Of a stretch of DNA of 64,000 bases, positions 1-64,000 are shown in pieces; the first letter of the stretch is position 1; each line of letters starts with the position of its first letter. The DNA lies in NCBI GenBank assembly GCA_002839375.1, contig PGXY01000001.1:248001-312000 (forward strand), given 5' to 3'. The translations under genes and the position numbers were made by a program. This DNA comes from Spirochaetae bacterium HGW-Spirochaetae-1 (GTDB taxonomy: Bacteria > Spirochaetota > UBA4802 > UBA5550). The notes under the pieces were generated by a model that saw only the letters and a list, made by a program, of their open reading frames with translations, was not told the DNA's origin and did no database searches.

Positions 1-3000
1 CTTGTTCATGTTATGCTGCTGCGCCCGGTCCGAGGTGCCATCGCCGTCGAGGATATCACGGATGATGAGGGAATATTCCCTCCGGAACTGCATTTTACCC
101 GACACGGGATCCTTGGCAAGCATGCCCATGGTGCTGACGGCTTCGGCCAGCAGATCAGGCCCGGCTTTTTCAAATCCGTCCCCGGTTTGGAATTTTTGAG
201 CAATACCGAGTATGTTCTTTTTATAGTTTTCCCTGGCTTCCATGTCCTTGAGAATTTCCGTAAGATAGGGTTCGTAGCAGTAGCCCTTTTCTTTCTGTTG
301 AAGGACCTTGAGCAGCGTCAGTCCTGACCACAGCTTTGCGGGGTTCGTATAGTTCCTGGATCGGAAGGGGTCGGGAAAATATTTAGCGTCAAAGGTGTGA
401 TGATTGAAGCAGTGGAGAGGGTGCGTTTTATCAGCAATAAGGGCGTGATAATCCCCGGCGCACTCACCGAGCGAATTGATTTTATAAATAGGAAAGCCTA
501 AAAGAATGCCCATTGATATCATTTCATAGGGTTTACACAGATTGGGAACCTGGAAGGTCTCAACGCTCACGGGAGGATGGGCAATTTCCCTTTTTTTATA
601 ATGGTTCATGCGCTCCGGAAGATCATTGGGTTTTGCTGTACCGGGTTCATCGCCTTCCTCGTATGTATCGAGTTGAAAATTGGTCACTGTTCGATAGTAT
701 TCCATGGCGTTGAGGCCCGAGCAATCGGCGTAAATATAGGGACGCGAATACGTATCGAGTTTTTCAAGTAGTTTGACAACGGGTATTTTTTTATCGTCAA
801 GGATCTGTTTGATGGAGATTGTGTCGAAATTAAATCCCTCGAAGCGGCTGTGAATGATTCTGAAGATCTTTTTCTTGATGCGTTCTATGTCTATCTTTAG
901 TATGCTGCTTTCGCTGAGGTTCAGGCCGTCCTCTGGATCGTTCTGATTGTCCCCGGAGTAAAGCAGATTCCTGATTTCTTCCAGGGGTCTGCTGAGGATA
1001 TCGCCGAAGTTTGTATCAATGTATTCCTTCATCTCTACCGGGGACATTTCCAGTATGGAAAGGCCCTGCGTGGAAATCAGGTAAGTCTCGATCAGCTGTT
1101 CTTTCGTGTCTTCACGATCCATCTGGATAAAATCTACATCGTTGCAGAGATCCTCAAGGCTGAGGCGTGAATAAAAGTATTTTTCAATGAAGTCCTTGAT
1201 TTCCTTTCCGTTTATGAGGTAAAAATAGAGAGGATTTTTTTTCTCAAGCAGGTTAAAGCGGTCCTGTTCGATGTCCTGTTTCAGCTGGTCCCGGAGGGAG
1301 GTGATCTTGTCCTTCAGGAGATTGACCTCCAGGTTTTTGAGGTTGAAGAGCATCGCCTTAAATTCCCGTACAAAGGATTCAGCCGAAGTCAGCATGGTCT
1401 CGAAAACAAGCTGGGAAAAATTGAACCGGGCCATGTCAAGCAGGGCTTCCACGGCCTGTTTTTCTCCCGTACCCTTTTTCTCGATGACAGCCACGAGCTT
1501 TTCCATGTCTTCGGTGGAATAGCGGGCAAGGGCGACCCTTTCCTGGTAATATTTTTTCTGGTACAACTCGAGCCTGCCCAGAAGGAGTTCGATGACGGCT
1601 TCACAGAAGAGGAAACCTTTTTGAGGATCTTTCAGGAATTTATGAATTTCCGCGGTCAGAACAGATTTCATTTTTTCCAGTTCCAGGCGGTATCGCTTTT
1701 CCATCCGGGTCAGGAGGTTGGCCTTTATTTTTTCCATTTCCTCTTTGCCGTAGTCGCGAATAATATTTTCCATGGCCGAGGTGAGGCTGCGTGTGTCCCC
1801 TTTTCCCATGGCAGCCGTGATTTTCTTTTCGTAGGAGCGAAACTCGATTTCCGCATCCATTTTATAATCGGGATACATTCGTTCAAATACAAGCCGGCAG
1901 TCGAGCCGCAGGGCACGCACGAGGCCGCGGTTGATATCTCCCAGTGTTTCAAGGAGGAGTTTGCCGTTGACGGGACGAAGGAAGGATTCCATCATCCTCA
2001 TGGCCATGATCTTGTATCCGATTTCTTTCAGCTGCGGCACGGGATAGATTACCCTCGATATACCGAAGGAATTATAGGCTGCCTTGCGCTTCGATGATTC
2101 ATTGAGGGGCAGATAAACCGAGGCCCTGGTGGAATCATTCACCATGCGTTCCTCAATGGCTCCGCCCACCGTTGATGCCACAAAGGTGGAGATAAACTGT
2201 CCCGTGAGTTCCTGGACCTGGTCTCTCCCCTGCAGTGAATTGCCCGACATGTTTTCTATGTCAAGAAGATAGAGCATTCCGTCATCGAAGATACGGTCCG
2301 GTACTTCAACCATGCGGCCCGAAGGATAACGGGCGCTGAAGGTGTTGCCGCTCATGAAATAATCGATCTCCTTGAGCGCCGCGTAGGCATTGGCCCTGGC
2401 ATTCCTGTTGTAGACGACCCTTTTGAAGGCTGACGGAAGGACCAGGATGCCGTAGATGCGCGGTGCCGGCCAGTGGTCCTTGAAGATATCCTTTATCATG
2501 GCCGTGAGATCGAGGATCATGCCGTTGCCGGTCCCACCCACTATGGAACAGGTGATGAATATGGATATCTGCCCGCTGCGCCTGAAATGGCGGACCCTGA
2601 AGGTGAAGCGCTGTTTCTCCATCTTCGATCCGTTCACCTCAAAATAATATCCCCGCTCATCTTTAGGAAAATTTTCCATGGTGAGTTTGCCGGTTGTATG
2701 CGGACTGAGGATGGCCCGCGTTTTACCATCGGGTTCGATTGATATGAGATCATGTTCCGCTGGAATTCTATCATTGAAATAGTAGCGGTTTACACCCCTT
2801 TCGATTATAAAAGTGATATCCTCATCACGCTTATCCTCGCCCTCCTTTACATCCATAAGCTGAAAATATTTAGGATTATCGGAGAGTTCATTGAGGCGGT
2901 CCCGCTCCTTTGTCAGAGCCGTGCGGATTGCCTGTTCGTTGTAGAAAAAAGCCAGCCGCCCCAGGGGTCTGGTCTGGTTGGCGCCCTGACCGGCCCTGGT

Positions 3001-3387
3001 GGAAATATCATAAACATCGGGATTGGGCAGCCAGTCGAAACAGGGATCACCGGTGTATTTTCCGCGGAGGAACTCAAGGGACAGATCGGCGGGCGTGGGC
3101 GTGGCCAGGTACAGCATGCGCCTCTCTTCCTGGAGAAACTGGTCGGTAGGGAAACGGTACTTCCCGCCCCGGCCCTCAATGCTGGTTTCGATATCGGTGG
3201 TATCGATACCGATCCAGCGCATGTAGCGGTGGGCGTCCAGGGGAAGATTGGACTCGATCCACTTCTTGGCTGACAGGACTCCCTTCATGCCCGATCCCCC
3301 GACACCGATAACCAACGATTTTCTGACCGTGGGTTTTTCGTCGTTGATAACGCTCTGGATTGAACTGTGAATAGTGTCTTTAGCCAT
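1..3387 (-). CDS. Large tubulin-like (Tubulin_2 type) protein, 3' end beyond window
   Basis: An uninterrupted minus-strand reading frame runs from ATG at 3387 to base 1, giving at least 1129 residues with no stop. Residues 28-33 read GVGGSG and residues 284-289 read GGTGNG, preceded by CSIV. The second matches the tubulin/FtsZ signature GGTGSG, and the first resembles the glycine-rich nucleotide loop of the bacterial 'tubulin-like' family (Pfam Tubulin_2). This suggests a GTP-binding, possibly filament-forming, cytoplasmic protein. The long region after about residue 450 is rich in charged helices and looks like an adaptor or coiled region. It overlaps the preceding membrane-protein gene by 8 bp, so the two are translationally coupled. 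Neither GTPase activity nor polymerisation can be judged from sequence. Conventional FtsZ is excluded by size and layout. Confidence 0.8.
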   Translation of the reverse strand, partial: MAKDTIHSSIQSVINDEKPTVRKSLVIGVGGSGMKGVLSAKKWIESNLPLDAHRYMRWIGIDTTDIETSIEGRGGKYRFPTDQFLQEERRMLYLATPTPADLSLEFLRGKYTGDPCFDWLPNPDVYDISTRAGQGANQTRPLGRLAFFYNEQAIRTALTKERDRLNELSDNPKYFQLMDVKEGEDKRDEDITFIIERGVNRYYFNDRIPAEHDLISIEPDGKTRAILSPHTTGKLTMENFPKDERGYYFEVNGSKMEKQRFTFRVRHFRRSGQISIFITCSIVGGTGNGMILDLTAMIKDIFKDHWPAPRIYGILVLPSAFKRVVYNRNARANAYAALKEIDYFMSGNTFSARYPSGRMVEVPDRIFDDGMLYLLDIENMSGNSLQGRDQVQELTGQFISTFVASTVGGAIEERMVNDSTRASVYLPLNESSKRKAAYNSFGISRVIYPVPQLKEIGYKIMAMRMMESFLRPVNGKLLLETLGDINRGLVRALRLDCRLVFERMYPDYKMDAEIEFRSYEKKITAAMGKGDTRSLTSAMENIIRDYGKEEMEKIKANLLTRMEKRYRLELEKMKSVLTAEIHKFLKDPQKGFLFCEAVIELLLGRLELYQKKYYQERVALARYSTEDMEKLVAVIEKKGTGEKQAVEALLDMARFNFSQLVFETMLTSAESFVREFKAMLFNLKNLEVNLLKDKITSLRDQLKQDIEQDRFNLLEKKNPLYFYLINGKEIKDFIEKYFYSRLSLEDLCNDVDFIQMDREDTKEQLIETYLISTQGLSILEMSPVEMKEYIDTNFGDILSRPLEEIRNLLYSGDNQNDPEDGLNLSESSILKIDIERIKKKIFRIIHSRFEGFNFDTISIKQILDDKKIPVVKLLEKLDTYSRPYIYADCSGLNAMEYYRTVTNFQLDTYEEGDEPGTAKPNDLPERMNHYKKREIAHPPVSVETFQVPNLCKPYEMISMGILLGFPIYKINSLGECAGDYHALIADKTHPLHCFNHHTFDAKYFPDPFRSRNYTNPAKLWSGLTLLKVLQQKEKGYCYEPYLTEILKDMEARENYKKNILGIAQKFQTGDGFEKAGPDLLAEAVSTMGMLAKDPVSGKMQFRREYSLIIRDILDGDGTSDRAQQHNMNK

Positions 3388-4264
3388 TTCGCTTTTCCGA
3401 TGTGAATGGATCTACCATGGGGTACAGGCCCTCGCCTGTTGACGCACCGGTGTCATATCCGGGATATATTTTGTACAGGCGGATAAAAAAATTCTTCTCT
3501 GTCTTGGGTATTCCGGCCTTTGTTGTTATATCGTAGTCCTGTGTAAACAGGTGGAATTCGAAATATCCCGTGGTAAACTTACCTTCCTGGTTAAGACGGT
3601 CTCCCAGCCTGAAGCGTATGGGTGTTTTTGCCGGCAATGCGGGGAATGTGGGCTCCCCTGTTTCATCGGGTTGGTTTTTTATGTAGATGCGCTCCCGTGA
3701 ACCCATTTCTCTGAAGCCTTCAAGGCCGGGATAGTAAACGAGAACTTTCCCATCGCGTCGGAGGTCGATCTGATATTCCTCCCATATTTTGTCGGGCAGG
3801 TTGTAGATGTCGCGCTCCCGTGAGTTCTCTATGATGCGGATAAAAAGAGAAAGATGATCGTCGATAATTTCCGTTGAATAGGTTTTTATCTGTCCCTGGC
3901 GCTGACCGATACTGATGGTTTTCTCCATAACATTTTCATTGGCCAGGGAATACTTGAAGATGAGACCGGGATCAGGCAGTTCCTTGGGCGTCACACCCGG
4001 GCCCGATGAACCCCCCGGTGCTCCCCTTGCTCCGGTAGTGACTTTCCGGTCACCTTTCTTCTTTTTTCCGAGCGACAAGCGCGGCGTTTTTCCATGCCTG
4101 AAGCCGACGATCTGGAGCCTTTGGAGGATCACAATGATAACAAGAAGTACGATTATAATTGCAAGTCCCCACACAACGATCTGGTATGTGTCAACTTCCT
4201 GCTCAAGCTGGTAAACGCGAGGATCAATCTGTGAGGGCAGTAAATTCAGAAGATGTTTGAGCAT
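3380..4264 (-). CDS. Single-pass membrane protein coupled to the tubulin-like gene
   Basis: Unrecognised protein of 294 residues. One strong hydrophobic helix lies at about residues 26-50 (VVWGLAIIIVLLVIIVILQ), followed by a basic stretch, a Gly/Pro/Ser-rich linker at about 75-100 and a soluble C-terminal domain of about 190 residues. The start at 4264 is preferred over an ATG one codon earlier because the GGAGG box then sits 6 nt away. The stop lies inside the tubulin-like gene, so the two products are made together. The layout suggests a membrane anchor or adaptor for the tubulin-like protein (inference). No catalytic motif was seen. Confidence 0.75.
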   Translation of the reverse strand: MLKHLLNLLPSQIDPRVYQLEQEVDTYQIVVWGLAIIIVLLVIIVILQRLQIVGFRHGKTPRLSLGKKKKGDRKVTTGARGAPGGSSGPGVTPKELPDPGLIFKYSLANENVMEKTISIGQRQGQIKTYSTEIIDDHLSLFIRIIENSRERDIYNLPDKIWEEYQIDLRRDGKVLVYYPGLEGFREMGSRERIYIKNQPDETGEPTFPALPAKTPIRFRLGDRLNQEGKFTTGYFEFHLFTQDYDITTKAGIPKTEKNFFIRLYKIYPGYDTGASTGEGLYPMVDPFTSEKRNG

Positions 4265-4338
4265 CATATTCCTCCGCGATGAGTAATTTTATGTGCACCG
4301 GGTCTCTGTGGTTCCGGAGGCCAGGGTCATGAATGAGG

Positions 4339-5532
4339 CTACAAATGGACGCCATGGACAAAGGAATCGGACGATCCGAAATAAATGACACGGTCTATGA
4401 CCAGGGGCCTTCCATTGATATTGCCGTCGGTTTTAAAAGTAAATACGGGGCTGCCGGTAGTTCTGTTCAGGGCATAGAGCATGTTGTCTTCAGATCCGAA
4501 ATACACCCTGTCCTGGTCCACCAGGGCCTCGCTGCGGATCTTTCCTCTCCCCTGAAAGGACCAGACCTGTTTTCCCATGGCATTGATACAGTAGAATTTG
4601 CCGTTATCGGCGCCAAAATAGAAGTATTCGTCATTTCCCTGTACCGCCGAGACAATAGGGCTCAGTATCCGGGAACGGACTACGAAATTCCACCGGAACT
4701 CACCGCTGGTCCTGTCCAGTGCATATATGAAGCCGTCGATGGTGGGCACCAGGACCAGATTTTTCATAGAGGATACACATGCCTTTGTACGTGCCGCATC
4801 GGATAATTTGTAACTCCATAATTTTGATATCTTGTTTCCACCGTAGTCGAAGGCATTAATCTGTTTGTCTTCCGATGCAATAAAAATGATCCCGCTGTCG
4901 ATTCTGGGAGTGGAGACTATTCCCTCCAGTTCGTATTTCCACAGGAGTTTCCCGATGGATTTATTGCTTTCATCCTGGTAATAGGCCTCAAAGCAGAAGA
5001 GACCCCGAAGGGTGGCAATGATGAGGAGCTTTCCCGTTGTAAGCGGTTCCGTGAGTATGCCCTTATTGAATTTTTTCTGCCAGAGAATTTTCGGTTTCAC
5101 CTCCTTTGAGCTGGAGGATATGTCTGTTTTTATGGCATAGGCAATCCCTTCCTGGGTAGTGCAGTAAATGATACCGTTTTGGTAAGACGGGGTATTGATA
5201 ATGGACCCCTGTATCTTCATCCGGGAAAGAACAGTAAAGGTCTGTTCTGTAGGCCGCAGTATATATATCTCGCCGCTTTTGTTTCCCACGAGAAGGGCCG
5301 GGCCTGAATCGCCATTGTTAACAATCTCAATACCGGAAACAATGGGCCCCCCGGTTTTTATCTGACAAAATTCCTGGCCTGAATCATTGGTAACTGTACT
5401 TTCCCGGGATTGCAGGTCGCTCAGGGTATCGGAACCGCTTTCGACGCGTCCCGATGAAAAGCTCTCATTGATGGAGAGGTTTTTTACCGGATCGAAGGCC
5501 TTCAGGGGCTTGAGATAGGGATTGGCGTTCAT
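4339..5532 (-). CDS. PQQ-like beta-propeller repeat protein
   Basis: About 397 residues made of repeated blades of the PQQ/BamB-like type. Recurrent elements such as GIIYCTTQEGIAYAI, VYFGSEDNMLYALNR and VIYFGSSDSFVHGV alternate with W-containing strands (ILWQKKF, KLLWKYE, KLWSYK, VWSFQG). Roughly seven blades fill the protein from about residue 50 to the end. Such propellers act as scaffolds or ligand binders. No signal peptide is visible, so it is probably cytoplasmic. The ATG at 5532 is chosen because an AGGA/AAGGAT purine box precedes it; an in-frame ATG at 5583 is also possible. It is the first gene of the three-gene tubulin-like cluster, 74 bp before the membrane protein. Confidence 0.8.
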   Translation of the reverse strand: MNANPYLKPLKAFDPVKNLSINESFSSGRVESGSDTLSDLQSRESTVTNDSGQEFCQIKTGGPIVSGIEIVNNGDSGPALLVGNKSGEIYILRPTEQTFTVLSRMKIQGSIINTPSYQNGIIYCTTQEGIAYAIKTDISSSSKEVKPKILWQKKFNKGILTEPLTTGKLLIIATLRGLFCFEAYYQDESNKSIGKLLWKYELEGIVSTPRIDSGIIFIASEDKQINAFDYGGNKISKLWSYKLSDAARTKACVSSMKNLVLVPTIDGFIYALDRTSGEFRWNFVVRSRILSPIVSAVQGNDEYFYFGADNGKFYCINAMGKQVWSFQGRGKIRSEALVDQDRVYFGSEDNMLYALNRTTGSPVFTFKTDGNINGRPLVIDRVIYFGSSDSFVHGVHL

Positions 5533-5681
5533 GTTGTTATGGCATCCTTTTCCTGTACTATATAACCAGGATGTTCTGGGCATATGTATATTGATTTGTA
5601 TATCATCGGCAGGGAAATGTCAATTATTCTTTTTCCCCTTTATTCACAGAGCCGGTGTAAGGGCTGGATAGATCGTCGTGG

Positions 5682-6785
5682 TCAGAATTCTATTCTGTTT
5701 CTTCCGTTTTGTTTGGCGAGATAGAGTTTTCGATCCGCATCGCCGATAAGTTCTTTCTCTTCCCGGTGTATCGATATATCGAATTGCGCCACGCCGAAAC
5801 TGGCCGTTATGGAATGGGTTGTTCCGCTAAAATTGAAGGTATGCCTCTCAAGTACATCTTTGATGCGCCGGATAACCTCAACGGCGTGCTGAAGGCCCGT
5901 GTCTGGAAGGATGAGCAGGAATTCCTCTCCGCCATAGCGTGAGATGATGTCGCATTTGCGTAATTTTTCCGAGAAAAGACCGCCCATGAAGCCCAGAACC
6001 TGGTCCCCGGCCTGATGGCCAAAGCTATCGTTGACTTTTTTAAAATGATCAACGTCGGCCATGACGGCACACAGGGGCTGCCTGGTTCTTTCAACACGGT
6101 CAATTTCCTTCCGCAGAAGTATCTCTCCCTGTTTATGATTGAAGAGATGTGTCAGGCTGTCGTGCGTGGCCTTGATATATAGTTCCCTTACTAAAAAAAT
6201 AATCTCAAGGGCGATATTGAGCTGGGTGGAATAATCCCCGATATGCTCCATCTCCACGGACTTGGCCGTGCGGTCCGTGCCTATATGGAAGCAGCATTCG
6301 TACTGGTGATGTCCTTTCAGTACGGGTATGGCGACGATGCTTTTAAGATTCAGATTATCAATGATGGCCTGTGCTGAATTAATGTCAGAATCAAAATATA
6401 TGGCGGCCATTTCATACAGTTCTTTGTCGCAGAAGATGTAATGATTGAGAAAGTTATCATTGCCTTTGTACAGGCGCTTCATGGCCTCTATGGCTGAGTC
6501 ATTGTCCAGGGGGATGTTGTTGCCGGTCAGGGCTTCCCGGGATGACCGTGGCAGAGAATCAACAATGTAAAAGAATTCATTGAACTGCCGGTCGAAAATG
6601 CTCAGGACCACACCCATGGCGTCAAAACGCTCAACTATATGATCACAGATGCCCCGTATGGAATCGGACCAGTCCCCATCGATCATCTGCAGGAGCTGGT
6701 TAAAAAGCCCCAGATCGGCGCCCATGGATGATGAATCCTGGAACGGGAGGATATTTTTTGATTTCTGGATTGCGGGATCTGTCAT
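5682..6785 (-). CDS. Diguanylate cyclase with N-terminal sensory region
   Basis: 367 residues. The C-terminal half is a GGDEF domain with the active-site motif GGEEF at residues 285-289, which predicts synthesis of cyclic di-GMP from two GTP. An RKCD inhibitory I-site at 276-279 lies exactly five residues upstream, so product inhibition is likely intact. The N-terminal ~200 residues are soluble and resemble a GAF-type sensor (SIVAIPVLKGHHQYECCF region), but the ligand is unknown. No membrane segment or signal peptide is present. It is transcribed divergently from the hybrid histidine kinase, across about 180 bp, suggesting a shared regulatory region. Confidence 0.9.
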   Translation of the reverse strand: MTDPAIQKSKNILPFQDSSSMGADLGLFNQLLQMIDGDWSDSIRGICDHIVERFDAMGVVLSIFDRQFNEFFYIVDSLPRSSREALTGNNIPLDNDSAIEAMKRLYKGNDNFLNHYIFCDKELYEMAAIYFDSDINSAQAIIDNLNLKSIVAIPVLKGHHQYECCFHIGTDRTAKSVEMEHIGDYSTQLNIALEIIFLVRELYIKATHDSLTHLFNHKQGEILLRKEIDRVERTRQPLCAVMADVDHFKKVNDSFGHQAGDQVLGFMGGLFSEKLRKCDIISRYGGEEFLLILPDTGLQHAVEVIRRIKDVLERHTFNFSGTTHSITASFGVAQFDISIHREEKELIGDADRKLYLAKQNGRNRIEF

Positions 6786-6964
6786 GATTATACCTCAAAA
6801 GTGCAATTATTGCATTAATCTACACAAGTATGGAACTTCGTCAAGCATTTACCGGGTTATGCGGACATAATGAATCTATGAATTCAAACAGTGTTTTGTT
6901 GTTCTTGACATGGATAAAACGGCAGGGTATACTTATGGTGAAATGGCCGTGGTGTGATAATTTT

Positions 6965-9862
6965 ATGAAAAAGATTTTTCTCAAGCGCTGTTTTAACAAG
7001 ATATTGCTGCCGGTAATGTTATGCATCTCCATTACGGGATGTTTTAATATGGCAGTCACACCAGAGCCGCCACGGGCAATTGACGGAGTGCTTGATCTGA
7101 CACGGTGGAATTTTCATGATGACGGCCTTGTGGACCTGGCGGGAGAGTGGGATTTTTACTGGAATGAATTCATCAACCCTCATGAATTTTTAATGAAGAA
7201 TCGGGCGAAAGTGAAGAACCTGGTGACTGTTCCGGGAAAATGGAATAACTATTTACTCCAGGGGGAAAAGCTGTCAGGATATGGTTATGCCACGTACCAT
7301 CTGAAAATACTTCTTCCCGATGGTCAGGGGAAATCATCCGATGTTCCCCGGGCATTAGCCTTAAAAATCCCCATAATTAACACCGCATGCTCCCTTTTTA
7401 TAAACGGTACGGAACTATATAAGGCGGGTGTTCCCGGAATAGAAAAAAACCTTTCAACCCCGGGCCATCTTCCGGGGATTGTTGGTTTTATTCCGACGGG
7501 AAAAGACATTGACCTGGTTTTGCATGTTTCCAATTACCATTACCGAATCGGCGGCGTATGGCTTTCGATTAAGATTGGTGACGAAAGGGAGGTGAGAGAA
7601 GCACGGGAACGGATAATAGCCTTTACCCTTTTTCTTTTCGGAAGCATTTTTATCATGGCCCTCTATCATCTGGGTCTTTATCTGGTAAGGAGGAAGGACG
7701 CTTCCCCGCTCTATTTTGGACTATTTTGCCTTTTTATAGCTGTATTTACGTTTTCCATGGGAGAACGATATGTTTTAAAAATGATACCAGGCATGAATTG
7801 GTATCATATTAACCGTATGCAGTTTTTATCCCACTATGCATCGCTTCCGTTTATTCTGCTTTTTATTCATTCTCTCTATCCGGCTGAATTTTCCATGAAA
7901 ATATTGCGTGTGCTTATAACGGTCTGTGGTTTATTCGTCGCTCTTGTCATAGTTACTCCTGCAACAGTGTATTCGACTTCTCTCAGGATTTTTCATGTTA
8001 TTACGGTGATTGGTTGCATACAGATATTTTATGTGCTTATACGGGCCTTTAATAAAGGCCGTCATGGCGCCGGTGTTTTTCTTGCAGGTTTTATATTTCT
8101 TTTTACGGCCATCATCATTGATATTATCGCCAGTTTTGGTGTAATCTTTTTCAGTATTGACATGGTACCCTTTGGTCTTTTCATTTTTATTTTTTCACAA
8201 GCCTACCTGTTATCTCACCGATTTACTCTTTCTCTGAACTCGGAAGAAAATCTTTCAAATGAGCTGCAACAGAAGAATCTTCAACTGGACAAGGATATAG
8301 AAGAAAGGAAAAAAGTGGAAAAAGAACTGCTGTCCACAAAAAATTTCATGAAGACCATACTGGATTCACTTTCTTCTATGCTTATCACTGTCGATAATTA
8401 TGGATCGATCATGCACTGGAACAGTATCGCGGAAAAAATAACCGGTATTGCCGAGGCTGATGCACTCTCGAAGAAAATATGGCACATAATCCCATTTCTT
8501 CTTCATCATGAATCGGACTTAAGAGAAATGATACTTTCAAAAAAACCGCATAACCTGTATATCAAGAATAGTGATGCGGAAAAAGTCACCATGTATACTC
8601 TTCTTGTAAGTCCCTTCATATTCAGCGGCCTCGACGGGGCAGTAATCCGTATTGATGATGTGACGGAAAGCATGAAGAAGGATGAACAACTCAGGCAGGC
8701 GCAGAAGATGGAAAGCGTTGGGACCCTGGCCGGCGGCCTTGCTCATGATTTCAACAATATTCTGGGCGGAATTTCGGGAGCCATATCGCTGCTCAAGATT
8801 CATTTTGGCAGGATGCATATCGACAGCGATGAAGTGAGTGAATTGTTCGAGATCATAAAAACAGCATCGGTGCGTGCCCGTGATATGGTATTACAACTGC
8901 TGACATTGTCGAGAAAATATGAGTTTTCCTTTACATCGGTGGATATTAATGATACGGTCAGGCATGTGGTCAGGATATGCCGCAATACCTTTGACAAATC
9001 AATAGAAATCAAGATGCATCAGTATGATGGTCGTGCTATGGTAAAAGCAGATCCGGTCCTGCTGGAGCAGGTCGTACTGAATCTCTGTATAAATGCCTCC
9101 CATGCCATGACTATTATGCGGGAGGAAGGAGATATATACGGGGGTACTCTCACAATCAGCATTGACCGTATATATGCAGATTTGCGATTCAGGGATGCTC
9201 ACCCTGAATCACGGGAAGGCGAATACTGGGTCATTACCCACCGGGATACGGGTGTAGGGATCGACCAGAAACTTCTGACAAAAATATTTGATCCTTTTTT
9301 CACGACAAAGAAGAAAGAGAAAGGGAGCGGCCTTGGCCTATCAATGGCTTATAATATAATACAACAACATGAGGGTTTCATTGATGTGTATTCGGAGCCG
9401 GGTGTTGGGTCCTCGTTTGTAATATTATTACCTGTATTGGAAAGCCAGTGCGGCGAGGTTTCTGTAACTCTTAATTCGGAAGTTGTTGTCGAGGGAAGCG
9501 GCCTGATTCTCATTATTGATGACGAAGAGATAATGAGAAAGACCGGTGCCGGCATTCTCATGGAATGCGGTTATGAAGTGATTACTGCTTCTGACGGGAT
9601 TGAGGGGCTCCAAATGTTTATTGAGAAAAAGGGGGAGATAAAAGCTGTCCTGCTGGATATGATAATGCCAAAGATGTCCGGAAGGGAAGCTTTTGTGGAA
9701 ATAAAAAAAATCAGTCCGCGTGTATCAGTGATTATCTCATCCGGTTTCAGGATGGATGAACGCGTCAACGAAATACTGGAAATGGGGGCAAATGGATTCA
9801 TTCAGAAACCCTATTCGATAGTCGAATTATCAAAAATCATTGCTCAGGCGTGTCGTATTTGA
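6965..9862 (+). CDS. Hybrid histidine kinase with 7TM-DISM sensor, PAS and receiver
   Basis: About 965 residues from ATG 6965; in-frame upstream ATGs from 6830 exist, but this start gives a clean signal peptide. Order of domains: signal sequence ending in ITGC, a possible lipobox; an extracellular DISMED2-like beta domain (about 30-200); seven hydrophobic helices (about 215-425); a coiled coil (about 430-470); PAS (about 475-590); HisKA with phosphoacceptor His594 in GGLAHDFNN; HATPase (about 700-830, with DTGVGID and GSGLGLS boxes); and a C-terminal receiver with Asp898 in LLDMIMPKMSG. It should sense an extracellular, possibly carbohydrate-like, ligand and relay phosphate internally. No separate response regulator is adjacent; the divergent neighbour is a diguanylate cyclase. 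Confidence 0.9.
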   Translation: MKKIFLKRCFNKILLPVMLCISITGCFNMAVTPEPPRAIDGVLDLTRWNFHDDGLVDLAGEWDFYWNEFINPHEFLMKNRAKVKNLVTVPGKWNNYLLQGEKLSGYGYATYHLKILLPDGQGKSSDVPRALALKIPIINTACSLFINGTELYKAGVPGIEKNLSTPGHLPGIVGFIPTGKDIDLVLHVSNYHYRIGGVWLSIKIGDEREVREARERIIAFTLFLFGSIFIMALYHLGLYLVRRKDASPLYFGLFCLFIAVFTFSMGERYVLKMIPGMNWYHINRMQFLSHYASLPFILLFIHSLYPAEFSMKILRVLITVCGLFVALVIVTPATVYSTSLRIFHVITVIGCIQIFYVLIRAFNKGRHGAGVFLAGFIFLFTAIIIDIIASFGVIFFSIDMVPFGLFIFIFSQAYLLSHRFTLSLNSEENLSNELQQKNLQLDKDIEERKKVEKELLSTKNFMKTILDSLSSMLITVDNYGSIMHWNSIAEKITGIAEADALSKKIWHIIPFLLHHESDLREMILSKKPHNLYIKNSDAEKVTMYTLLVSPFIFSGLDGAVIRIDDVTESMKKDEQLRQAQKMESVGTLAGGLAHDFNNILGGISGAISLLKIHFGRMHIDSDEVSELFEIIKTASVRARDMVLQLLTLSRKYEFSFTSVDINDTVRHVVRICRNTFDKSIEIKMHQYDGRAMVKADPVLLEQVVLNLCINASHAMTIMREEGDIYGGTLTISIDRIYADLRFRDAHPESREGEYWVITHRDTGVGIDQKLLTKIFDPFFTTKKKEKGSGLGLSMAYNIIQQHEGFIDVYSEPGVGSSFVILLPVLESQCGEVSVTLNSEVVVEGSGLILIIDDEEIMRKTGAGILMECGYEVITASDGIEGLQMFIEKKGEIKAVLLDMIMPKMSGREAFVEIKKISPRVSVIISSGFRMDERVNEILEMGANGFIQKPYSIVELSKIIAQACRI

Positions 9863-9923
9863 TTTTTCCCATGCAATGAGTTGAAACTGCGTAATAATTT
9901 TTGCTTCATGGCCATAAAATAAA

Positions 9924-9953
9924 AAAGGCCGTCCTTTTTCAAGGACGGCCTTT
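9924..9953. terminator. Bidirectional intrinsic terminator
   Basis: Perfect 13-bp inverted repeat (arms 9924-9936 and 9941-9953) with a 4-nt loop between the convergent kinase and acs genes. The GC-rich core GGCCGTCC is flanked by A and T runs, giving a U-rich tail in both directions; the tail is longer on the acs (minus) strand. Confidence 0.93.
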
Positions 9954-9981
9954 ATATGTTGGTTGAGAAAGTGATTCGTAA

Positions 9982-11976
9982 TTATTTGCCCTGGGCTACT
10001 TTTGCGCCGTCGATCAGTACATCAACAACTGATGGGTCGGCAAGAGTAGAAGTGTCGCCCATTCCGCTCTTTTCGAATTCACCAGCGGCAACCTTTTTGA
10101 GGATACGTCGCATGATTTTTCCTGAACGGGTTTTGGGAAGAGCGTCTGCCCACTGGATGATGTCGGGAGTGGCGATGGGGCCGATCTCCTTTCTAACAGT
10201 AGCGACAAGCTCTTTTTTCAGCTCTTCAGTTTTTTCTACGCCTGAGTTCAGTGTTACGAAGGCATAGATGGACTGACCCTTGATGGGGTGCGGATATCCA
10301 ACAACGGCAGATTCAGCAACTTTCGGGTGTGATACGAGTGCGGATTCAACTTCCGCGGTACCCATACGGTGACCGGAAACGTTGATAACGTCGTCAACAC
10401 GACCGGTAATCTGATAGTAGCCGTCTTTGTCTCTGCGGCAGCCGTCACCGGTGAAGTACATTCCTTTGAACTGTGAGAAATAGTTGGTATAGAAACGATC
10501 GGGATCTCCGTATACGGTTCTCATCTGGCCAGGCCATGATTGCCTGATGCAGAGGTTACCGGAGATTTGATCGCCTTTTTTCCAGGGAATCTCCTTTCCT
10601 TCGTCGTCAACGATCACGGGATCGCAGCCAAAGAAGGGAACGGTAGCCATGGCAGGTTTGATATCAATACATCCGGGAAGCGGAGTAATAAGGATACCAC
10701 CTGTCTCTGTCTGCCACCAGGTGTCCACGATGGGGCACTCGCCGCGGCCGATCTTGTTGTAATACCAGTTCCATGCTTCGGGGTTGAGGGGCTCGCCAAC
10801 AGATCCGAGGAGCTGCAGTGATTTAATGTTGTGCTTGTCAACCCAAGAATCGCCTTCTTTCGCGATAGCGCGGATGGCGGTAGGAGCGGTATAGAAAATG
10901 TCAACCTTGTGTTTTTCAACTACTGCCCAGAAACGGCCGAAATCGGGATATGAAGGAACACCTTCAAACATGATCGAGGTTGCTCCGTTTGCCAGAGGAC
11001 CGTAAACGATGTAGGTATGTCCTGTTACCCAGCCTATGTCAGCTGTACACCAGTAGATGTCACCATCATGATAATCGAAAATCATTTTGTGGGTGAAAGC
11101 AGCGTATGTCAGGTAGCCGCCGGTGGTGTGCATTACACCCTTAGGCTTGCCTGTCGAACCTGATGTGTAAAGGATGAATAGAGGATCTTCCGCATCCATT
11201 TCTTCTGCGGGGCAATCGGCGCTAACCGCTGCCATCTCTGTTTCATACCACTTGTCAATTTTGTCGTTCCAGTCGCACTGGATTTTGTCGCCTACACGTT
11301 TAACAACGATGTGCAGGTTGACTTTGGGACATTCCGCGATGGCTTTGTCAGAATTGGCTTTCTGAGGAACAGCTTTTGCTCCGCGGAAAGTTCCGTCGCA
11401 GGAAACGATAACACGGCTGTCGCAGTCATTAACACGGTCCCTGAGGGCTTCAGCGGAAAAACCGCCGAATACTACGGAGTGAATTGCGCCGATTCGGGTA
11501 CAGGCAAGAATACCTATTGCCAGTTCGGGAATCATGGGCAGATAGAACGTAACACGATCGCCTTTTTTAACGCCGTATTTTTTGAGGACGTTAGCAAATT
11601 TACATACTTCAGTATGAAGCTGCTTGTAGGTGAATTTTTTGGTTTCGCTGGGCTCGTTGCCTTCCCAGATGATGGCAACCTGGTCGCCGCGTTTTTCCAG
11701 GTGTCTGTCAAGACAGTTGTAGGAAACGTTTACTTTGGCGTTTACGAACCATTTTACCCAGAGGTTGTCTTTAGAATCGCCATAGCTGCAATCCATAACC
11801 TTGTCCCATTTTTTGAACCAGGTGATGTATTCCTCGGCAATTTTTCCCCAGAAAACTTCGGGTTGTTCAACAGATTCTTTCCACATTTTGTCATACTGTT
11901 CACGGCTATTTACATAAGCCTTTTTTCTAAACGAGTCTGGAACGGGATAGATATCCTTAAGTTTAACTTCTCCCAT
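9982..11976 (-). CDS. acs: Acetyl-CoA synthetase (AMP-forming)
   Basis: 664 residues, the usual length for Acs. It activates acetate with ATP to acetyl-AMP and then acetyl-CoA in the cytoplasm. The ANL-family signatures are present: the phosphate loop [12 protein letters not shown], the WWQTETGG motif that forms the acetyl/AMP pocket, the hinge [18 protein letters not shown], and the C-terminal [11 protein letters not shown] with the lysine that is commonly regulated by acetylation. The start follows a GGAGGT box. It is monocistronic: terminator 9924-9953 follows and a 555-bp gap precedes it. It allows growth on, or salvage of, acetate. Identification is secure. Confidence 0.97.
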
Positions 11977-12531
11977 CTGATACCTCCGAAAAGATTTTGA
12001 TAGAGTTTATATACGTGGCAATTGCCGGCGAAATAGAAAATGAAACGGAATTTCAGGCAATTCCCGTAGTATCCTGTCAAGCCGGGGCCGGTGCAATGTC
12101 TGTACCGGTTCCCCAAATGATTAAGACATTGTAATTGTATAACGGCGCGATGTTTGTCTGTTGTTAAATAAAAAGGAATATCAGATGATATTCCTTACCG
12201 CAATACAATGGATTTATCAGTATTAATATCTGCATACATGTCTCTGGAGGAACAATCAGAGACATTCACCTGTTCTGTTTCAGCATGGGCAGAAACGTAT
12301 ATTGGTTTTGCATGTATTTTTATATCTGACATATATTTTAAAACGTAAATCTATTAAAAATTTTATAGCAAAAACATAATTTAATTTTTAGTTTTGATAG
12401 CTATACGGTTTGACAATACTAAAAAATAGAAAATTAATACAAGCATTTTTTCATAGCGGCCGAATTAATTGTTTCGATACGTGTAATTCCGCCACGATAA
12501 TTAATATTGGTTTTTCCGATGAGGATTCGGG
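11977..12531. other. 555-bp intergenic region upstream of acs
   Basis: No convincing gene. It holds the acs leader, a perfect inverted repeat at 12173-12196 and several AT-rich promoter-like stretches on both strands. One is TTGACA followed 17 nt later by ATTAAT on the plus strand near 12410, which leads into no plus-strand gene. The acs promoter could not be assigned with confidence; a minus-strand TTGACA lies near 12074-12079. Confidence 0.5.
12173..12196. promoter_or_regulatory. Perfect palindrome, candidate operator upstream of acs
   Basis: Arms of 11 bp (AAGGAATATCA and its exact complement) are separated by GA. It lies about 200 bp upstream of the acs start in the long acs leader/promoter gap. 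The dyad symmetry fits a dimeric regulator site; the regulator is unknown. Confidence 0.45.
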
Positions 12532-13509
12532 TTAAAATGTTTTATTAAAGCCCATGAGTATCTTCCATTTTCGTTTCAAATCATCGGGAACAGCATCTTC
12601 TTTGACCTCCATCATGGGAAGCACAAAGCTAATATATCCTGAAACATACTCCCTGATATTGAATTTTATGGCCAGAATCATGTCCGATGCTGTAATTTTG
12701 TCGTTCCGTTCTATCCAGTCCGTGGATCCAATGCCCGTGGTAGATATTTTGTAGTTGCTTCCCGGCATGTGAAGGAGGTTGAACTTGAGCTGAGCCTTTA
12801 AGTAATCAAAAATAGTGTATTCCGCGCCCAGCAGAAAGGAGAAGGATATACCGTCTTCAATAATTAATCTTGTGGTAGAGCTGCTTTCAATGACCGCTTC
12901 GGAATAGTAGGTGAAGCCGAAATTGGCAAAAAACCGGAAAGGCAGCCTGGTAACGGAATCGGGCAGTTTATACGACACTGATTCAAGCAGGGAATAGGTG
13001 AATGCGCCGTAGCCCGTGGGTACCACGTATGACCCGTCCTGCGCCATGGGGTCTCCTGTAGGGAAGGTCATTTTTATTGAAGTAGTGCTGTCCAGAATTT
13101 TCATGATATTGAAAAAAAATGAAACATCCATCATGGTGTCGCCATAACCCCTTTTATGGTAGTCGGATCCTGAGTAGGTGAGCGTCCGGAATATATAGGG
13201 GAGCGTAAAGCCGATCTGGCAGAAGTCGGCAAGCGAATATTCCATGCCGAGGAACAGGATCATGAAATATGGCGAGTACATGTAGGTCGTATCAATGTTG
13301 AGGCCGCCCATGGGCTGTATCCCCGAAGCATCGTCAATGATGGTATTTTCCAGCATAATGGTGTCGCTGCTGTAGATGCGTGCGTCGCTTCCGCCTTCGT
13401 AGGACAGGGGTGATTGGAGATACTGAGCCCGGGCGGATTGAGAAGATGCACACACGATAATGCAGGGAAGGACTATGGTGTATATAATGACATGCTTGAT
13501 ATGTTTCAT
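12532..13509 (-). CDS. Predicted outer-membrane beta-barrel protein
   Basis: 325 residues with a clear signal peptide (about residues 1-28, ending SARAQ). The mature part alternates short hydrophobic and polar strands, with many aromatic residues and a C-terminal phenylalanine (FNKTF), as expected for an outer-membrane barrel. Stretches such as QIGFTLPYIFRTL, GDTMMDVSFFF and MTFPTGD resemble the 'Phenol_MetA_deg / transporter' barrel family, whose members are often of unknown substrate. It stands alone on the minus strand between two long gaps. The family call is tentative; outer-membrane location is more certain. Confidence 0.7.
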   Translation of the reverse strand: MKHIKHVIIYTIVLPCIIVCASSQSARAQYLQSPLSYEGGSDARIYSSDTIMLENTIIDDASGIQPMGGLNIDTTYMYSPYFMILFLGMEYSLADFCQIGFTLPYIFRTLTYSGSDYHKRGYGDTMMDVSFFFNIMKILDSTTSIKMTFPTGDPMAQDGSYVVPTGYGAFTYSLLESVSYKLPDSVTRLPFRFFANFGFTYYSEAVIESSSTTRLIIEDGISFSFLLGAEYTIFDYLKAQLKFNLLHMPGSNYKISTTGIGSTDWIERNDKITASDMILAIKFNIREYVSGYISFVLPMMEVKEDAVPDDLKRKWKILMGFNKTF

Positions 13510-13819
13510 TGATCTGATTTCTCTTGATTGAAATTAATTAAACAGGATACAGCGAATGCTGTTTCATGGTAACTTCTGCATCATCACTAATATATAGTCA
13601 ATTGCAAAATAAGAGTTTGAAGAGTTTTTTGCAGGGAGATCGGACTCCGGTGCCACTGCCGGAGGCCGGGAATCGATGAATCACCCGGAGTGTAACTTTT
13701 TAAAACGATAAAAAATTATAAACTCCTCACAGGGGTGGCGGCCTTCGGTGTATGGGCGGCTTGATTATCTTCGCCGGGGTGCACTTTTTGCGGCTCTGTA
13801 TCTTATGCAACCGGGGGTG
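13510..13819. other. 310-bp gap with a small GC-rich hairpin
   Basis: Contains the promoter region of the outer-membrane protein gene and the 3' flank of the anti-sigma gene. A 6-bp stem hairpin (CTCCGG/CCGGAG, 13645-13664, 8-nt loop) lacks a U-run, so it is at best a weak terminator. No gene seen. Confidence 0.4.
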
Positions 13820-14290
13820 TCAGGAAAAAATCCAATGAATAAAGCGTTCGATTTTTTCCCGGTGCGGAAAGACCTCGGGGTGAGTTCCGGCAAAGAGAGA
13901 TACATAGATGGTTATTCCCACTCCCATGACGATTGTGAGAGGTATTTCCAGATTGCCGCCGAAATGTCCTTTCATCCAGGCAAATGATTGATTAAAGGGG
14001 AGGGCCATAATGCTCAGAATAATAAAGGAACCCACGGCAAGCCATTTGAAATTGGACATGGTGTGGGAGTAGTTCTCTTCAAGTTTGAAAATGCGGTTCA
14101 TGACCGATTCGCTGATATCTCTGTCCATGCGGAAGGGCGATGTTTCTTGGAAATAGTCCATGGTGTCGCTGAGCAGCCTGATGTCATTTCTGCATCGCCT
14201 GCAGAAAATGAGGTGCATTCTCAGCATGATGGGAAGATGTGTGTAGTCATCCTGCTCAAGATATTTTTCCATCGTTTTTTCACATTTCAT
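13820..14290 (-). CDS. Putative zinc-finger anti-sigma factor (membrane)
   Basis: 156 residues from ATG 14290, chosen because the GGAGG box is 6 nt upstream. The N-terminal part carries HLIFCRRC, the HxxxCxxC zinc-binding pattern of ZAS-type anti-sigma domains. Two hydrophobic segments follow at about residues 80-100 and 115-137, so the sensor part would span the inner membrane. The start overlaps the sigma factor stop by 11 bp, the classic arrangement of an ECF sigma factor with its inhibitor. It probably sequesters that sigma factor until a signal is received (inference from context and motif). Confidence 0.75.
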   Translation of the reverse strand: MKCEKTMEKYLEQDDYTHLPIMLRMHLIFCRRCRNDIRLLSDTMDYFQETSPFRMDRDISESVMNRIFKLEENYSHTMSNFKWLAVGSFIILSIMALPFNQSFAWMKGHFGGNLEIPLTIVMGVGITIYVSLFAGTHPEVFPHREKIERFIHWIFS

Positions 14291-14843
14291 CATATTCCTC
14301 CGCAATAGTCCCCTTTAAACCATTATGCAATATTTTCTTCGCCCTGAATACATTGGATTTTATTGTATTTACGGGAATTTGTGTTATTTCACTTATTTCG
14401 GCATAACTCATTCCCATAAAAAAATAAAAATCCACACAAATTCTGTACTGCTTCGGCAATTCCCTGATAGCATTTTTGAGAATCTTCCTGATCTCTGTCT
14501 CGATGTGAGAACCTTCAGGATTTTTCTCCTTTGAAACCAGGTCGATATTCTCCAGGTCACGAATATCTTTCCTTGCTTTGACTTTATTGATTCCCATATT
14601 GTAAGCCAGCTTATACAGCCAGAAACGGAAGGGCGACAATCCCTTGAACATTGAAAGTTTCTGGTAAGCCTGTATAAATACTTCCTGCGCAAAGTCATAG
14701 GAATCATCCTCATTTCTGAGGAAACGCATACCGATGTTAAAGACCTGTTTCTGGTATCTGTTTACAAGTATTCTGAAAATATTTGTATTTCCCTGCAGGA
14801 CCTCTTTTACTATATGCTCATCAGTGCTCTGATCATGTTTCAT
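14280..14843 (-). CDS. ECF-family RNA polymerase sigma factor
   Basis: 187 residues with only sigma regions 2 and 4. Region 2 covers about residues 20-90 (YDFAQEVFIQAYQ, FRFWLYKLAYNMG). Region 4 covers about 125-175, with a helix-turn-helix (YAEISEITQIPVNTIKSNVFRAKK). This is the size and layout of group 4 (extracytoplasmic function) sigma factors, which direct RNA polymerase to a small regulon. It overlaps the DUF6249-like gene upstream and the anti-sigma gene downstream, so the three form one operon. The signal and regulon are unknown. Confidence 0.93.
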   Translation of the reverse strand: MKHDQSTDEHIVKEVLQGNTNIFRILVNRYQKQVFNIGMRFLRNEDDSYDFAQEVFIQAYQKLSMFKGLSPFRFWLYKLAYNMGINKVKARKDIRDLENIDLVSKEKNPEGSHIETEIRKILKNAIRELPKQYRICVDFYFFMGMSYAEISEITQIPVNTIKSNVFRAKKILHNGLKGTIAEEYDEM

Positions 14844-15186
14844 TGCTGTTTTTCAACAGTGTTATTCTTAAAACAAAAAAGATAATCAGACAGACACCTA
14901 TGGAAAGTGGTATCAGTCCGCTGAGAACACCGTAGCTGAACCCATCTTTAACAAGAAAGAAAATTACAAGGCTTATACCAACCCCGAAAAGCATAAGACC
15001 TGAAAATATGCTGAACGAATCAATATCAAAATCCTTCTTTTTCAGCATGTTTTTTTCTATCATAAGCATTCTTTGCTGGTGATTCCAGTACAGATAAAAA
15101 AAGATAACGGTACTCCCCATGACAATTCCCACAATGGGGATAATTGAAACGAGTACCTGTACAACTGTTGGAGGAACGACTTCCAT
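14833..15186 (-). CDS. Small membrane protein, DUF6249-like
   Basis: 117 residues. An N-terminal helix (about 10-32, IIPIVGIVMGSTVIFFYLYW) is followed by a basic amphipathic stretch (HQQRMLMIEKNMLKKKDFD) and two further hydrophobic helices (about 56-75 and 83-105). The pattern 'helix-YWNHQQRMLMIEK-two helices' resembles DUF6249 proteins, which often accompany ECF sigma operons. It overlaps the sigma factor start by 11 bp and is the first gene of the operon. Its role is unknown; a membrane sensor or modulator of the sigma/anti-sigma pair is a guess. Confidence 0.65.
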   Translation of the reverse strand: MEVVPPTVVQVLVSIIPIVGIVMGSTVIFFYLYWNHQQRMLMIEKNMLKKKDFDIDSFSIFSGLMLFGVGISLVIFFLVKDGFSYGVLSGLIPLSIGVCLIIFFVLRITLLKNSNET

Positions 15187-15316
15187 TATAAACTCCTGAT
15201 GATAAAATTTCCCGATGCATCGTGATAATTATCCATGTAACATCCGTTACCGATTGTCAATAATTAATTGTATGGTTAAAAATACCGGTTTCTGCTTGCT
15301 GCAGCGGGTTGTTGTA

Positions 15317-15400
15317 TCAATAGTTTTGAAGGGCTTCCATGAGCTGAAAACCGAAAATACCGCTGATGAGTAGAACCAATGCAATAATAATGAATGTCAT
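15317..15400 (-). CDS. 27-residue predicted membrane peptide
   Basis: A short frame, ATG at 15400 to TGA at 15317, encodes one hydrophobic helix (MTFIIIALVLLISGIFGFQ) and a polar tail. A GGAG box lies 7 nt upstream of the ATG. It is upstream of, and co-oriented with, the sigma operon. Helix plus ribosome-binding site support a real small protein, but no homologue is recognised and chance cannot be excluded. Confidence 0.45.
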   Translation of the reverse strand: MTFIIIALVLLISGIFGFQLMEALQNY

Positions 15401-15584
15401 GGGGGTTCTCCTTGTTATTTTTATAATTTTTTAAATAGGGTAATATATCTATGATCTCAAGACGTTATAAACGCATAATTCATACCAAAAGACAGGACAT
15501 ACCCTGAAAGGGTTGCAAATAATTTAAAAAAGATGATTATAAAAAAAATACCTGTTTTAAGAAAAAGCTGATGGCTTAAAAGAA

Positions 15585-15614
15585 TTGACACATATATACT
15601 GGATTGCATGCTAT
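15585..15614 (+). promoter_or_regulatory. Promoter of tRNA-Sec
   Basis: A perfect -35 box TTGACA (15585-15590) is followed after 18 nt by TGCTAT (15609-15614), about 17 nt upstream of the tRNA-Sec 5' end. Confidence 0.6.
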
Positions 15615-15631
15615 TTAAAATTTTTAAAAAG

Positions 15632-15722
15632 GGAAGAGGATGGTATCTGGTGGTATCCGCGGTCTTCAAAACCGTAGGCTGTAATTTATTGCAGCGGCAG
15701 GTTCGATTCCTGCCCCTTCCGC
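15632..15722 (+). tRNA. selC: tRNA-Sec (UCA anticodon)
   Basis: The anticodon loop CTTCAAA, closed by CGGT/ACCG, places UCA as anticodon. A long variable arm with a 7-bp stem (GCTGTAA paired to TTGCAGC) and an elongated acceptor/T-arm stack (GGAAGAGG against CCCTTCC, T stem GCAGG/CCTGC, loop TTCGATT) are the hallmarks of selenocysteine tRNA. It lies directly upstream of selA-selB. The exact 3' end is uncertain by a base or two, and the acceptor stem may contain one A-C mismatch. Confidence 0.95.
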
Positions 15723-15744
15723 ATATACGTTATTATTCCTGAAT

Positions 15745-15778
15745 ACGGAGGATGTTGTCAAATGCTCTCCTCCTCCGT
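15745..15778 (+). terminator. Hairpin between tRNA-Sec and selA
   Basis: An 8-bp perfect stem (ACGGAGGA / TCCTCCGT) with an 18-nt loop is followed by an ATTATTTTT stretch. It could terminate the tRNA transcript or act as a leader structure about 50 nt before selA. Confidence 0.45.
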
Positions 15779-15826
15779 GGAATTATTTTTCCATTCCTTT
15801 CATGTTAGAGTGCCGGCTGGATTACA

Positions 15827-17218
15827 ATGGATATGAATAAGGATATACTGAGAAACATCCCCCAGGTGGAAAAACTGCTGCAAGACGAGACGATCGCTTG
15901 TTTTCATGATACCCTGGGCCATGGCACCGTGGTGAAAATCATCCGTGGTGTTATCGATGATTTCAGGAGAAGTATAGCCGGGGGTGAAAATCCAGGCCTG
16001 GACAGACTGGCGGACCAAATTGTTCATGCCTGCCGGCGTGTGTCACAGGAAAGGCTTCAGCGGGTCATTAACTGTTCAGGGGTCATTATCCATACCAACC
16101 TGGGCCGGTCTCCTTTGGGCGTAGATATTTTCGAAAAAATGGGAAAGACATTATCGGGGTATTGCAACCTGGAGTTTCATATCCCCACACAGCGGAGGGG
16201 CAAGCGGGGTGGTTTTGCCGAGTCGCTGCTTTGCGATCTTACCGGTGCCGAGGACGCCCTGATAGTCAACAATAATGCCTCAAGTGTTTTTCTCATGCTT
16301 AATGAATTCAGCCGCGGTAAAGAGGTCATCGTATCCCGGGGAGAGCTCATCCAGATCGGCGGCGGGTTCCGGATTCCCGATATAATGCACCAGTCGGGAG
16401 CGCATCTTGTGGAGGTAGGAACCACTAATATCACCGAGTTGGATGATTTCCGCCATGCCGTGACGGAGAGGACCTCCATGATATTTTCGGCGCACCAGTC
16501 AAATTATCGCATCCAGGGCTTCACGGATGCCCCTTCCCTGAAGGAACTGGCCACGCTGAAAAGCGATTCCGTTATTTTTGCGCGCGACCTGGGAAGCGGG
16601 AACCTGGTTTCCCATGACGGGCTGCCGCAGCCTTTTGAATCCACGATTTCCCACGAGCTGAAGCAGGGTGCTGACCTTATTTGTTTCAGCGGTGACAAAC
16701 TGCTGGGTGGATGCCAGGCAGGGATAATAATCGGTCGAAAAGATCTTATCGGAAAACTGAAAAAAAACCCACTCATGCGTATGCTTCGCGTGGACAAGAT
16801 AACCTATTTCATCCTCCAGGAAACCCTGCTGGAATACGAGAAGGGAACGCAGGAGGGCATTCCCCTCTGGAACATCATTCATCAAAATGTGAAAACCATA
16901 TCAGCCCGAGCCTCATCAATTTTGCGTAAAGTCAAAAATTCCCGTAAAAGCGAATATTGCAGAAAAACAGCTACCAGGGCCACCTTCGGAGGTGGAGCGC
17001 TGCCCACCATGGAAATAGTCAGCACGGGCATAAGTATCGATGTCCCGATGATGAAACCCGACGATGTAGCTGCTTTTTTCCTGGAAGGGAAGGTTCCTAT
17101 TCTCGGTACGGTTACGGACGGCCGCTTTATGCTCGATGTTATGACCGTTTTTGACCGCGATACGGACCTCATAGCCGGGCGCATTGACGATCTTCTCAGT
17201 AGTAAAGTTGAGTCCTGA
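15827..17218 (+). CDS. selA: L-seryl-tRNA(Sec) selenium transferase
   Basis: 463 residues, normal for bacterial SelA. It converts Ser-tRNA-Sec to Sec-tRNA-Sec using selenophosphate and a PLP cofactor, in the cytoplasm. The PLP lysine sits in LICFSGDKLLGGCQAG, and the N-terminal RVINCSGVIIHTNLGRSPL block is typical of the family. A second in-frame ATG two codons downstream could also serve as start; no strong Shine-Dalgarno box precedes either. selB starts 1 bp after its stop, so the two are co-expressed. Confidence 0.97.
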   Translation: MDMNKDILRNIPQVEKLLQDETIACFHDTLGHGTVVKIIRGVIDDFRRSIAGGENPGLDRLADQIVHACRRVSQERLQRVINCSGVIIHTNLGRSPLGVDIFEKMGKTLSGYCNLEFHIPTQRRGKRGGFAESLLCDLTGAEDALIVNNNASSVFLMLNEFSRGKEVIVSRGELIQIGGGFRIPDIMHQSGAHLVEVGTTNITELDDFRHAVTERTSMIFSAHQSNYRIQGFTDAPSLKELATLKSDSVIFARDLGSGNLVSHDGLPQPFESTISHELKQGADLICFSGDKLLGGCQAGIIIGRKDLIGKLKKNPLMRMLRVDKITYFILQETLLEYEKGTQEGIPLWNIIHQNVKTISARASSILRKVKNSRKSEYCRKTATRATFGGGALPTMEIVSTGISIDVPMMKPDDVAAFFLEGKVPILGTVTDGRFMLDVMTVFDRDTDLIAGRIDDLLSSKVES

Positions 17219-17219
17219 C

Positions 17220-19040
17220 ATGTATATCGTAGGAACATCGGGACATATCGATCACGGCAAAACATCGCTCATCAGGGCGCTTACGGGAACGGACTGCGAC
17301 AGGCTTCCGGAAGAGAAGGAACGGGAGATGACCATCGATATCGGTTTCGCCAGCATCGACTATCCCCGCTTCGGCACCGTGAGTATCATAGACGTGCCGG
17401 GGCACGAACGTTTCATCCGGAACATGGTGGTGGGCGCCTGGGGCATCGACCTGGCCCTTCTCGTGGTGGCCGTTGATGACGGCTGGATGCCCCAGACCGA
17501 GGACCATTTCAGGGTCCTGCAGCTTTTGGGAGTGGAACGCCTCATCGCCGTTCTCAATAAGACCGACATCGCCGATGAAGAAATGATCAGCTTCGTGGAA
17601 GAGGAGGTACGTGAAAAGCTCGAAGCAACGCGTTTTGCCGGTTCCGATGTCATGAAGGTGTCGTCAAAAACGGGGACGGGCATAGAGGAACTGCGCGAGG
17701 CCATTGTGGTCAATCTCCGCAAGCTTACCAAAGCCTCCAATGCCAGCAAGCCCTATCTTTTTATAGACCGCGTTTTCGCCTCCAAGGGCTATGGCACGGT
17801 TATAACCGGTACCCTGAAAAACGGCATCTTCCAGGAGGATGAAACAGTACAGATACTTCCCGTTAAAAAAGAGGCCCGCATAAAAAGAATCGAGAGCCAT
17901 TACACGGCCCTGCAGGAGGGGAATCCCTCGCAGCGCACGGCCCTGAACCTTTCGGGGATATCCGTGGATGAAGTGAAACGGGGATACGTGGTGGTGCGCG
18001 ATAATTTTTTTACCGGTTCCAATGACATCATTGCCGGCATCCAGCTTCTTGATACAAAGAAGGAAATAAAAAACAACCTGGGAATAGAGGTGCTTATCGG
18101 CACCACGGCCGTAAAGGGGAAGATGATACTCCTTGACGAAGTGGACAGCATGGAATTTCCCGCCCGGATCAAACTCGAGGAGCCATGGTTTACCTATCCG
18201 GGACAGCCCTTTGTCATGACCAGCCCGGGAGGGCACCGCATTATCGGCGGGGGGAGGGTTCTCCTGCCCGAGTTCCACAGCCGGAATCAGAAAAAGCTGG
18301 TAAAGGGCGCTGTTGCTGATTTTGCAAACTGGAACCGCGATAGAATAGTTGAGTTCATTTTTTCAGTATATCAGTGGATGAAACGTGAAACGGCCTATGC
18401 CCTTTTCCCCGAAAGCCGGAAGAGTCTTGATAAAGTTATTCAGAGTCTGGCGGAAAAAGGCACCATCCAGGTATTGAATGACTATATCGTTCTTACCGAT
18501 TATTGCAACAGCTCCATTAGTCTCGCCGTTGATGTCATTAATAAGGGCGTGGGCCTGAATCTTGCGGAAATATCCCATGGCGCTTCGCTGAATCCGGAAT
18601 TCGCCCGTCTCATCATGCCCATAATTTTGATGAACCATACCGTGATAGAGAAGGACGGCCGATATTTTGCCGGAGATGCCATAACCGAGGATGCTCTTTC
18701 GGTGGGGAAAAAAAAGATACTTCAGCAGCTTCTCCAGGAAGGAGCCGGCGGCATGGAACTGGATAAGCTGAAGGATGATGTCGTGAAAAAGGACGTCCGC
18801 GATCTCGTCAAACTGGGATTTATCGTGAGTCTCGACGGAAATATCCTCTATCACCACCAGGTCTATGAAGACCTGAAGGGGAAGATCATGTCCCTCTTTG
18901 ACGACCGGGAAAAGATTATGGTCACCGATGCCAAGGATGCCACGGGAGGTCTTTCACGGAAATATATTATCCCCCTGCTCAACCGCGTTGAGAACGATGG
19001 TCTTATCAAGCGGCTGGGTGATTTCAGGATCAAGGTATGA
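17220..19040 (+). CDS. selB: Selenocysteine-specific elongation factor SelB
   Basis: 606 residues from ATG 17220, placed directly after the selA stop; a longer in-frame start inside selA would only add residues unrelated to the family. The G domain begins MYIVGTSGHIDHGKTSL, with switch elements DVPGHERF and the NKTD motif, followed by EF-Tu-like beta domains and a C-terminal winged-helix region (about 400-606) that binds the SECIS hairpin. It delivers Sec-tRNA to in-frame UGA codons at the ribosome. The stop overlaps coaX by 4 bp. Confidence 0.97.
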   Translation: MYIVGTSGHIDHGKTSLIRALTGTDCDRLPEEKEREMTIDIGFASIDYPRFGTVSIIDVPGHERFIRNMVVGAWGIDLALLVVAVDDGWMPQTEDHFRVLQLLGVERLIAVLNKTDIADEEMISFVEEEVREKLEATRFAGSDVMKVSSKTGTGIEELREAIVVNLRKLTKASNASKPYLFIDRVFASKGYGTVITGTLKNGIFQEDETVQILPVKKEARIKRIESHYTALQEGNPSQRTALNLSGISVDEVKRGYVVVRDNFFTGSNDIIAGIQLLDTKKEIKNNLGIEVLIGTTAVKGKMILLDEVDSMEFPARIKLEEPWFTYPGQPFVMTSPGGHRIIGGGRVLLPEFHSRNQKKLVKGAVADFANWNRDRIVEFIFSVYQWMKRETAYALFPESRKSLDKVIQSLAEKGTIQVLNDYIVLTDYCNSSISLAVDVINKGVGLNLAEISHGASLNPEFARLIMPIILMNHTVIEKDGRYFAGDAITEDALSVGKKKILQQLLQEGAGGMELDKLKDDVVKKDVRDLVKLGFIVSLDGNILYHHQVYEDLKGKIMSLFDDREKIMVTDAKDATGGLSRKYIIPLLNRVENDGLIKRLGDFRIKV

Positions 19041-19813
19041 TACTGGGATTTGATATAGGCAATACCAGCACGGTAATGGGTCTTTATCGAGACGAGTCGC
19101 CCCGTCCCGATGAAACATTCCGTTTCGATACGGATAAACGAACTTCCACGTCAAAGCTGGCCGGTGAGATCCGGCGGCTCCTGGGACCCCGTGAAGGCGG
19201 GAATATTTCGGAGATAAACGGCTTTTCATATTCAAGCGTGGTGCCTGAAATAAATTCCGTTTATGATGAGGCGGCACGCCTGCTGTTTAACCTTGAGGCC
19301 ATGGGAATCAGTCACCTTAGCAATCTGGCAATTACCCTGCGGTATAAGGATCTTTCACAGCTCGGTGTGGATCGTATTGTCAATGCCGAGAGCGCTTTCA
19401 GGGAATACGGGGCTCCCTGCATTATTGTAGATATCGGTACCGCAGCAACCTTCTGCGTGCTTCTCGAGGGCGGGATTTTTGACGGAGGCCTTATTGCCCC
19501 GGGAATCAACACCACGATAAAAGCCCTGTCACAATACGCCTCCAACCTGCCTCCAGTTACCTTTGAAAAGCCCGATCGCCTCGTGGCTCAAGATACGGTC
19601 AATGCCATTAAATCGGGTTTTTTCTACGGATGGATATCGCTGGTTTCGGGAATAATCACATTGATTGAAAAACAGTATGATATGCAATTCAAAATCATAT
19701 TTACGGGAGGACTATCCGCTCTTGTAGCGGAACATCTGGATCGGGAAGTCATGGTTGACCGTGATCTAACCATGAAGGGTATTAAATATATTTACGATTT
19801 GAACAGGCTGTAA
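19037..19813 (+). CDS. coaX: Type III pantothenate kinase
   Basis: 258 residues of the ASKHA fold: phosphate-1 motif FDIGNTSTVMGLY at the N-terminus, GVDRI in the middle and VDIGTAATF (phosphate-2) near residue 135. It phosphorylates pantothenate, the first step of coenzyme A synthesis. The start codon overlaps the selB stop (ATGA), so it is translationally coupled to the selenocysteine genes; a functional link is not evident. Confidence 0.95.
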   Translation: MILGFDIGNTSTVMGLYRDESPRPDETFRFDTDKRTSTSKLAGEIRRLLGPREGGNISEINGFSYSSVVPEINSVYDEAARLLFNLEAMGISHLSNLAITLRYKDLSQLGVDRIVNAESAFREYGAPCIIVDIGTAATFCVLLEGGIFDGGLIAPGINTTIKALSQYASNLPPVTFEKPDRLVAQDTVNAIKSGFFYGWISLVSGIITLIEKQYDMQFKIIFTGGLSALVAEHLDREVMVDRDLTMKGIKYIYDLNRL

Positions 19814-20413
19814 ATATACACATAATTATAATAATGAACACATAACACGTAAAAATCAAAGCCATATTTTTTACAGAAGCTATATGTCAAGTTAAAATTA
19901 ATGACTTATCCACAAAGTTATCCACACTATCAACATATAAACAATGCTGGTACATTAATTTCCTCAATTAATTTCCCGAATAACAGAAGCGTTATACTTC
20001 CGGAATGACTGAATCAGGCTTTTGTCGTCCTGTTATGAGACATAAAATAGTAAGTCCTGATTCATTCAGGAGATAGAATACTAAAAAATGCATATAGACC
20101 TGAATGATAGCATAACGGTAATTTTTTTTCAGGTAATAATATTTATGCAGACAAATAAAATTTTCTGTCAAAATTTAGATATTGTTAATAACTTTTCAAG
20201 GGGATGAATTTTTTTTTCATTGGCATATCTCATCCATTTTCTTTAACCGGGCATGATGAAAAGTTAATTGACGTCCCCTGATGGTTTTGTTAGTCACAAA
20301 TAATCTTTTTCTGTGTATATTGGTAATTGTTTCTATATTATCATCATTATTATCGCGATGCGCCTGAAGAGGCGCAGATACAGTTTAATAGTATGTTTAA
20401 AATGGAGGATGGA
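19814..20413. other. 600-bp AT-rich intergenic region with DnaA boxes
   Basis: No gene seen. Two perfect DnaA boxes lie at 19906-19926. To their right the DNA is strongly AT-rich up to about 20340, with T-runs and a 6-bp hairpin TCCTGA-TTCAT-TCAGGA near 20060. Degenerate DnaA-like sites are also present (TATCAACA just after the pair, and TTATTAACA on the minus strand near 20185). This resembles a replication origin or DnaA-controlled promoter, but no dnaA, dnaN, gyrB or rpmH is nearby. Confidence 0.5.
19906..19926 (+). promoter_or_regulatory. Two tandem perfect DnaA boxes
   Basis: TTATCCACA occurs twice in direct orientation (19906-19914 and 19918-19926), separated by 3 bp. Both match the bacterial DnaA box consensus exactly. 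Confidence 0.75.
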
Positions 20414-20860
20414 ATGAAAATTGCTATTGGGTCCGATCATGCCGGTGTACGTTTAAAAAAGGCCATAATGGACCATTTTGCCGATATAGAGTTTGAGGAC
20501 GTGGGAACCTATACCGAGGAATCCTGTGATTATCCCGATTTTGCGTCGGAGGTGGGATTCCGGGTCCGGGACAGCAAGGTAGATGGAGGAATAGTCATCT
20601 GCGGTACAGGTATAGGTGTTTCCATCGCGGTGAATAAAATAAGGGGTGTCAGAGCAGCCCTCTGCTTCAACGGGTTTATGGCGGAGATGACGAAGCGGCA
20701 TAATAATGCCAATGTCATAGCCCTGGGGGCGCGGGTCATTGGAGAGGATCTGGCTTTTGAAATTGTGAAGCGCTGGCTCGAGGCTCCCTTTGAGGGGGGG
20801 CGTCACATGCGCAGGGTGGATAAAATTGCCGCCCTGGAAGAAAGCGAGGGATGCAGGTAG
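20414..20860 (+). CDS. rpiB: Ribose-5-phosphate isomerase B
   Basis: 148 residues from ATG 20414, preceded by a GGAGG box. It interconverts ribose-5-phosphate and ribulose-5-phosphate in the pentose phosphate pathway. It carries the family signatures GSDHAG near the N-terminus and ICGTGIGVSIAVNK (about 66-79), which contains the catalytic cysteine, and ends with the usual RRVDKI helix. It precedes the LamG gene by 35 bp. The partner epimerase Rpe is encoded elsewhere in this window. Confidence 0.96.
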   Translation: MKIAIGSDHAGVRLKKAIMDHFADIEFEDVGTYTEESCDYPDFASEVGFRVRDSKVDGGIVICGTGIGVSIAVNKIRGVRAALCFNGFMAEMTKRHNNANVIALGARVIGEDLAFEIVKRWLEAPFEGGRHMRRVDKIAALEESEGCR

Positions 20861-20895
20861 CGGGAATATCATTATGAGGAGACAGCGGACAGCCG

Positions 20896-22587
20896 ATGAA
20901 AAATACTAAAATAAAATTCATACAGGGCGGAATCATTTTTTCCACACTGCTGCTGTTATTTCCCATACAGGATACATCCTCGTCCATCGTATTCGGACCG
21001 GTTCCGGCAAAGAATCTCTATAATGTGACCATGAAAAAAGACAAGACGGGTACCAACCGGTATCTTGTGTCGGACCTGACCTATGAAAAGGACAGGATTA
21101 CTGAAAAAGTGGACAATGTCCTTTCCTTCAACAAGCCCGCCGGCAGACTCCTGCAGGATGATACGGCACGATATAAAATACGCTACGCCGATTATATATC
21201 GGTAAAAAACAAAGGTGAACTGGGTGGAGGCTGCGCCCAGTTTTTCAGGGAAAGCCATCGCGTGGAACTGGAAACCACATCGGATCTTTGGCTGGGCCGA
21301 TGCGGTGATCTGGATTCCTTTACCATTGAATTCCGTTTCCAGTCCAGGGCCCTGGTGGACGGCAGTGTCATATTTTCCCGCATCGGTCATTTTACCGGCG
21401 GAAGGCAGGGCGTTGAAATCCTGGTAAGAAACGGCAGGGTGGTGTGCCAGTTCCATGACATGTTCGAGGCTCCCGACGGATCACGGAAGACCATATCGCT
21501 CCTGAAAGGAAAGCAGGTGCAGAGGGATAAGTGGTATCATTTTTCTGTGAGCTATGACAGGATCAGCGGCAGGCTGGCAAAATTTCTTAATGGAGAAGAA
21601 GAGGAGGTCCGGTACATTACCCTCGATGGGACACCCTGTAATGGTCCTTATACGGCTGTATTCGGGGAAAGAAATGATGACGGGGGGCATACCTGTCTTG
21701 ACAGCCCCGTGGCTGTTCTGGGCAGGAGTTTTATCGGTCTCATTGATGAGTTCAGGATCACCTACACGCATATTGACGATCTTGCATACAGGACCGCCAT
21801 TGCTTTGCAGAATTATAAAAATCTCGGTGTCATAGGACGGCTTCCTTATAATACGGAGGGCATGATCACCAGCCCGGTGTATCGATTCGACAATACGGGC
21901 ACCGGCGTGCAGCTTTTTTCCTGGGATTCCCTGCTGCCCGAAAAGACCTTTATCTGGTTTGAATTCAGGCTCTCCGATGATCTCTTTTATGAAAGCGATT
22001 TAAAGCCACGGTGGTACCGCGTGACCCGTGATCAGAGGAACATGTACCTCATGAAAGGTGAAGACGGCCAGTATCTCCGGGGAAAATTCTATCAGTGGCG
22101 CGCCCATCTCATCGTCTCTCCCGATGGCACCGCTTCCCCGGAACTCATGAATGTCAGGATGGATATAAAGCTTGATATGCCCCCCACTATTCCCCAATTG
22201 CTGCAGGTTGTTGAAACACGTGACCGGTCTATTAAAATCAAATGGAAAAAAAATACGGACTTTGATCTCGCGGGGTACAGGATATACTATGGAGTCAGGG
22301 AAGGTCAGTATGATGGAATTATTTCCACTATTAAAGGAAAGGAAATAAATAACAGCCTGTCGGGCTCCAATTTCATAGAAATCGAGATTGATAATGATAT
22401 TATCGATGAGAATAAAAACGGGGACCGTCGCCGGCTACTTACCTATCCTGTGATCAGAAACTCAGTGCTCTATTTTTTTGCCGTCAGTGCCTATGACTCT
22501 TATAAGGCAGGCACGCCTCATAATCATGAATCAGGGCTTTCATTACCTGTATCAGCCAGACCTTTTGCCGGATCGGAAATTAAATAA
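20896..22587 (+). CDS. Secreted LamG/concanavalin-like domain protein with Fn3-like C-terminus
   Basis: 563 residues. A signal peptide occupies about residues 1-30 (hydrophobic core FSTLLLLFPI). Residues about 110-300 resemble a LamG/concanavalin-A-like lectin fold (SFTIEFRFQS, KWYHFSVSYD, FIGLIDEFRIT are typical strands). Near the C-terminus, about 425-555, an Fn3-like module begins PPTIPQLLQVVETRDRSIKIKWKKN. Function unknown; such proteins bind carbohydrate or mediate adhesion in the periplasm or outside the cell. It is flanked by rpiB and cca on the same strand, with no obvious functional tie. Confidence 0.75.
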   Translation: MKNTKIKFIQGGIIFSTLLLLFPIQDTSSSIVFGPVPAKNLYNVTMKKDKTGTNRYLVSDLTYEKDRITEKVDNVLSFNKPAGRLLQDDTARYKIRYADYISVKNKGELGGGCAQFFRESHRVELETTSDLWLGRCGDLDSFTIEFRFQSRALVDGSVIFSRIGHFTGGRQGVEILVRNGRVVCQFHDMFEAPDGSRKTISLLKGKQVQRDKWYHFSVSYDRISGRLAKFLNGEEEEVRYITLDGTPCNGPYTAVFGERNDDGGHTCLDSPVAVLGRSFIGLIDEFRITYTHIDDLAYRTAIALQNYKNLGVIGRLPYNTEGMITSPVYRFDNTGTGVQLFSWDSLLPEKTFIWFEFRLSDDLFYESDLKPRWYRVTRDQRNMYLMKGEDGQYLRGKFYQWRAHLIVSPDGTASPELMNVRMDIKLDMPPTIPQLLQVVETRDRSIKIKWKKNTDFDLAGYRIYYGVREGQYDGIISTIKGKEINNSLSGSNFIEIEIDNDIIDENKNGDRRRLLTYPVIRNSVLYFFAVSAYDSYKAGTPHNHESGLSLPVSARPFAGSEIK

Positions 22588-22664
22588 TTTGAAAAAGCTC
22601 CTTGACTGATAGTTCACTTCATTTCATCAGGTATCGCTGACAATAAAGAAAACAAGTTGGTTTT

Positions 22665-24074
22665 ATGCATACATTGAAAATTACATTGCCTGAGGAAGAA
22701 AAGGAAGAGATAACCCGTATTGTCACCCGATTTATCGATAATGGCTTTGAATGTTATCTCGTGGGTGGATCGGTACGGGATCTCCTCCTGGATCACGAGA
22801 TATACGATTTTGATTTTGCCACCAATGCACTTCCCGGCGAGGTCATAAAAATGTTTCGTCGTGTCATTCCCACGGGAATAAAACATGGAACGGTCTCCGT
22901 GCTATCGGGAAACCGGTCGTTTGAAATTACAACCTATCGCTCCGATGGAAGGTATATTGACGGAAGAAGACCGGAGTCTGTGCAGTTTTCCCAGTCCCTC
23001 GAAGAGGATGTGAAACGGCGTGATTTTACCATAAACGGGCTGGCCTATGATGTCCTGAAAGAGGAGGTCATTGATTACAACAATGGTCTCGAGGATCTCG
23101 GGAATCGTATAATAAGGACCATCGGTGATCCCATTGAGCGTTTCAGTGAAGACGGCCTGAGGACCTACCGGGCCTGTCGTTTTGCCGCCAAGCTTAATTT
23201 TGAGATCGACGCTGCAACCTTTGAGGCCATACCGAAAACCCTGCATATCGCCAAAAAGGTATCGGTGGAAAGGGTGAGGGATGAACTGAATAAATTACTG
23301 GAGGCTGAAAAGCCTTCGGTCGGTATAGAATATTTAAGGAAGGCGGGCCTCCTGGAATTGTTCCTGCCGGAGCTCGCCCAGTGTCATGGAGTAGAGCAGA
23401 ACAGGTTTCATGTTTATGATGTGTATTATCACAGCATCTATTCCTGCGATGCGGCGCCCAGGGACCAGTTGATGCTCAGGATAGCATCGCTGCTCCATGA
23501 TATAGGCAAGGTTCCGTCCAGGAGAGTCGGCAATGATGAAGAGGCTACTTTTTACAACCACGAAATAATCGGGGCCCGCATGGTCCGGCGGATCATGAAG
23601 AGGCTTAAGTATTCAAACGAAGCAGTTGACCGGGTTAATAACCTGATAACAAATCACATGTTTCATTATACCGATGACTGGACCGACGGAGCGGTGCGGC
23701 GTTTCATGAGAAAGGTGGGCGTTGAGAACATAGACGAACTCCTGGTTTTAAGGCTCGCGGACCGGAAGGGCAATGGTTCAAGGGAGGGACTTCCCGCTCC
23801 AATTAAAAAGCTTCAGAAAAGAATAGAAAAAATTATTGAAGAAGAGAATGCCATAACGGTTAAGGATCTTAAAATCAACGGCTATGTCATTATGGAAAAA
23901 TTTAGTCTTGCACCGGGGCCAATTATAGGTAAAATACTTCATGAACTGCTGGAATCGGTTCTCGATGATCCGGAAATCAACAAGGAAGAAACTCTTATTG
24001 ACATGACGGGAAACATACTACGGCAACTGAAAAAAGACAAAGAGGAACAGGAGGAGTGCAACGGTCATGAATAA
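22665..24074 (+). CDS. cca: CCA tRNA nucleotidyltransferase / poly(A) polymerase with HD domain
   Basis: 469 residues. The class II nucleotidyltransferase head carries YLVGGSVRDLLL and the metal-binding DFDFAT, followed by the RRDFTINGLAYD motif. The middle is the tRNA-binding helical region, and an HD domain is seen at LLHDIGK (about residue 280). It adds or repairs the 3' CCA of tRNAs; a poly(A) polymerase role cannot be excluded from sequence. The adenylate cyclase gene starts inside its last codons. Confidence 0.92.
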   Translation: MHTLKITLPEEEKEEITRIVTRFIDNGFECYLVGGSVRDLLLDHEIYDFDFATNALPGEVIKMFRRVIPTGIKHGTVSVLSGNRSFEITTYRSDGRYIDGRRPESVQFSQSLEEDVKRRDFTINGLAYDVLKEEVIDYNNGLEDLGNRIIRTIGDPIERFSEDGLRTYRACRFAAKLNFEIDAATFEAIPKTLHIAKKVSVERVRDELNKLLEAEKPSVGIEYLRKAGLLELFLPELAQCHGVEQNRFHVYDVYYHSIYSCDAAPRDQLMLRIASLLHDIGKVPSRRVGNDEEATFYNHEIIGARMVRRIMKRLKYSNEAVDRVNNLITNHMFHYTDDWTDGAVRRFMRKVGVENIDELLVLRLADRKGNGSREGLPAPIKKLQKRIEKIIEEENAITVKDLKINGYVIMEKFSLAPGPIIGKILHELLESVLDDPEINKEETLIDMTGNILRQLKKDKEEQEECNGHE

Positions 24075-25542
24075 AAGCGCTTTTCAATCAAAGGTATATC
24101 ACCTGATCGATCGTTTTGAGTTTTTAAAGAAGCTGCTTTACCGGGGTGGCATACAATTCAGATGGGGACTGATCATCTCAGTCCTGCTCATGTTTATTAT
24201 ATCACTTTTTGCCCTCATATTTTTTGTTATGTCCAACAGTGCGCTGCTTGATGCCAATGACCGTCTGTGTAAGACCATTGCCGGTAATATATCTTCATCG
24301 GAGACCATTCTGACCGCGGAGAAAAAACCGTTCAGGAGGTCATTGATACTGCAGGATATGGTAAGGGAGCTGTCCCTGCGTAATATTGATGGACTGGTGT
24401 ATTGTGCGGTTTATGATCTCAGCGGGCAGCTGGCGGAAAGGAAAACCGCCTATGCCGCTCATACGGAAAGCTACCGCCGCGGACAGTGGATTCCGAAATC
24501 TCTCTTTGATGAAATAAATACACTGCAGACTTACGAGAAGAAGAAAATTTTATATACCGATAAAAAAAAGAACGTCATTCCCTGCTACCAATATAGAAGT
24601 CCCTTCACATTTTTTGACGTCAAGGTCGGTGTCATTGAGATTGTTTTCACCGAGGCCTCCATTCTCGGTCCCGTTAAAAGGATGACCCTGTATATCATTA
24701 TTGCCGGTGTGTTCATGCTTGTACTGGGAGTTTCCATTTCCCGGTCAACGGCCAGGGGGATGGTCAGGCCTATAAAAGTTCTTTCCGGCGGCATGAATCG
24801 TGTCCGCAGCGGGGACCTGGGTGTTGAACTCAATATCGAGCGCCACGACGAGTTTGGCCTCCTGAGCCGGGATTTTAACAATATGATTAACCACCTGCGG
24901 GAAAAGCTGCACATGCAGAAGTTTGTCTCTGAATCGACTATTTCAATGATCCGCGAGAAAAAAGGCCTCGATGAGATAGAGCTCGGTGGGAAAAGGGAGA
25001 ACCTGGTCTTTCTTTTCTCCGATGTTCGCGGATTCACCGCCATGTCGGAGAAGATGGAGCCCGAGGATGTTGTCGCTATCCTGAATGAGTACCTTGATCT
25101 GCAGGCCCAGATTATAAAGCGGAACAATGGTGATATCGATAAATTTGTCGGTGATGAGGTCATGGCTGTTTTTTCCGGTAAAAATAAACATGAACAGGCC
25201 CTGATTTCCGCTGTGGAAATCGTGAGGGCGATTGAAGAGTTGAATGAAAAACGAAAGGCAGAAGGAGCCCTCACCGTTGATGTGGGAATTGGAATCCACG
25301 GCGGTGATGTAGTCCATGGCAGAATGGGGTCCAGGGACAGGATGGATAATACATCGATCGGTGATGCCGTCAATCTTTCGGCACGTCTCTGCTCACAGGC
25401 AAGCCCCGGCATGGTGCTGGTCTCCAAGGAAATAATGACCAAGGCGCCGAAAGGTAAATTCAAGGGGAAAAAACTGGAGCCCATAACCGTGAAGGGTAAA
25501 CAAAAACCGATAGAAATATTTTCCATAACGGGCATGAAGTGA
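24067..25542 (+). CDS. Membrane-bound class III adenylate/guanylate cyclase with HAMP
   Basis: 491 residues. Transmembrane helix 1 is at about 32-58; a periplasmic sensor of about 140 residues follows; helix 2 is at about 200-222; a HAMP linker is at about 222-275; and a class III cyclase domain runs from about 300 to 490. Metal-binding aspartates sit in FLFSDVRGFTAM and FVGDEVMAVF, and RMDNTSIGDAVNLSARL is the dimer-interface/catalytic block. The layout predicts cAMP production in the cytoplasm under control of a periplasmic signal. The start follows a GGAGGAG box inside cca, with an 8-bp overlap. Confidence 0.92.
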   Translation: MNKSAFQSKVYHLIDRFEFLKKLLYRGGIQFRWGLIISVLLMFIISLFALIFFVMSNSALLDANDRLCKTIAGNISSSETILTAEKKPFRRSLILQDMVRELSLRNIDGLVYCAVYDLSGQLAERKTAYAAHTESYRRGQWIPKSLFDEINTLQTYEKKKILYTDKKKNVIPCYQYRSPFTFFDVKVGVIEIVFTEASILGPVKRMTLYIIIAGVFMLVLGVSISRSTARGMVRPIKVLSGGMNRVRSGDLGVELNIERHDEFGLLSRDFNNMINHLREKLHMQKFVSESTISMIREKKGLDEIELGGKRENLVFLFSDVRGFTAMSEKMEPEDVVAILNEYLDLQAQIIKRNNGDIDKFVGDEVMAVFSGKNKHEQALISAVEIVRAIEELNEKRKAEGALTVDVGIGIHGGDVVHGRMGSRDRMDNTSIGDAVNLSARLCSQASPGMVLVSKEIMTKAPKGKFKGKKLEPITVKGKQKPIEIFSITGMK

Positions 25543-25547
25543 TAGGA

Positions 25548-25898
25548 TTACCGCAGTATATCCCGGGCCCATAGAATATTTCCTTGTTCAATGGCGATGA
25601 GGTCAAAACGGAATATAGTATGGTCCGGGAAATGCCATCGGTTGATAAAATGATGTGCGATGAATCTCAATGACTTCTTTTTCTTTCCGCTGATGGAGAA
25701 GAGCGCTCCTCCGTAGAGAGGAGTGCTCCTGCTTTTTACTTCGACGAAAATGACCAGGTTCTCCTTCTGTGCAATTATATCCATCTCCCCGGCGCGCCCG
25801 CAGCGGTAATTTCTTTCCAGGATGATGAAATTCCTTTCAATAAGAAATATTGCAGCAGCATCCTCGCCGTTTTTTCCCGTTTCCCGGTTGTTGTCCAT
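25548..25898 (-). CDS. yraN: YraN/UPF0102 family endonuclease-like protein
   Basis: 116 residues. It has the restriction-endonuclease-like core of the family: GKNGEDAAAIFL at the start, then RCGRAGEMDIIAQ and VFVEVKSRS, giving the E-D-ExK pattern. The biochemical role of YraN proteins is poorly defined; nuclease activity is suggested by fold. It lies downstream of the rpsP-to-HD-GYP gene series, as yraN often does beside rnhB in other bacteria. It is convergent with the adenylate cyclase, 5 bp apart. Confidence 0.9.
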   Translation of the reverse strand: MDNNRETGKNGEDAAAIFLIERNFIILERNYRCGRAGEMDIIAQKENLVIFVEVKSRSTPLYGGALFSISGKKKKSLRFIAHHFINRWHFPDHTIFRFDLIAIEQGNILWARDILR

Positions 25899-26036
25899 GA
25901 CAGTATTTTCTCCCCGTGGTGTGCCGGAAGTTCAATTTGCCGGTATTGATACACGGCGCAAAGAATAACCCGGACTTGCTGAGAATAATACGGTCAGAGA
26001 CGGGTGAAATTGAAATTAATTCGGGGAAGAGAGGGA

Positions 26037-27200
26037 TCAGAGAACGTCAAAAATGTTGATGCCCACCTCGGACTCATCCAGGGCCTTGATGATGTAGAGG
26101 GATGTCTTGTCAAGAAGGTTGACGATAACGGTGTCCTGGACACGGTTGCCGCTCTTGTCAAAAATGAGCTTGATGATGGGACGCAGGGGTTTTTCCGGGA
26201 TGGACCCGATTATTATACCCTTTGTGCTGTCATTGAGTTCCACGATTGATCCGACGGGATATACGGACATCTGCGACAGGAAAATCCTGAGAATTACGGG
26301 GTCGAATTTGTTCACCCCGCTGGAAAGAAGGTTTCTCATGGCATGATAAAAGAAGACCCTCTGCCGATATGACCTTTTTGAAATCTGTGCTTCGTAGCTG
26401 TCGGCAATGGAGGCAATGCGGGCGAATTCGCTTATCTCATTTCCCTTCAGACCTCGGGGATATCCCTTGCCATCAAACTGCTCATGGTGCTGAAGGCACA
26501 CATTGGCTATTCGTTCATTGAGCTGTCCCAATTGCCTGATAGCCTTGTAGCCATGGAGGGGATGGGTCTTGATCTGTTTGAATTCCTGTTCCGTGAGGTT
26601 TGACTGCTTGTGAATGATATAGACGGGCATTTTTACCATGCCTGAATCGATCAGCATGGTTCCAATGCCAAGTTCTTTCAGGGTTTTCATGGGGTATTTA
26701 AGAGCCAGTCCCATGATAAGCGAATAAAACGTCACATTGACGGAATGAGTAACCAGGTAGTCCTTTCCCTCGTCGAGTCCGTAGAGGAAAAGAAAAACAT
26801 TCCTGCTTTCTATGAGTATTTTGATAATATCAATGACGGCATTTTCAATATCAATCAATTCAAAAGGTTCTTCACGCCGGATGTGTGTATAGGCTTCTTC
26901 AACGGTCTTGCGGGCCTTCTGATGGATGCCGATGAGCTGTTTTCGTTTTTTAAGGAGATTGTTATACTCCTCGACTATTTTCTTTCCGCTGTCGATACTG
27001 GAGAGGCCCTTTGATTCATTTATAAGGGACCCGGCCGTCTCGATCTCTGAAACACCCCAGGTCATGAGTTTCTTAATGTCATTTTCCTGAATGGCCACAT
27101 TGGCGGCCACGAGCATGTTACTGCTGTCCACATATAATGGCTGGTCATAGATCATGCCTGGCTTCAGATCTTCAACGGGAACTTTTCTCATTTCAGCCAT
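26037..27200 (-). CDS. HD-GYP family protein with altered HD dyad
   Basis: 387 residues. The C-terminal two-thirds match HD-GYP phosphodiesterases that hydrolyse cyclic di-GMP: H152 in VTHSVN, the KTHPLHG block, HHEQFDGKGYPRGLKG with the GYP signature, and IADSYE. However, the HD dyad itself reads ID (184-185, TMLIDSGMV), so a metal-ligand histidine is replaced by isoleucine and the usual following lysine is methionine. It may be a catalytically impaired sensor or receptor (inference). The start codon overlaps the FlhB-like stop (TAATG), so it belongs to the ribosomal-protein operon. Confidence 0.88.
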   Translation of the reverse strand: MAEMRKVPVEDLKPGMIYDQPLYVDSSNMLVAANVAIQENDIKKLMTWGVSEIETAGSLINESKGLSSIDSGKKIVEEYNNLLKKRKQLIGIHQKARKTVEEAYTHIRREEPFELIDIENAVIDIIKILIESRNVFLFLYGLDEGKDYLVTHSVNVTFYSLIMGLALKYPMKTLKELGIGTMLIDSGMVKMPVYIIHKQSNLTEQEFKQIKTHPLHGYKAIRQLGQLNERIANVCLQHHEQFDGKGYPRGLKGNEISEFARIASIADSYEAQISKRSYRQRVFFYHAMRNLLSSGVNKFDPVILRIFLSQMSVYPVGSIVELNDSTKGIIIGSIPEKPLRPIIKLIFDKSGNRVQDTVIVNLLDKTSLYIIKALDESEVGINIFDVL

Positions 27201-27472
27201 TATTCAAATAATCCTGTATCCACTTTGTCCTTAAAGCATTTATTGACCCTGTAACAATATGCAAGCACTTCAGCAACGGCCCTAAAGAGGTCTTCCGGTA
27301 TTTCACTTCCCACAGGCAGACGGGAAAGAATCCCGGCAAGATCTTCATCCTTATATATGGGAATCCGGTTTTTTTCCGCAATCTCCAGCAGTTTCTTCAG
27401 TAATCTGCCCTGTGCAACGGCGATAATCCTGGGAAGCCCACCAGTATATTCTAAAGCGATTCCTCTGTCCAT
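27200..27472 (-). CDS. FlhB C-terminal-like protein (YlqH type)
   Basis: 90 residues that match only the cytoplasmic C-terminal domain of FlhB/YscU export proteins: ALEYTGGLPRIIAVAQG, the IAEKNRIPIYKDEDLA block and IPEDLFRAVAEVLAYCYRVN. The membrane part and the autocleaving NPTH motif are absent. Stand-alone copies such as Bacillus YlqH occur beside rnhB; their function is unclear. It sits between the FliK-like gene and the HD-GYP gene on one transcript. Confidence 0.85.
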   Translation of the reverse strand: MDRGIALEYTGGLPRIIAVAQGRLLKKLLEIAEKNRIPIYKDEDLAGILSRLPVGSEIPEDLFRAVAEVLAYCYRVNKCFKDKVDTGLFE

Positions 27473-27542
27473 TACAATATCCAGATAAATAATTAAAAGC
27501 TTTCATACATAAGGGAAATCTTAGTGATGATTTATAGAATTC

Positions 27543-28601
27543 TTAAATTTTAATATCGAATTGACTATTTACTGCATAATAGGAATTAATTTCAACTAAT
27601 TTATCAATTATACTCTGCCTGTAGTAAAATTTTATACCGGCATCGGGTAATAGTGCCATTAATTCCTGTCCCGAATCACGTAGCTGCTTTTCAGCGGCGG
27701 GTGAATCGGTAAAAACCGTAATGTGGAGGGCGCCCGATGCCTTCTGAACAAGAATCTCAACTTTCCCCAACCGGGAGAAATCAGCGGCAACAATGCAGGA
27801 ATTGGCGTCCCCGGCATACCGTAAAGGAATTATGTCTTTTCCACAGGGGAGGGGTAGCTCCCAGATATCGGAGGAATCATCATTTTTTTGAAAGATTTCG
27901 GCCATGAGGCCTATCAGTTTATCCTTGAGCGGTTTTTCATCCAGGGTATCAACTGCATCGAATATTTCATCAATGGATTCGTCAGTTGCATTTTGATCGT
28001 TTAAAAAGGGGAGATCCCTGTCATCCCCGTCCTGGCGGAGCAGCCTCAAAAGGGGGATCAAAAGAGCCGGGTCCAGTTTAAGGCTTAAGAGAATGGCGGA
28101 TATTGTCTGCACATGAACTGAGTTGATGCCGCGGGATATCATCGCATTAAATAGTTCGGCCAGCCCTTTTCCCCTTGGAGAAGGTTCCTTCCGGGGATTG
28201 AGAAGGAACAGGTTCATTTCAAAAATTCCTGCGGGGTTGCCGCTGAGATACCTGTTTACATTGAGGATGCCGGTATTTTTAAGGTTTTCGCTTACGCCTG
28301 AGAGCAGGAAATCCCTGATCTTATCCAGGTGACCCTCCCGGCTGACTGACGCGGTAATCCGGAAAAAATAGGTATCATCCTTTTTTTCATCGAGGATGAG
28401 GATGAGATGGTTGCTCCCCGGGAGCCCCTTCAGAAATTCGGCGCGGATTTTTTGACCTCCCAGATCTATAAGGGCCTCTTTCCCTTCGAAGCGACGGACA
28501 ATCCTGGCGGGAATTTCAGCGCCTTCCTTCATGGTGCTGAGAAATTGCGAGAGAGAACGCTTTCCCGGAATCCTGATAATACCGCCACTGTCGATTTTCA
28601 T
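27543..28601 (-). CDS. FliK/YlqG-like protein
   Basis: 352 residues, no signal peptide or membrane helix. The last ~90 residues (LGKVEILVQKASGALHITVF ... ELMALLPDAG) resemble the Flg_hook domain at the C-terminus of the hook-length ruler FliK. The rest is not recognised. In Bacillus the order rnhB-ylqG-ylqH pairs such a protein with the FlhB-like one; the same order is seen here. The start overlaps the rnhB stop by 4 bp. It may be an evolutionary derivative of flagellar export control rather than a true FliK. Confidence 0.65.
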   Translation of the reverse strand: MKIDSGGIIRIPGKRSLSQFLSTMKEGAEIPARIVRRFEGKEALIDLGGQKIRAEFLKGLPGSNHLILILDEKKDDTYFFRITASVSREGHLDKIRDFLLSGVSENLKNTGILNVNRYLSGNPAGIFEMNLFLLNPRKEPSPRGKGLAELFNAMISRGINSVHVQTISAILLSLKLDPALLIPLLRLLRQDGDDRDLPFLNDQNATDESIDEIFDAVDTLDEKPLKDKLIGLMAEIFQKNDDSSDIWELPLPCGKDIIPLRYAGDANSCIVAADFSRLGKVEILVQKASGALHITVFTDSPAAEKQLRDSGQELMALLPDAGIKFYYRQSIIDKLVEINSYYAVNSQFDIKI

Positions 28602-29311
28602 AGCTCGATACGGTTCCTCTCCAGGGACAGCAGGCTTTTTACGGGCTCATAGCTCTTTCTGTGAATCGGACAGGGCCCCTTCAGTTTTAGTGATTCACAA
28701 TGCCGGCGCGTGCCATATCCCTTGTTTCCTCTAAAATCGTATCCGGGATATATATCCTCAAATTTATCCATTATATGATCCCTGGCAACCTTGGCGGCAA
28801 TGGATGCCGATGCAATTGAGAGTGATTTTCTGTCCCCTTTTTTAACAGCCATATAGGGCATGCCGATATCAAACTTAAAGTTGCCGTCCATGATTACAAT
28901 GTCGGGTTTAATGGATATACCACTCAGGAGCTTTTTTAGTGCAAATTCCGTGGCGCCGTTTATGTTCAGGGAATCGATTATGCGGTGCGATACCATGGTT
29001 GCCGTGGATAGAAGACACCGGCTTCCGATAATGGCCAGGGCCTTTTCCCTTTTATTCGGGGTTAGCAGTTTTGAATCATTTATGCCGGTTAGAAATATTT
29101 TATCGGGATTATGGATGAATTCCGTACTGAACATGGTCAATCCAAGGGAAAGCGGACCGGCAAGGGCGCCGCGGCCGGCCTCATCGACGCCGGCAATTAT
29201 ATGGTACCCGCGGGAGATGAGATCCAGTTCAAGGGCAAAGGAGGGGTTCAATAAAAAAGCGGACTCCAAATGGTCCGCTTTTTGTGGTTCAGAAGAAAAT
29301 CCTGAAGTCAT
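28598..29311 (-). CDS. rnhB: Ribonuclease HII
   Basis: 237 residues. It removes RNA from RNA-DNA hybrids, including single misincorporated ribonucleotides. The catalytic DEAGRG motif (Asp43, Glu44) follows GYHIIAGV, and further conserved blocks KKGDRKSLSIASASIAAKV and GYPG-like DIYPGYDFRGNKGYGT are intact. The N-terminus has about 35 extra residues before the core. It starts 6 bp after rplS, without an obvious ribosome-binding site, so it probably depends on translational coupling. Confidence 0.95.
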   Translation of the reverse strand: MTSGFSSEPQKADHLESAFLLNPSFALELDLISRGYHIIAGVDEAGRGALAGPLSLGLTMFSTEFIHNPDKIFLTGINDSKLLTPNKREKALAIIGSRCLLSTATMVSHRIIDSLNINGATEFALKKLLSGISIKPDIVIMDGNFKFDIGMPYMAVKKGDRKSLSIASASIAAKVARDHIMDKFEDIYPGYDFRGNKGYGTRRHCESLKLKGPCPIHRKSYEPVKSLLSLERNRIEL

Positions 29312-29317
29312 GCTCTA

Positions 29318-29761
29318 TCAGGCATTCGTGGTTTCAGTGCCTGTTTCGGCAGGCGCTTCCGCAACGGTCTCCACTGGTTCCGAGACCCCTCTGTCACCGA
29401 TGGATTTCATTCTGTCTTCCTTGAGTTTTGCCGACTTGCCTTTCCTTTCTCTCAGGAAATAGAGCTTGGAGCGTCGGGATTTTCCTTTACGGGCCACTTC
29501 TATCTTGGCAATCCTTGTAGAATATAAGGGGAATACACGTTCCACTCCTATGTCAAAGGATATCTTTCTTACCGTGAATGTTTTGCTCAGACCTTTATTA
29601 TCAACGGCAATGACAATGCCTTCGAAAATCTGAATTCGTTCCCTGTTCCCCTCAACGATCCTGTAATGTACACGTACGGTATCACCTATCTCAAAATTCA
29701 TGTTCCGGTTAACCGGCTTTATTTCATTTTCAACAAACTGCATGATATCCATTGCTATCAC
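29318..29761 (-). CDS. rplS: 50S ribosomal protein L19
   Basis: 147 residues. The first ~115 match L19 ([39 protein letters not shown]), a protein at the 30S-50S interface. A C-terminal tail of about 30 residues is rich in Glu, Ala, Pro and Thr and is not part of the usual L19 core; it is probably disordered. The start overlaps the trmD stop (ATGA). Confidence 0.97.
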
Positions 29762-30456
29762 TCTCCTGTTAGTTTTTTCATAATATATCGTTTATACAAA
29801 TCAGGTCGAACCCTTCTTGTTTTCTCAATACTCTCATTCAGCCTCCATGCCGCTATTTTTACATGATGGCCGCTCAGCAGAACATCGGGTACAGCCATTC
29901 CTTCAATCGTTTCAGGCCTGGTATACTGCGGATATTCCAGCAAATTCTCTTCAAAACTTTCCTCTTCAAGAGAATTGCGGTTTGACATAAAACCGGGAAT
30001 ATATCGTGAAACCGCATCTACTATGACCAGCGCCGCGAACTCTCCTCCTGAGAGGATGTAATCCCCGATGGATACTTCACTGTCAACGTAACGTTCGATG
30101 ACCCGCTGGTCTATTCCCTCGTAGTGACCGCAGATTATACTGATCTCCATTTCTCCCGCCAGGGATTTGACAAGGTTTTGATCCAGTACTATTCCGCCCG
30201 GCGATGTGAGAAGCGTCTTTGTCCCCGTTTTTTTATTTTCTTCAAGAGCCTTAAAAAGTGGCTCCGCCAGAAGAACCATACCAGAACCGCCGCCATAGGG
30301 ATAATCGTCACATCTTTTGAATTTATCATCGGAATATGCGCGTATATCAACGATGTGTATTGATAGTATCCCCGCCTCTATAGCTTTACCAAGAAGCCCT
30401 GTCTCCAGCGGTGTTTTAAAGAAATCAGGAAAAAGCGTGTAAATGTTAAATATCAA
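29758..30456 (-). CDS. trmD: tRNA (guanine-N1)-methyltransferase
   Basis: 232 residues. It methylates G37 of tRNAs with S-adenosylmethionine, preventing frameshifts. Knot-fold signatures are present: YGGGSGMVL, the [11 protein letters not shown] motif and GDYILSGGE with the SAM-binding loop, plus the C-terminal [10 protein letters not shown]. It sits in the conserved rpsP-khpA-rimM-trmD-rplS order and overlaps rimM by 11 bp. Confidence 0.97.
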
Positions 30457-30985
30457 ATAACCCCTCGATGGGATAAATATCCAACCGCATTTCTTTGATC
30501 CGCGAGGTGTCCACCATTGAATCGATAAAGGGAATCATTAACTGTTTCCCTTTATTATCAGTTATTATTAGTATTTCACCGGAACCGGCTTGAAGTATGT
30601 CGGTTACTTCGGCAAATTTTTTATTATCTAAAAAAACTTCACATCCCACAAGGTCAAAATAATAAAAGTCATTTTCTTCAAGCTGGTCCCTTGTCTCTTC
30701 AGCTTCTTGTTGTGTTATAAAAATCTCTTTTCCTTTGAAAGCCTGGGCTGCGGTTCTGTCAAAGACACCATTTATTCTAAGAAGGCAAATTCTTCCTCCA
30801 TCAGCTAACTGTTTGAATTCTTCTATGGTGTATTGTTTATAATCGTTATTTTCAAATATGAATATATGATTTCCCTTTCTGAAACGGTTGAGATTGTCGG
30901 AAATAACATTTATTTTCAACCTGCCGTTGAGGGCATGGCCTCCCATTATTACGGCTATACGTAAATAGTGTTCTTCTCTGCTCAA
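30446..30985 (-). CDS. rimM: Ribosome maturation factor RimM
   Basis: 179 residues. It has the N-terminal beta-barrel (AVIMGGHALNGRLKINVISDN) and a C-terminal PRC-barrel (FYYFDLVGCEVFLDNKKFAEV, then [11 protein letters not shown]). It assists 30S head maturation through contact with S19. The start overlaps the khpA stop by 4 bp. Confidence 0.94.
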   Translation of the reverse strand: MSREEHYLRIAVIMGGHALNGRLKINVISDNLNRFRKGNHIFIFENNDYKQYTIEEFKQLADGGRICLLRINGVFDRTAAQAFKGKEIFITQQEAEETRDQLEENDFYYFDLVGCEVFLDNKKFAEVTDILQAGSGEILIITDNKGKQLMIPFIDSMVDTSRIKEMRLDIYPIEGLFDI

Positions 30986-31221
30986 TCAAGTATTTCCAGT
31001 ACCACGCGTTTTCCTGTTTTCGTTGCAGAGGCATTGATAATGGTCCTGATTGCCCGTGCAATACGGCCGTGTTTGCCTATAACCTTGCCGATGTCTTCCT
31101 TGGTTACTTTCAATTCCAGAATTGTAGACTTTTCGCCTTCAATTTCATTTATCTCAACCTGATCCGGATTATCCACAAGCGACTTAACCATGTACCCCAC
31201 GAGTTCCTTATAGTTCATCAC
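30982..31221 (-). CDS. khpA: KH-domain RNA-binding protein KhpA
   Basis: 79 residues, one KH domain with the GKHGRIARAI loop. KhpA proteins bind RNA and are routinely encoded between rpsP and rimM, as here. It follows rpsP by 14 bp. Confidence 0.95.
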   Translation of the reverse strand: MMNYKELVGYMVKSLVDNPDQVEINEIEGEKSTILELKVTKEDIGKVIGKHGRIARAIRTIINASATKTGKRVVLEILD

Positions 31222-31235
31222 TGCCTCCCGATGAG

Positions 31236-31499
31236 TTATTTCGCAGTTTTAAATTTTTGCCATAATCCTTCTTTTTTGAGAAGAGTAAGTATAGTTTCAG
31301 TCGGCTGTGCTCCATTTTTAAGCCAACCCATTACTTTTTCCTCATCGATGATAAACTGTTTACCGTCAATAATGGGCTGGTACTGACCCAGCTGATCAAT
31401 GACTCCGCCATCCCGTTTCTGCCTGCTGTCTACTGCTACAATTCGGTAAAATGGCTTCTTTTTCGTTCCAACTCTTTGTAAGCGAATCTTAACGGCCAC
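31236..31499 (-). CDS. rpsP: 30S ribosomal protein S16
   Basis: 87 residues, typical S16 ([24 protein letters not shown]). The start is GTG at 31499, fixed by an AGGAGG box 8 nt upstream and by the conserved N-terminus. First gene of the translation operon. Confidence 0.97.
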
Positions 31500-31530
31500 G
31501 ATGTGTACCTCCTGATATAGTTAGGGAGTA

Positions 31531-31559
31531 AATTATTTTTATGGTGCCTTTTTTGTCAA
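31531..31559 (-). promoter_or_regulatory. Promoter of the rpsP operon
   Basis: On the minus strand TTGACA (31554-31559) is followed 17 nt later by ATAATT (31531-31536), about 30 bp before the rpsP start. Confidence 0.7.
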
Positions 31560-31731
31560 CATAAAAGTATTCACTGTTTTAAATTAATATATGCTGTTTA
31601 TGTTAGAAAACATCAATATAATGGATTGGTGTTGACTGTTATTATGTGAGAATCAGTGTCTAAATGGCCCGGCGGCAGGCGGTTTTTGCATCGTATGACA
31701 GGATGTTACCGGCAACGGCGAGTCTCTCAGA

Positions 31732-32421
31732 TCATAGTATGGGAGCCTTATTTTTCAACTCCTGAACGTTTGTATTTACATCACCATTTTTAAAGGCTGC
31801 CCCGCCGGCTACAATGATTCGTGCTCCTGCCTGGACTACCGGGGCAATATTATCGGCATTGATTCCGCCGTCAACCTGAATCAGCAATTCAGGAAAGTGC
31901 TTCCGGCTATGGGCCTGGAGTCTTTCAATTCTTCCCAGGGCGGTTTTCATAAATTTTTGTCCATAGAAACCCGGGTCGACGGACATGATGAGAATCATAT
32001 CGGCATAGGGGAGCAGATCAAAGGTGGTTTCTATCGGCGTCGCCGGATTGATTGAGAGCCCGGCAATGATATTGTGTTCCTTTATAAGGCTGAGAAGCCG
32101 GGCAGGGAAGCGCGTGCTTTCGTAGTGAATAGTGATGCACCAGGGCTTCAGGTCGATATAGGACTGTATGCTTTTTTCCGGTTCCTCTATCATGAGATGA
32201 ACATCCAGGGGGATACGGGTGTGCTGTGACAGGTCCTTTATATATGCCGGACCGAAGGTGATATTAGGGACAAAATTTCCGTCCATTACATCCATATGCA
32301 CGAGGTCAATGATCTCCGGGTCCATTCCCGAAACAATTTCACTCATGCGTGTCAGGTCAGCTGCGATAATTGACGGGGAAATTGAAACGGTTTTATTATC
32401 GATTTTAGTCGAATTCTTCAA
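31732..32421 (-). CDS. rpe: Ribulose-phosphate 3-epimerase
   Basis: 229 residues, TIM barrel. It interconverts ribulose-5-phosphate and xylulose-5-phosphate. Signatures include SPSIIAADLTRM, VHMDVMDGNFVPN (metal and catalytic residues), DVHLMIEEP, MSVDPGFYGQKF and VDGGI near the C-terminus. It overlaps the PASTA gene by 17 bp, so the two are coupled. Confidence 0.96.
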   Translation of the reverse strand: MKNSTKIDNKTVSISPSIIAADLTRMSEIVSGMDPEIIDLVHMDVMDGNFVPNITFGPAYIKDLSQHTRIPLDVHLMIEEPEKSIQSYIDLKPWCITIHYESTRFPARLLSLIKEHNIIAGLSINPATPIETTFDLLPYADMILIMSVDPGFYGQKFMKTALGRIERLQAHSRKHFPELLIQVDGGINADNIAPVVQAGARIIVAGGAAFKNGDVNTNVQELKNKAPIL

Positions 32422-33430
32422 CGGAAACTCCCATGATGTGGATCACCTTTTTGTCTTTCATGATGGAAATCCTGGCGTTTCCCGTGCGATGATAGATGAA
32501 ACGGATGTTCTGCCCTGATTTCATTTTCCGGGAAAAACGGATGCGTTTCGAATCATTGTCGTCGATGAGAACTTCATATAGTCCTTCACCCTGATCTTCG
32601 TCGATGGTATAATCAACCTTTTCATAGGCGTGGTAGGGATGTTCGGTGAGGGGATACCAGGCTACCTTCAGATTGATCACGGCATTGGCAGTAAGCGGGC
32701 TGCCCTTCGGCGGGTTTTGGGCCAATACAATGCCGCTGTTACCCTGGTTCCCGGTTTCCGCGATATCCTGAATTATTGTTATGCCCTTTGCCGTCAGCAG
32801 ATCATAACAGATATCTATAGACTGTCCTTCCACCGGGGGAATCCTGCCGTCGTCTTTGATACTCCCGGCGGAAACGAGGAGGTTGACTTTTCTGTCGGGC
32901 GTGATGGTATCTCCGGCCTTGGGAAACTGGGAAATAACGATATTTTCAGCCGTTTTTTGTGACGGGATATATGATACGATCCCGGTGCTGATGGATGCGG
33001 ACCGTCCGTGATATTGCATGTTTTTCAACTTGTTTCTCGCAATGGGAAGGTTCGAGCCAATGAGGTTGGGCACCTCAATAGATCGCCCGCTTCTGCTCAC
33101 CACCAGTTTCAGGGGAGTGTCTTCGGTTATTATGGTGCCGTTTTCGGGATACTGGTTGAGAATCATGCCGTTTTCGATGTCTGTGACATCATAGAACTTG
33201 ATTTCCGGTGTTATTCCCTTCCTGATGAGAGAATTATACACATCGGTAAACTGTTTTCCCACAACATCGGGAACCTTTATTTCCCGTGATGATTTGGTAA
33301 GGAAAATCATCATCATTGTTGAAATAAAAAGATAGACGGAAAAACCGATAAAAAATATCAGTATTATTTTCCCGATGGAATTGAAATACTTGAATTTCGG
33401 TTTGATTTCATTGGACTGTTCGTTTTTCAT
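32405..33430 (-). CDS. PASTA-domain membrane protein without kinase
   Basis: 341 residues. A short cytoplasmic N-terminus precedes one transmembrane helix (about 16-40). Three PASTA repeats follow, beginning IKVPDVVGKQF, IEVPNLIGSNL and the weaker IPPVEGQSI, then a C-terminal region of about 90 residues. PASTA domains bind peptidoglycan fragments or muropeptides on the periplasmic side. No Ser/Thr kinase or penicillin-binding domain is attached, unlike better known PASTA proteins. It is co-transcribed with rpe. A perfect TATAAT lies about 20 nt before its start, though without a good -35 box. Confidence 0.88.
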   Translation of the reverse strand: MKNEQSNEIKPKFKYFNSIGKIILIFFIGFSVYLFISTMMMIFLTKSSREIKVPDVVGKQFTDVYNSLIRKGITPEIKFYDVTDIENGMILNQYPENGTIITEDTPLKLVVSRSGRSIEVPNLIGSNLPIARNKLKNMQYHGRSASISTGIVSYIPSQKTAENIVISQFPKAGDTITPDRKVNLLVSAGSIKDDGRIPPVEGQSIDICYDLLTAKGITIIQDIAETGNQGNSGIVLAQNPPKGSPLTANAVINLKVAWYPLTEHPYHAYEKVDYTIDEDQGEGLYEVLIDDNDSKRIRFSRKMKSGQNIRFIYHRTGNARISIMKDKKVIHIMGVSVEEFD

Positions 33431-33835
33431 AGGGTGTTTTTCTGGGTTTGATTATAGATTTGAATTTATTTTGTTTTTTTAATGGCATTATTATTTATGA
33501 ATCAAGAATTAATGGGGCTCCTGAATGTCCCGCTACGGGAACCCATGGTCAGTTTTTAAGCACCCATAATAAATTAATTAACAGCGTTGGTCAACGGGTA
33601 TTTGTCAATAAAAATATTTATTTCCCACGACCGGGCACCGGATTGCGTCGGGAACGGTAAAATGAGTGATTTGATCTCATTCATGGTAAGAACGGCATTT
33701 TTCTGCACTAAAGTACTATAGAATTGCTCTAAAGATATCGAATATTAAAGTATGATCCGATGTGTCCGGCAAGCTCTATCGCCGTTTGGCTGTGCTTGAA
33801 TGATACGTTATTGCGGTTATGCAAAAAAATATATA
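33431..33835. other. 405-bp divergent intergenic region
   Basis: Holds a minus-strand TATAAT (33451-33456) for the PASTA gene and the leader of the phosphoesterase-like gene. A small hairpin TCCCG-CTA-CGGGA lies near 33528-33540. No gene or RNA recognised. Confidence 0.45.
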
Positions 33836-34936
33836 ATGAAAAATGAAATAAAAATACTTCTGACCTCGGACCTCCATCTTGGAATGAACGGTGTTGACCC
33901 CGTTGTTCCCGAGAACATACGTATGAATACCTTTAAAAAAATCACGGCACTGGCCCAGGAACATGATCTCCTGCTCATTGCCGGGGATCTTTTTGATTCA
34001 ACGAATGTTTCCCGGGAGCTGGTGGAACAGGTCGCCGGTGAATTCCAATCCGTCAGGGATCAAGGTACGGAAATTGTTTACTGCCCGGGGAAAGGGGAAC
34101 TGGACAGCAGGGGTGTCATTGCCGATTTTATCTACGATTTACATGCAAGCTGTCTGTTTTCCAATCCTGTTTCTTCCGATCCCTTTACCGTACAGAGAGG
34201 GAAACAGACGCTGCATATCTATGGTATACCCCCGTCACCGGAGTTTGATCTGTCCCGGATTAAAAAGGAAGCGGATGACGGGTTTCATCTGGGTTTGTTT
34301 CACACTGAATTCAATAACAATAAAAGCAGGAGCGGATTCAGAAACCTGAACCTCGACTTTTACGCCCTGGGCTCCAATCATGATTTCAAGATGTTCAAGG
34401 TTTTTGAAAAAATTATCGGTGCGTTTCCTGGCAGTCCCGAAGCGGTTACGGCCGAAGAAACGGGAGACCGGTATGTTATTTCGCTCCTTTTAAAGGATAA
34501 TGAGGTTTTCCAGATTAAGCGGCTTACCGTGAATTCCATCAGGCTGAAAAAGGTTGAAATAGACTGTTCATCCTATAGCAGCGCCCGGGCTTTACGGGAT
34601 CATCTCATGGGACATGCTTCACAGAAGGAAATAGCCACGGTAACCCTGAATGGTGCACGTAATTTTTCTTTCGGCAACGAGATTGATGTGCTTCGAAGCC
34701 GTTTTTTTGATCTTTTTATCATCGATAATTCCCGGCCAACGCTGGAATCACTTATCGTCTCATACGGCATGGAAGATTCCATTCGCGGCAATTTTTACGC
34801 TATTCTGCAGGAACACATGGAAAGACAGCCAATACGCGATGACCTGGCAGATAACCTGGCCGCAGCCCTGAATGTTCTGACTGTGGATGGGCTCAGTGCA
34901 CTGGAGGATTGGCTTTGCGCTATCTCAGATGTGTGA
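33836..34936 (+). CDS. SbcD/YhaO-like metallophosphoesterase family protein with degraded active site
   Basis: 366 residues from ATG 33836, where homology to the family begins; no clear ribosome-binding site. Motif I (SDLHLG, D12, H14) and motif II (GDLFD, 50-54) are intact. Motif III, normally GNH(D/E), reads GKGE (85-88), and motif V, normally GHxH, reads GSNH (179-182). The FPGSPEAV block typical of SbcD/YhaO nucleases follows. Loss of several metal ligands suggests weak or no nuclease activity. It overlaps the coiled-coil ATPase gene by 28 bp, as in SbcCD/YhaON pairs, so it probably forms a complex with it. Confidence 0.8.
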   Translation: MKNEIKILLTSDLHLGMNGVDPVVPENIRMNTFKKITALAQEHDLLLIAGDLFDSTNVSRELVEQVAGEFQSVRDQGTEIVYCPGKGELDSRGVIADFIYDLHASCLFSNPVSSDPFTVQRGKQTLHIYGIPPSPEFDLSRIKKEADDGFHLGLFHTEFNNNKSRSGFRNLNLDFYALGSNHDFKMFKVFEKIIGAFPGSPEAVTAEETGDRYVISLLLKDNEVFQIKRLTVNSIRLKKVEIDCSSYSSARALRDHLMGHASQKEIATVTLNGARNFSFGNEIDVLRSRFFDLFIIDNSRPTLESLIVSYGMEDSIRGNFYAILQEHMERQPIRDDLADNLAAALNVLTVDGLSALEDWLCAISDV

Positions 34937-37071
34937 TATCGAAACCCTCCCTCTTCAGCAACAGGAGCCTGGAATTTTCCGATTCACTGACTATTGTGAA
35001 CGGAAAAAATGGTTCGGGAAAATCCTTCCTGGCCCGCTGTCTTGTCGACGGTATCTGGAAATTATTCTCCGGGTCGGCGTTTCTCAGAGAGGAGGCGTGG
35101 CAGGATATGTACCTGGATATTTCCTTCGCCTTGCCCCATCCCCTTTCAGTGGTGGAAACCTTCAGGATAAAATATCAGGCCGATAACCTCTCCGTTATCA
35201 GTGACGGGGAGAAAGAGGAAATAATTCTTTCCGGGAAGGCGGGACAAGAATGGGAACCCGGGACAGTATTTGCCCAGTTGAACAGGCATCATGGTGGCGA
35301 TAATCTTGCACAGTTTTTTTCTTCTAACGACAAGGCCATATTCATCAACAGTTCCTACATTCCTTCTCCCTCGGATATAGGCAACGATGTCGTGCTTGAC
35401 TACAGCACGATTAAAAATATAATTTTACGGGACGGCTCGGGATATTTCTCCTTTCATAATTATATTAAAAACAGTTATACCCGTGCAGGTGTTGTTACAA
35501 ATCCATTTCTTCAGAAAATTGACTATTATGAAAAAGAGCTGAAATCTCTGAGCAAGGAAATTGAATTGATCGAGATTAAAAATCTCAGAACTTCCAAGCT
35601 GAAAAAGGAAAGAAGCATCATTGAATCGGAGATTGGCCAGCTTAAAGACAAGCTGGAAAAAAACAACGAGAAGAAGAGAATAATTGCGAAGATTGGTGCG
35701 GATATCGCCAGGGTCGCCGAACTCAACGGGGAACTGGATTCCATAAAGAATGTCGTCACGGGCGAACAGGAAAAGATTGAGAAAGTAAGCGGCCTTGAAA
35801 ATGAAATACACATTAAATTTTCTCAATTCAAGGATCTGGGTATCACCGATGAGATCAATCTGGATTCCATCCAGGAGGTCTTCCGGGATATTATCAATTT
35901 GAATGAGAAAATCGATAAATTTTTTTTTAGCAGGGGAGAGAAACGGAGAAAATTAAAAAAAATGGTAACGGCAGTGTATGTAGCGGCAGGCACTGCAATA
36001 CTGTACATTCTGTATCACGATTCCTTTTCAATCACGGGACATCCCGTGATACTCTCATCCATAGCCGGGTTTGCCTTTCTTTTCGCTCCCACGGTGTATC
36101 TCTATTCCTATTTTTCCACCAGGGTTAAAAAGCTGGTTAACCTCAACAATCAGAAAGCGGAATTGGAGCAAAAGCTAAAAAAGCTTCTCCTGGAAAGTTC
36201 ACTCAGGTTTGACAATTACCGGCTCAGTGAATTATATGAACTGCTTCTCCAGTATTTTGAGGATTACATTGAATTTACAGAACATCAGAGGGAGCTGAAG
36301 GACCTGAAAGGCTCTTTAAGAGAGAAGAAGGAACTGAAAGAAATTCAGAAGGACCTGAGCCAGCTTAAGAAAAAAGAAGATGAAATCAAGGAAGAAATTG
36401 CAGCGAATATGAAATCCCTCGCTCTGGAGGATGAACTTTTTCTTGAACAGACCCAGATTGACGTCATGCTTGAAAAAATTGACGGGGAGATAGAGGAGAC
36501 CATTGGCGGAATTGAGAAAAAGGAACAGGTGCTGCAACGGATAGATGACGAAATGTCCGTTGATCCCGATTATGTGGCAAGCAATACGGAGCTCATCAAG
36601 GAACGTGACAGGGTACGGGAGATTTTAAAGGGTCTCCATGCCAGGAAGGAGGTCATGCTCTACATTGCCGGGCTCATGGAAGAGGCTGTTGTAAAGAGAG
36701 AGAAGGACCAGTTGAAAAAACTTATTGACTCCACCCTGGGTGTTTTTCATACTCTTACGGGCAATCAATATATTGCCAGAGTTAATGACGCCGTGGCCGG
36801 GGATTTTATTACCGGTGACGGACTGATTCATGATCTGAATCCCGCGGTCGTTCACACGCTGTTATTATCGATAAAATTTTCATTAACTGACTTTCTGCTT
36901 GATTCGGGAGTATCTTTGCCTTTAATTATTGACGATCCGTTTCTTTTCATGGATGATGACCGGATCGGCCACTTGAAAAACCAGATAAATATCATAGCTC
37001 AAAAGAGACAGGTAATTATCTTTACGCATAAAAAGCAGGACAACGACTGGGGAAAACTCATTGAGCTGTAA
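34909..37071 (+). CDS. SbcC/YhaN-like coiled-coil ATPase with two membrane helices
   Basis: 720 residues. Walker A is GKNGSGKS at 32-39, and a Walker B-like LPLIIDDPFLFMDDD lies near residue 670. Long coiled coils (about 195-330 and 410-600) flank two hydrophobic helices at about 352-370 and 378-405. This split-head/coiled-coil layout with membrane helices in the middle resembles YhaN rather than the zinc-hook SbcC; no CxxC hook is present. It would be an SMC-like ATPase tethered to the inner membrane. It is coupled to the phosphoesterase-like gene upstream and a TPR gene 6 bp downstream. Confidence 0.82.
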   Translation: MALRYLRCVISKPSLFSNRSLEFSDSLTIVNGKNGSGKSFLARCLVDGIWKLFSGSAFLREEAWQDMYLDISFALPHPLSVVETFRIKYQADNLSVISDGEKEEIILSGKAGQEWEPGTVFAQLNRHHGGDNLAQFFSSNDKAIFINSSYIPSPSDIGNDVVLDYSTIKNIILRDGSGYFSFHNYIKNSYTRAGVVTNPFLQKIDYYEKELKSLSKEIELIEIKNLRTSKLKKERSIIESEIGQLKDKLEKNNEKKRIIAKIGADIARVAELNGELDSIKNVVTGEQEKIEKVSGLENEIHIKFSQFKDLGITDEINLDSIQEVFRDIINLNEKIDKFFFSRGEKRRKLKKMVTAVYVAAGTAILYILYHDSFSITGHPVILSSIAGFAFLFAPTVYLYSYFSTRVKKLVNLNNQKAELEQKLKKLLLESSLRFDNYRLSELYELLLQYFEDYIEFTEHQRELKDLKGSLREKKELKEIQKDLSQLKKKEDEIKEEIAANMKSLALEDELFLEQTQIDVMLEKIDGEIEETIGGIEKKEQVLQRIDDEMSVDPDYVASNTELIKERDRVREILKGLHARKEVMLYIAGLMEEAVVKREKDQLKKLIDSTLGVFHTLTGNQYIARVNDAVAGDFITGDGLIHDLNPAVVHTLLLSIKFSLTDFLLDSGVSLPLIIDDPFLFMDDDRIGHLKNQINIIAQKRQVIIFTHKKQDNDWGKLIEL

Positions 37072-37077
37072 GGGGAA

Positions 37078-38061
37078 ATGGACAAATCGGGACAACTCAC
37101 ATTTTCTGATGATCCTCTGTTGAATGGAAGTAATGACGTGCTTCAGCTTATTAAGGAAGGCAACTTTCAGGGCGCCGTCGATAAGCTGGATAAGCTCATG
37201 AACATTGATCCTGATTATCCCGGGCTTATCGATAGTTACCGCACGGCTAAATTCTGGCTCAACAGGGACCATGAACAACGAAGCCTTCCTGACGGAAAAA
37301 AAACGGCCGATTTTCTCATGAAGGAATGGGAAGTCTACGACGAGTATGCTGAAAGCAAGCAGATGAGGGAATCGTCGGCCTACCGGTCCGTTATGGTTCA
37401 TATTTTTTATGCTGCATCGGAGCAGTACCGGCTTGCCTTTGTGAAGCAGGAGGATGCGACGAACGATTTTGATCTTCTGCTCAACCTGGGGGCCTGCTTC
37501 CTTCGCCTTGGTGATTATGAAAAAACAATTGAGACGCTGGAGTATGCCAGCAAGTCATATAACAGCAATGCCCGTCTTCTTTCCTTACTGGCCGAGGCCA
37601 GTTTTCATATGGGAGATGTGCCTAAAAGTCTTTGGTATTTCAGGGAGGCCTTTTTTATAGATCCCCTTGAGGTCGATTTGAGCATTATCAAGGCCAGCCC
37701 GGTTCTGGATCTGGCTGAAATGGTCAGGACGGAAAAGAAGGGGTGCGGTGATGTGCGCGAATGGATTCCCGTATACGGTGTCATCAGGGATGTCCTGTAT
37801 GTAAGAAAGAACCTGCAGGAAAGGCAGATCGAGAGTATCAAGGAACAGATATTCAGCCTTGAAGCAAATTTTCAGCGCATGAACCGCGACCAGATCGAGG
37901 AGTCCAATATTGTACCGCGCCTTATCAACAAATACCTTTGGTTATTGGATTTCTATGAATTCCAGAGCTACAGCTTCGATAATATATCACAGATCCGCAC
38001 CAGGCTTGTACAGATAGACGGTCCGCTTTTCGAGGATTATTTCAGGAACCAGAAGAAATAG
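37078..38061 (+). CDS. TPR-repeat protein
   Basis: 327 residues, soluble, no signal peptide. Helical repeats of the TPR type are visible, for example LLLNLGACFLRLGDYEKTIETLEYAS and RLLSLLAEASFHMGDVPKSLWYFREAF (about 125-200), plus an N-terminal copy (VLQLIKEGNFQGAVDKLDKLMNI). The remainder is charged helix. It is the last gene of the phosphoesterase/ATPase operon, 6 bp after the ATPase, and may be a scaffold for that complex. Its gene is convergent with the next one, 2 bp apart. Confidence 0.8.
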   Translation: MDKSGQLTFSDDPLLNGSNDVLQLIKEGNFQGAVDKLDKLMNIDPDYPGLIDSYRTAKFWLNRDHEQRSLPDGKKTADFLMKEWEVYDEYAESKQMRESSAYRSVMVHIFYAASEQYRLAFVKQEDATNDFDLLLNLGACFLRLGDYEKTIETLEYASKSYNSNARLLSLLAEASFHMGDVPKSLWYFREAFFIDPLEVDLSIIKASPVLDLAEMVRTEKKGCGDVREWIPVYGVIRDVLYVRKNLQERQIESIKEQIFSLEANFQRMNRDQIEESNIVPRLINKYLWLLDFYEFQSYSFDNISQIRTRLVQIDGPLFEDYFRNQKK

Positions 38062-38063
38062 TT

Positions 38064-40202
38064 CTAAAAATCATATTTCAGTTTCATTATAAGCCCCGGA
38101 TTTTTGTCCAGGAATTTATGGAAATCATCGCTTGACACGGTATAAAGGGATAGGTTGTCCCTGTATGTGAAGGAGTATTGCGATGGTTCCCCACTGTATA
38201 GATCCAGGACCGATCCCACGATGTCCCCTTTGCCCAGTACGGTTATGATGGCTTCCTTTTCTTTCATAACTACATGGCCGGACCGGATAATATAGATGGT
38301 ATCTAGGGCGGCTCCCTCATCAATGAGGTTTCCCGGGCCTTCCAGGGTGACGGCAGTGAGAAGTGATTCCAGAAAGGTTCTCTGGGTAGATGTGCAGTAG
38401 CGGATGAAATTGCTTTCCGAAAGAGTCTCCCAGGCGTCATTGTCGCGGATATCCACGAGCCTGTTGAGAACCTCCAGGTAATCGGTACCCTCGATGAACG
38501 AGAGAAAGCTGTCCTTTTCAATGGCGTAGGCGGTCACATCAGTCACGGCCTTTACATCGGCGGTGCGTTTTTCGTCCTTGAGGAGCGCCGCCTCTCCGAA
38601 GTAGTCATAGGGGCCCATGAGTTTTGTGTACTGACCGTCTTCACTTTTAATGGAAGCGTTTCCTGAACAGATAATGTAGAAGGTGTCACCGGGGGTTCCT
38701 TTTTTGATTATGGACTCGCCCTTGCTGAAATTTCTATAGCTCCCGATGTTGAGAAATTCCTGCGCCTTGGAGATGTCCAGGTTGTCGGCAAAGTCGATAT
38801 GCCGGAGCATGCTGAGGAGCTGTCCGGCTTTTTCAAATTCGAGGGCCTTTACATCGAAATAGATGGTGTGCTCTATGCCGAAGCGTGCAAGCGTGAGGGC
38901 CGTGTTTTCCGGAAAACTTTTTTGGGGTATATGATACACCACGGTTTTTTTCTGTATGTTTTTCGGCAGGGAGTTCAGGTACGCTATGGGTGTGTGCAGC
39001 GGAGGCACGCCCGATTCATGGAAGACCACATCGGACTCCCAGGGAAAATTGCTGAATTCATCGAAACGGGCCTGTGACAGGGCGCCGGTTTCGAGCATTT
39101 TTTTATGCAGGGACGGGTCGCCGTTGTGGTCCGATGAATAAGTAAGGGCTTTGTCCTGAAATTTCAGGGTGAAGCCGATGGTCGGAATGGAATGGAGCGT
39201 GTAAAAAAAGTCGAAGCGTCCGTTATTGATGAACAGGGGTTTGCCGATGGTGACTGGTTTGAAATAAAAGAGTTTCATGAGGTAGTCCGTGGTCACATTG
39301 GTGAGTGCGGCATACTTTCTGAGAAAGCTCATGATGATTGTTTCGGTGGAATATATTGTAATCTTTCCTTCCTCAAGGATTTTCTGAAAGGTGCCGGCGT
39401 CATGGTCGGCGTGGCAGTGGGTGAGTATGATGCTGTCGATAAATTTGGGATTCACATTGGAGTCCAGGAGCCATTCAGTGGAATTCACCGGGGGGTCAAT
39501 CATGATTCCCTGGTGGTTGAGCCATGCGATAAAACCAGAAGTATTTTCGTAGGGATCAAAGCCGGAACTGGGCCCCAGGCAGGTTATCCCGAAGAGCGGT
39601 GGGTGATAGGGCTCCTGCAGGCGTTTGCCGATCTGGTATTTTGCCTTGTACTCGATACGCCCCGGGATATGGGCCATGAGCATGGTTTCCTGGTAGACCA
39701 GGAAATGGCCGTTTTCATCGAGTTTGATGGTGATGCTTCCAATGGTACAGGCATCATCATGGAAAAATCTGAATTCCACGACGTCGTCAAGGGTCATAGT
39801 TCTGAAATAGTTCATTTCGCTTTTGATGTCGGGAATCCCGTCATATCCGTGAACAAATTCATCGTGAATATCCAGGGTCTCAGGTCCGAAGAGGGATTCC
39901 TGGAGGACCCTGGTGAGCCTTTTTGCCTGTTCTTCGTAGCAGACAATCCTTGTTTTTTCTTTTCGGATGAAAAAGTTGTAATAAATGGGGAATTCCAGCT
40001 CTGCTACGCTAATGCCCTTTATCCAGTTGAAAAAGTCCGTGGGGAGTACATAGATGAGCGGCGTACCACCGGGCAGGAGCATGGTATCCTTGATGGTTTC
40101 CGGCGGTGAACCGAACTGTATATATCCTGCCGGTGTATCCACGAGATATCCCCCCCGTGGGAGGAAGGTCACTACATCGGTCAGTTTTTTCAGGGGTTTC
40201 AT
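38064..40202 (-). CDS. Metallo-beta-lactamase-fold protein with two cyclic-nucleotide-binding domains
   Basis: 712 residues. After about 200 N-terminal residues of unknown type, an MBL hydrolase domain carries HCHADHD at 262-268 and later ligands such as YSSDHNGD and FHESG. Two CRP-like cNMP-binding folds follow: about 475-590 (FSKGESIIKKGTPGDTFYIICSG, then FGEAALL) and about 600-712 (EGAALDTIYIIRSGHVVM). The combination suggests a zinc hydrolase gated by cyclic nucleotide. The substrate is unknown; phosphodiesterase-like hydrolysis of a nucleotide messenger is one possibility. Monocistronic on the minus strand. Confidence 0.85.
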   Translation of the reverse strand: MKPLKKLTDVVTFLPRGGYLVDTPAGYIQFGSPPETIKDTMLLPGGTPLIYVLPTDFFNWIKGISVAELEFPIYYNFFIRKEKTRIVCYEEQAKRLTRVLQESLFGPETLDIHDEFVHGYDGIPDIKSEMNYFRTMTLDDVVEFRFFHDDACTIGSITIKLDENGHFLVYQETMLMAHIPGRIEYKAKYQIGKRLQEPYHPPLFGITCLGPSSGFDPYENTSGFIAWLNHQGIMIDPPVNSTEWLLDSNVNPKFIDSIILTHCHADHDAGTFQKILEEGKITIYSTETIIMSFLRKYAALTNVTTDYLMKLFYFKPVTIGKPLFINNGRFDFFYTLHSIPTIGFTLKFQDKALTYSSDHNGDPSLHKKMLETGALSQARFDEFSNFPWESDVVFHESGVPPLHTPIAYLNSLPKNIQKKTVVYHIPQKSFPENTALTLARFGIEHTIYFDVKALEFEKAGQLLSMLRHIDFADNLDISKAQEFLNIGSYRNFSKGESIIKKGTPGDTFYIICSGNASIKSEDGQYTKLMGPYDYFGEAALLKDEKRTADVKAVTDVTAYAIEKDSFLSFIEGTDYLEVLNRLVDIRDNDAWETLSESNFIRYCTSTQRTFLESLLTAVTLEGPGNLIDEGAALDTIYIIRSGHVVMKEKEAIITVLGKGDIVGSVLDLYSGEPSQYSFTYRDNLSLYTVSSDDFHKFLDKNPGLIMKLKYDF

Positions 40203-40433
40203 TTGATATCCTCGATTTTAGATCAATCCACAGAAGATACAATGGTTGCGTTTAAGAGGCAATTATAAAATTTTAAAATGATGAAATTTGAACTATTGTT
40301 TTCATTAATACTATCGGGATTGTAAAAAATGTAAATGATTTTAAAAATATGAAGAAAATAATTATAGAAGGAGCATAATAGCATAATGCGAAATGGGCGG
40401 GAAAATGTGCTATAACAGGGGATTGACCAGGCC

Positions 40434-40472
40434 CTTGTTGCATGGGCCGGTTTTCCCGGCTCATGTAACAAG
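40434..40472 (+). other. 17-bp-stem hairpin in intergenic DNA
   Basis: Arms 40434-40450 and 40456-40472 with a TTTTC loop. All 17 positions pair in a plus-strand RNA if two G-U wobbles are allowed, but the minus-strand RNA would have two A-C mismatches. No U-run follows. The rest of the gap 40203-40482 shows no gene. Confidence 0.5.
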
Positions 40473-40482
40473 GAAAATATTT

Positions 40483-41304
40483 TCAATTGCCTGTAAATTT
40501 CGGCTTTCGTTTTTCCATCATGGCCTTGGCAGCCTCAAAGAGGTCTTCCGAGGGGATTATGTTGGCACTTATGGAAGCCACATATTTCAGCCCGTCGTCG
40601 ATGCTCTTACCGACACAGTAATTCAGAACCTCTTTTGACGCCATGACGGCCAGGGGCGAATTTTCAGCTATCTCCATTGCCATCTTTTCCGCTTCCCGCA
40701 GAAGGGACTCGTGGTCGGGATAAACCTCGTTGATGAGAAGAATTTCCTTCGCGCGTTTTGCGTCAAAATATTTTGCCGTGAAGGCAAGTTCACGGGCGAT
40801 TCCCTGACCCACGATGAGGGGGATGCGCTGCAGTACGCCCACATCGGCTACGAAGGCTACGCCGGCTTCGCGGAGCGAGAAGCTGGCGTCGGCCGAGGCG
40901 AGGCGGATGTCACATGCCGTGACCATGTCGAGGCCGGCGCCTACACAGTAGCCGTGGATGGCGGCGATGACCGGTTTGCGGCAGCGTTCGATACAGGTGT
41001 TGGTCTCCTGCATAGCGTAGATGGACTGGAGGAGCCGTAGTTTAACGCCGCCGGTTTGTTCTTTTTTCATGAGTTCCGGCATGGACCCGGCCATGGCAAT
41101 GAGGTCGATTCCGGCTGAGAAGCATTTTCCTTTTCCGGTGACAATTATGACTTTTATTTCAGGGTCCTTGTCCAGATCGGCAAAGATAGCCGGTGATTCG
41201 TCCCAGGCCGGTCTGTTCATTGAATTGAGTTTTTCGGGCCTGTTCAGGTATACCCAGGCGATGGGTGGCTTCTTTTCCACCATGTAGAATTCATATTGTG
41301 ACAT
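40483..41304 (-). CDS. Crotonase-family protein, dienoyl-CoA-isomerase-like
   Basis: 273 residues from ATG 41304, chosen because AGGAGT lies 7 nt upstream. Crotonase fold: oxyanion-hole strands FSAGIDLIAM and HGYCVGAGLDM. The block SLREAGVAFVADVGVLQRIP keeps the Glu and Asp found in delta-3,5-delta-2,4-dienoyl-CoA isomerases (the ADVGxLQRLP hallmark), rather than the pair of glutamates of true hydratases. It therefore probably isomerises polyunsaturated acyl-CoA in beta-oxidation; enoyl-CoA hydratase activity is the alternative. No other beta-oxidation gene is adjacent. Confidence 0.87.
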   Translation of the reverse strand: MSQYEFYMVEKKPPIAWVYLNRPEKLNSMNRPAWDESPAIFADLDKDPEIKVIIVTGKGKCFSAGIDLIAMAGSMPELMKKEQTGGVKLRLLQSIYAMQETNTCIERCRKPVIAAIHGYCVGAGLDMVTACDIRLASADASFSLREAGVAFVADVGVLQRIPLIVGQGIARELAFTAKYFDAKRAKEILLINEVYPDHESLLREAEKMAMEIAENSPLAVMASKEVLNYCVGKSIDDGLKYVASISANIIPSEDLFEAAKAMMEKRKPKFTGN

Positions 41305-41450
41305 GATCATCACTCCTGTTTTACTATATTTACTTTTGGTTTATAACCTGCGGATTATTTGTCAATACAAATTGGCCGATATACAGGAACCGGGAAGGCC
41401 TGTATTGTTCAAAGAGTTTTAATTCCAGAAACCGGCGGGTAAAAGAAGGG

Positions 41451-43010
41451 TCAGGCAGAAATGGAGAAATCAAGTGATGTCATGAATGTCTCATGGAAAG
41501 ATGGATGGTCCGAGAGCTCAACGACGTGAATCCGATCGCGCAGGTCAGTGGCCCTCATGATGAAGGTGTCGTCCAGGCAGGCCTGTTCCGCCGCTTTCAG
41601 GCTGGTATTACCGAAAAAGTGATACCGGGCGCCGGGAAAATTGGGCAGAAAAGCGAGTCGACGGAAATTGTCCAGGTCCAGGTTCTCTCCGAAGGAACCG
41701 GCAATGATCACATTCCGGATAGAACGGGCATCGCACCGTGCCTCTTGCAGGAGAAGATGCGCCGCGGCCAGGCTTGCTCCCTTGGCCAGCTGGACGGCGC
41801 GGATATCCTTCTGGGTCAGTGCCGCGTGACGGTGCAGTATGACTGACGCACCGTCTTCCGCCGTGTGCAGGTTCTTCAGAGGAGATGCAGCCAGGGCCTT
41901 TTTATCAAAGGCTCCCGAATCCTTCAGCATGCCTGCATGGAGCAGAATGGCGATGATATCGATGATGCCCGTACCGGTAATGCCCGCCGGTTCCCCGCCG
42001 CCCAACACGTCGAATTCCACGGCTCCGTCCCTGAGGCGTACGTGGTTTATGCCTCCTTCTTCGGCGGTCATGCCGCTGGAGATATTCATGCCCTCCAGGG
42101 CGGGACCCATGGCGCACGATGCGGCGTAAATATCATCGCCGTCGTTTCTCAGAAACATTTCACCGTTGGTACCCATGTCGAAAAAGAAGGTGTTCCGGTC
42201 GAGTCCCACGCGGTCAAGGAGCGTGAGTCCTCCCAGGAGATCGCCTCCCAGGTAGGCCGATGCCGCGGGCAGGGCATGGATTTCCGGGTTGAAGGATGAT
42301 CCGGGGAAAAGCTCCCCGCCTGGAATGTTTCTGAAATCACGAACCGTGGCAGTGTAGGGGAAGGTTCCCAGGGGCGCCGGGTCAAGATCCAGCAGAAGGT
42401 AGGTCATGACGGTGTTGCCGGCAAAGACCAGCTTTGTTATGGATGACAGCGGTATGGCCAGGTCGCCGGCACTGTCCACGAGGGAGCGCTTCAGGGATTC
42501 CCGGATGAGACGGACCAGTTCGCGCCTCTTATCATGGTCAGGACAAGCGGCGATCCGCGCTATGACATCATGGCCGTACCGCCGCTGGGGATTGAGAAAG
42601 GAATCGATTGTATAGGATGCGCCGTTTTTCAGATCCACGAGGGAAATCTGGACCGTGGTTGTTCCCAGATCAATGGCCGCGGCAAAAAGAGATGAAGGGT
42701 CGGGCACGGACTTTAATATTGAAGAATCCCGCTGCAGCGGGATATGGATGATCGTATCTCCAGCGATGCGGGCCAGGCACGCCAGGCGCAATCCGGGCCT
42801 GGCCTGAATGAACTGATTTTCCGTACCTTCGGACGGCAAAAGGGTACCTTCAGCTTTGACAAGACATTTTCCACAGGTGCCCCGGCCTCCGCAGGGGCTT
42901 TTTATGTGAAGTCCTGCATCGGTGAGTACATCCAGAATCGTTGTCCCCGAATCACAGGTTTTTATGATGCCATGGGGCAGTATCGTTACGGTACACGCTG
43001 TCATTTTCAA
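41451..43010 (-). CDS. ASKHA-domain ferredoxin (DUF4445/RACo type)
   Basis: 519 residues. The N-terminus is a plant-type 2Fe-2S domain with cysteines 40, 46, 49 and 78. From about residue 105 an ASKHA ATPase fold begins AAIDLGTTTVQIS, with further phosphate and adenosine motifs (FFDMGTNGEM, IAGSFGENLD). Proteins of this layout reductively reactivate corrinoid methyltransferases using ATP. No corrinoid protein or methyltransferase lies in this window, so the partner is unknown. It stands 146 bp upstream of the crotonase gene on the same strand and may be co-transcribed with it. Confidence 0.88.
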   Translation of the reverse strand: MKMTACTVTILPHGIIKTCDSGTTILDVLTDAGLHIKSPCGGRGTCGKCLVKAEGTLLPSEGTENQFIQARPGLRLACLARIAGDTIIHIPLQRDSSILKSVPDPSSLFAAAIDLGTTTVQISLVDLKNGASYTIDSFLNPQRRYGHDVIARIAACPDHDKRRELVRLIRESLKRSLVDSAGDLAIPLSSITKLVFAGNTVMTYLLLDLDPAPLGTFPYTATVRDFRNIPGGELFPGSSFNPEIHALPAASAYLGGDLLGGLTLLDRVGLDRNTFFFDMGTNGEMFLRNDGDDIYAASCAMGPALEGMNISSGMTAEEGGINHVRLRDGAVEFDVLGGGEPAGITGTGIIDIIAILLHAGMLKDSGAFDKKALAASPLKNLHTAEDGASVILHRHAALTQKDIRAVQLAKGASLAAAHLLLQEARCDARSIRNVIIAGSFGENLDLDNFRRLAFLPNFPGARYHFFGNTSLKAAEQACLDDTFIMRATDLRDRIHVVELSDHPSFHETFMTSLDFSISA

Positions 43011-43174
43011 CTCTTTTTACCTTTTATCGGCGGGGGCGTATTTCCGACTATAGGGCCTGAATAGCATATATTTGCCGACGCGTCCACGGTAAATAATTTT
43101 TTTATTGCATTTTTGCCCTCTTATATTTTGTAATACAGATAATTCGGTCAATATCGCACCATAATGAGAAGGTA

Positions 43175-44335
43175 ATGGAAAATTTTACTATTATTTCGTA
43201 TCCCGGCGCCCGCGACAATCTCCTCCTGTCCCTGACGGAATCACGGTCGCGTTATATGCTTCCATTTGGCGGCAAATTCAGGGTGGTGGATTTTACCCTG
43301 AGGAACTCCTTTTCATCGGGGGCTGCAAGCACCGTCATATACAATAATTTTGAAGACGGACTGGAAGAGTATGTGCAACTGTATGACATGTCGGGATCGG
43401 AAGCGGAACCCCCCGTGAGAGTCGTGTCCCGTGAATTCTCAGACCTTGCCTTCTGCCATGACCTTATCATGGAAACCAATACGGGTCATTACATCATCTA
43501 TAACGGCGACAACCCCTCCATTATCGATTTCACCGACATCATGGACCGTTTCAGGAAAAGGCGTGTCGATTCCCTCCTTTTCCTTCTCGATGTGGAGGGC
43601 AGGGCCTCCATGGCGCACAAGCTCCTGGTGACGAAAAAGCGCACGCTGCTCAAGGTTCTCAACAAGGCCCTCAAAGAGAACCATCAGGCCCCTAATATTT
43701 TCGAGATGATAATTAATATCATAGTCAATGCGGGCATAAAAAGAGAGACCTTCTCGGCCCATTACTGGCCCATCAGTAATGTGCCCGAATATTACAACGC
43801 CAGCAGGGAAGTGATCTGGAATCCCCTGGTGTTCAATCTTCTCTATAAGGAAAAGATAATCCAGAGCAAGATACAGGCCGAAGGATACGCCCTCATCGGC
43901 GAGCACGCCCATGTCTCCAATTCATTCATGTCCGACTACTGTCACATAAACGGGAAGGTGGAAAATTCCATCATCTATCCCGGAGTGATCATAGAGGAAC
44001 GGGCCCTGGTAAAGGATTCTATCGTACTTCCCTTTGTCAGGATCGGTGCCGGGGCCAGGATATACAGGACCATCATTGACGAGCGGACCGACAGGGGCCC
44101 GGAGAACACCTTCCCCGACGTGGGCGAGGGCTGTAATATAGGGACGCGCGACGATGCCCTGAAGAACAGCGATTTCCCCCGGTCCCTTTTTTCCAGCATA
44201 ACGCTTTTGGGGAAAAACTGCCGCATTCCGGAAAGATCCAATATCGGCGGGGCCTGTTATGTGGGGTCGGGGCTGGGGGTTGATTATTTTGCTGCGAAGC
44301 GCTATCTTTATGACGGCCTGTCAGTGGTGAAATAA
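43175..44335 (+). CDS. ADP-glucose pyrophosphorylase-family protein, GlgD-like
   Basis: 386 residues. The N-terminal nucleotidyltransferase fold aligns with GlgC/GlgD through PFGGKFRVVDFTLRNSFSSG, but the catalytic GGxGxRLxPLT loop is missing (SYPGARDNLLLSLTESRS instead). The C-terminal part is a left-handed beta-helix (SYCHINGKVENSIIYPGV and similar repeats). The layout matches regulatory GlgD subunits rather than active GlgC. No GlgC or glycogen synthase is encoded nearby. The rhomboid gene starts within its stop codon (TAATG). Confidence 0.8.
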   Translation: MENFTIISYPGARDNLLLSLTESRSRYMLPFGGKFRVVDFTLRNSFSSGAASTVIYNNFEDGLEEYVQLYDMSGSEAEPPVRVVSREFSDLAFCHDLIMETNTGHYIIYNGDNPSIIDFTDIMDRFRKRRVDSLLFLLDVEGRASMAHKLLVTKKRTLLKVLNKALKENHQAPNIFEMIINIIVNAGIKRETFSAHYWPISNVPEYYNASREVIWNPLVFNLLYKEKIIQSKIQAEGYALIGEHAHVSNSFMSDYCHINGKVENSIIYPGVIIEERALVKDSIVLPFVRIGAGARIYRTIIDERTDRGPENTFPDVGEGCNIGTRDDALKNSDFPRSLFSSITLLGKNCRIPERSNIGGACYVGSGLGVDYFAAKRYLYDGLSVVK

Positions 44336-44979
44336 TGCTGTTTCCCTATAAGGACACGAATCCCACGAGGCGTTTTTCCGTGGTCACCTTTCTCATTATC
44401 GCCGCCAATATTTTTGTTTTTCTTTATCAGCATCTCAGTGGTATCGGTTACGAGTATTCGACACGCCAGTTCGCCCTTATTCCCGTTGAACTTTTCAAGG
44501 GGAACCTTCCCGATTCGACCCTGGTCAGCCCCCTGGTGAGTTCTTTCACCTATATGTTTCTTCACGGCGGCCTATTACATCTTGTCTTTAATATGATTTT
44601 TCTCTGGATCTTCGGCAACAATATCGAGGATGTAATGACGAGGCCCCGGTTTCTCTTTTTTTATCTCCTCACGGGGCTTATCAGCGGTCTTGCCTATGCC
44701 GTCATGTCCCCCAACGGGGAAATTCCACTGGTGGGTGCGTCGGGTGCCATCTCGGCTGTCCTTGGAGCGTACCTCTTCCTTTTTCCCTGGGCGCGGGTTC
44801 ATGTGCTGGTTTTCATCTTCCCGGTGCAAATGCCGGCGCTCATTTTTCTGGTTCTGTGGTTCGCGGCCCAGATCTCGGGTTTTATGGACGGCCAGGGCAA
44901 CGTGGCGTGGATTTCCCACATTGCCGGGTTTATTTCCGGCGTAGTGCTGCACCGCTTTTATATCGTCCGGCGGCGCTGA
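44335..44979 (+). CDS. Rhomboid-family intramembrane serine protease
   Basis: 214 residues with six or so membrane helices. Catalytic Ser136 in GASGA and His195 in WISHIAGF form the dyad, and HLVFNMIFLW supplies Asn86 of the oxyanion region. It should cleave transmembrane substrates within the inner membrane. It is translationally coupled to the GlgD-like gene, with no known functional link. Confidence 0.93.
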   Translation: MLFPYKDTNPTRRFSVVTFLIIAANIFVFLYQHLSGIGYEYSTRQFALIPVELFKGNLPDSTLVSPLVSSFTYMFLHGGLLHLVFNMIFLWIFGNNIEDVMTRPRFLFFYLLTGLISGLAYAVMSPNGEIPLVGASGAISAVLGAYLFLFPWARVHVLVFIFPVQMPALIFLVLWFAAQISGFMDGQGNVAWISHIAGFISGVVLHRFYIVRRR

Positions 44980-45009
44980 TGCGGGCTCGCCGCTGGTGAG
45001 TCCTTCATC

Positions 45010-47685
45010 TTACCGGCTATTTTCTCCTCTCCGTGAAAAAAGGTCCACGAGTACTCCCGTGATGATGTTGAACAGCGAGGCCGCCAGGGAAAGGGACACG
45101 ATGATCATCCACATGGTACCGTTATAAATGGGACTGGTATAAAAAAGAAGGTTCAGGGGTTTGATGAAGACGATGGCGGCGATCATGGCAATGGTCAGCA
45201 CGAATACGCCATGCAGTATGAAATTAGGCCGGCTGAACCGTTTCCAGAGAGTTCCGTCGCGCATGATGAATACATAGAGCTGCGGCGAGAAAAGTGTAAT
45301 GATGAATGCCCCGGTCCGCGCCGTGGTGACGTCGCCGGTCATGTTATGGATCAGGATATAACCAGCGCTTATGGCCGCACCGAAAACAATGCCGTCCAGG
45401 AGCACCCTGACTCGTTCCCTGCCCGTTACCAGGGGCTCCTCCATGCCCGAGGACTTCTTTTTCATTATGCTCTTGTCGGACCTGTCCGTGCTGATACCCA
45501 CGCCCGGCAGGGATTCCATGATTACGTTGGACCAGAGGATATGTATGGCCGACAGGGGAACATCGTATCCCAGGAGAGGAGTTGCCAGGATCGTGATGAC
45601 CTTGCCCAGATTGTTCGTCATGAGAAACCTGACGAGTTTGCGGATATTCCAGTAAAGGGTCCTTCCTTCCTCGACGGCCTTGATGATGGTGGAAAAGTTA
45701 TCATCGGTGAGAATCAGGTCCGCCGCCTCCTGGGTGACCTGCGAGCCTGCCCGGCCCATGGCCACGCCCACAGTGGCACGCTTCAGGGCAGGCGCGTCAT
45801 TGACGCCGTCGCCCGTCATGGCCACACTGTGGCCCATGCCTTTCAGTTTGTCCACTATTTTCAGCTTGTCCATCGGTGATACGCGGGAGTAAACGCGCAG
45901 GTGTTCAACCCTTTCGGTAAAGGCTTCGTCTGAAAGCTGTTCCAGTTCTTTGCCGTCGATCACCTCCGAGGGTGATGAGGCTATCCCCACGCTCCCGGCA
46001 ATAGAAAAGCCCGTTTCCTTGCTGTCGCCGGTTATCATGACTACGCGTATATTGGCCGAATGGGCGTTGGCAATGGTATCTTTTACTTCGTCCTTGGGAG
46101 GATCGTAAATGACCGCGGCGGCTATGAAGATGCAGTCTTTCAGGAGGTCGTCATCGATGCGGGAGATGTCGCTGGGTGTGTCCCGGTACGCCATACCGAT
46201 AACGCGGAATCCCTGGGATGAAATTTTTGCCAACTCCCGAATGATTTTATGGCGCATTCTCTCGTCCAGCTCGATCTCCTCATTTCTGTGATGGAGTGCC
46301 GTGCAGAGGTCCAGAATTTTTTCCGGTGCTCCCTTTATAAGGAGCTCTCTCTGTCCATCGGGAGATTCCACCAGTGAAGGCGAGATCATGGTCTCCGATG
46401 AGAAGGGGATGGTGTCGACGGTTGTATAGGAAGAAAAGAGAGACGGTTTGAATCCCGCCATGAGGGAGGCCTTGATGAGGGCCGTCTCCGTGGGGTCTCC
46501 CGTTTCCCGTACCACGGTGCCGTCCTCTTCATGGATTGTGGCCGTGGAGCACCGGTTGGAGATAAGGGCAATCTTGTTCATTATGTCCGTCTCTCCCTCG
46601 GACAGGAGCATGAAGAGTTCCGCCATGCTCATGAGTTCATCGTTGATAAAAAATTCCTTCACCGTCATGTTGTGCTGGGTTATGGTGCCGGTCTTGTCGG
46701 TGCAGATGAAGTCCACGTTGCCCAGGGTTTCAACCGAGGAGAGCCTCTTGACAATGACCGACTCTTTTGCCAGCCGTTCCACGGCCAGGGACAGGGCAAT
46801 GGTTATGGAAGCGGGGAGTCCCTCGGGGAACACGGCCACCATGACGCTAACGGAGATGAGGATGGATTCATAGAGTTTCAGGTCACGGAAGAGGCTGATA
46901 CCCAGGACGGACAGGGCCGAAACCGTGGCCACCACCATGAGGACACGAATTTCCCGGCCCAGCTTTATCTGGAGCGGTGTTTTTTCATTATCGCTTTCCT
47001 GTATCGACGCGGCGATTTTTCCCATCTCGGTCAGGGAAGCCGTATTGACAACCAGGGCCCTTCCCGATCCCTTGAGGACCTTGCTGCCGGAGAAGAGCAT
47101 GTTCTTCATCTCGTAGAGCGCGGGATTGTCGATGTCGATGGATTTTATTTCCTTCATGACCGGTTCGCTTTCCCCCGTGAGGTGGGCCTCGTCGGCGAGA
47201 AGTCCGTTGCTTTCTATTATTCTTGTATCGGCCGGGATGATATCACCGGCCTCGAAGACAATGATGTCGCCGGGCACGATGAATTTTGAAGCGACAATTT
47301 CTATAATTCCATGCCGAAGAACCCTGAACTGCGGGGAGAGGATTTTTTTCAGTTCTTCTACGGCCTTTTCCGCCTTGTTATCCTGTATCATGCTTATGAT
47401 GGTATTGATGATGACAACACCCAGGATGACAAATCCCTCGATAAAGTCATCGATGAAGAAAGAAAATGCCGAGGCTACGGCCAGTATGATGACCATGGGT
47501 TCGATCATGTAGGTCAGGAGTTTCTGAAAGAAATTCTTCTTTTTTGCGGGGGCTATTTCATTAAGGCCGAATTCTTCTATTCTTCTCCGGCTTTCTTCTT
47601 CGGAGATTCCCTTCGGTGAGGTGTTCAGCGTCGAAAGGGCCAGATCAACAGTCATACCGGACATGCTTTGAAGACTTCTGTTCAT
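45010..47685 (-). CDS. Cation-transporting P-type ATPase (P2, Ca2+-type)
   Basis: 891 residues. N-terminal cation ATPase domain, actuator with LTGESEPV, PEGLP in helix M4, phosphorylation Asp330 in CTDKTGTIT, the nucleotide domain, MITGDSKET and GDGVNDAPALK hinge motifs, and about ten membrane helices. PEGLP points to Ca2+ or related P2A/P2B pumps. In M6 the usual N-x-x-x-D is NVIMES, with Glu in place of Asp, so ion specificity is uncertain. The protein exports a cation at the expense of ATP across the inner membrane. Monocistronic. Confidence 0.92.
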   Translation of the reverse strand: MNRSLQSMSGMTVDLALSTLNTSPKGISEEESRRRIEEFGLNEIAPAKKKNFFQKLLTYMIEPMVIILAVASAFSFFIDDFIEGFVILGVVIINTIISMIQDNKAEKAVEELKKILSPQFRVLRHGIIEIVASKFIVPGDIIVFEAGDIIPADTRIIESNGLLADEAHLTGESEPVMKEIKSIDIDNPALYEMKNMLFSGSKVLKGSGRALVVNTASLTEMGKIAASIQESDNEKTPLQIKLGREIRVLMVVATVSALSVLGISLFRDLKLYESILISVSVMVAVFPEGLPASITIALSLAVERLAKESVIVKRLSSVETLGNVDFICTDKTGTITQHNMTVKEFFINDELMSMAELFMLLSEGETDIMNKIALISNRCSTATIHEEDGTVVRETGDPTETALIKASLMAGFKPSLFSSYTTVDTIPFSSETMISPSLVESPDGQRELLIKGAPEKILDLCTALHHRNEEIELDERMRHKIIRELAKISSQGFRVIGMAYRDTPSDISRIDDDLLKDCIFIAAAVIYDPPKDEVKDTIANAHSANIRVVMITGDSKETGFSIAGSVGIASSPSEVIDGKELEQLSDEAFTERVEHLRVYSRVSPMDKLKIVDKLKGMGHSVAMTGDGVNDAPALKRATVGVAMGRAGSQVTQEAADLILTDDNFSTIIKAVEEGRTLYWNIRKLVRFLMTNNLGKVITILATPLLGYDVPLSAIHILWSNVIMESLPGVGISTDRSDKSIMKKKSSGMEEPLVTGRERVRVLLDGIVFGAAISAGYILIHNMTGDVTTARTGAFIITLFSPQLYVFIMRDGTLWKRFSRPNFILHGVFVLTIAMIAAIVFIKPLNLLFYTSPIYNGTMWMIIVSLSLAASLFNIITGVLVDLFSRRGENSR

Positions 47686-48084
47686 GTAATTTACCTGTTA
47701 AAAAAGATTGTGTTGGAATCGTTTATCAGAGAGTTCTTTGAGTCCCTGCTCTCAACAAAAAACATTTGAAGGATCTGCGTACCTGTATGTACACAGGAAT
47801 CTTTCTCTGGTTACCGCATTATTTTAATAGTACTTTCCCGGGTATTATTTTTACAAAATTATCACTGTCAATGGATATTGACAGAATATGACAAAATTGT
47901 GCCAGTTTTGAGGAACCATGGCAACTGAATTTTACATCGGGCTGAAAAAATAGACAGTATGTGGATTGCAGGTGAATGATAAGGTAATGGTTCATCGCTG
48001 TAAGCAAAAAAACTATTGCAGTTACTGTATGATTTAATATATTTATTGTAAGAAAAGTATATTCATCCATGGGAAGGTCTTTTT
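47686..48084. other. 399-bp divergent intergenic region
   Basis: Lies between the P-type ATPase and a small membrane-protein gene. It contains a perfect inverted repeat at 47865-47884 and AT-rich DNA. An 83-codon frame on the minus strand (47819-48070) has no coding character and is not called. Confidence 0.4.
47865..47884. promoter_or_regulatory. Inverted repeat, candidate operator
   Basis: Perfect 8-bp arms (CTGTCAAT / ATTGACAG) with a 4-bp centre, midway between two divergent genes; a further TGACA copy follows 5 bp later. Confidence 0.35.
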
Positions 48085-48309
48085 ATGGCAGGGAAAAAAG
48101 GAAATTATCGCCGTCTTTTAATGATGCCTATCGTTCTATGGACGGTGTTTTCTTTACTCAATCTGATTTATCTTTCTATTGTTAGTGAAAGAGTGAAAAC
48201 CATAAATACTCTGGTGGCCATGGGCAGTGCCGTGGCCCTGGAAATTCTGTCGGTGTATAAAGGGACAAAATACCGGGACAAGGGAATAACAGAGATACGG
48301 AGCAGGTAA
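48085..48309 (+). CDS. Small two-helix membrane protein
   Basis: 74 residues: basic N-terminus (AGKKGNYRRL), then two hydrophobic segments (about 12-32 and 40-55), ending in a charged tail. A GGAAGG box 9 nt upstream supports the ATG. No family recognised. It is convergent with the SLATT-like gene, 7 bp apart. Confidence 0.55.
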   Translation: MAGKKGNYRRLLMMPIVLWTVFSLLNLIYLSIVSERVKTINTLVAMGSAVALEILSVYKGTKYRDKGITEIRSR

Positions 48310-48316
48310 CGGTATA

Positions 48317-48934
48317 TCATTTCACCATGAAGAGAAAAACCAGAAATACTACCGGCGTGATGGCAATCAGCAGGTTGTAAAAGATAAAAGGGAGCACGAA
48401 GGCCCTGGCGTAGATATATTTGCCTGTGATAATGTCCCAGGCAGTATCCATTTTGTCATCCATGGTCATGATATAATAATCGATCAGGTCATGGTTGACC
48501 TGATAGAGTTGTAGAATTCTGCTGTATGCGCTGGAAATAACGTTGAATGTTTTTTCTTTTTCCCTTGGTGATACGGCGGTATGCCCGATCTTCTGAAGCT
48601 CATTATACAGATTTTCAATCTCAATGGCCGATATGTAGAGCTTATCGGCATTCATTTTATAGTCCTTTGATGAATCGATAAGGCTCAGCACCAGGATGAA
48701 TACAGAAATGACTATGGTAAAAAATGTAATGTAATTTAACTGATGTGATTTTAGCGGTATGAAATTGACAAAGGTGATGGAATTAATGATAAGGGCATAG
48801 GATGATAGAAAGGCTATGGTGGCAATAGACAGGTCGTGCTTTTTTTTCAGGCGGCGGTAGGCATTATACCGGGCGCCCCGGGTAATCCACATTCTCTGTA
48901 AAAGATCGTTATAAGGACGTGTTTCTTCTTCCAT
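48317..48934 (-). CDS. SLATT-like (family 5) membrane protein
   Basis: 205 residues. The N-terminal helix RMWITRGARYNAYRRLKKKHDLS followed by two tight membrane helices (about 33-55 and 66-88) and a long cytoplasmic helical bundle is the layout of SLATT domains, nearest to my knowledge to SLATT_5. A third hydrophobic segment closes the protein (about 180-204). SLATT proteins are predicted pore-forming effectors in nucleotide-signalling or reverse-transcriptase-linked defence. Here no cyclase, SLOG, TIR or reverse transcriptase gene is adjacent, so an effector role is unproven. The start follows a GGAGG box. Confidence 0.65.
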   Translation of the reverse strand: MEEETRPYNDLLQRMWITRGARYNAYRRLKKKHDLSIATIAFLSSYALIINSITFVNFIPLKSHQLNYITFFTIVISVFILVLSLIDSSKDYKMNADKLYISAIEIENLYNELQKIGHTAVSPREKEKTFNVISSAYSRILQLYQVNHDLIDYYIMTMDDKMDTAWDIITGKYIYARAFVLPFIFYNLLIAITPVVFLVFLFMVK

Positions 48935-49094
48935 GGTTTATATCCTCCGTTTAGGAAAAATCCGCCGATGTAATCAGAACCATGAGAGATGTCAAGAGAA
49001 TATTTTTATTGGAGTTTTGTTGCGGCCAAAAACCGGTGTGTTGAAAGATTCCAAGGCCCTGAAACAGGTGATCATGGAAGCTTTATAATGCTGC

Positions 49095-49658
49095 TTATTT
49101 GATAGGGGTTCGCTTTATTGATTCCTTCTCCAGGGCCTTGAACAGTTTGATGACATTGCTTTCAGTAAGGCGACGCCTCATCCATATGGGGACATAAAAA
49201 TTTGGTTTAACCTGAAGTGTATATGTTACACGACATTTCCCATCGTCGGTCTTTTCAATGGCCCATTCACCCCGATTGATTCGAAAAGGCCCCTTCTGCT
49301 GATGCCAGCGCAGGAGCCTGTTTTTTATGATTATGACGGCTTCAAGTACCATGGAAACGCGTTTGAAGGCGAATTTAACCTCCTTGTCGATGATACTGCT
49401 GGCCCCCATGGTTTTGATGACTCTGCTCTTGATGACGTTGGGAACGAATTCCGCGTGATGGTCGAAATCGGTCAGCATCTCCCAGACTATTTCCGGCGAG
49501 GCATTGATCGTTCCCACGGCAACGGTTTCGTAAAAGTCATTTTTTAATCCGCTCGTTATGTGTATGCTGGTTTTATCCAGCTCCTCTCCTGCCGCCGGAA
49601 GGGCAAAGAGAACGAAAAGGAGGCATGTTGGCATCAGGTGCATCTTGAGATTTTTCAT
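49095..49658 (-). CDS. Exported SRPBCC (START-like) family protein
   Basis: 187 residues. A signal peptide covers about 1-24 (core CLLFVLFALPAAGEE). The mature domain resembles polyketide cyclase/START-like proteins: TINASPEIVWEMLTDFDHHAEFVPNV at its start and a long C-terminal helix (LTESNVIKLFKALEKES). Such folds bind a hydrophobic ligand in a cavity; the ligand is unknown. Its ATG overlaps the selD stop (ATGA), so it is translated from the selD transcript. A role in selenium metabolism is not implied by the fold. Confidence 0.8.
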   Translation of the reverse strand: MKNLKMHLMPTCLLFVLFALPAAGEELDKTSIHITSGLKNDFYETVAVGTINASPEIVWEMLTDFDHHAEFVPNVIKSRVIKTMGASSIIDKEVKFAFKRVSMVLEAVIIIKNRLLRWHQQKGPFRINRGEWAIEKTDDGKCRVTYTLQVKPNFYVPIWMRRRLTESNVIKLFKALEKESIKRTPIK

Positions 49659-50728
49659 ACAATTCTGATTCTCTGTGCCGGCGATGTTTTCACTGAAGCG
49701 ATTATTCTTGCCTCGGATATGCCGCGGTTGAGCATTTCCTTCAGCAGGGCAGGTGCATCAGCGCCGGGAAGAGCGATGAGCAGTCCGCCGGACGTCTGCG
49801 GATCGAAGAGAATATCGGATAGATGCAATGGTATATCGTCGTTGATATGACAAAGGGCCTCTGAATAGCTTTTATTCCGATACAGGCCTGCCGGGACAAG
49901 TCCCATCTCACTGTTGTCCCGTACGCCGGGAAGCACGGGCAGAGACGAGGAATTGATCTCTATTTCCAGCATATCCCCCGCCAGCATTTCCTTCATGTGG
50001 CCCGCCAGGCCGAAGCCGGTGACATCGGTGCAGGCCCGGACAGGATAGGTGCTCATGACTTCGGCAGCGTCGCGGTTCAGGGTAATCATGGACGTGATGA
50101 AGGGTTTGACTATTTCCGGTGTGGCCATATCGGCCTTGACAGCCGTACCGATGATGCCCGTGCCCAGGGGCTTGGTCAGTATGATGGCGTCGCCGTCCTT
50201 CAGGCCGTGGTTTTTGAGAATTTTTTCGGGATGGATACGGCCCGTAATGGACAGACCGTATTTCAGTTCATTGTCCTCGATGCTGTGTCCTCCCAGGAGC
50301 TGGACGCCGGCCTGGCTGAGAATATGGAGGCCGCCGTTGAGGATGGCCGTAAGCACATCGAGGGAGAATTTTTTCAGTGGAAAGGCCACGATATTCATGG
50401 CCGTGACAGGAACGCCCCCCATGGCATATACGTCGGACAGGGCATTGACGGCCGCTATCTGGCCGAAGGTGAAGGGATCGTCGACAATGGGCGTGAAAAA
50501 ATCAAGGGTCTGCACCAGGGCAATATCATCGCTTATGCGGTATACGCCGGCGTCGTCGCTTTTATCGAACCCTACCAGGACATTCTCATCATAGGAGACA
50601 TGGACGTTTTTCATTACCTCGAACAGGTCCGCCGGACCCAGTTTCGAGGCTCACCCGGAGCCGGTGACCGATTCCGTCAGTCTCAGTTTGTTGAGATCTT
50701 TATCATTTATGTTGCATGTATCACTCAT
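49655..50728 (-). CDS. selD: Selenide, water dikinase (selenophosphate synthetase), a selenoprotein
   Basis: 357 residues when the in-frame TGA at 50651-50653 is read as selenocysteine 26. Upstream of the TGA the frame continues MSDTCNINDKDLNKL... to VTGSGUASKLGPADL, which matches the catalytic loop SxGxG(C/U)xxKxxP of SelD. Stopping at the TGA would force a false start at 50614 that lacks the catalytic residue. Downstream blocks (RISDDIALVQTLDFFTP, ALSDVYAMGGVPVTAMN, TDVTGFGLAGH) are typical. It makes selenophosphate from selenide and ATP for SelA. A bacterial SECIS hairpin lies right after the UGA. It is co-transcribed with an SRPBCC gene. Confidence 0.95.
50617..50649 (-). promoter_or_regulatory. 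bSECIS element in selD mRNA
   Basis: One base after the UGA the minus-strand RNA forms a lower 7-bp stem (CCTCGAA / TTCGAGG), a small symmetric internal bulge, and an upper 5-bp stem (GGTCC / GGACC) capped by GGC. Position and size fit a bacterial SECIS recognised by SelB. Confidence 0.85.
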
Positions 50729-50897
50729 GAAGGCACAGTAGGATTATTTATAAAATTTATCAATAATTAAAATTATTTTTTCGGATCAGTTCCGCCCGAT
50801 TTCCTTCATAAGGGCCGCGAGGGATAAAAAAGTCTTGTCATAATCGGGAGCTGTCCCTTTAATGAGACCCACTACAATAAAGGGAAGTCAATCAATT

Positions 50898-52310
50898 ATG
50901 TATCCGCCGACAGACAAAAACAGTCTTCTTGCCGCGGCCCGGTCCCTGACGAAAATTCTGGGCGGGCATAAAGTTATTACCGACCTGGACATTCTTGAAA
51001 CCTATGCTGTTGATGAAACATCGGACCTGAGGTCCATGCCCGATATCCTGGTGCGCGCCGAAAGCGTCCAGGATGTGAGCACCGTTCTCCGCGTATGCAG
51101 TGAAACAGGTGTTCCCGCAGTGCCCCGGGGAGCCGGCAGCGGTGTAACAGGCGGGGCCATCGCGGTACAGGGAGGAGTGGTTCTATCACTTGAACGGATG
51201 AACCGTATCCTGGAAATAGACCGGGAGAACATGGTGGCCGTGGTCGAGCCCGGCGCCATTACGGGTGACATCCAGAAGGCCGCACGGGACCAGGGACTCA
51301 TGTATCCGCCCGACCCGGCAAGCCTGGACATCTGTTCCATCGGCGGCAACGTGGCCGAGAACGCCGGCGGCCCGCGGGCCGTTAAATACGGGATCACGAA
51401 AGATTACATTCTGGGCCTTGAATGCGTTCTTCCCGGCGGGGGCATAATTCATACGGGCGGGAAAACCGTAAAGAACGTGACAGGATATAACCTCACCGGT
51501 ATTATCATCGGTTCCGAAGGGACCCTGGCCGTAATCACCAAAATATATCTGCGTCTCATACCGGCGCCTCCCGTGAGCCGGGATCTCCTCATCCCTTTTG
51601 ATTCTCTCGACGATGCCATAGACGCGGTATTTTCCATACTCACGAGCCGTGTTGTTCCTGCCGCTATTGAGTTCATGGAGGAGGACGCCCTGAAGCTGGT
51701 GTCGAAATTCCTGGGGAGCGAAATGCCCTTTCCCGAAGCCCGGGCCCACCTGCTCATCCAGGTGGATGGAAGTACGGAAGATGCCGTATATGCGGATCTG
51801 GAGAAAATAGGCCGGGCCGTGTCGGTGCCGCAGGAGCGTATCATCGCGGCCGAATCAAACGAACAGCGCGAGCGCCTCTGGAAGGCGCGCCGATCCATAC
51901 GTGAGGCCATCCACTCCGAAAGCCCCGTGTTTCTCGCCGAGGACTGTTCCGTGCCCCGGTCGAAGATACCGGCTTTTCTGAAGGAGCTGAAGAGTTTTCT
52001 TCTGTCACGGAACCTGAAATCGGTCATGTTCGGCCATGCCGGTGACGGCAATGTTCACATCGATGTGTTGAAAGGAGACATGTCCCGGGAGGACTGGACT
52101 GCCATGGTGCCGGGTCTTAAAAAGGAAATATATGAAAGGGCCATAGCCCTGGGAGGGACCATCTCCGGTGAACACGGAATCGGCTTTACCCGGAAGGAGT
52201 ATATCCCCATGGCCTTGAATCCCGCAGAGATAGACCTGCACCGCCGCATCAAGGCTGCCTTTGATCCCAGGGGTATCCTCAATCCCGGCAAGGTGATTCC
52301 CGATGCGTGA
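50898..52310 (+). CDS. FAD-binding oxidase, GlcD / D-lactate dehydrogenase-like
   Basis: 470 residues from ATG 50898, preceded by AAGGGAAG; an in-frame ATG 12 codons earlier is less likely. The PCMH-type FAD domain carries VPRGAGSGVTGGA and SIGGNVAENAGGP; the C-terminal FAD-oxidase domain carries GHAGDGNVHIDVL and GEHGIGFTRKEY. It oxidises a 2-hydroxy acid such as glycolate or D-lactate. No glcE or glcF Fe-S partner is adjacent, so a single-subunit dehydrogenase is likelier. It is followed 23 bp later by a hydrolase gene on the same strand. Confidence 0.9.
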   Translation: MYPPTDKNSLLAAARSLTKILGGHKVITDLDILETYAVDETSDLRSMPDILVRAESVQDVSTVLRVCSETGVPAVPRGAGSGVTGGAIAVQGGVVLSLERMNRILEIDRENMVAVVEPGAITGDIQKAARDQGLMYPPDPASLDICSIGGNVAENAGGPRAVKYGITKDYILGLECVLPGGGIIHTGGKTVKNVTGYNLTGIIIGSEGTLAVITKIYLRLIPAPPVSRDLLIPFDSLDDAIDAVFSILTSRVVPAAIEFMEEDALKLVSKFLGSEMPFPEARAHLLIQVDGSTEDAVYADLEKIGRAVSVPQERIIAAESNEQRERLWKARRSIREAIHSESPVFLAEDCSVPRSKIPAFLKELKSFLLSRNLKSVMFGHAGDGNVHIDVLKGDMSREDWTAMVPGLKKEIYERAIALGGTISGEHGIGFTRKEYIPMALNPAEIDLHRRIKAAFDPRGILNPGKVIPDA

Positions 52311-52333
52311 AACTATGACGGTCAGGTAATGCA

Positions 52334-53446
52334 ATGACGAACAATGATATGGCCGCATTCGATGTCGCGAACGGTGACGGTGTTACGGGAACAGGGCAAA
52401 AATATCTGAATACTCTCGGGGGATGGGTCGATTCCCTTTTTCTTTCCCTGCCGGGTCTGATCAAGCCCTTTCTTCCGCGTCTCTCCTTCAGGCGCGAAGA
52501 TTTTGAAAGGGAACTGGACTTTTATTTCAGTGAAGGATATGTGGATAATCCCCGTTCCTTTTTCCGACAGCCTGAAAGAATTCCAGACTATAGAGTTGCC
52601 TCCATGGCTTCATCAAGCGGTATTCCCTGCGAGCTCATCTCCTTTGTCAGTGACTACCGGACCGTGAATCCCCTGGTCCGTGAACGTTTCGACAGCCATA
52701 GCGCCAACAGGACCGGTTATCTTATCCGGTGGGCCCACGGTGATCAGGGACGGAAAACCGTACTGTGCCTCCACGGATTCATGCTGGGCGAACCGGCCCA
52801 GGCCGAAAAGATGTTCCAGGTGCGGCGTCTTTTTGATGCGGGCCTTGACGTGGCCCTTTTCATAACGCCTTTCCACTGGCGCCGTGCGCCGGAATCACCC
52901 TTCATGCGTGGAATGTTCCTGCAGCCCGGTGATCCCGCCATGACCGGTGAATGCTTCGGACAGGCCATGCACGACCTGCATGTTTCCTTTGGAATTCTTC
53001 GGGACCTGGGCGCAGGAGAGATCGGCCTTGCCGGCGCAAGCCTGGGCGGGTATAACGCCGCTCTTTTTATCTCACTCTGTGATGAGCCCGCCTTCGCCGC
53101 CCTCATTGTTCCGGCCGTCAATATGTCCCGGCCCTTCGGTGTTGAAACGGCCTCACATGCCTTTAAGGCCGACACGGAACTGATGATAAAGGCCCGGAAA
53201 GTCTGGGAGCTCCATTCCCCACTGCATCTGCAGCCTCGTATCGATCGGGACCATATCCTCATAATCGCCTCGCGGGGAGACCGGCTCTGTCCCTTTGACC
53301 AGGTTCTGGAACTCTGTGAGAAATGGGACTGGCCGCGGCACCGGTTTCTCACGGGCGGGCACTGGCTCATATTTAACAACCGTCTCCGCGGCAGAGCCTG
53401 GTATTCCTTTCTCCGTGACCGGGGATTTATGGAACCGGTGTTCTGA
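52334..53446 (+). CDS. Alpha/beta hydrolase
   Basis: 370 residues, no signal peptide. Nucleophile elbow GASLGG (near residue 234), oxyanion strand CLHGFMLGE, a charge-relay Asp in IIASRGDRLCPFDQ and His in GGHWLIF complete the triad pattern. The first ~110 residues are an unusual extension with no recognised domain. It probably hydrolyses an ester or thioester; the substrate is unknown. It lies downstream of the GlcD-like gene, probably in one operon. Confidence 0.85.
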   Translation: MTNNDMAAFDVANGDGVTGTGQKYLNTLGGWVDSLFLSLPGLIKPFLPRLSFRREDFERELDFYFSEGYVDNPRSFFRQPERIPDYRVASMASSSGIPCELISFVSDYRTVNPLVRERFDSHSANRTGYLIRWAHGDQGRKTVLCLHGFMLGEPAQAEKMFQVRRLFDAGLDVALFITPFHWRRAPESPFMRGMFLQPGDPAMTGECFGQAMHDLHVSFGILRDLGAGEIGLAGASLGGYNAALFISLCDEPAFAALIVPAVNMSRPFGVETASHAFKADTELMIKARKVWELHSPLHLQPRIDRDHILIIASRGDRLCPFDQVLELCEKWDWPRHRFLTGGHWLIFNNRLRGRAWYSFLRDRGFMEPVF

Positions 53447-53525
53447 CCCCTCCCTGTCCAGTTACCATTCTCTCATAAACTAACTTCATAAAGTCATTTC
53501 TGGATAAAAAGGTTCTGAAGTGTGC

Positions 53526-53554
53526 TTGACCTTTTTATCAACAAATGATAAAGT
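53526..53554 (+). promoter_or_regulatory. Promoter of the ligase-acyltransferase gene
   Basis: TTGACC (53526-53531), 17-nt spacer, TAAAGT (53549-53554), 70 bp upstream of the ATG at 53624. Confidence 0.55.
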
Positions 53555-53623
53555 TTTAAATACGCAGCCATTGCATAAATGCGGGATCATATCTTAAAAA
53601 GAAAATTATTACAGGAAGGTAGC

Positions 53624-56113
53624 ATGTTTCTGCAGGACCATAATAAAACGGCCTTTATCTACGATGATGTGCACATATCCTACCGTGTGCTCATGTCCAG
53701 GGTTGTCTTTTATGATTCTCTGTATAAAATAAGGAAGGGTGACCGCGTGGCGGTTTTATCGGAAAACCGTCCCGAGTGGATTTACGCCTTTTATTCCGCC
53801 TGGAAAAAAGGGGGCATAACGGTGCCCCTGGATTTCGCCCTGAGTGTCGAGTCCCTCACGGAGATATTGAAGGATTGTTCTCCAAAGGTTATATTCTGTT
53901 CCGATAAAGAAGAGGAAACTGTCAAAAAGGCCGTTAAAAAGGCCAGGCTTGCGGTAAAAATCCTTGTCTTTGAGCGCATGGCCATGCCCACACATATCGA
54001 GTTTGATGATTTCACCATACCGGTTTCGGGTAGTATGGAAGACCTGGCCCTCATCATGTATACCTCGGGGACCACGGGGAATCCTAAGGGCGTTATGCTA
54101 ACCTATAATAATCTCATGGCCAGCATTGAAAGCCTCGTTGCAATGAACATGCTGCGGAAAAATGACATTCTTATCGGCCTCCTTCCCTTTTATCATATAC
54201 TGCCCCTCCAGGGCCTGGTGGTGGGGACCTGCGTGGTGGGATATACCGTTGTCCTGGTGAAAAGCCTCGCCGCCGAGGATATACTCAAGGCGCTGCAGAA
54301 ATACCGGGTTACCATGTTTCTCGGCGTTCCCCGCCTCTACGAACTTTTTCACCGCGGCATCATGACCAAGGTCAATGCCAGCCCCGTGGGGCGCGTCCTC
54401 TTCGCCCTGGCCTCGCGGATCGACAGCCTTTCCTTCAGCAGGGCCCTGTTTAAGAAGGTTCATGACTCCTTTGGCGGCAATGTCCACGCTTATCTCACGG
54501 GAGGGGCGAAGATGGAACCCAGGATCATGGACGATCTCTGGCACCTGGGATTCAAGATGGTAGAGGGGTATGGATCGACGGAGACGGCGCCCCTCATAGC
54601 CTTCAATCCCTTTGAAAAAGTCAAACGGGGATCCGTGGGCATCCCCATGGCCGGGACCTCGGTGAAGATCGTCGATGACGAGATCGTGGTAAAGGGACGC
54701 AATGTCATGAAGGGATATTATAACAACCGCAGGGACACGGACCGGGCTCTCAGGGACGGATGGTATTATACGGGTGATACGGGACACATCGATGATGAAG
54801 GGTATCTCACGGTCACGGGACGCAAGGACGACATAATCGTGCTTGCCAACGGGGAGAATATCAATCCCGAGGAGGTTGAACTCAGCATCATGAAACTCTC
54901 TCCCCTGGTGCAGGATATCGGCGTGACGGAGTTGAACGGCCAGCTGGCGGCCTTTGTCTATCCAAATTTCGATATGTTCCGGAAGGAAAATATCATCAAC
55001 ATTTTCGAGACCATCAAGGTGAAGGTCATAGAGAACTATAACAGGACGGCGGCCAATTACCGGCGCATTCTTCATGTCAAGATCGTCAAGGACGAGTTTC
55101 CCAAAACACGTCTGGGAAAACTGAAACGCTATATGCTGAAGGAGCTGCTCCATGATAAACATGTCCGGCGCGATTACGATGATGAGCCGGTATTTCGCGA
55201 GTATGCCATACTCAAGAAATTTCTCCGGGAGATGAAGGGATTCGTTCCCGTAAAAACCGATCACCTGGAAATCGACCTGGGACTGGACTCCCTGGACAAG
55301 GTCGAACTGCAGACCTTCGTGGAAAGGAATTTCGGCCTGTTTCTCTCCGACGAGGAGATGGCCTCCCATGCCACGGTACTTTCCATGGCAGAACTTATCC
55401 GTGACGGCAAGGTGCGCGTGAGCAATGAGGAATTTAACTGGGGGAAAATACTTTTGCAGGAAAACACCTTCAGGCTTCCCGAAGGGCATCTCAGGCTCAG
55501 GGGACTCCGGTCCTTTGCCCGGTTGTTACTGCACTGGTTTTTCGAGATCAGGGTCCGCGGACTGGAAAGCATTCCCGGCAACCCCTTTATCCTGGTGGCG
55601 AATCATCAGAGCTATCTCGATGTATTGATTCTTCTCACCATTCTTCCCGTAGAGCTCCTGGAAAACACCTACTTTCTCATGAAGGATAATCCTCGGCGGT
55701 CAAAGATCCTGGGTTTCCTGTCGAGGGGACGGAATATCATCATCGTAAATATCGACCGGGATCTGCGGGGTTCTCTCCAGAAGGCAGCCAGGGTTCTGGA
55801 GAAGGGGAAGAACCTGGTCATTTTTCCCGAAGGAATACGCACACGCACGGGCGCCATGCAGCCTTTTAAAAAGCTGTTTTCAATTCTCAGCAGGGAATTC
55901 AATGCCCCCGTGGTTCCCCTGGCCATTAAGGGAGCGTACGCGCTCATGCCCTATGGAAAGGTGCTTCCGTCACGGGGATGCATCGAGTTTATTTTCAGCG
56001 AGGAGATCTATCCCGGGAAGATGAGCTATGACAAACTGACCAGGAAGGTGGAGTCCCATATAGGCGCCATTGTCGAAGCCCTCGAAGGGGAAAAAATCGG
56101 GGCAAAAAAATAG
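53624..56113 (+). CDS. Fusion: AMP-dependent acyl ligase + acyl carrier domain + PlsC acyltransferase
   Basis: 829 residues from ATG 53624, preceded at 4 nt by AGGAAGG; an ATG at 53579 lacks any such box. Three domains in order: an acyl-CoA/acyl-ACP synthetase (about 1-520, with MYTSGTTGNPKGVML, GYGSTETAP and TGRKDDIIV); an acyl-carrier-like domain with phosphopantetheine Ser556 in LGLDSLDKVEL; and a 1-acylglycerol-3-phosphate acyltransferase with NH(X)4D at 660-666 and FPEGIRTR. The protein could activate a free fatty acid, hold it on its own carrier domain and transfer it to a lysolipid, comparable to but distinct from Aas. A DUF1295 gene follows 28 bp later. Confidence 0.9.
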   Translation: MFLQDHNKTAFIYDDVHISYRVLMSRVVFYDSLYKIRKGDRVAVLSENRPEWIYAFYSAWKKGGITVPLDFALSVESLTEILKDCSPKVIFCSDKEEETVKKAVKKARLAVKILVFERMAMPTHIEFDDFTIPVSGSMEDLALIMYTSGTTGNPKGVMLTYNNLMASIESLVAMNMLRKNDILIGLLPFYHILPLQGLVVGTCVVGYTVVLVKSLAAEDILKALQKYRVTMFLGVPRLYELFHRGIMTKVNASPVGRVLFALASRIDSLSFSRALFKKVHDSFGGNVHAYLTGGAKMEPRIMDDLWHLGFKMVEGYGSTETAPLIAFNPFEKVKRGSVGIPMAGTSVKIVDDEIVVKGRNVMKGYYNNRRDTDRALRDGWYYTGDTGHIDDEGYLTVTGRKDDIIVLANGENINPEEVELSIMKLSPLVQDIGVTELNGQLAAFVYPNFDMFRKENIINIFETIKVKVIENYNRTAANYRRILHVKIVKDEFPKTRLGKLKRYMLKELLHDKHVRRDYDDEPVFREYAILKKFLREMKGFVPVKTDHLEIDLGLDSLDKVELQTFVERNFGLFLSDEEMASHATVLSMAELIRDGKVRVSNEEFNWGKILLQENTFRLPEGHLRLRGLRSFARLLLHWFFEIRVRGLESIPGNPFILVANHQSYLDVLILLTILPVELLENTYFLMKDNPRRSKILGFLSRGRNIIIVNIDRDLRGSLQKAARVLEKGKNLVIFPEGIRTRTGAMQPFKKLFSILSREFNAPVVPLAIKGAYALMPYGKVLPSRGCIEFIFSEEIYPGKMSYDKLTRKVESHIGAIVEALEGEKIGAKK

Positions 56114-56141
56114 TGTTTGTTAGCGTGAACAGGAGGACGGT

Positions 56142-56939
56142 ATGGTGGAAAGCATGATTTTACTTCTAGCGACAAACCTGGTCATCATACTTGCGTGCAT
56201 GACGCTCTTGTGGCTCGTGAGCCTGGTAATAAAGGATGCCAGCATCGTGGACAGCTTCTGGGGACCGGGATTTGTCATAGTGACCTGGTCCACCTTCGCG
56301 CAGACGCAGGGATTTTTAGATCGTAATATCCTGGTTTCAGTCCTGGTAACCCTGTGGGGAATGCGCCTTTTTCTGCATATCTTCACCCGGAACCTGGGCA
56401 GGGGAGAGGATTACCGGTACATTGAAATGAGGCAAAAACACGGAAGCCGGTTTCCTCTGGTGAGTTATTTTACAATATTTCTTTTTCAGGGTATTCTCAT
56501 GCTCATCATTGCGTCATCAGTGCAGATATCACAGCTTTCGACGCTGCCCGATCACTGGACCTGGACGGATTTTATCGGTGCCGCTGTCTGGTTATCGGGA
56601 TTTTACTTCGAAGCCGTGGGAGACTGGCAGCTCAGGAGGTTTCTCGCCGATCAGGGAAACCGGGGAAAGGTTATGGACCGGGGCCTCTGGGCCCTTACCC
56701 GGCATCCCAATTATTTTGGTGAAGCCGTCATGTGGTGGGGCGTATTTATCATCGCCGCTCCCCTGCAGTACGGGTTTGTTACCATTATCAGCCCGCTCCT
56801 CATAACCTTTCTGCTCCTGCGCGTGTCGGGAGTTACCCTGCTGGAAAAGGGAATGATGAAAAAAAACCCGGCCTATGCCCGGTATGTGGAGACTACCAGT
56901 TCCTTTGTCCCCTGGTTCAAAGAGCGAAGCGGGAAATGA
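56142..56939 (+). CDS. DUF1295 membrane protein (steroid 5-alpha-reductase-like)
   Basis: 265 residues with about six membrane helices. The C-terminal block GLWALTRHPNYFGEAVMWWGVF is the signature of DUF1295 and related ICMT/steroid reductase folds, where it binds a nucleotide or SAM cofactor. The substrate is unknown. It lies downstream of the ligase-acyltransferase fusion on the same strand, pointing to lipid metabolism. Confidence 0.9.
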   Translation: MVESMILLLATNLVIILACMTLLWLVSLVIKDASIVDSFWGPGFVIVTWSTFAQTQGFLDRNILVSVLVTLWGMRLFLHIFTRNLGRGEDYRYIEMRQKHGSRFPLVSYFTIFLFQGILMLIIASSVQISQLSTLPDHWTWTDFIGAAVWLSGFYFEAVGDWQLRRFLADQGNRGKVMDRGLWALTRHPNYFGEAVMWWGVFIIAAPLQYGFVTIISPLLITFLLLRVSGVTLLEKGMMKKNPAYARYVETTSSFVPWFKERSGK

Positions 56940-57039
56940 CGCTTCCCGATTGAGGGGTGTCCAGGTTTTGGGCCCGTTGCTTCTTCACAATTATTAAATA
57001 ATGCAAAAATCCAAAAAAATAGTTGACGATGGGACGGTT

Positions 57040-57092
57040 TTTCCCTTACTTACTAATATGTACTTCAAGTACATATTAGTAAGTAAGGGAAA
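57040..57092. promoter_or_regulatory. Perfect 53-bp palindrome before the glycyl radical gene
   Basis: Arms 57040-57065 and 57067-57092 are exact complements (26 bp each) around a single central C. All pairs were checked base by base. A TTGACG box (57023-57028) lies just upstream, so a -10 element would fall inside the left arm. The ribosome-binding site AAGGGAG (57109-57115) and the ATG (57122) follow. It could be an operator, a cruciform or a 26-bp RNA hairpin leader. Confidence 0.85.
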
Positions 57093-57121
57093 TTGCCATA
57101 TATTCTTTAAGGGAGTTAATT

Positions 57122-60100
57122 ATGGAAACAGATCATAGCACTCAGGTTCTCCAACCGGGGGAAAAGGACCTTTCATATAGCGCAAGGCAGGATGTATCGG
57201 CAGATAAACTGAAGGTCCTCAAAATACAGCGGACCTGTGTTCATGACGGGCCCGGTCTCCGCACAACGATTTTTTTCTACGGGTGCGGTCTGAGATGTCT
57301 ATGGTGCCAAAATCCCGAAGCGCTGGCCTATCCGCCCGATCTTCCCTTTGACGGTAATTACCCCATAGCCGATATTCTGGATACGGTATTGAGAGATAAA
57401 GAGTATTATTTTTCAACGGGGGGAGGCGTGACACTGAGCGGAGGTGATCCTTTATTGCAGAACCCCGACAGCCTGATCAGCTTATTGACCCTGCTGAAAA
57501 AAGAGAAAATTCATATAACCGCTGAAACGACACTCCACGCCTCCTGGAAAAATATTGTGAATATCGCACCTTATATTGATCAGTTTCTCGTCGATCTCAA
57601 GGTTGCAGGCGATGACGATCTGCATGTTAAACTCACCGGTCAGAACAGCATATTGATTCACGCCAATATCAGGCAGCTGATTGATAGTGGTGCCGCCGTG
57701 AAGTTCCGCATGGTGATGGTTCCGGGACTCAACGACAGTGAGGCCGGCATCAAAGCAGCCGCGGAATTTTTGCAGTCCCTGGGATATGAGTCGATTGAGT
57801 TGCTGAAATATCACAACATGTACGAAGATAAAGCCAGGCGCCTGGGCCTGGACCAGGTGTCATTAAATATCAGCCCTGAACAGAGCCTTGCCTCACTCAG
57901 GAATGCCGTGGTTTTGTTCAGAGACAATGGCATTAAGGCTGAAAATGCCGATCTGGATTCGTCGCGGCAGCAGACCGTTTTTACACAGCGTGTCCATGAC
58001 ATCCAGAAGGATATCAGGGAAAGCGGACGTGCTCTCTGCATGGAAGTATCAAAATTGAAAACCAGGTATTACCGTAAAAATGGTTTTAGCAAACCGACTC
58101 CCATTCACCGGGCGCAACGTCTTTCCTATGTGCTGAAAAACAAGACAGTCAAGGTTTACCCCGGCGAACTGCTGGTCGGTAATTTTACCTCGAAAAGAGT
58201 AGCGGGCCAGGTATGGGAGGAGCAGTATGGTATTCTCGATATCTCATTTCTCTACAAAATAAACCGGCAGAAACCCGTGTCCTTCCAGTGTTCATTCCGG
58301 GAGAGGTGGTATTTTTATACACGGATATTCCCCTTCTGGCTCAAGCACAGTCTCATAGCAAAGGTATATCCCAGATTATCTGATTTCATTGTGATGCTTG
58401 CGCGTTCTTCGGAAATGGTTGCCGGCTTTAACAATAATATGGCGGCGATCGCCCATTTTATCGTCAATTTTGAGCGTATCCTGACCCTGGGAACCACGGG
58501 CCTTATAGAAGAAATCAGGACTGCACAGAAAGAGAAACCCGGGAACAATCAGGATTTCTACAATGGCGCCATAATTGCCCTCCAGGCCCTGGAAAACTTT
58601 GCTCAGCGGTATGCCGACGATCTGACGCGCATGTCCCGGGAAGAAAGCGATCCGGTGCGCCGCAAGGAACTGCAGGAGATGGCTGATATCTGCCGTCATG
58701 TTCCCAAAAATCCCGCGCGTACCTATCATGAAGCGCTGCAGAGCATGATGTTTCTGCAGATCGCGCTGTGCATCGAGGCCTATGAAAATGCCGTGTCCTT
58801 CGGCCGTCTTGACCAGATCTTATATCCTTACTATAAAAAGGATATTGAAGCGGGAAGGATTACCTATGAAAAAGCAAAAGAGCTCCTGTGCCTGTTTGTT
58901 CTTAAAATGGATGAAGCGATTTTAGTCAACGACGGTGATTCATATCTCAATGTCAGCAAACTTTTTGAAACCCTGTCTACGGACCAGGCAGTGACCTTTG
59001 GCGGTGTTGACAAAGACGGCAATGACGCCACCAATGATGTAACGTACATGCTCATTGACGCCTGTGAGCTGCAGCCCCTGGCCATAAACATGACGGCACG
59101 AATTCACAGGGACAGCCCCGCTGCTTATCTGGACCGGCTTGCCGAAATTTATATAAACGGGTGTCCCATGCCGGAACTCTTCAGCGATGACATTTACATT
59201 GAATCAATCCAGAGGCATTACCCTACCACCCTGGAGCATGCCAGGAACTACGCCATTGTGGGATGTGTTGAGCCCAATGCCTCCGATGATCATTTCGGCA
59301 ATACGGACTGCGCCAACATGAATCTTGCCCTGCCGCTTTTACAGGCGCTGAAGGGACATGAACATGATCTCTGGAACTTCGGGGGTCTTGACCAGCTGGA
59401 AAAAATTATGAGTAAGTTTGTCGAATATAATTTCAGCGGTAAAAATATATTTTCGCAATCAGTCACTTCTATTCACAATAAAATTGTTAAACGAATACAT
59501 GCAAACAAGGGATTGTTTGTCTATAACCCGCCATCGGACATGGATGAACTGCTTGAACGCTTCCAGGTGCGATTGAATCATCTGGCATCGGCAATCCTGG
59601 CGGATCATCAGAAAATTGAAAAGGCGCTTCGTGAAAATTTTACCACGCCCCTTGCCTCCTCGCTCTACAGGGGCTGCATTGAAAGAGGAAAGGATGCATA
59701 TGAAGGCGGCACGACGTTCAACAGCAGCGGCATACAGGCCGTGGGCGTCACCGATGTGGCGGATTCCCTGCATGCCATTGACGAGGTCGTTTTCAGGAAA
59801 AGGCTGTATACGATCAATGATGTCATCAACGCCATCGATAACAATTTTGAGGGGGACCATGAGCGGCAAATAAGATCGGCATTGCTGGCGGTGCCGAAAT
59901 TCGGTGATGATTCATCCCGTGATGCGGCCCGATGGGTAACGAAGGTGATGGAAATCTTTAATATAGCACTGGCATCGGTGGAGAACTGTCCGCGCGGCGG
60001 TGTATATTCCGCCGGCTACTATGCCCTGAATGTGAGCGACCGTTACGGTAAAAAAACCCAGGCCCTGCCATCGGGCAGATTGCACGGTGTTTCTCTTGCC

Positions 60101-60466
60101 AACAGTGTTACGCCGCACTATGGCATGGAAGAGTCGGACCTGTTTTCATCGTTGAATTCCATTGCGGATGTCAACTTTACCGATTATGCCGCGAATGGCA
60201 CAACAGTTACCTTCACCATAGATTCCGCCCTGTTTCCGGGACATGAAGGGGTAAAAAACCTGGCAAGCATTTTCAAAACCTTCCTTACCACGGGCGGCAT
60301 GCAGTTTCAGCCCAATGTCATCAACCGCGAAATACTGCTCGATGCCTATAAAAATCCGGAAAAGCACAGGTATCTCATGGTTCGTGTTGCCGGATACTGT
60401 GCGTACTTTAATGAACTTTCCGATGAATTGAAACAGATCATTATTAACAGGACCTGCTATGCTTAA
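57122..60466 (+). CDS. Fused glycyl radical enzyme activase and glycyl radical enzyme
   Basis: 1114 residues in one open frame. Residues about 30-270 are a radical SAM activase: cluster cysteines 55, 59 and 62 (CGLRCLWC) and the SAM-binding GGGVTLSGGDP near 99-109. No 8-cysteine ferredoxin insert is present. From about 295 to the end is a full glycyl radical enzyme: SFGRLDQILYPYY, thiyl Cys715 and Glu717 in GCVEP, and the radical Gly1091 in RVAGYCAYF, 24 residues from the C-terminus. Cys plus Glu in this motif is typical of glycyl radical dehydratases and C-N/C-S lyases; classical pyruvate formate-lyase has a Cys-Cys pair. The substrate is unknown. AAGGGAG sits 6 nt before the ATG. The enzyme must work anaerobically. 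Confidence 0.93.
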   Translation: METDHSTQVLQPGEKDLSYSARQDVSADKLKVLKIQRTCVHDGPGLRTTIFFYGCGLRCLWCQNPEALAYPPDLPFDGNYPIADILDTVLRDKEYYFSTGGGVTLSGGDPLLQNPDSLISLLTLLKKEKIHITAETTLHASWKNIVNIAPYIDQFLVDLKVAGDDDLHVKLTGQNSILIHANIRQLIDSGAAVKFRMVMVPGLNDSEAGIKAAAEFLQSLGYESIELLKYHNMYEDKARRLGLDQVSLNISPEQSLASLRNAVVLFRDNGIKAENADLDSSRQQTVFTQRVHDIQKDIRESGRALCMEVSKLKTRYYRKNGFSKPTPIHRAQRLSYVLKNKTVKVYPGELLVGNFTSKRVAGQVWEEQYGILDISFLYKINRQKPVSFQCSFRERWYFYTRIFPFWLKHSLIAKVYPRLSDFIVMLARSSEMVAGFNNNMAAIAHFIVNFERILTLGTTGLIEEIRTAQKEKPGNNQDFYNGAIIALQALENFAQRYADDLTRMSREESDPVRRKELQEMADICRHVPKNPARTYHEALQSMMFLQIALCIEAYENAVSFGRLDQILYPYYKKDIEAGRITYEKAKELLCLFVLKMDEAILVNDGDSYLNVSKLFETLSTDQAVTFGGVDKDGNDATNDVTYMLIDACELQPLAINMTARIHRDSPAAYLDRLAEIYINGCPMPELFSDDIYIESIQRHYPTTLEHARNYAIVGCVEPNASDDHFGNTDCANMNLALPLLQALKGHEHDLWNFGGLDQLEKIMSKFVEYNFSGKNIFSQSVTSIHNKIVKRIHANKGLFVYNPPSDMDELLERFQVRLNHLASAILADHQKIEKALRENFTTPLASSLYRGCIERGKDAYEGGTTFNSSGIQAVGVTDVADSLHAIDEVVFRKRLYTINDVINAIDNNFEGDHERQIRSALLAVPKFGDDSSRDAARWVTKVMEIFNIALASVENCPRGGVYSAGYYALNVSDRYGKKTQALPSGRLHGVSLANSVTPHYGMEESDLFSSLNSIADVNFTDYAANGTTVTFTIDSALFPGHEGVKNLASIFKTFLTTGGMQFQPNVINREILLDAYKNPEKHRYLMVRVAGYCAYFNELSDELKQIIINRTCYA

Positions 60467-60491
60467 AATGGTATTTTGCCTTTAACCGCAG

Positions 60492-60509
60492 TATCCCTCC
60501 GGCGGGATA
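60492..60509 (+). terminator. Weak hairpin after the glycyl radical gene
   Basis: 6-bp stem TATCCC/GGGATA followed by TTTAATAT, 25 bp past the stop codon. A weak terminator at best. A TTGACA at 60523-60528 may start the helicase transcript, but the -10 box is poor. Confidence 0.35.
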
Positions 60510-60633
60510 TTTAATATAGTCATTGACAAAAATCAGTGTTGGTCCATTGTGACCGCAGATACATCATATAAACATCCCGCTGTTTCACAAACCTCATGTC
60601 TCAGCCGGCTTTTCTAAAGGAGAAAAATAGTTA

Positions 60634-61896
60634 ATGTCATTCGAAAATCTGCAACTCATCACGCCTATTCTGGAGGCTTTAAAAACAGAAGGATATACAA
60701 CACCGACACCCATACAGGAACAAGCCATTCCCATCATTCTGAAGAAAAGGGACCTGCTCGGTTGCGCCCAGACAGGAACAGGGAAGACCGCGGCATTTGC
60801 CATCCCCCTGCTTCAACAGCTCTTTGAAGACAGGCGATCACCTAAGGAATCACGACCCATCAAGGTGCTGATACTGACTCCCACCAGGGAGCTTGCCATT
60901 CAAATCGGTGAAAGCTTCGCCCGGTACGGGAAAAAAACCGGACTGAGGCAAACGGTCATTTTCGGCGGCGTGCCGCAGAAGGCCCAGACCGACGCCCTCC
61001 GGAGGGGTGTGCAGATTCTTATCGCCACGCCCGGCAGACTTCTTGACCTTATGGAGCAAAAATATATAGACCTGAAAAATATTGAGCATTTTGTCCTCGA
61101 TGAAGCCGACCGTATGCTGGATATGGGATTCATCCACGATGTAAAGAAAATCATCGCGAAACTCCCGAAAAAAAGGCAGACGCTGTTTTTTTCAGCTACA
61201 ATGCCGCCGACGATTTCCAAGCTGGCCGATTCAATACTGACAGACCCGGAACGGGTCTCGGTGACTCCCGTTTCGTCTACCGTTGAATCCATCAGCCAGT
61301 CCCTGTATTATGTCGACAAAAAGAACAAGAAGCCGCTGCTTCTTCACCTCTTGAAAGACCCTGCGATAATTACCGCACTGGTATTCACCCGCACAAAGCA
61401 TGTGGCTGACAAGATCACCCGGGACCTGGTTAAAGCCGGCATACGGGCCGAGGCAATTCACGGCAACAAGTCGCAGAATGCACGGCAGCGTGCGCTGGAG
61501 AATTTTAAAACAAAGCGAACACGGGTGCTTGTAGCAACGGACATTGCGGCCCGGGGCATTGATGTTGTAGAGCTGTCCCATGTTATTAATTATGATCTGC
61601 CCAATGTACCCGAAACCTATGTTCACCGCATCGGACGGACAGGCAGGGCGGGGCTCAGCGGGATCGCTCTTTCATTCTGCGATGGGGAAGAAAGAATTTG
61701 CCTGGCCGATATACATAAATTGATAGCACGAAAGATAACAGTGATAGAAGGACATCCGTTTCCCGCGATGGAAACATCACCCGCACTGAACAAACAGATT
61801 CCGTCGAAGAGTTTTTCAGGGAAACCGGCTGTTCATGACACAAAACAATACGCGGTAAGAAAACCGGTAGCCAGGCCACGGTACGCGAAGAGATGA
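60634..61896 (+). CDS. DEAD-box ATP-dependent RNA helicase
   Basis: 420 residues, RhlE/DeaD size class. Motifs in order: Q motif (TPTPIQEQAIP), AQTGTGKT, PTRELA, DEAD, SAT, ARGID and HRIGRTGRAG. A short basic tail (KPVARPRYAKR) probably binds RNA. It unwinds structured RNA, for example in ribosome assembly or at low temperature. An AAAGGAGAAA box precedes the ATG. A 167-bp leader separates it from the glycyl radical gene. Confidence 0.95.
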   Translation: MSFENLQLITPILEALKTEGYTTPTPIQEQAIPIILKKRDLLGCAQTGTGKTAAFAIPLLQQLFEDRRSPKESRPIKVLILTPTRELAIQIGESFARYGKKTGLRQTVIFGGVPQKAQTDALRRGVQILIATPGRLLDLMEQKYIDLKNIEHFVLDEADRMLDMGFIHDVKKIIAKLPKKRQTLFFSATMPPTISKLADSILTDPERVSVTPVSSTVESISQSLYYVDKKNKKPLLLHLLKDPAIITALVFTRTKHVADKITRDLVKAGIRAEAIHGNKSQNARQRALENFKTKRTRVLVATDIAARGIDVVELSHVINYDLPNVPETYVHRIGRTGRAGLSGIALSFCDGEERICLADIHKLIARKITVIEGHPFPAMETSPALNKQIPSKSFSGKPAVHDTKQYAVRKPVARPRYAKR

Positions 61897-61965
61897 TGCC
61901 GTTACGGTAAAAATAATGTGGAGAATATGTTTGTTAATCAGGTTTATGAAAGGGGCGCTTCAATT

Positions 61966-63753
61966 TTAAAAGTAATACCAGATGCTCTCATATTCTTCCG
62001 CAGACTCGCCGATATTTTCTAGCCTTTCCAGATAATCGAGGATTGGCATATCTGTTCCAATGTAAATTTTCTGATCTGCGATCTTTTTTTCCCATGGATG
62101 GAATTCATAAACACGCGCCCCGTCCTTTCCGATTGAGATAAGATCCCTGTTCTGCCACGCGTTAAGGTGATTTTTCCCAAGTCCGGGAACATTATACACC
62201 GGTTCATCGGTGCGGGCGAGTCCCGGCATAAGTCTCGACTCTTCCTTGTGCTCCTGCAGTATTCTTGCAATGGGAATACGGTAGTCGGCAGTTTCAGACT
62301 TTCCCTTCGGGTAAAATGAATAATATGGATCAACACCGCAAAGCTTTATGAGACTCCGCAGCCTTGCTGCTTCGAAACGTCTTGAAATGTAAAACGTGAA
62401 TACAAGCTGGTTGTAAATTGATATCCCCCGCGATTTTAGTTTTTCCGCCGCCTTCACAAACTCCGGTGTGACTTCAAGAGGATGCTGTATGTGAGTAATT
62501 ACAGACAATTCCCTTCTGCCTGGAATTCTGAATGAGGCTAAGATATCACAGAGTGCATCAGTGAACCTCATTGGAAGGGTTACCAGAGTTCTTGTTCCTA
62601 TCCTTATCCGCTTGATGTGATCAATCGCAGAAAGTTTCTGAAGAATATCTCTGATTTTTGAATCGGACAATACAAGAGGATCGCCTCCTGTTACCAGTAC
62701 TTCGGAAATTGCCTCATGTTCCTCTATCCATCTGATTGCGGCTACGAGCTGATCTTTGTCTGCCATGGCACCCGGTTCAAGAGGGCCCTTTATTTCCCAA
62801 TTACGCTGACAGTAAACGCAGATTTGTGGGCATGAATTGTACGCTTTCAGTATTACTATATCAGGATATCGCCGGGTGATAAGGTCTGTCGGGGATGTGT
62901 CTGTTTCGAGCATAAAATCATTTATATTGTCTTCTCCGCATCCATTCTGAAAAGAATTGATGTAATTTTCAGGAAAGAGTACCTGCGCGCGCAATGCCCT
63001 GTCTTCGCCATTTCCGGACCTTTCGAAAAGGGAAGCATAATAGGGGGTTACTCCAAAGGGTATACCCAGGGAGTTGGCTCTTTTTATATTTTCTTTTTCT
63101 TTCTCTGTAAGAAATGCATAATCCGACAGGCTTTTTTCATCCCTGGCTATTTTCTGAAGATGCCAGTGCCAGTCAGTCCAGTTTCTCGTTTCTGCTCCCA
63201 TGCCGGCAAGGATCATTTTTTTGTTAGTATCTCTCAGCTCAATAAATTGATTATCAAGGCCGCATCTGTACAGGGACATTTTATTTTCCACATGCTTATG
63301 AATCAGATCAAGCTCCAGGGAGCGCGACTGAGCGGCGTCGCGTCCTTTCAGATCGCCTGTGTCAGCAAATGAGAACTCCGTGTTTTCGTGAAATCTGAAC
63401 TGACCCTCAATCCCTCTGACCAGGTGGCAGAGCTCAGCCCAGAAGGCTTCAGAGAGAGACGGGTCCGTTTTTCCCGCTGCCGCATTAATAAGTTCAGCCA
63501 GAACACTGAAACCCGCAAGTTTTTCGCTGCGCGGGTTAAGTATCCCTCTTAATACCCTGGCGCAGTCACGGATTATTATAAGGTCGAGATCATGCATGTC
63601 ACTGTCTTTATCCGAGTAAGTGATAAAATGCCTTTCATTAATGTGATTCAGCAGATTCTCTCTTATCTTGTGAATATCGTCTCCCGATCTTAATATTGAC
63701 CTCCAGCTTTCCGATAATGACAGGAAAAGCACTGATGTAAATTTTTCTTCCAT
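61966..63753 (-). CDS. KamA-family radical SAM protein with long N-terminal domain
   Basis: 595 residues. The radical SAM cluster motif CPQICVYC uses Cys308, 312 and 315, followed by VLVTGGDPLVLSD, HIKRIRIGTRTLV and YYSFYPKGK, as in lysine 2,3-aminomutase relatives. PGLGKNHL near the C-terminus resembles the PLP-lysine block of that family. Classical aminomutases are about 415 residues with the cluster near residue 130, so this protein has roughly 175 extra N-terminal residues of unknown type. It may be an amino acid mutase or an entirely different PLP/SAM enzyme. Convergent with the helicase; about 250 bp of upstream DNA to the window end shows no gene. Confidence 0.85.
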   Translation of the reverse strand: MEEKFTSVLFLSLSESWRSILRSGDDIHKIRENLLNHINERHFITYSDKDSDMHDLDLIIIRDCARVLRGILNPRSEKLAGFSVLAELINAAAGKTDPSLSEAFWAELCHLVRGIEGQFRFHENTEFSFADTGDLKGRDAAQSRSLELDLIHKHVENKMSLYRCGLDNQFIELRDTNKKMILAGMGAETRNWTDWHWHLQKIARDEKSLSDYAFLTEKEKENIKRANSLGIPFGVTPYYASLFERSGNGEDRALRAQVLFPENYINSFQNGCGEDNINDFMLETDTSPTDLITRRYPDIVILKAYNSCPQICVYCQRNWEIKGPLEPGAMADKDQLVAAIRWIEEHEAISEVLVTGGDPLVLSDSKIRDILQKLSAIDHIKRIRIGTRTLVTLPMRFTDALCDILASFRIPGRRELSVITHIQHPLEVTPEFVKAAEKLKSRGISIYNQLVFTFYISRRFEAARLRSLIKLCGVDPYYSFYPKGKSETADYRIPIARILQEHKEESRLMPGLARTDEPVYNVPGLGKNHLNAWQNRDLISIGKDGARVYEFHPWEKKIADQKIYIGTDMPILDYLERLENIGESAEEYESIWYYF

Positions 63754-64000
63754 AAAAAACCTCTTAAAAATAATTCACGCTGTTCCGGGATTAATCAACA
63801 GGATATCTATATGAACTTCGCAAGGTTGGAACAGGTCTAGCGTAATGCTTTAATACATGGGAATTTCCGCCAGAAAATACGTTTCAGGAGATTAAATTCC
63901 CTTGTCCGCACCGTCGTCTGAAAACTGATTAGTAAATTAAAGGCAGTGGATGCCGGACAGGCAAGACTTTTTTTAAAAAAATTTGCTGTTCTGACCCCGA

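Follow-up and report, generated by a model that had tools for sequence, protein, structure and literature searches.

A perfect 53-bp palindrome with a conserved 25-bp core, a probable TetR-type operator, upstream of an activase-fused glycyl radical enzyme gene in a spirochaete

The palindrome and its surroundings

We analyzed a window of 64,000 nt from the genome of Spirochaetae bacterium HGW-Spirochaetae-1, in which an ORF starting at 57122 matches the radical SAM, PFL-like and glycine-radical families (Table 1). The family of activase-fused glycyl radical enzymes to which its product belongs (57122–60466 and L010–L074; ~54–72% identical) is found in spirochaetes, deltaproteobacteria, clostridia and Asgard archaea. 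These proteins carry a GCVEP motif, also present in dehydratase-type members. Among the open-access titles and abstracts searched, none evidently describes such a fused activase and glycyl radical enzyme.

Directly upstream of this gene, whose product is an oxygen-sensitive enzyme, lies a perfect palindrome, TTTCCCTTACTTACTAATATGTACTT-C-AAGTACATATTAGTAAGTAAGGGAAA. Both an inverted-repeat scan and the sequence itself confirmed the preliminary description on this point: the two arms, of 26 nt each (57040–57065 and 57067–57092), are complementary at 26/26 pairs (100%) around a single C. Its left end is 100 bp past the stop codon (56939) of a DUF1295 gene, and 29 bp separate its right end from the ATG at 57122. 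Its GC content is 28%, with an AT-rich centre. By chance, a perfect 26-bp arm is expected ∼2e-10 times in 64 kb, and single-strand DNA folding of the region gave z = –13.4.

The organism's own genome (G000) comprises 5.2 Mb in 14 contigs, and our palindrome statistics cover 0.86–1.66 Mb of it. In the 862 kb scanned for perfect palindromes, the 53-bp element is the second longest; the longest is GC-rich with 27-bp arms, and perfect arms of at least 16 bp recur. It had been proposed that regulator operators are rarely this long or perfect. That generalization fails in this genome: within 1.6 Mb, a perfect palindrome (arms 10–16 bp) flanks 6 of 16 TetR genes on their 5' side, versus 0.5 expected. 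The 53-bp palindrome is extreme in length, not unique in kind.

Table 1. Features of the locus in window coordinates, and contig positions of a palindromic repeat found elsewhere in the genome
Feature	Position	Strand	Basis
Possible –35 element, TTGACG	57023..57028	+	Spacing; below threshold in consensus promoter scan
Perfect palindrome, 26+1+26 bp around C57066	57040..57092	.	Sequence, inverted-repeat scan, folding
Left symmetric extension, TTTCCCTTACTTAC, absent from other sites	57040..57053	.	Site comparison, own-genome search
Possible –10 region (TTACTT 57046–57051 or TAATAT 57054–57059), in left arm	57046..57059	+	Inferred from spacing
Conserved putative operator core, 25 bp, TAATATGTACTTCAAGTACATATTA	57054..57078	.	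Whole-genome matches and orthologous promoters
Right symmetric extension, GTAAGTAAGGGAAA, complement of left extension	57079..57092	.	Inverted-repeat scan, site comparison
Possible ribosome-binding site, GGGAG	57111..57115	+	Sequence
Predicted target gene: 1114-aa fusion of radical SAM activase and glycyl radical enzyme	57122..60466	+	ORF and domain matches
Copies of TACGGACAGGTCGCGACCTGTCCGTA (L246–L254)	C1:454712, C1:465932, C2:191543, C2:192487, C3:256186, C3:541274, C6:254151, C7:370130, C9:304378

A conserved core and its candidate regulator

To see which part of the palindrome is shared, we compared the upstream regions of ∼60 enzyme orthologues. A long dyad was missing from most of them. 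A palindrome with the same centre was present upstream of the spirochaete orthologues L020, L033 and L024 (degenerate in L024) and of the deltaproteobacterial orthologue L037. Orthologue upstream regions and sites in the own genome together yielded the core, TAATRTRTACTNNNAGTAYAYATTA at 57054–57078, with the consensus TAATRTRTACTnnnAGTAYAYATTA. This core precedes the orthologous enzyme gene in four related genomes (G020, G021, G022 (=G134) and G093), the flanks having diverged; in G093 it carries two mismatches and stands directly before the enzyme gene. The 'perfect conservation' claimed earlier thus applies to the central 25 bp, which are kept in relatives, but not to the outer 14 bp on each side, which vary. 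Homologous loci lacking any dyad had been named as a result that would refute the initial reading. Most of the distant orthologues are such loci, whereas the close ones, from genomes that own the TetR gene described below, have the dyad.

Within the own genome, three places match the core with at most one mismatch (57054–57078 of the window, C1:60754 and C3:378933), compared with 0.001 expected by chance and none for a reversed-pattern control. The C1:60754 core lies between a TetR-family gene (C1:60878–61507, minus strand) and the next gene, ∼100 bp past the 3' end of the former; the product of the latter has no Pfam match. The C3:378933 core precedes two genes, one for a small protein and one for an aldehyde:ferredoxin oxidoreductase (AOR). 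A search for the half-site elsewhere in the genome, as suggested in the preliminary description, was fruitful for the core, with two further places. It was not for the half-arm TTACTTACTAATATGTAC, whose extra genome-wide matches at up to three mismatches stay at chance level because the outer arm is unique. Three weaker matches were not counted as regulon members: C3:14272, with two mismatches, sits between two gene ends, and C3:367538 (near an Fe-alcohol dehydrogenase gene) and C1:420985 have three mismatches each, where ∼0.4 matches are expected at three or fewer. A second perfect palindrome, TTGTACGGGCGGGTTTGAAACCCGCCCGTACAA (C3:378819–378851), lies ∼80 bp upstream of the AOR core site and may be a terminator or a repeat.

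The core takes the form TAATATGTACTnnnAGTCTATATTA in a sister family, where it stands before GMC oxidoreductase genes; in 4/4 cases TTGAC is found exactly 22 bp upstream of it. These sites (L152–L155, from G139, G079, G151 and G031) share one asymmetric position and precede a small gene together with the GMC oxidoreductase gene. They would represent the regulon of the C1:60878 TetR protein where the glycyl radical enzyme is absent. Outside the order, two-mismatch matches in 149 phylum genomes were AT-rich, and their frequency was close to that of control matches.

The candidate regulator is encoded by the TetR-family gene next to the C1:60754 core, on the same contig as the palindrome and ∼244 kb from it. 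Its product has a TetR_N domain (PF00440, E 1.8e-14), and its nearest solved relatives include FadR chains (3whb) and 1vi0. An orthologue, L097, matches the YsiA-like C-terminal family TetR_C_4 (E 6.7e-8); the C1:60878 protein itself has no Pfam match to a YsiA-like C-terminal domain. Orthologues 47–52% identical occur in G020, G021 and G022, all spirochaetes with the core before the enzyme gene. Two genomes from the same family, G011 and G012, encode the enzyme and lack both the core and a TetR orthologue (best identity 26%).

We then quantified this co-occurrence in an even sample of 149 phylum genomes. The TetR orthologue was found in 8/149 and cores with at most one mismatch in 6/149, and all six of the latter were among the eight TetR-positive genomes (hypergeometric p 2e-9 over the panel and 2e-4 within the order, values not corrected for phylogeny). 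In at least three families of the order, core and TetR gene agree in their presence and absence. A control TetR gene of the own genome, present in 24/24 genomes of the order, does not track the core. Two genomes depart from the pattern: G055 has the TetR orthologue and no core at two or fewer mismatches, and the deltaproteobacterium G023 has the core before the enzyme gene and no TetR match at E 1e-10. In other genomes, no core was seen within 1.5 kb of the TetR orthologues, so that adjacency is confined to the own genome.

Given that the core is found in front of unrelated genes and that its distribution follows that of one TetR gene, we favour a protein-binding site. Of the options raised initially (an RNA hairpin, a cruciform or a dimer-of-dimers operator), it is the protein operator that these data support, and the core is probably the operator of a TetR-type repressor encoded by C1:60878–61507. 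Switching by oxygen, also raised, finds no support, the regulator resembling YsiA/FadR-type TetR proteins. The oxygen/redox regulators FNR and Rex were considered too; the core does not resemble their motifs. Likeness to YsiA/FadR suggests, as a best guess, acyl-CoA or a related effector. FadR/YsiA of Bacillus is an acyl-CoA-responsive member of the TetR family, to which 3whb, 1vi0 and the L097 domain link the C1:60878 protein by weak similarity. Yet the predicted regulon here comprises a glycyl radical enzyme and aldehyde/alcohol redox genes, not β-oxidation, and the core differs from the FadR box. These findings provide the activase-fused enzyme with a predicted regulator, a putative operator sequence and a small predicted regulon. 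The regulon partners (AOR, and GMC oxidoreductases in the sister family) point to aldehyde/alcohol chemistry and thereby to testable substrates.

Promoter position and alternative readings

The preliminary description expected the palindrome to overlap the –10 region. Spacing makes this plausible: TTGACG (57023) with a 17-bp spacer would place the –10 element at 57046–57051, and the alternative GGGACG-17-TAATAT would place it at 57054–57059. The promoter matches are weak, though, and a consensus scan returned none above threshold. At 10/14 core sites, TTGAC or TTCAC occurs 22–34 bp upstream of the core. Either –10 element would put the transcription start at about 57058–57067, and no more than a short stretch of the left arm would then be transcribed.

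On this basis, TetR (YsiA/FadR-like) dimers would bind the symmetric core at 57054–57078. Since the core overlaps the likely –10/+1 region of the fusion-enzyme promoter, we expect repression by occlusion of RNA polymerase rather than a large RNA hairpin. An effector, probably an acyl-CoA, an aldehyde or an alcohol-derived metabolite, would release TetR. The same protein would control the AOR operon and the gene beside its own. Binding, repression, effector and exact transcription start are all inferred from sequence.

Several other readings were weighed. The core may be the operator of another regulator, whose presence happens to coincide with that of the C1:60878 TetR gene. The restriction of adjacency to the own genome and the opposite cases of G023 and G055 speak for this; elsewhere the link is one of co-occurrence, and another gene of the same distribution could account for it. 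Against it stand the agreement of presence and absence across families, the control TetR gene that does not follow the core, and the adjacency in the own genome, and we consider a different regulator improbable. Alternatively, the whole palindrome might be transcribed in the 5' leader and form a stem–loop that stabilizes or attenuates the mRNA or controls the ribosome. If transcribed at full length, the RNA would form a very stable fold (–41.5 kcal/mol, z –7.9), with the stem ending ∼18 nt before the possible ribosome-binding site. But RNA from 57066 onward has no unusual structure, and what is kept before unrelated genes, at a distance from the start codon that varies from 41 to 104 bp among sites, is the core sequence and not pairing alone. 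In L136 the core directly follows TTGAC, which places it in the promoter. The RNA hairpin is thus unlikely, with only a small chance of being correct, because transcription should start inside the palindrome, where the possible promoter elements put it.

Perfection of the arms could itself be the function, if a cruciform formed under supercoiling switched the promoter, with or without protein. A perfect 53-bp dyad with an AT-rich centre would suit such a role, as would outer arms that are symmetric without conservation of sequence. Yet the outer symmetry is missing at several sites of the same regulon and what is conserved is a specific sequence, as it would be in a protein site; this leaves the cruciform very unlikely. 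We give least credence to the palindrome being a terminator of the upstream DUF1295 gene, a mobile repeat or an assembly artefact. Its position shortly past the DUF1295 stop codon and the presence of other dispersed palindromic repeats in the genome are compatible with the first two. It lacks, however, the GC-rich stem and T-run of a terminator (28% GC, no T-run, no terminator match), and no further copies of the arms turned up in the genome-wide half-arm search or in 862 kb of the own genome. A fold-back assembly artefact, a concern voiced at the outset, is unlikely because the repeat is short and is flanked on either side by unique genes within a 470-kb contig, and because the core recurs in independent assemblies.

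Extended symmetry and other palindromes

The outer 14 bp on each side have no match at any other core site compared and occur at no second place in 862 kb of the own genome. At several other sites, symmetry continues 3–7 bp past the core, with differing sequences; at others there is hardly any. The 53 bp are best read as a conserved 25-bp operator with a unique, mirrored 14-bp extension per side, the perfect extensions apparently lying outside the shared recognition sequence. With several regulon sites lacking the outer symmetry, it is apparently not a general requirement.

The 25-bp core is compatible with a dimer-of-dimers site, though this is not proof. Among TetR-family operators, those bound by a dimer of dimers include QacR (28 bp), CgmR (32 bp), Ms6564 (31 bp) and CprB (22 bp), while the single-dimer sites of TetR, SimR and DesT span 15–17 bp (PMC4150764). 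The core falls within the 22–32-bp dyad range and its candidate regulator has a TetR_N domain. This range fits the core and not the 53 bp, and dimer-of-dimers sites are often not palindromic (PMC4150764), whereas the symmetry here is perfect throughout. No known operator was matched to the core sequence. Most likely, the 53-bp site belongs to the known type of TetR operator, its novelty being the unusually extended symmetry.

As the likeliest origin of the extensions, we favour template-switch 'perfection' of an existing palindrome. Template switching at quasipalindromes turns imperfect inverted repeats into perfect ones (PMC7202029, PMC8794818). The outer arms resemble its products in having symmetry without conserved sequence; in our case the process is deduced from the present-day pattern alone. 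The extensions may since have been kept for added contacts with a second dimer, or for a cruciform role. More tentatively, and with considerable doubt, we suggest that operators and other palindromes of this lineage are systematically driven by template-switch replication, or selected, to long perfect symmetry, leaving a conserved core in a unique mirrored shell, whose contribution may be cooperative binding or switching by a cruciform. Of this trend, the 53-bp site would be the best example. With its conserved core and unconserved but perfect arms, the site lends itself to the question of whether operators are shaped by template switching.

Other palindromes accompany TetR genes. Long perfect ones lie on the 5' side of further TetR genes of the own genome (L177:16136–16167, L238:18409–18443, L187:14078–14106 and L223:17022–17050) and are probable autoregulatory operators. 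Beside distant enzyme orthologues, TetR genes unrelated to the C1:60878 gene were found (L016, L018, L021, L030, L067 and L072). In L016 and L018, a different TetR gene is divergent from the enzyme gene, and the intergenic region holds its own, differing palindrome, TTTTAACGATCGTTAAAA (L016:2718–2761, 44 bp and perfect; L018:2893–2910); a second, degenerate copy lies close to the enzyme start. Given these unrelated neighbours and the different palindrome, TetR control of this enzyme via dyad operators seems to be recurrent, with different regulators.

Finally, a 26-bp palindrome, TACGGACAGGTCGCGACCTGTCCGTA, unrelated to the 53-bp site, has nine copies in the own genome, seven of them identical. 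It follows the same pattern, a fixed core within mirrored flanks (∼4–13 bp) that differ from copy to copy. The copies lie mostly ∼20 bp past stop codons, between convergent genes, and are REP-like or terminator-like. Two IS200-like (Y1) transposase genes of the own genome (L183:13517–14107 and L240:442–1032) resemble REP-associated transposases, and their products are candidates for spreading this repeat.
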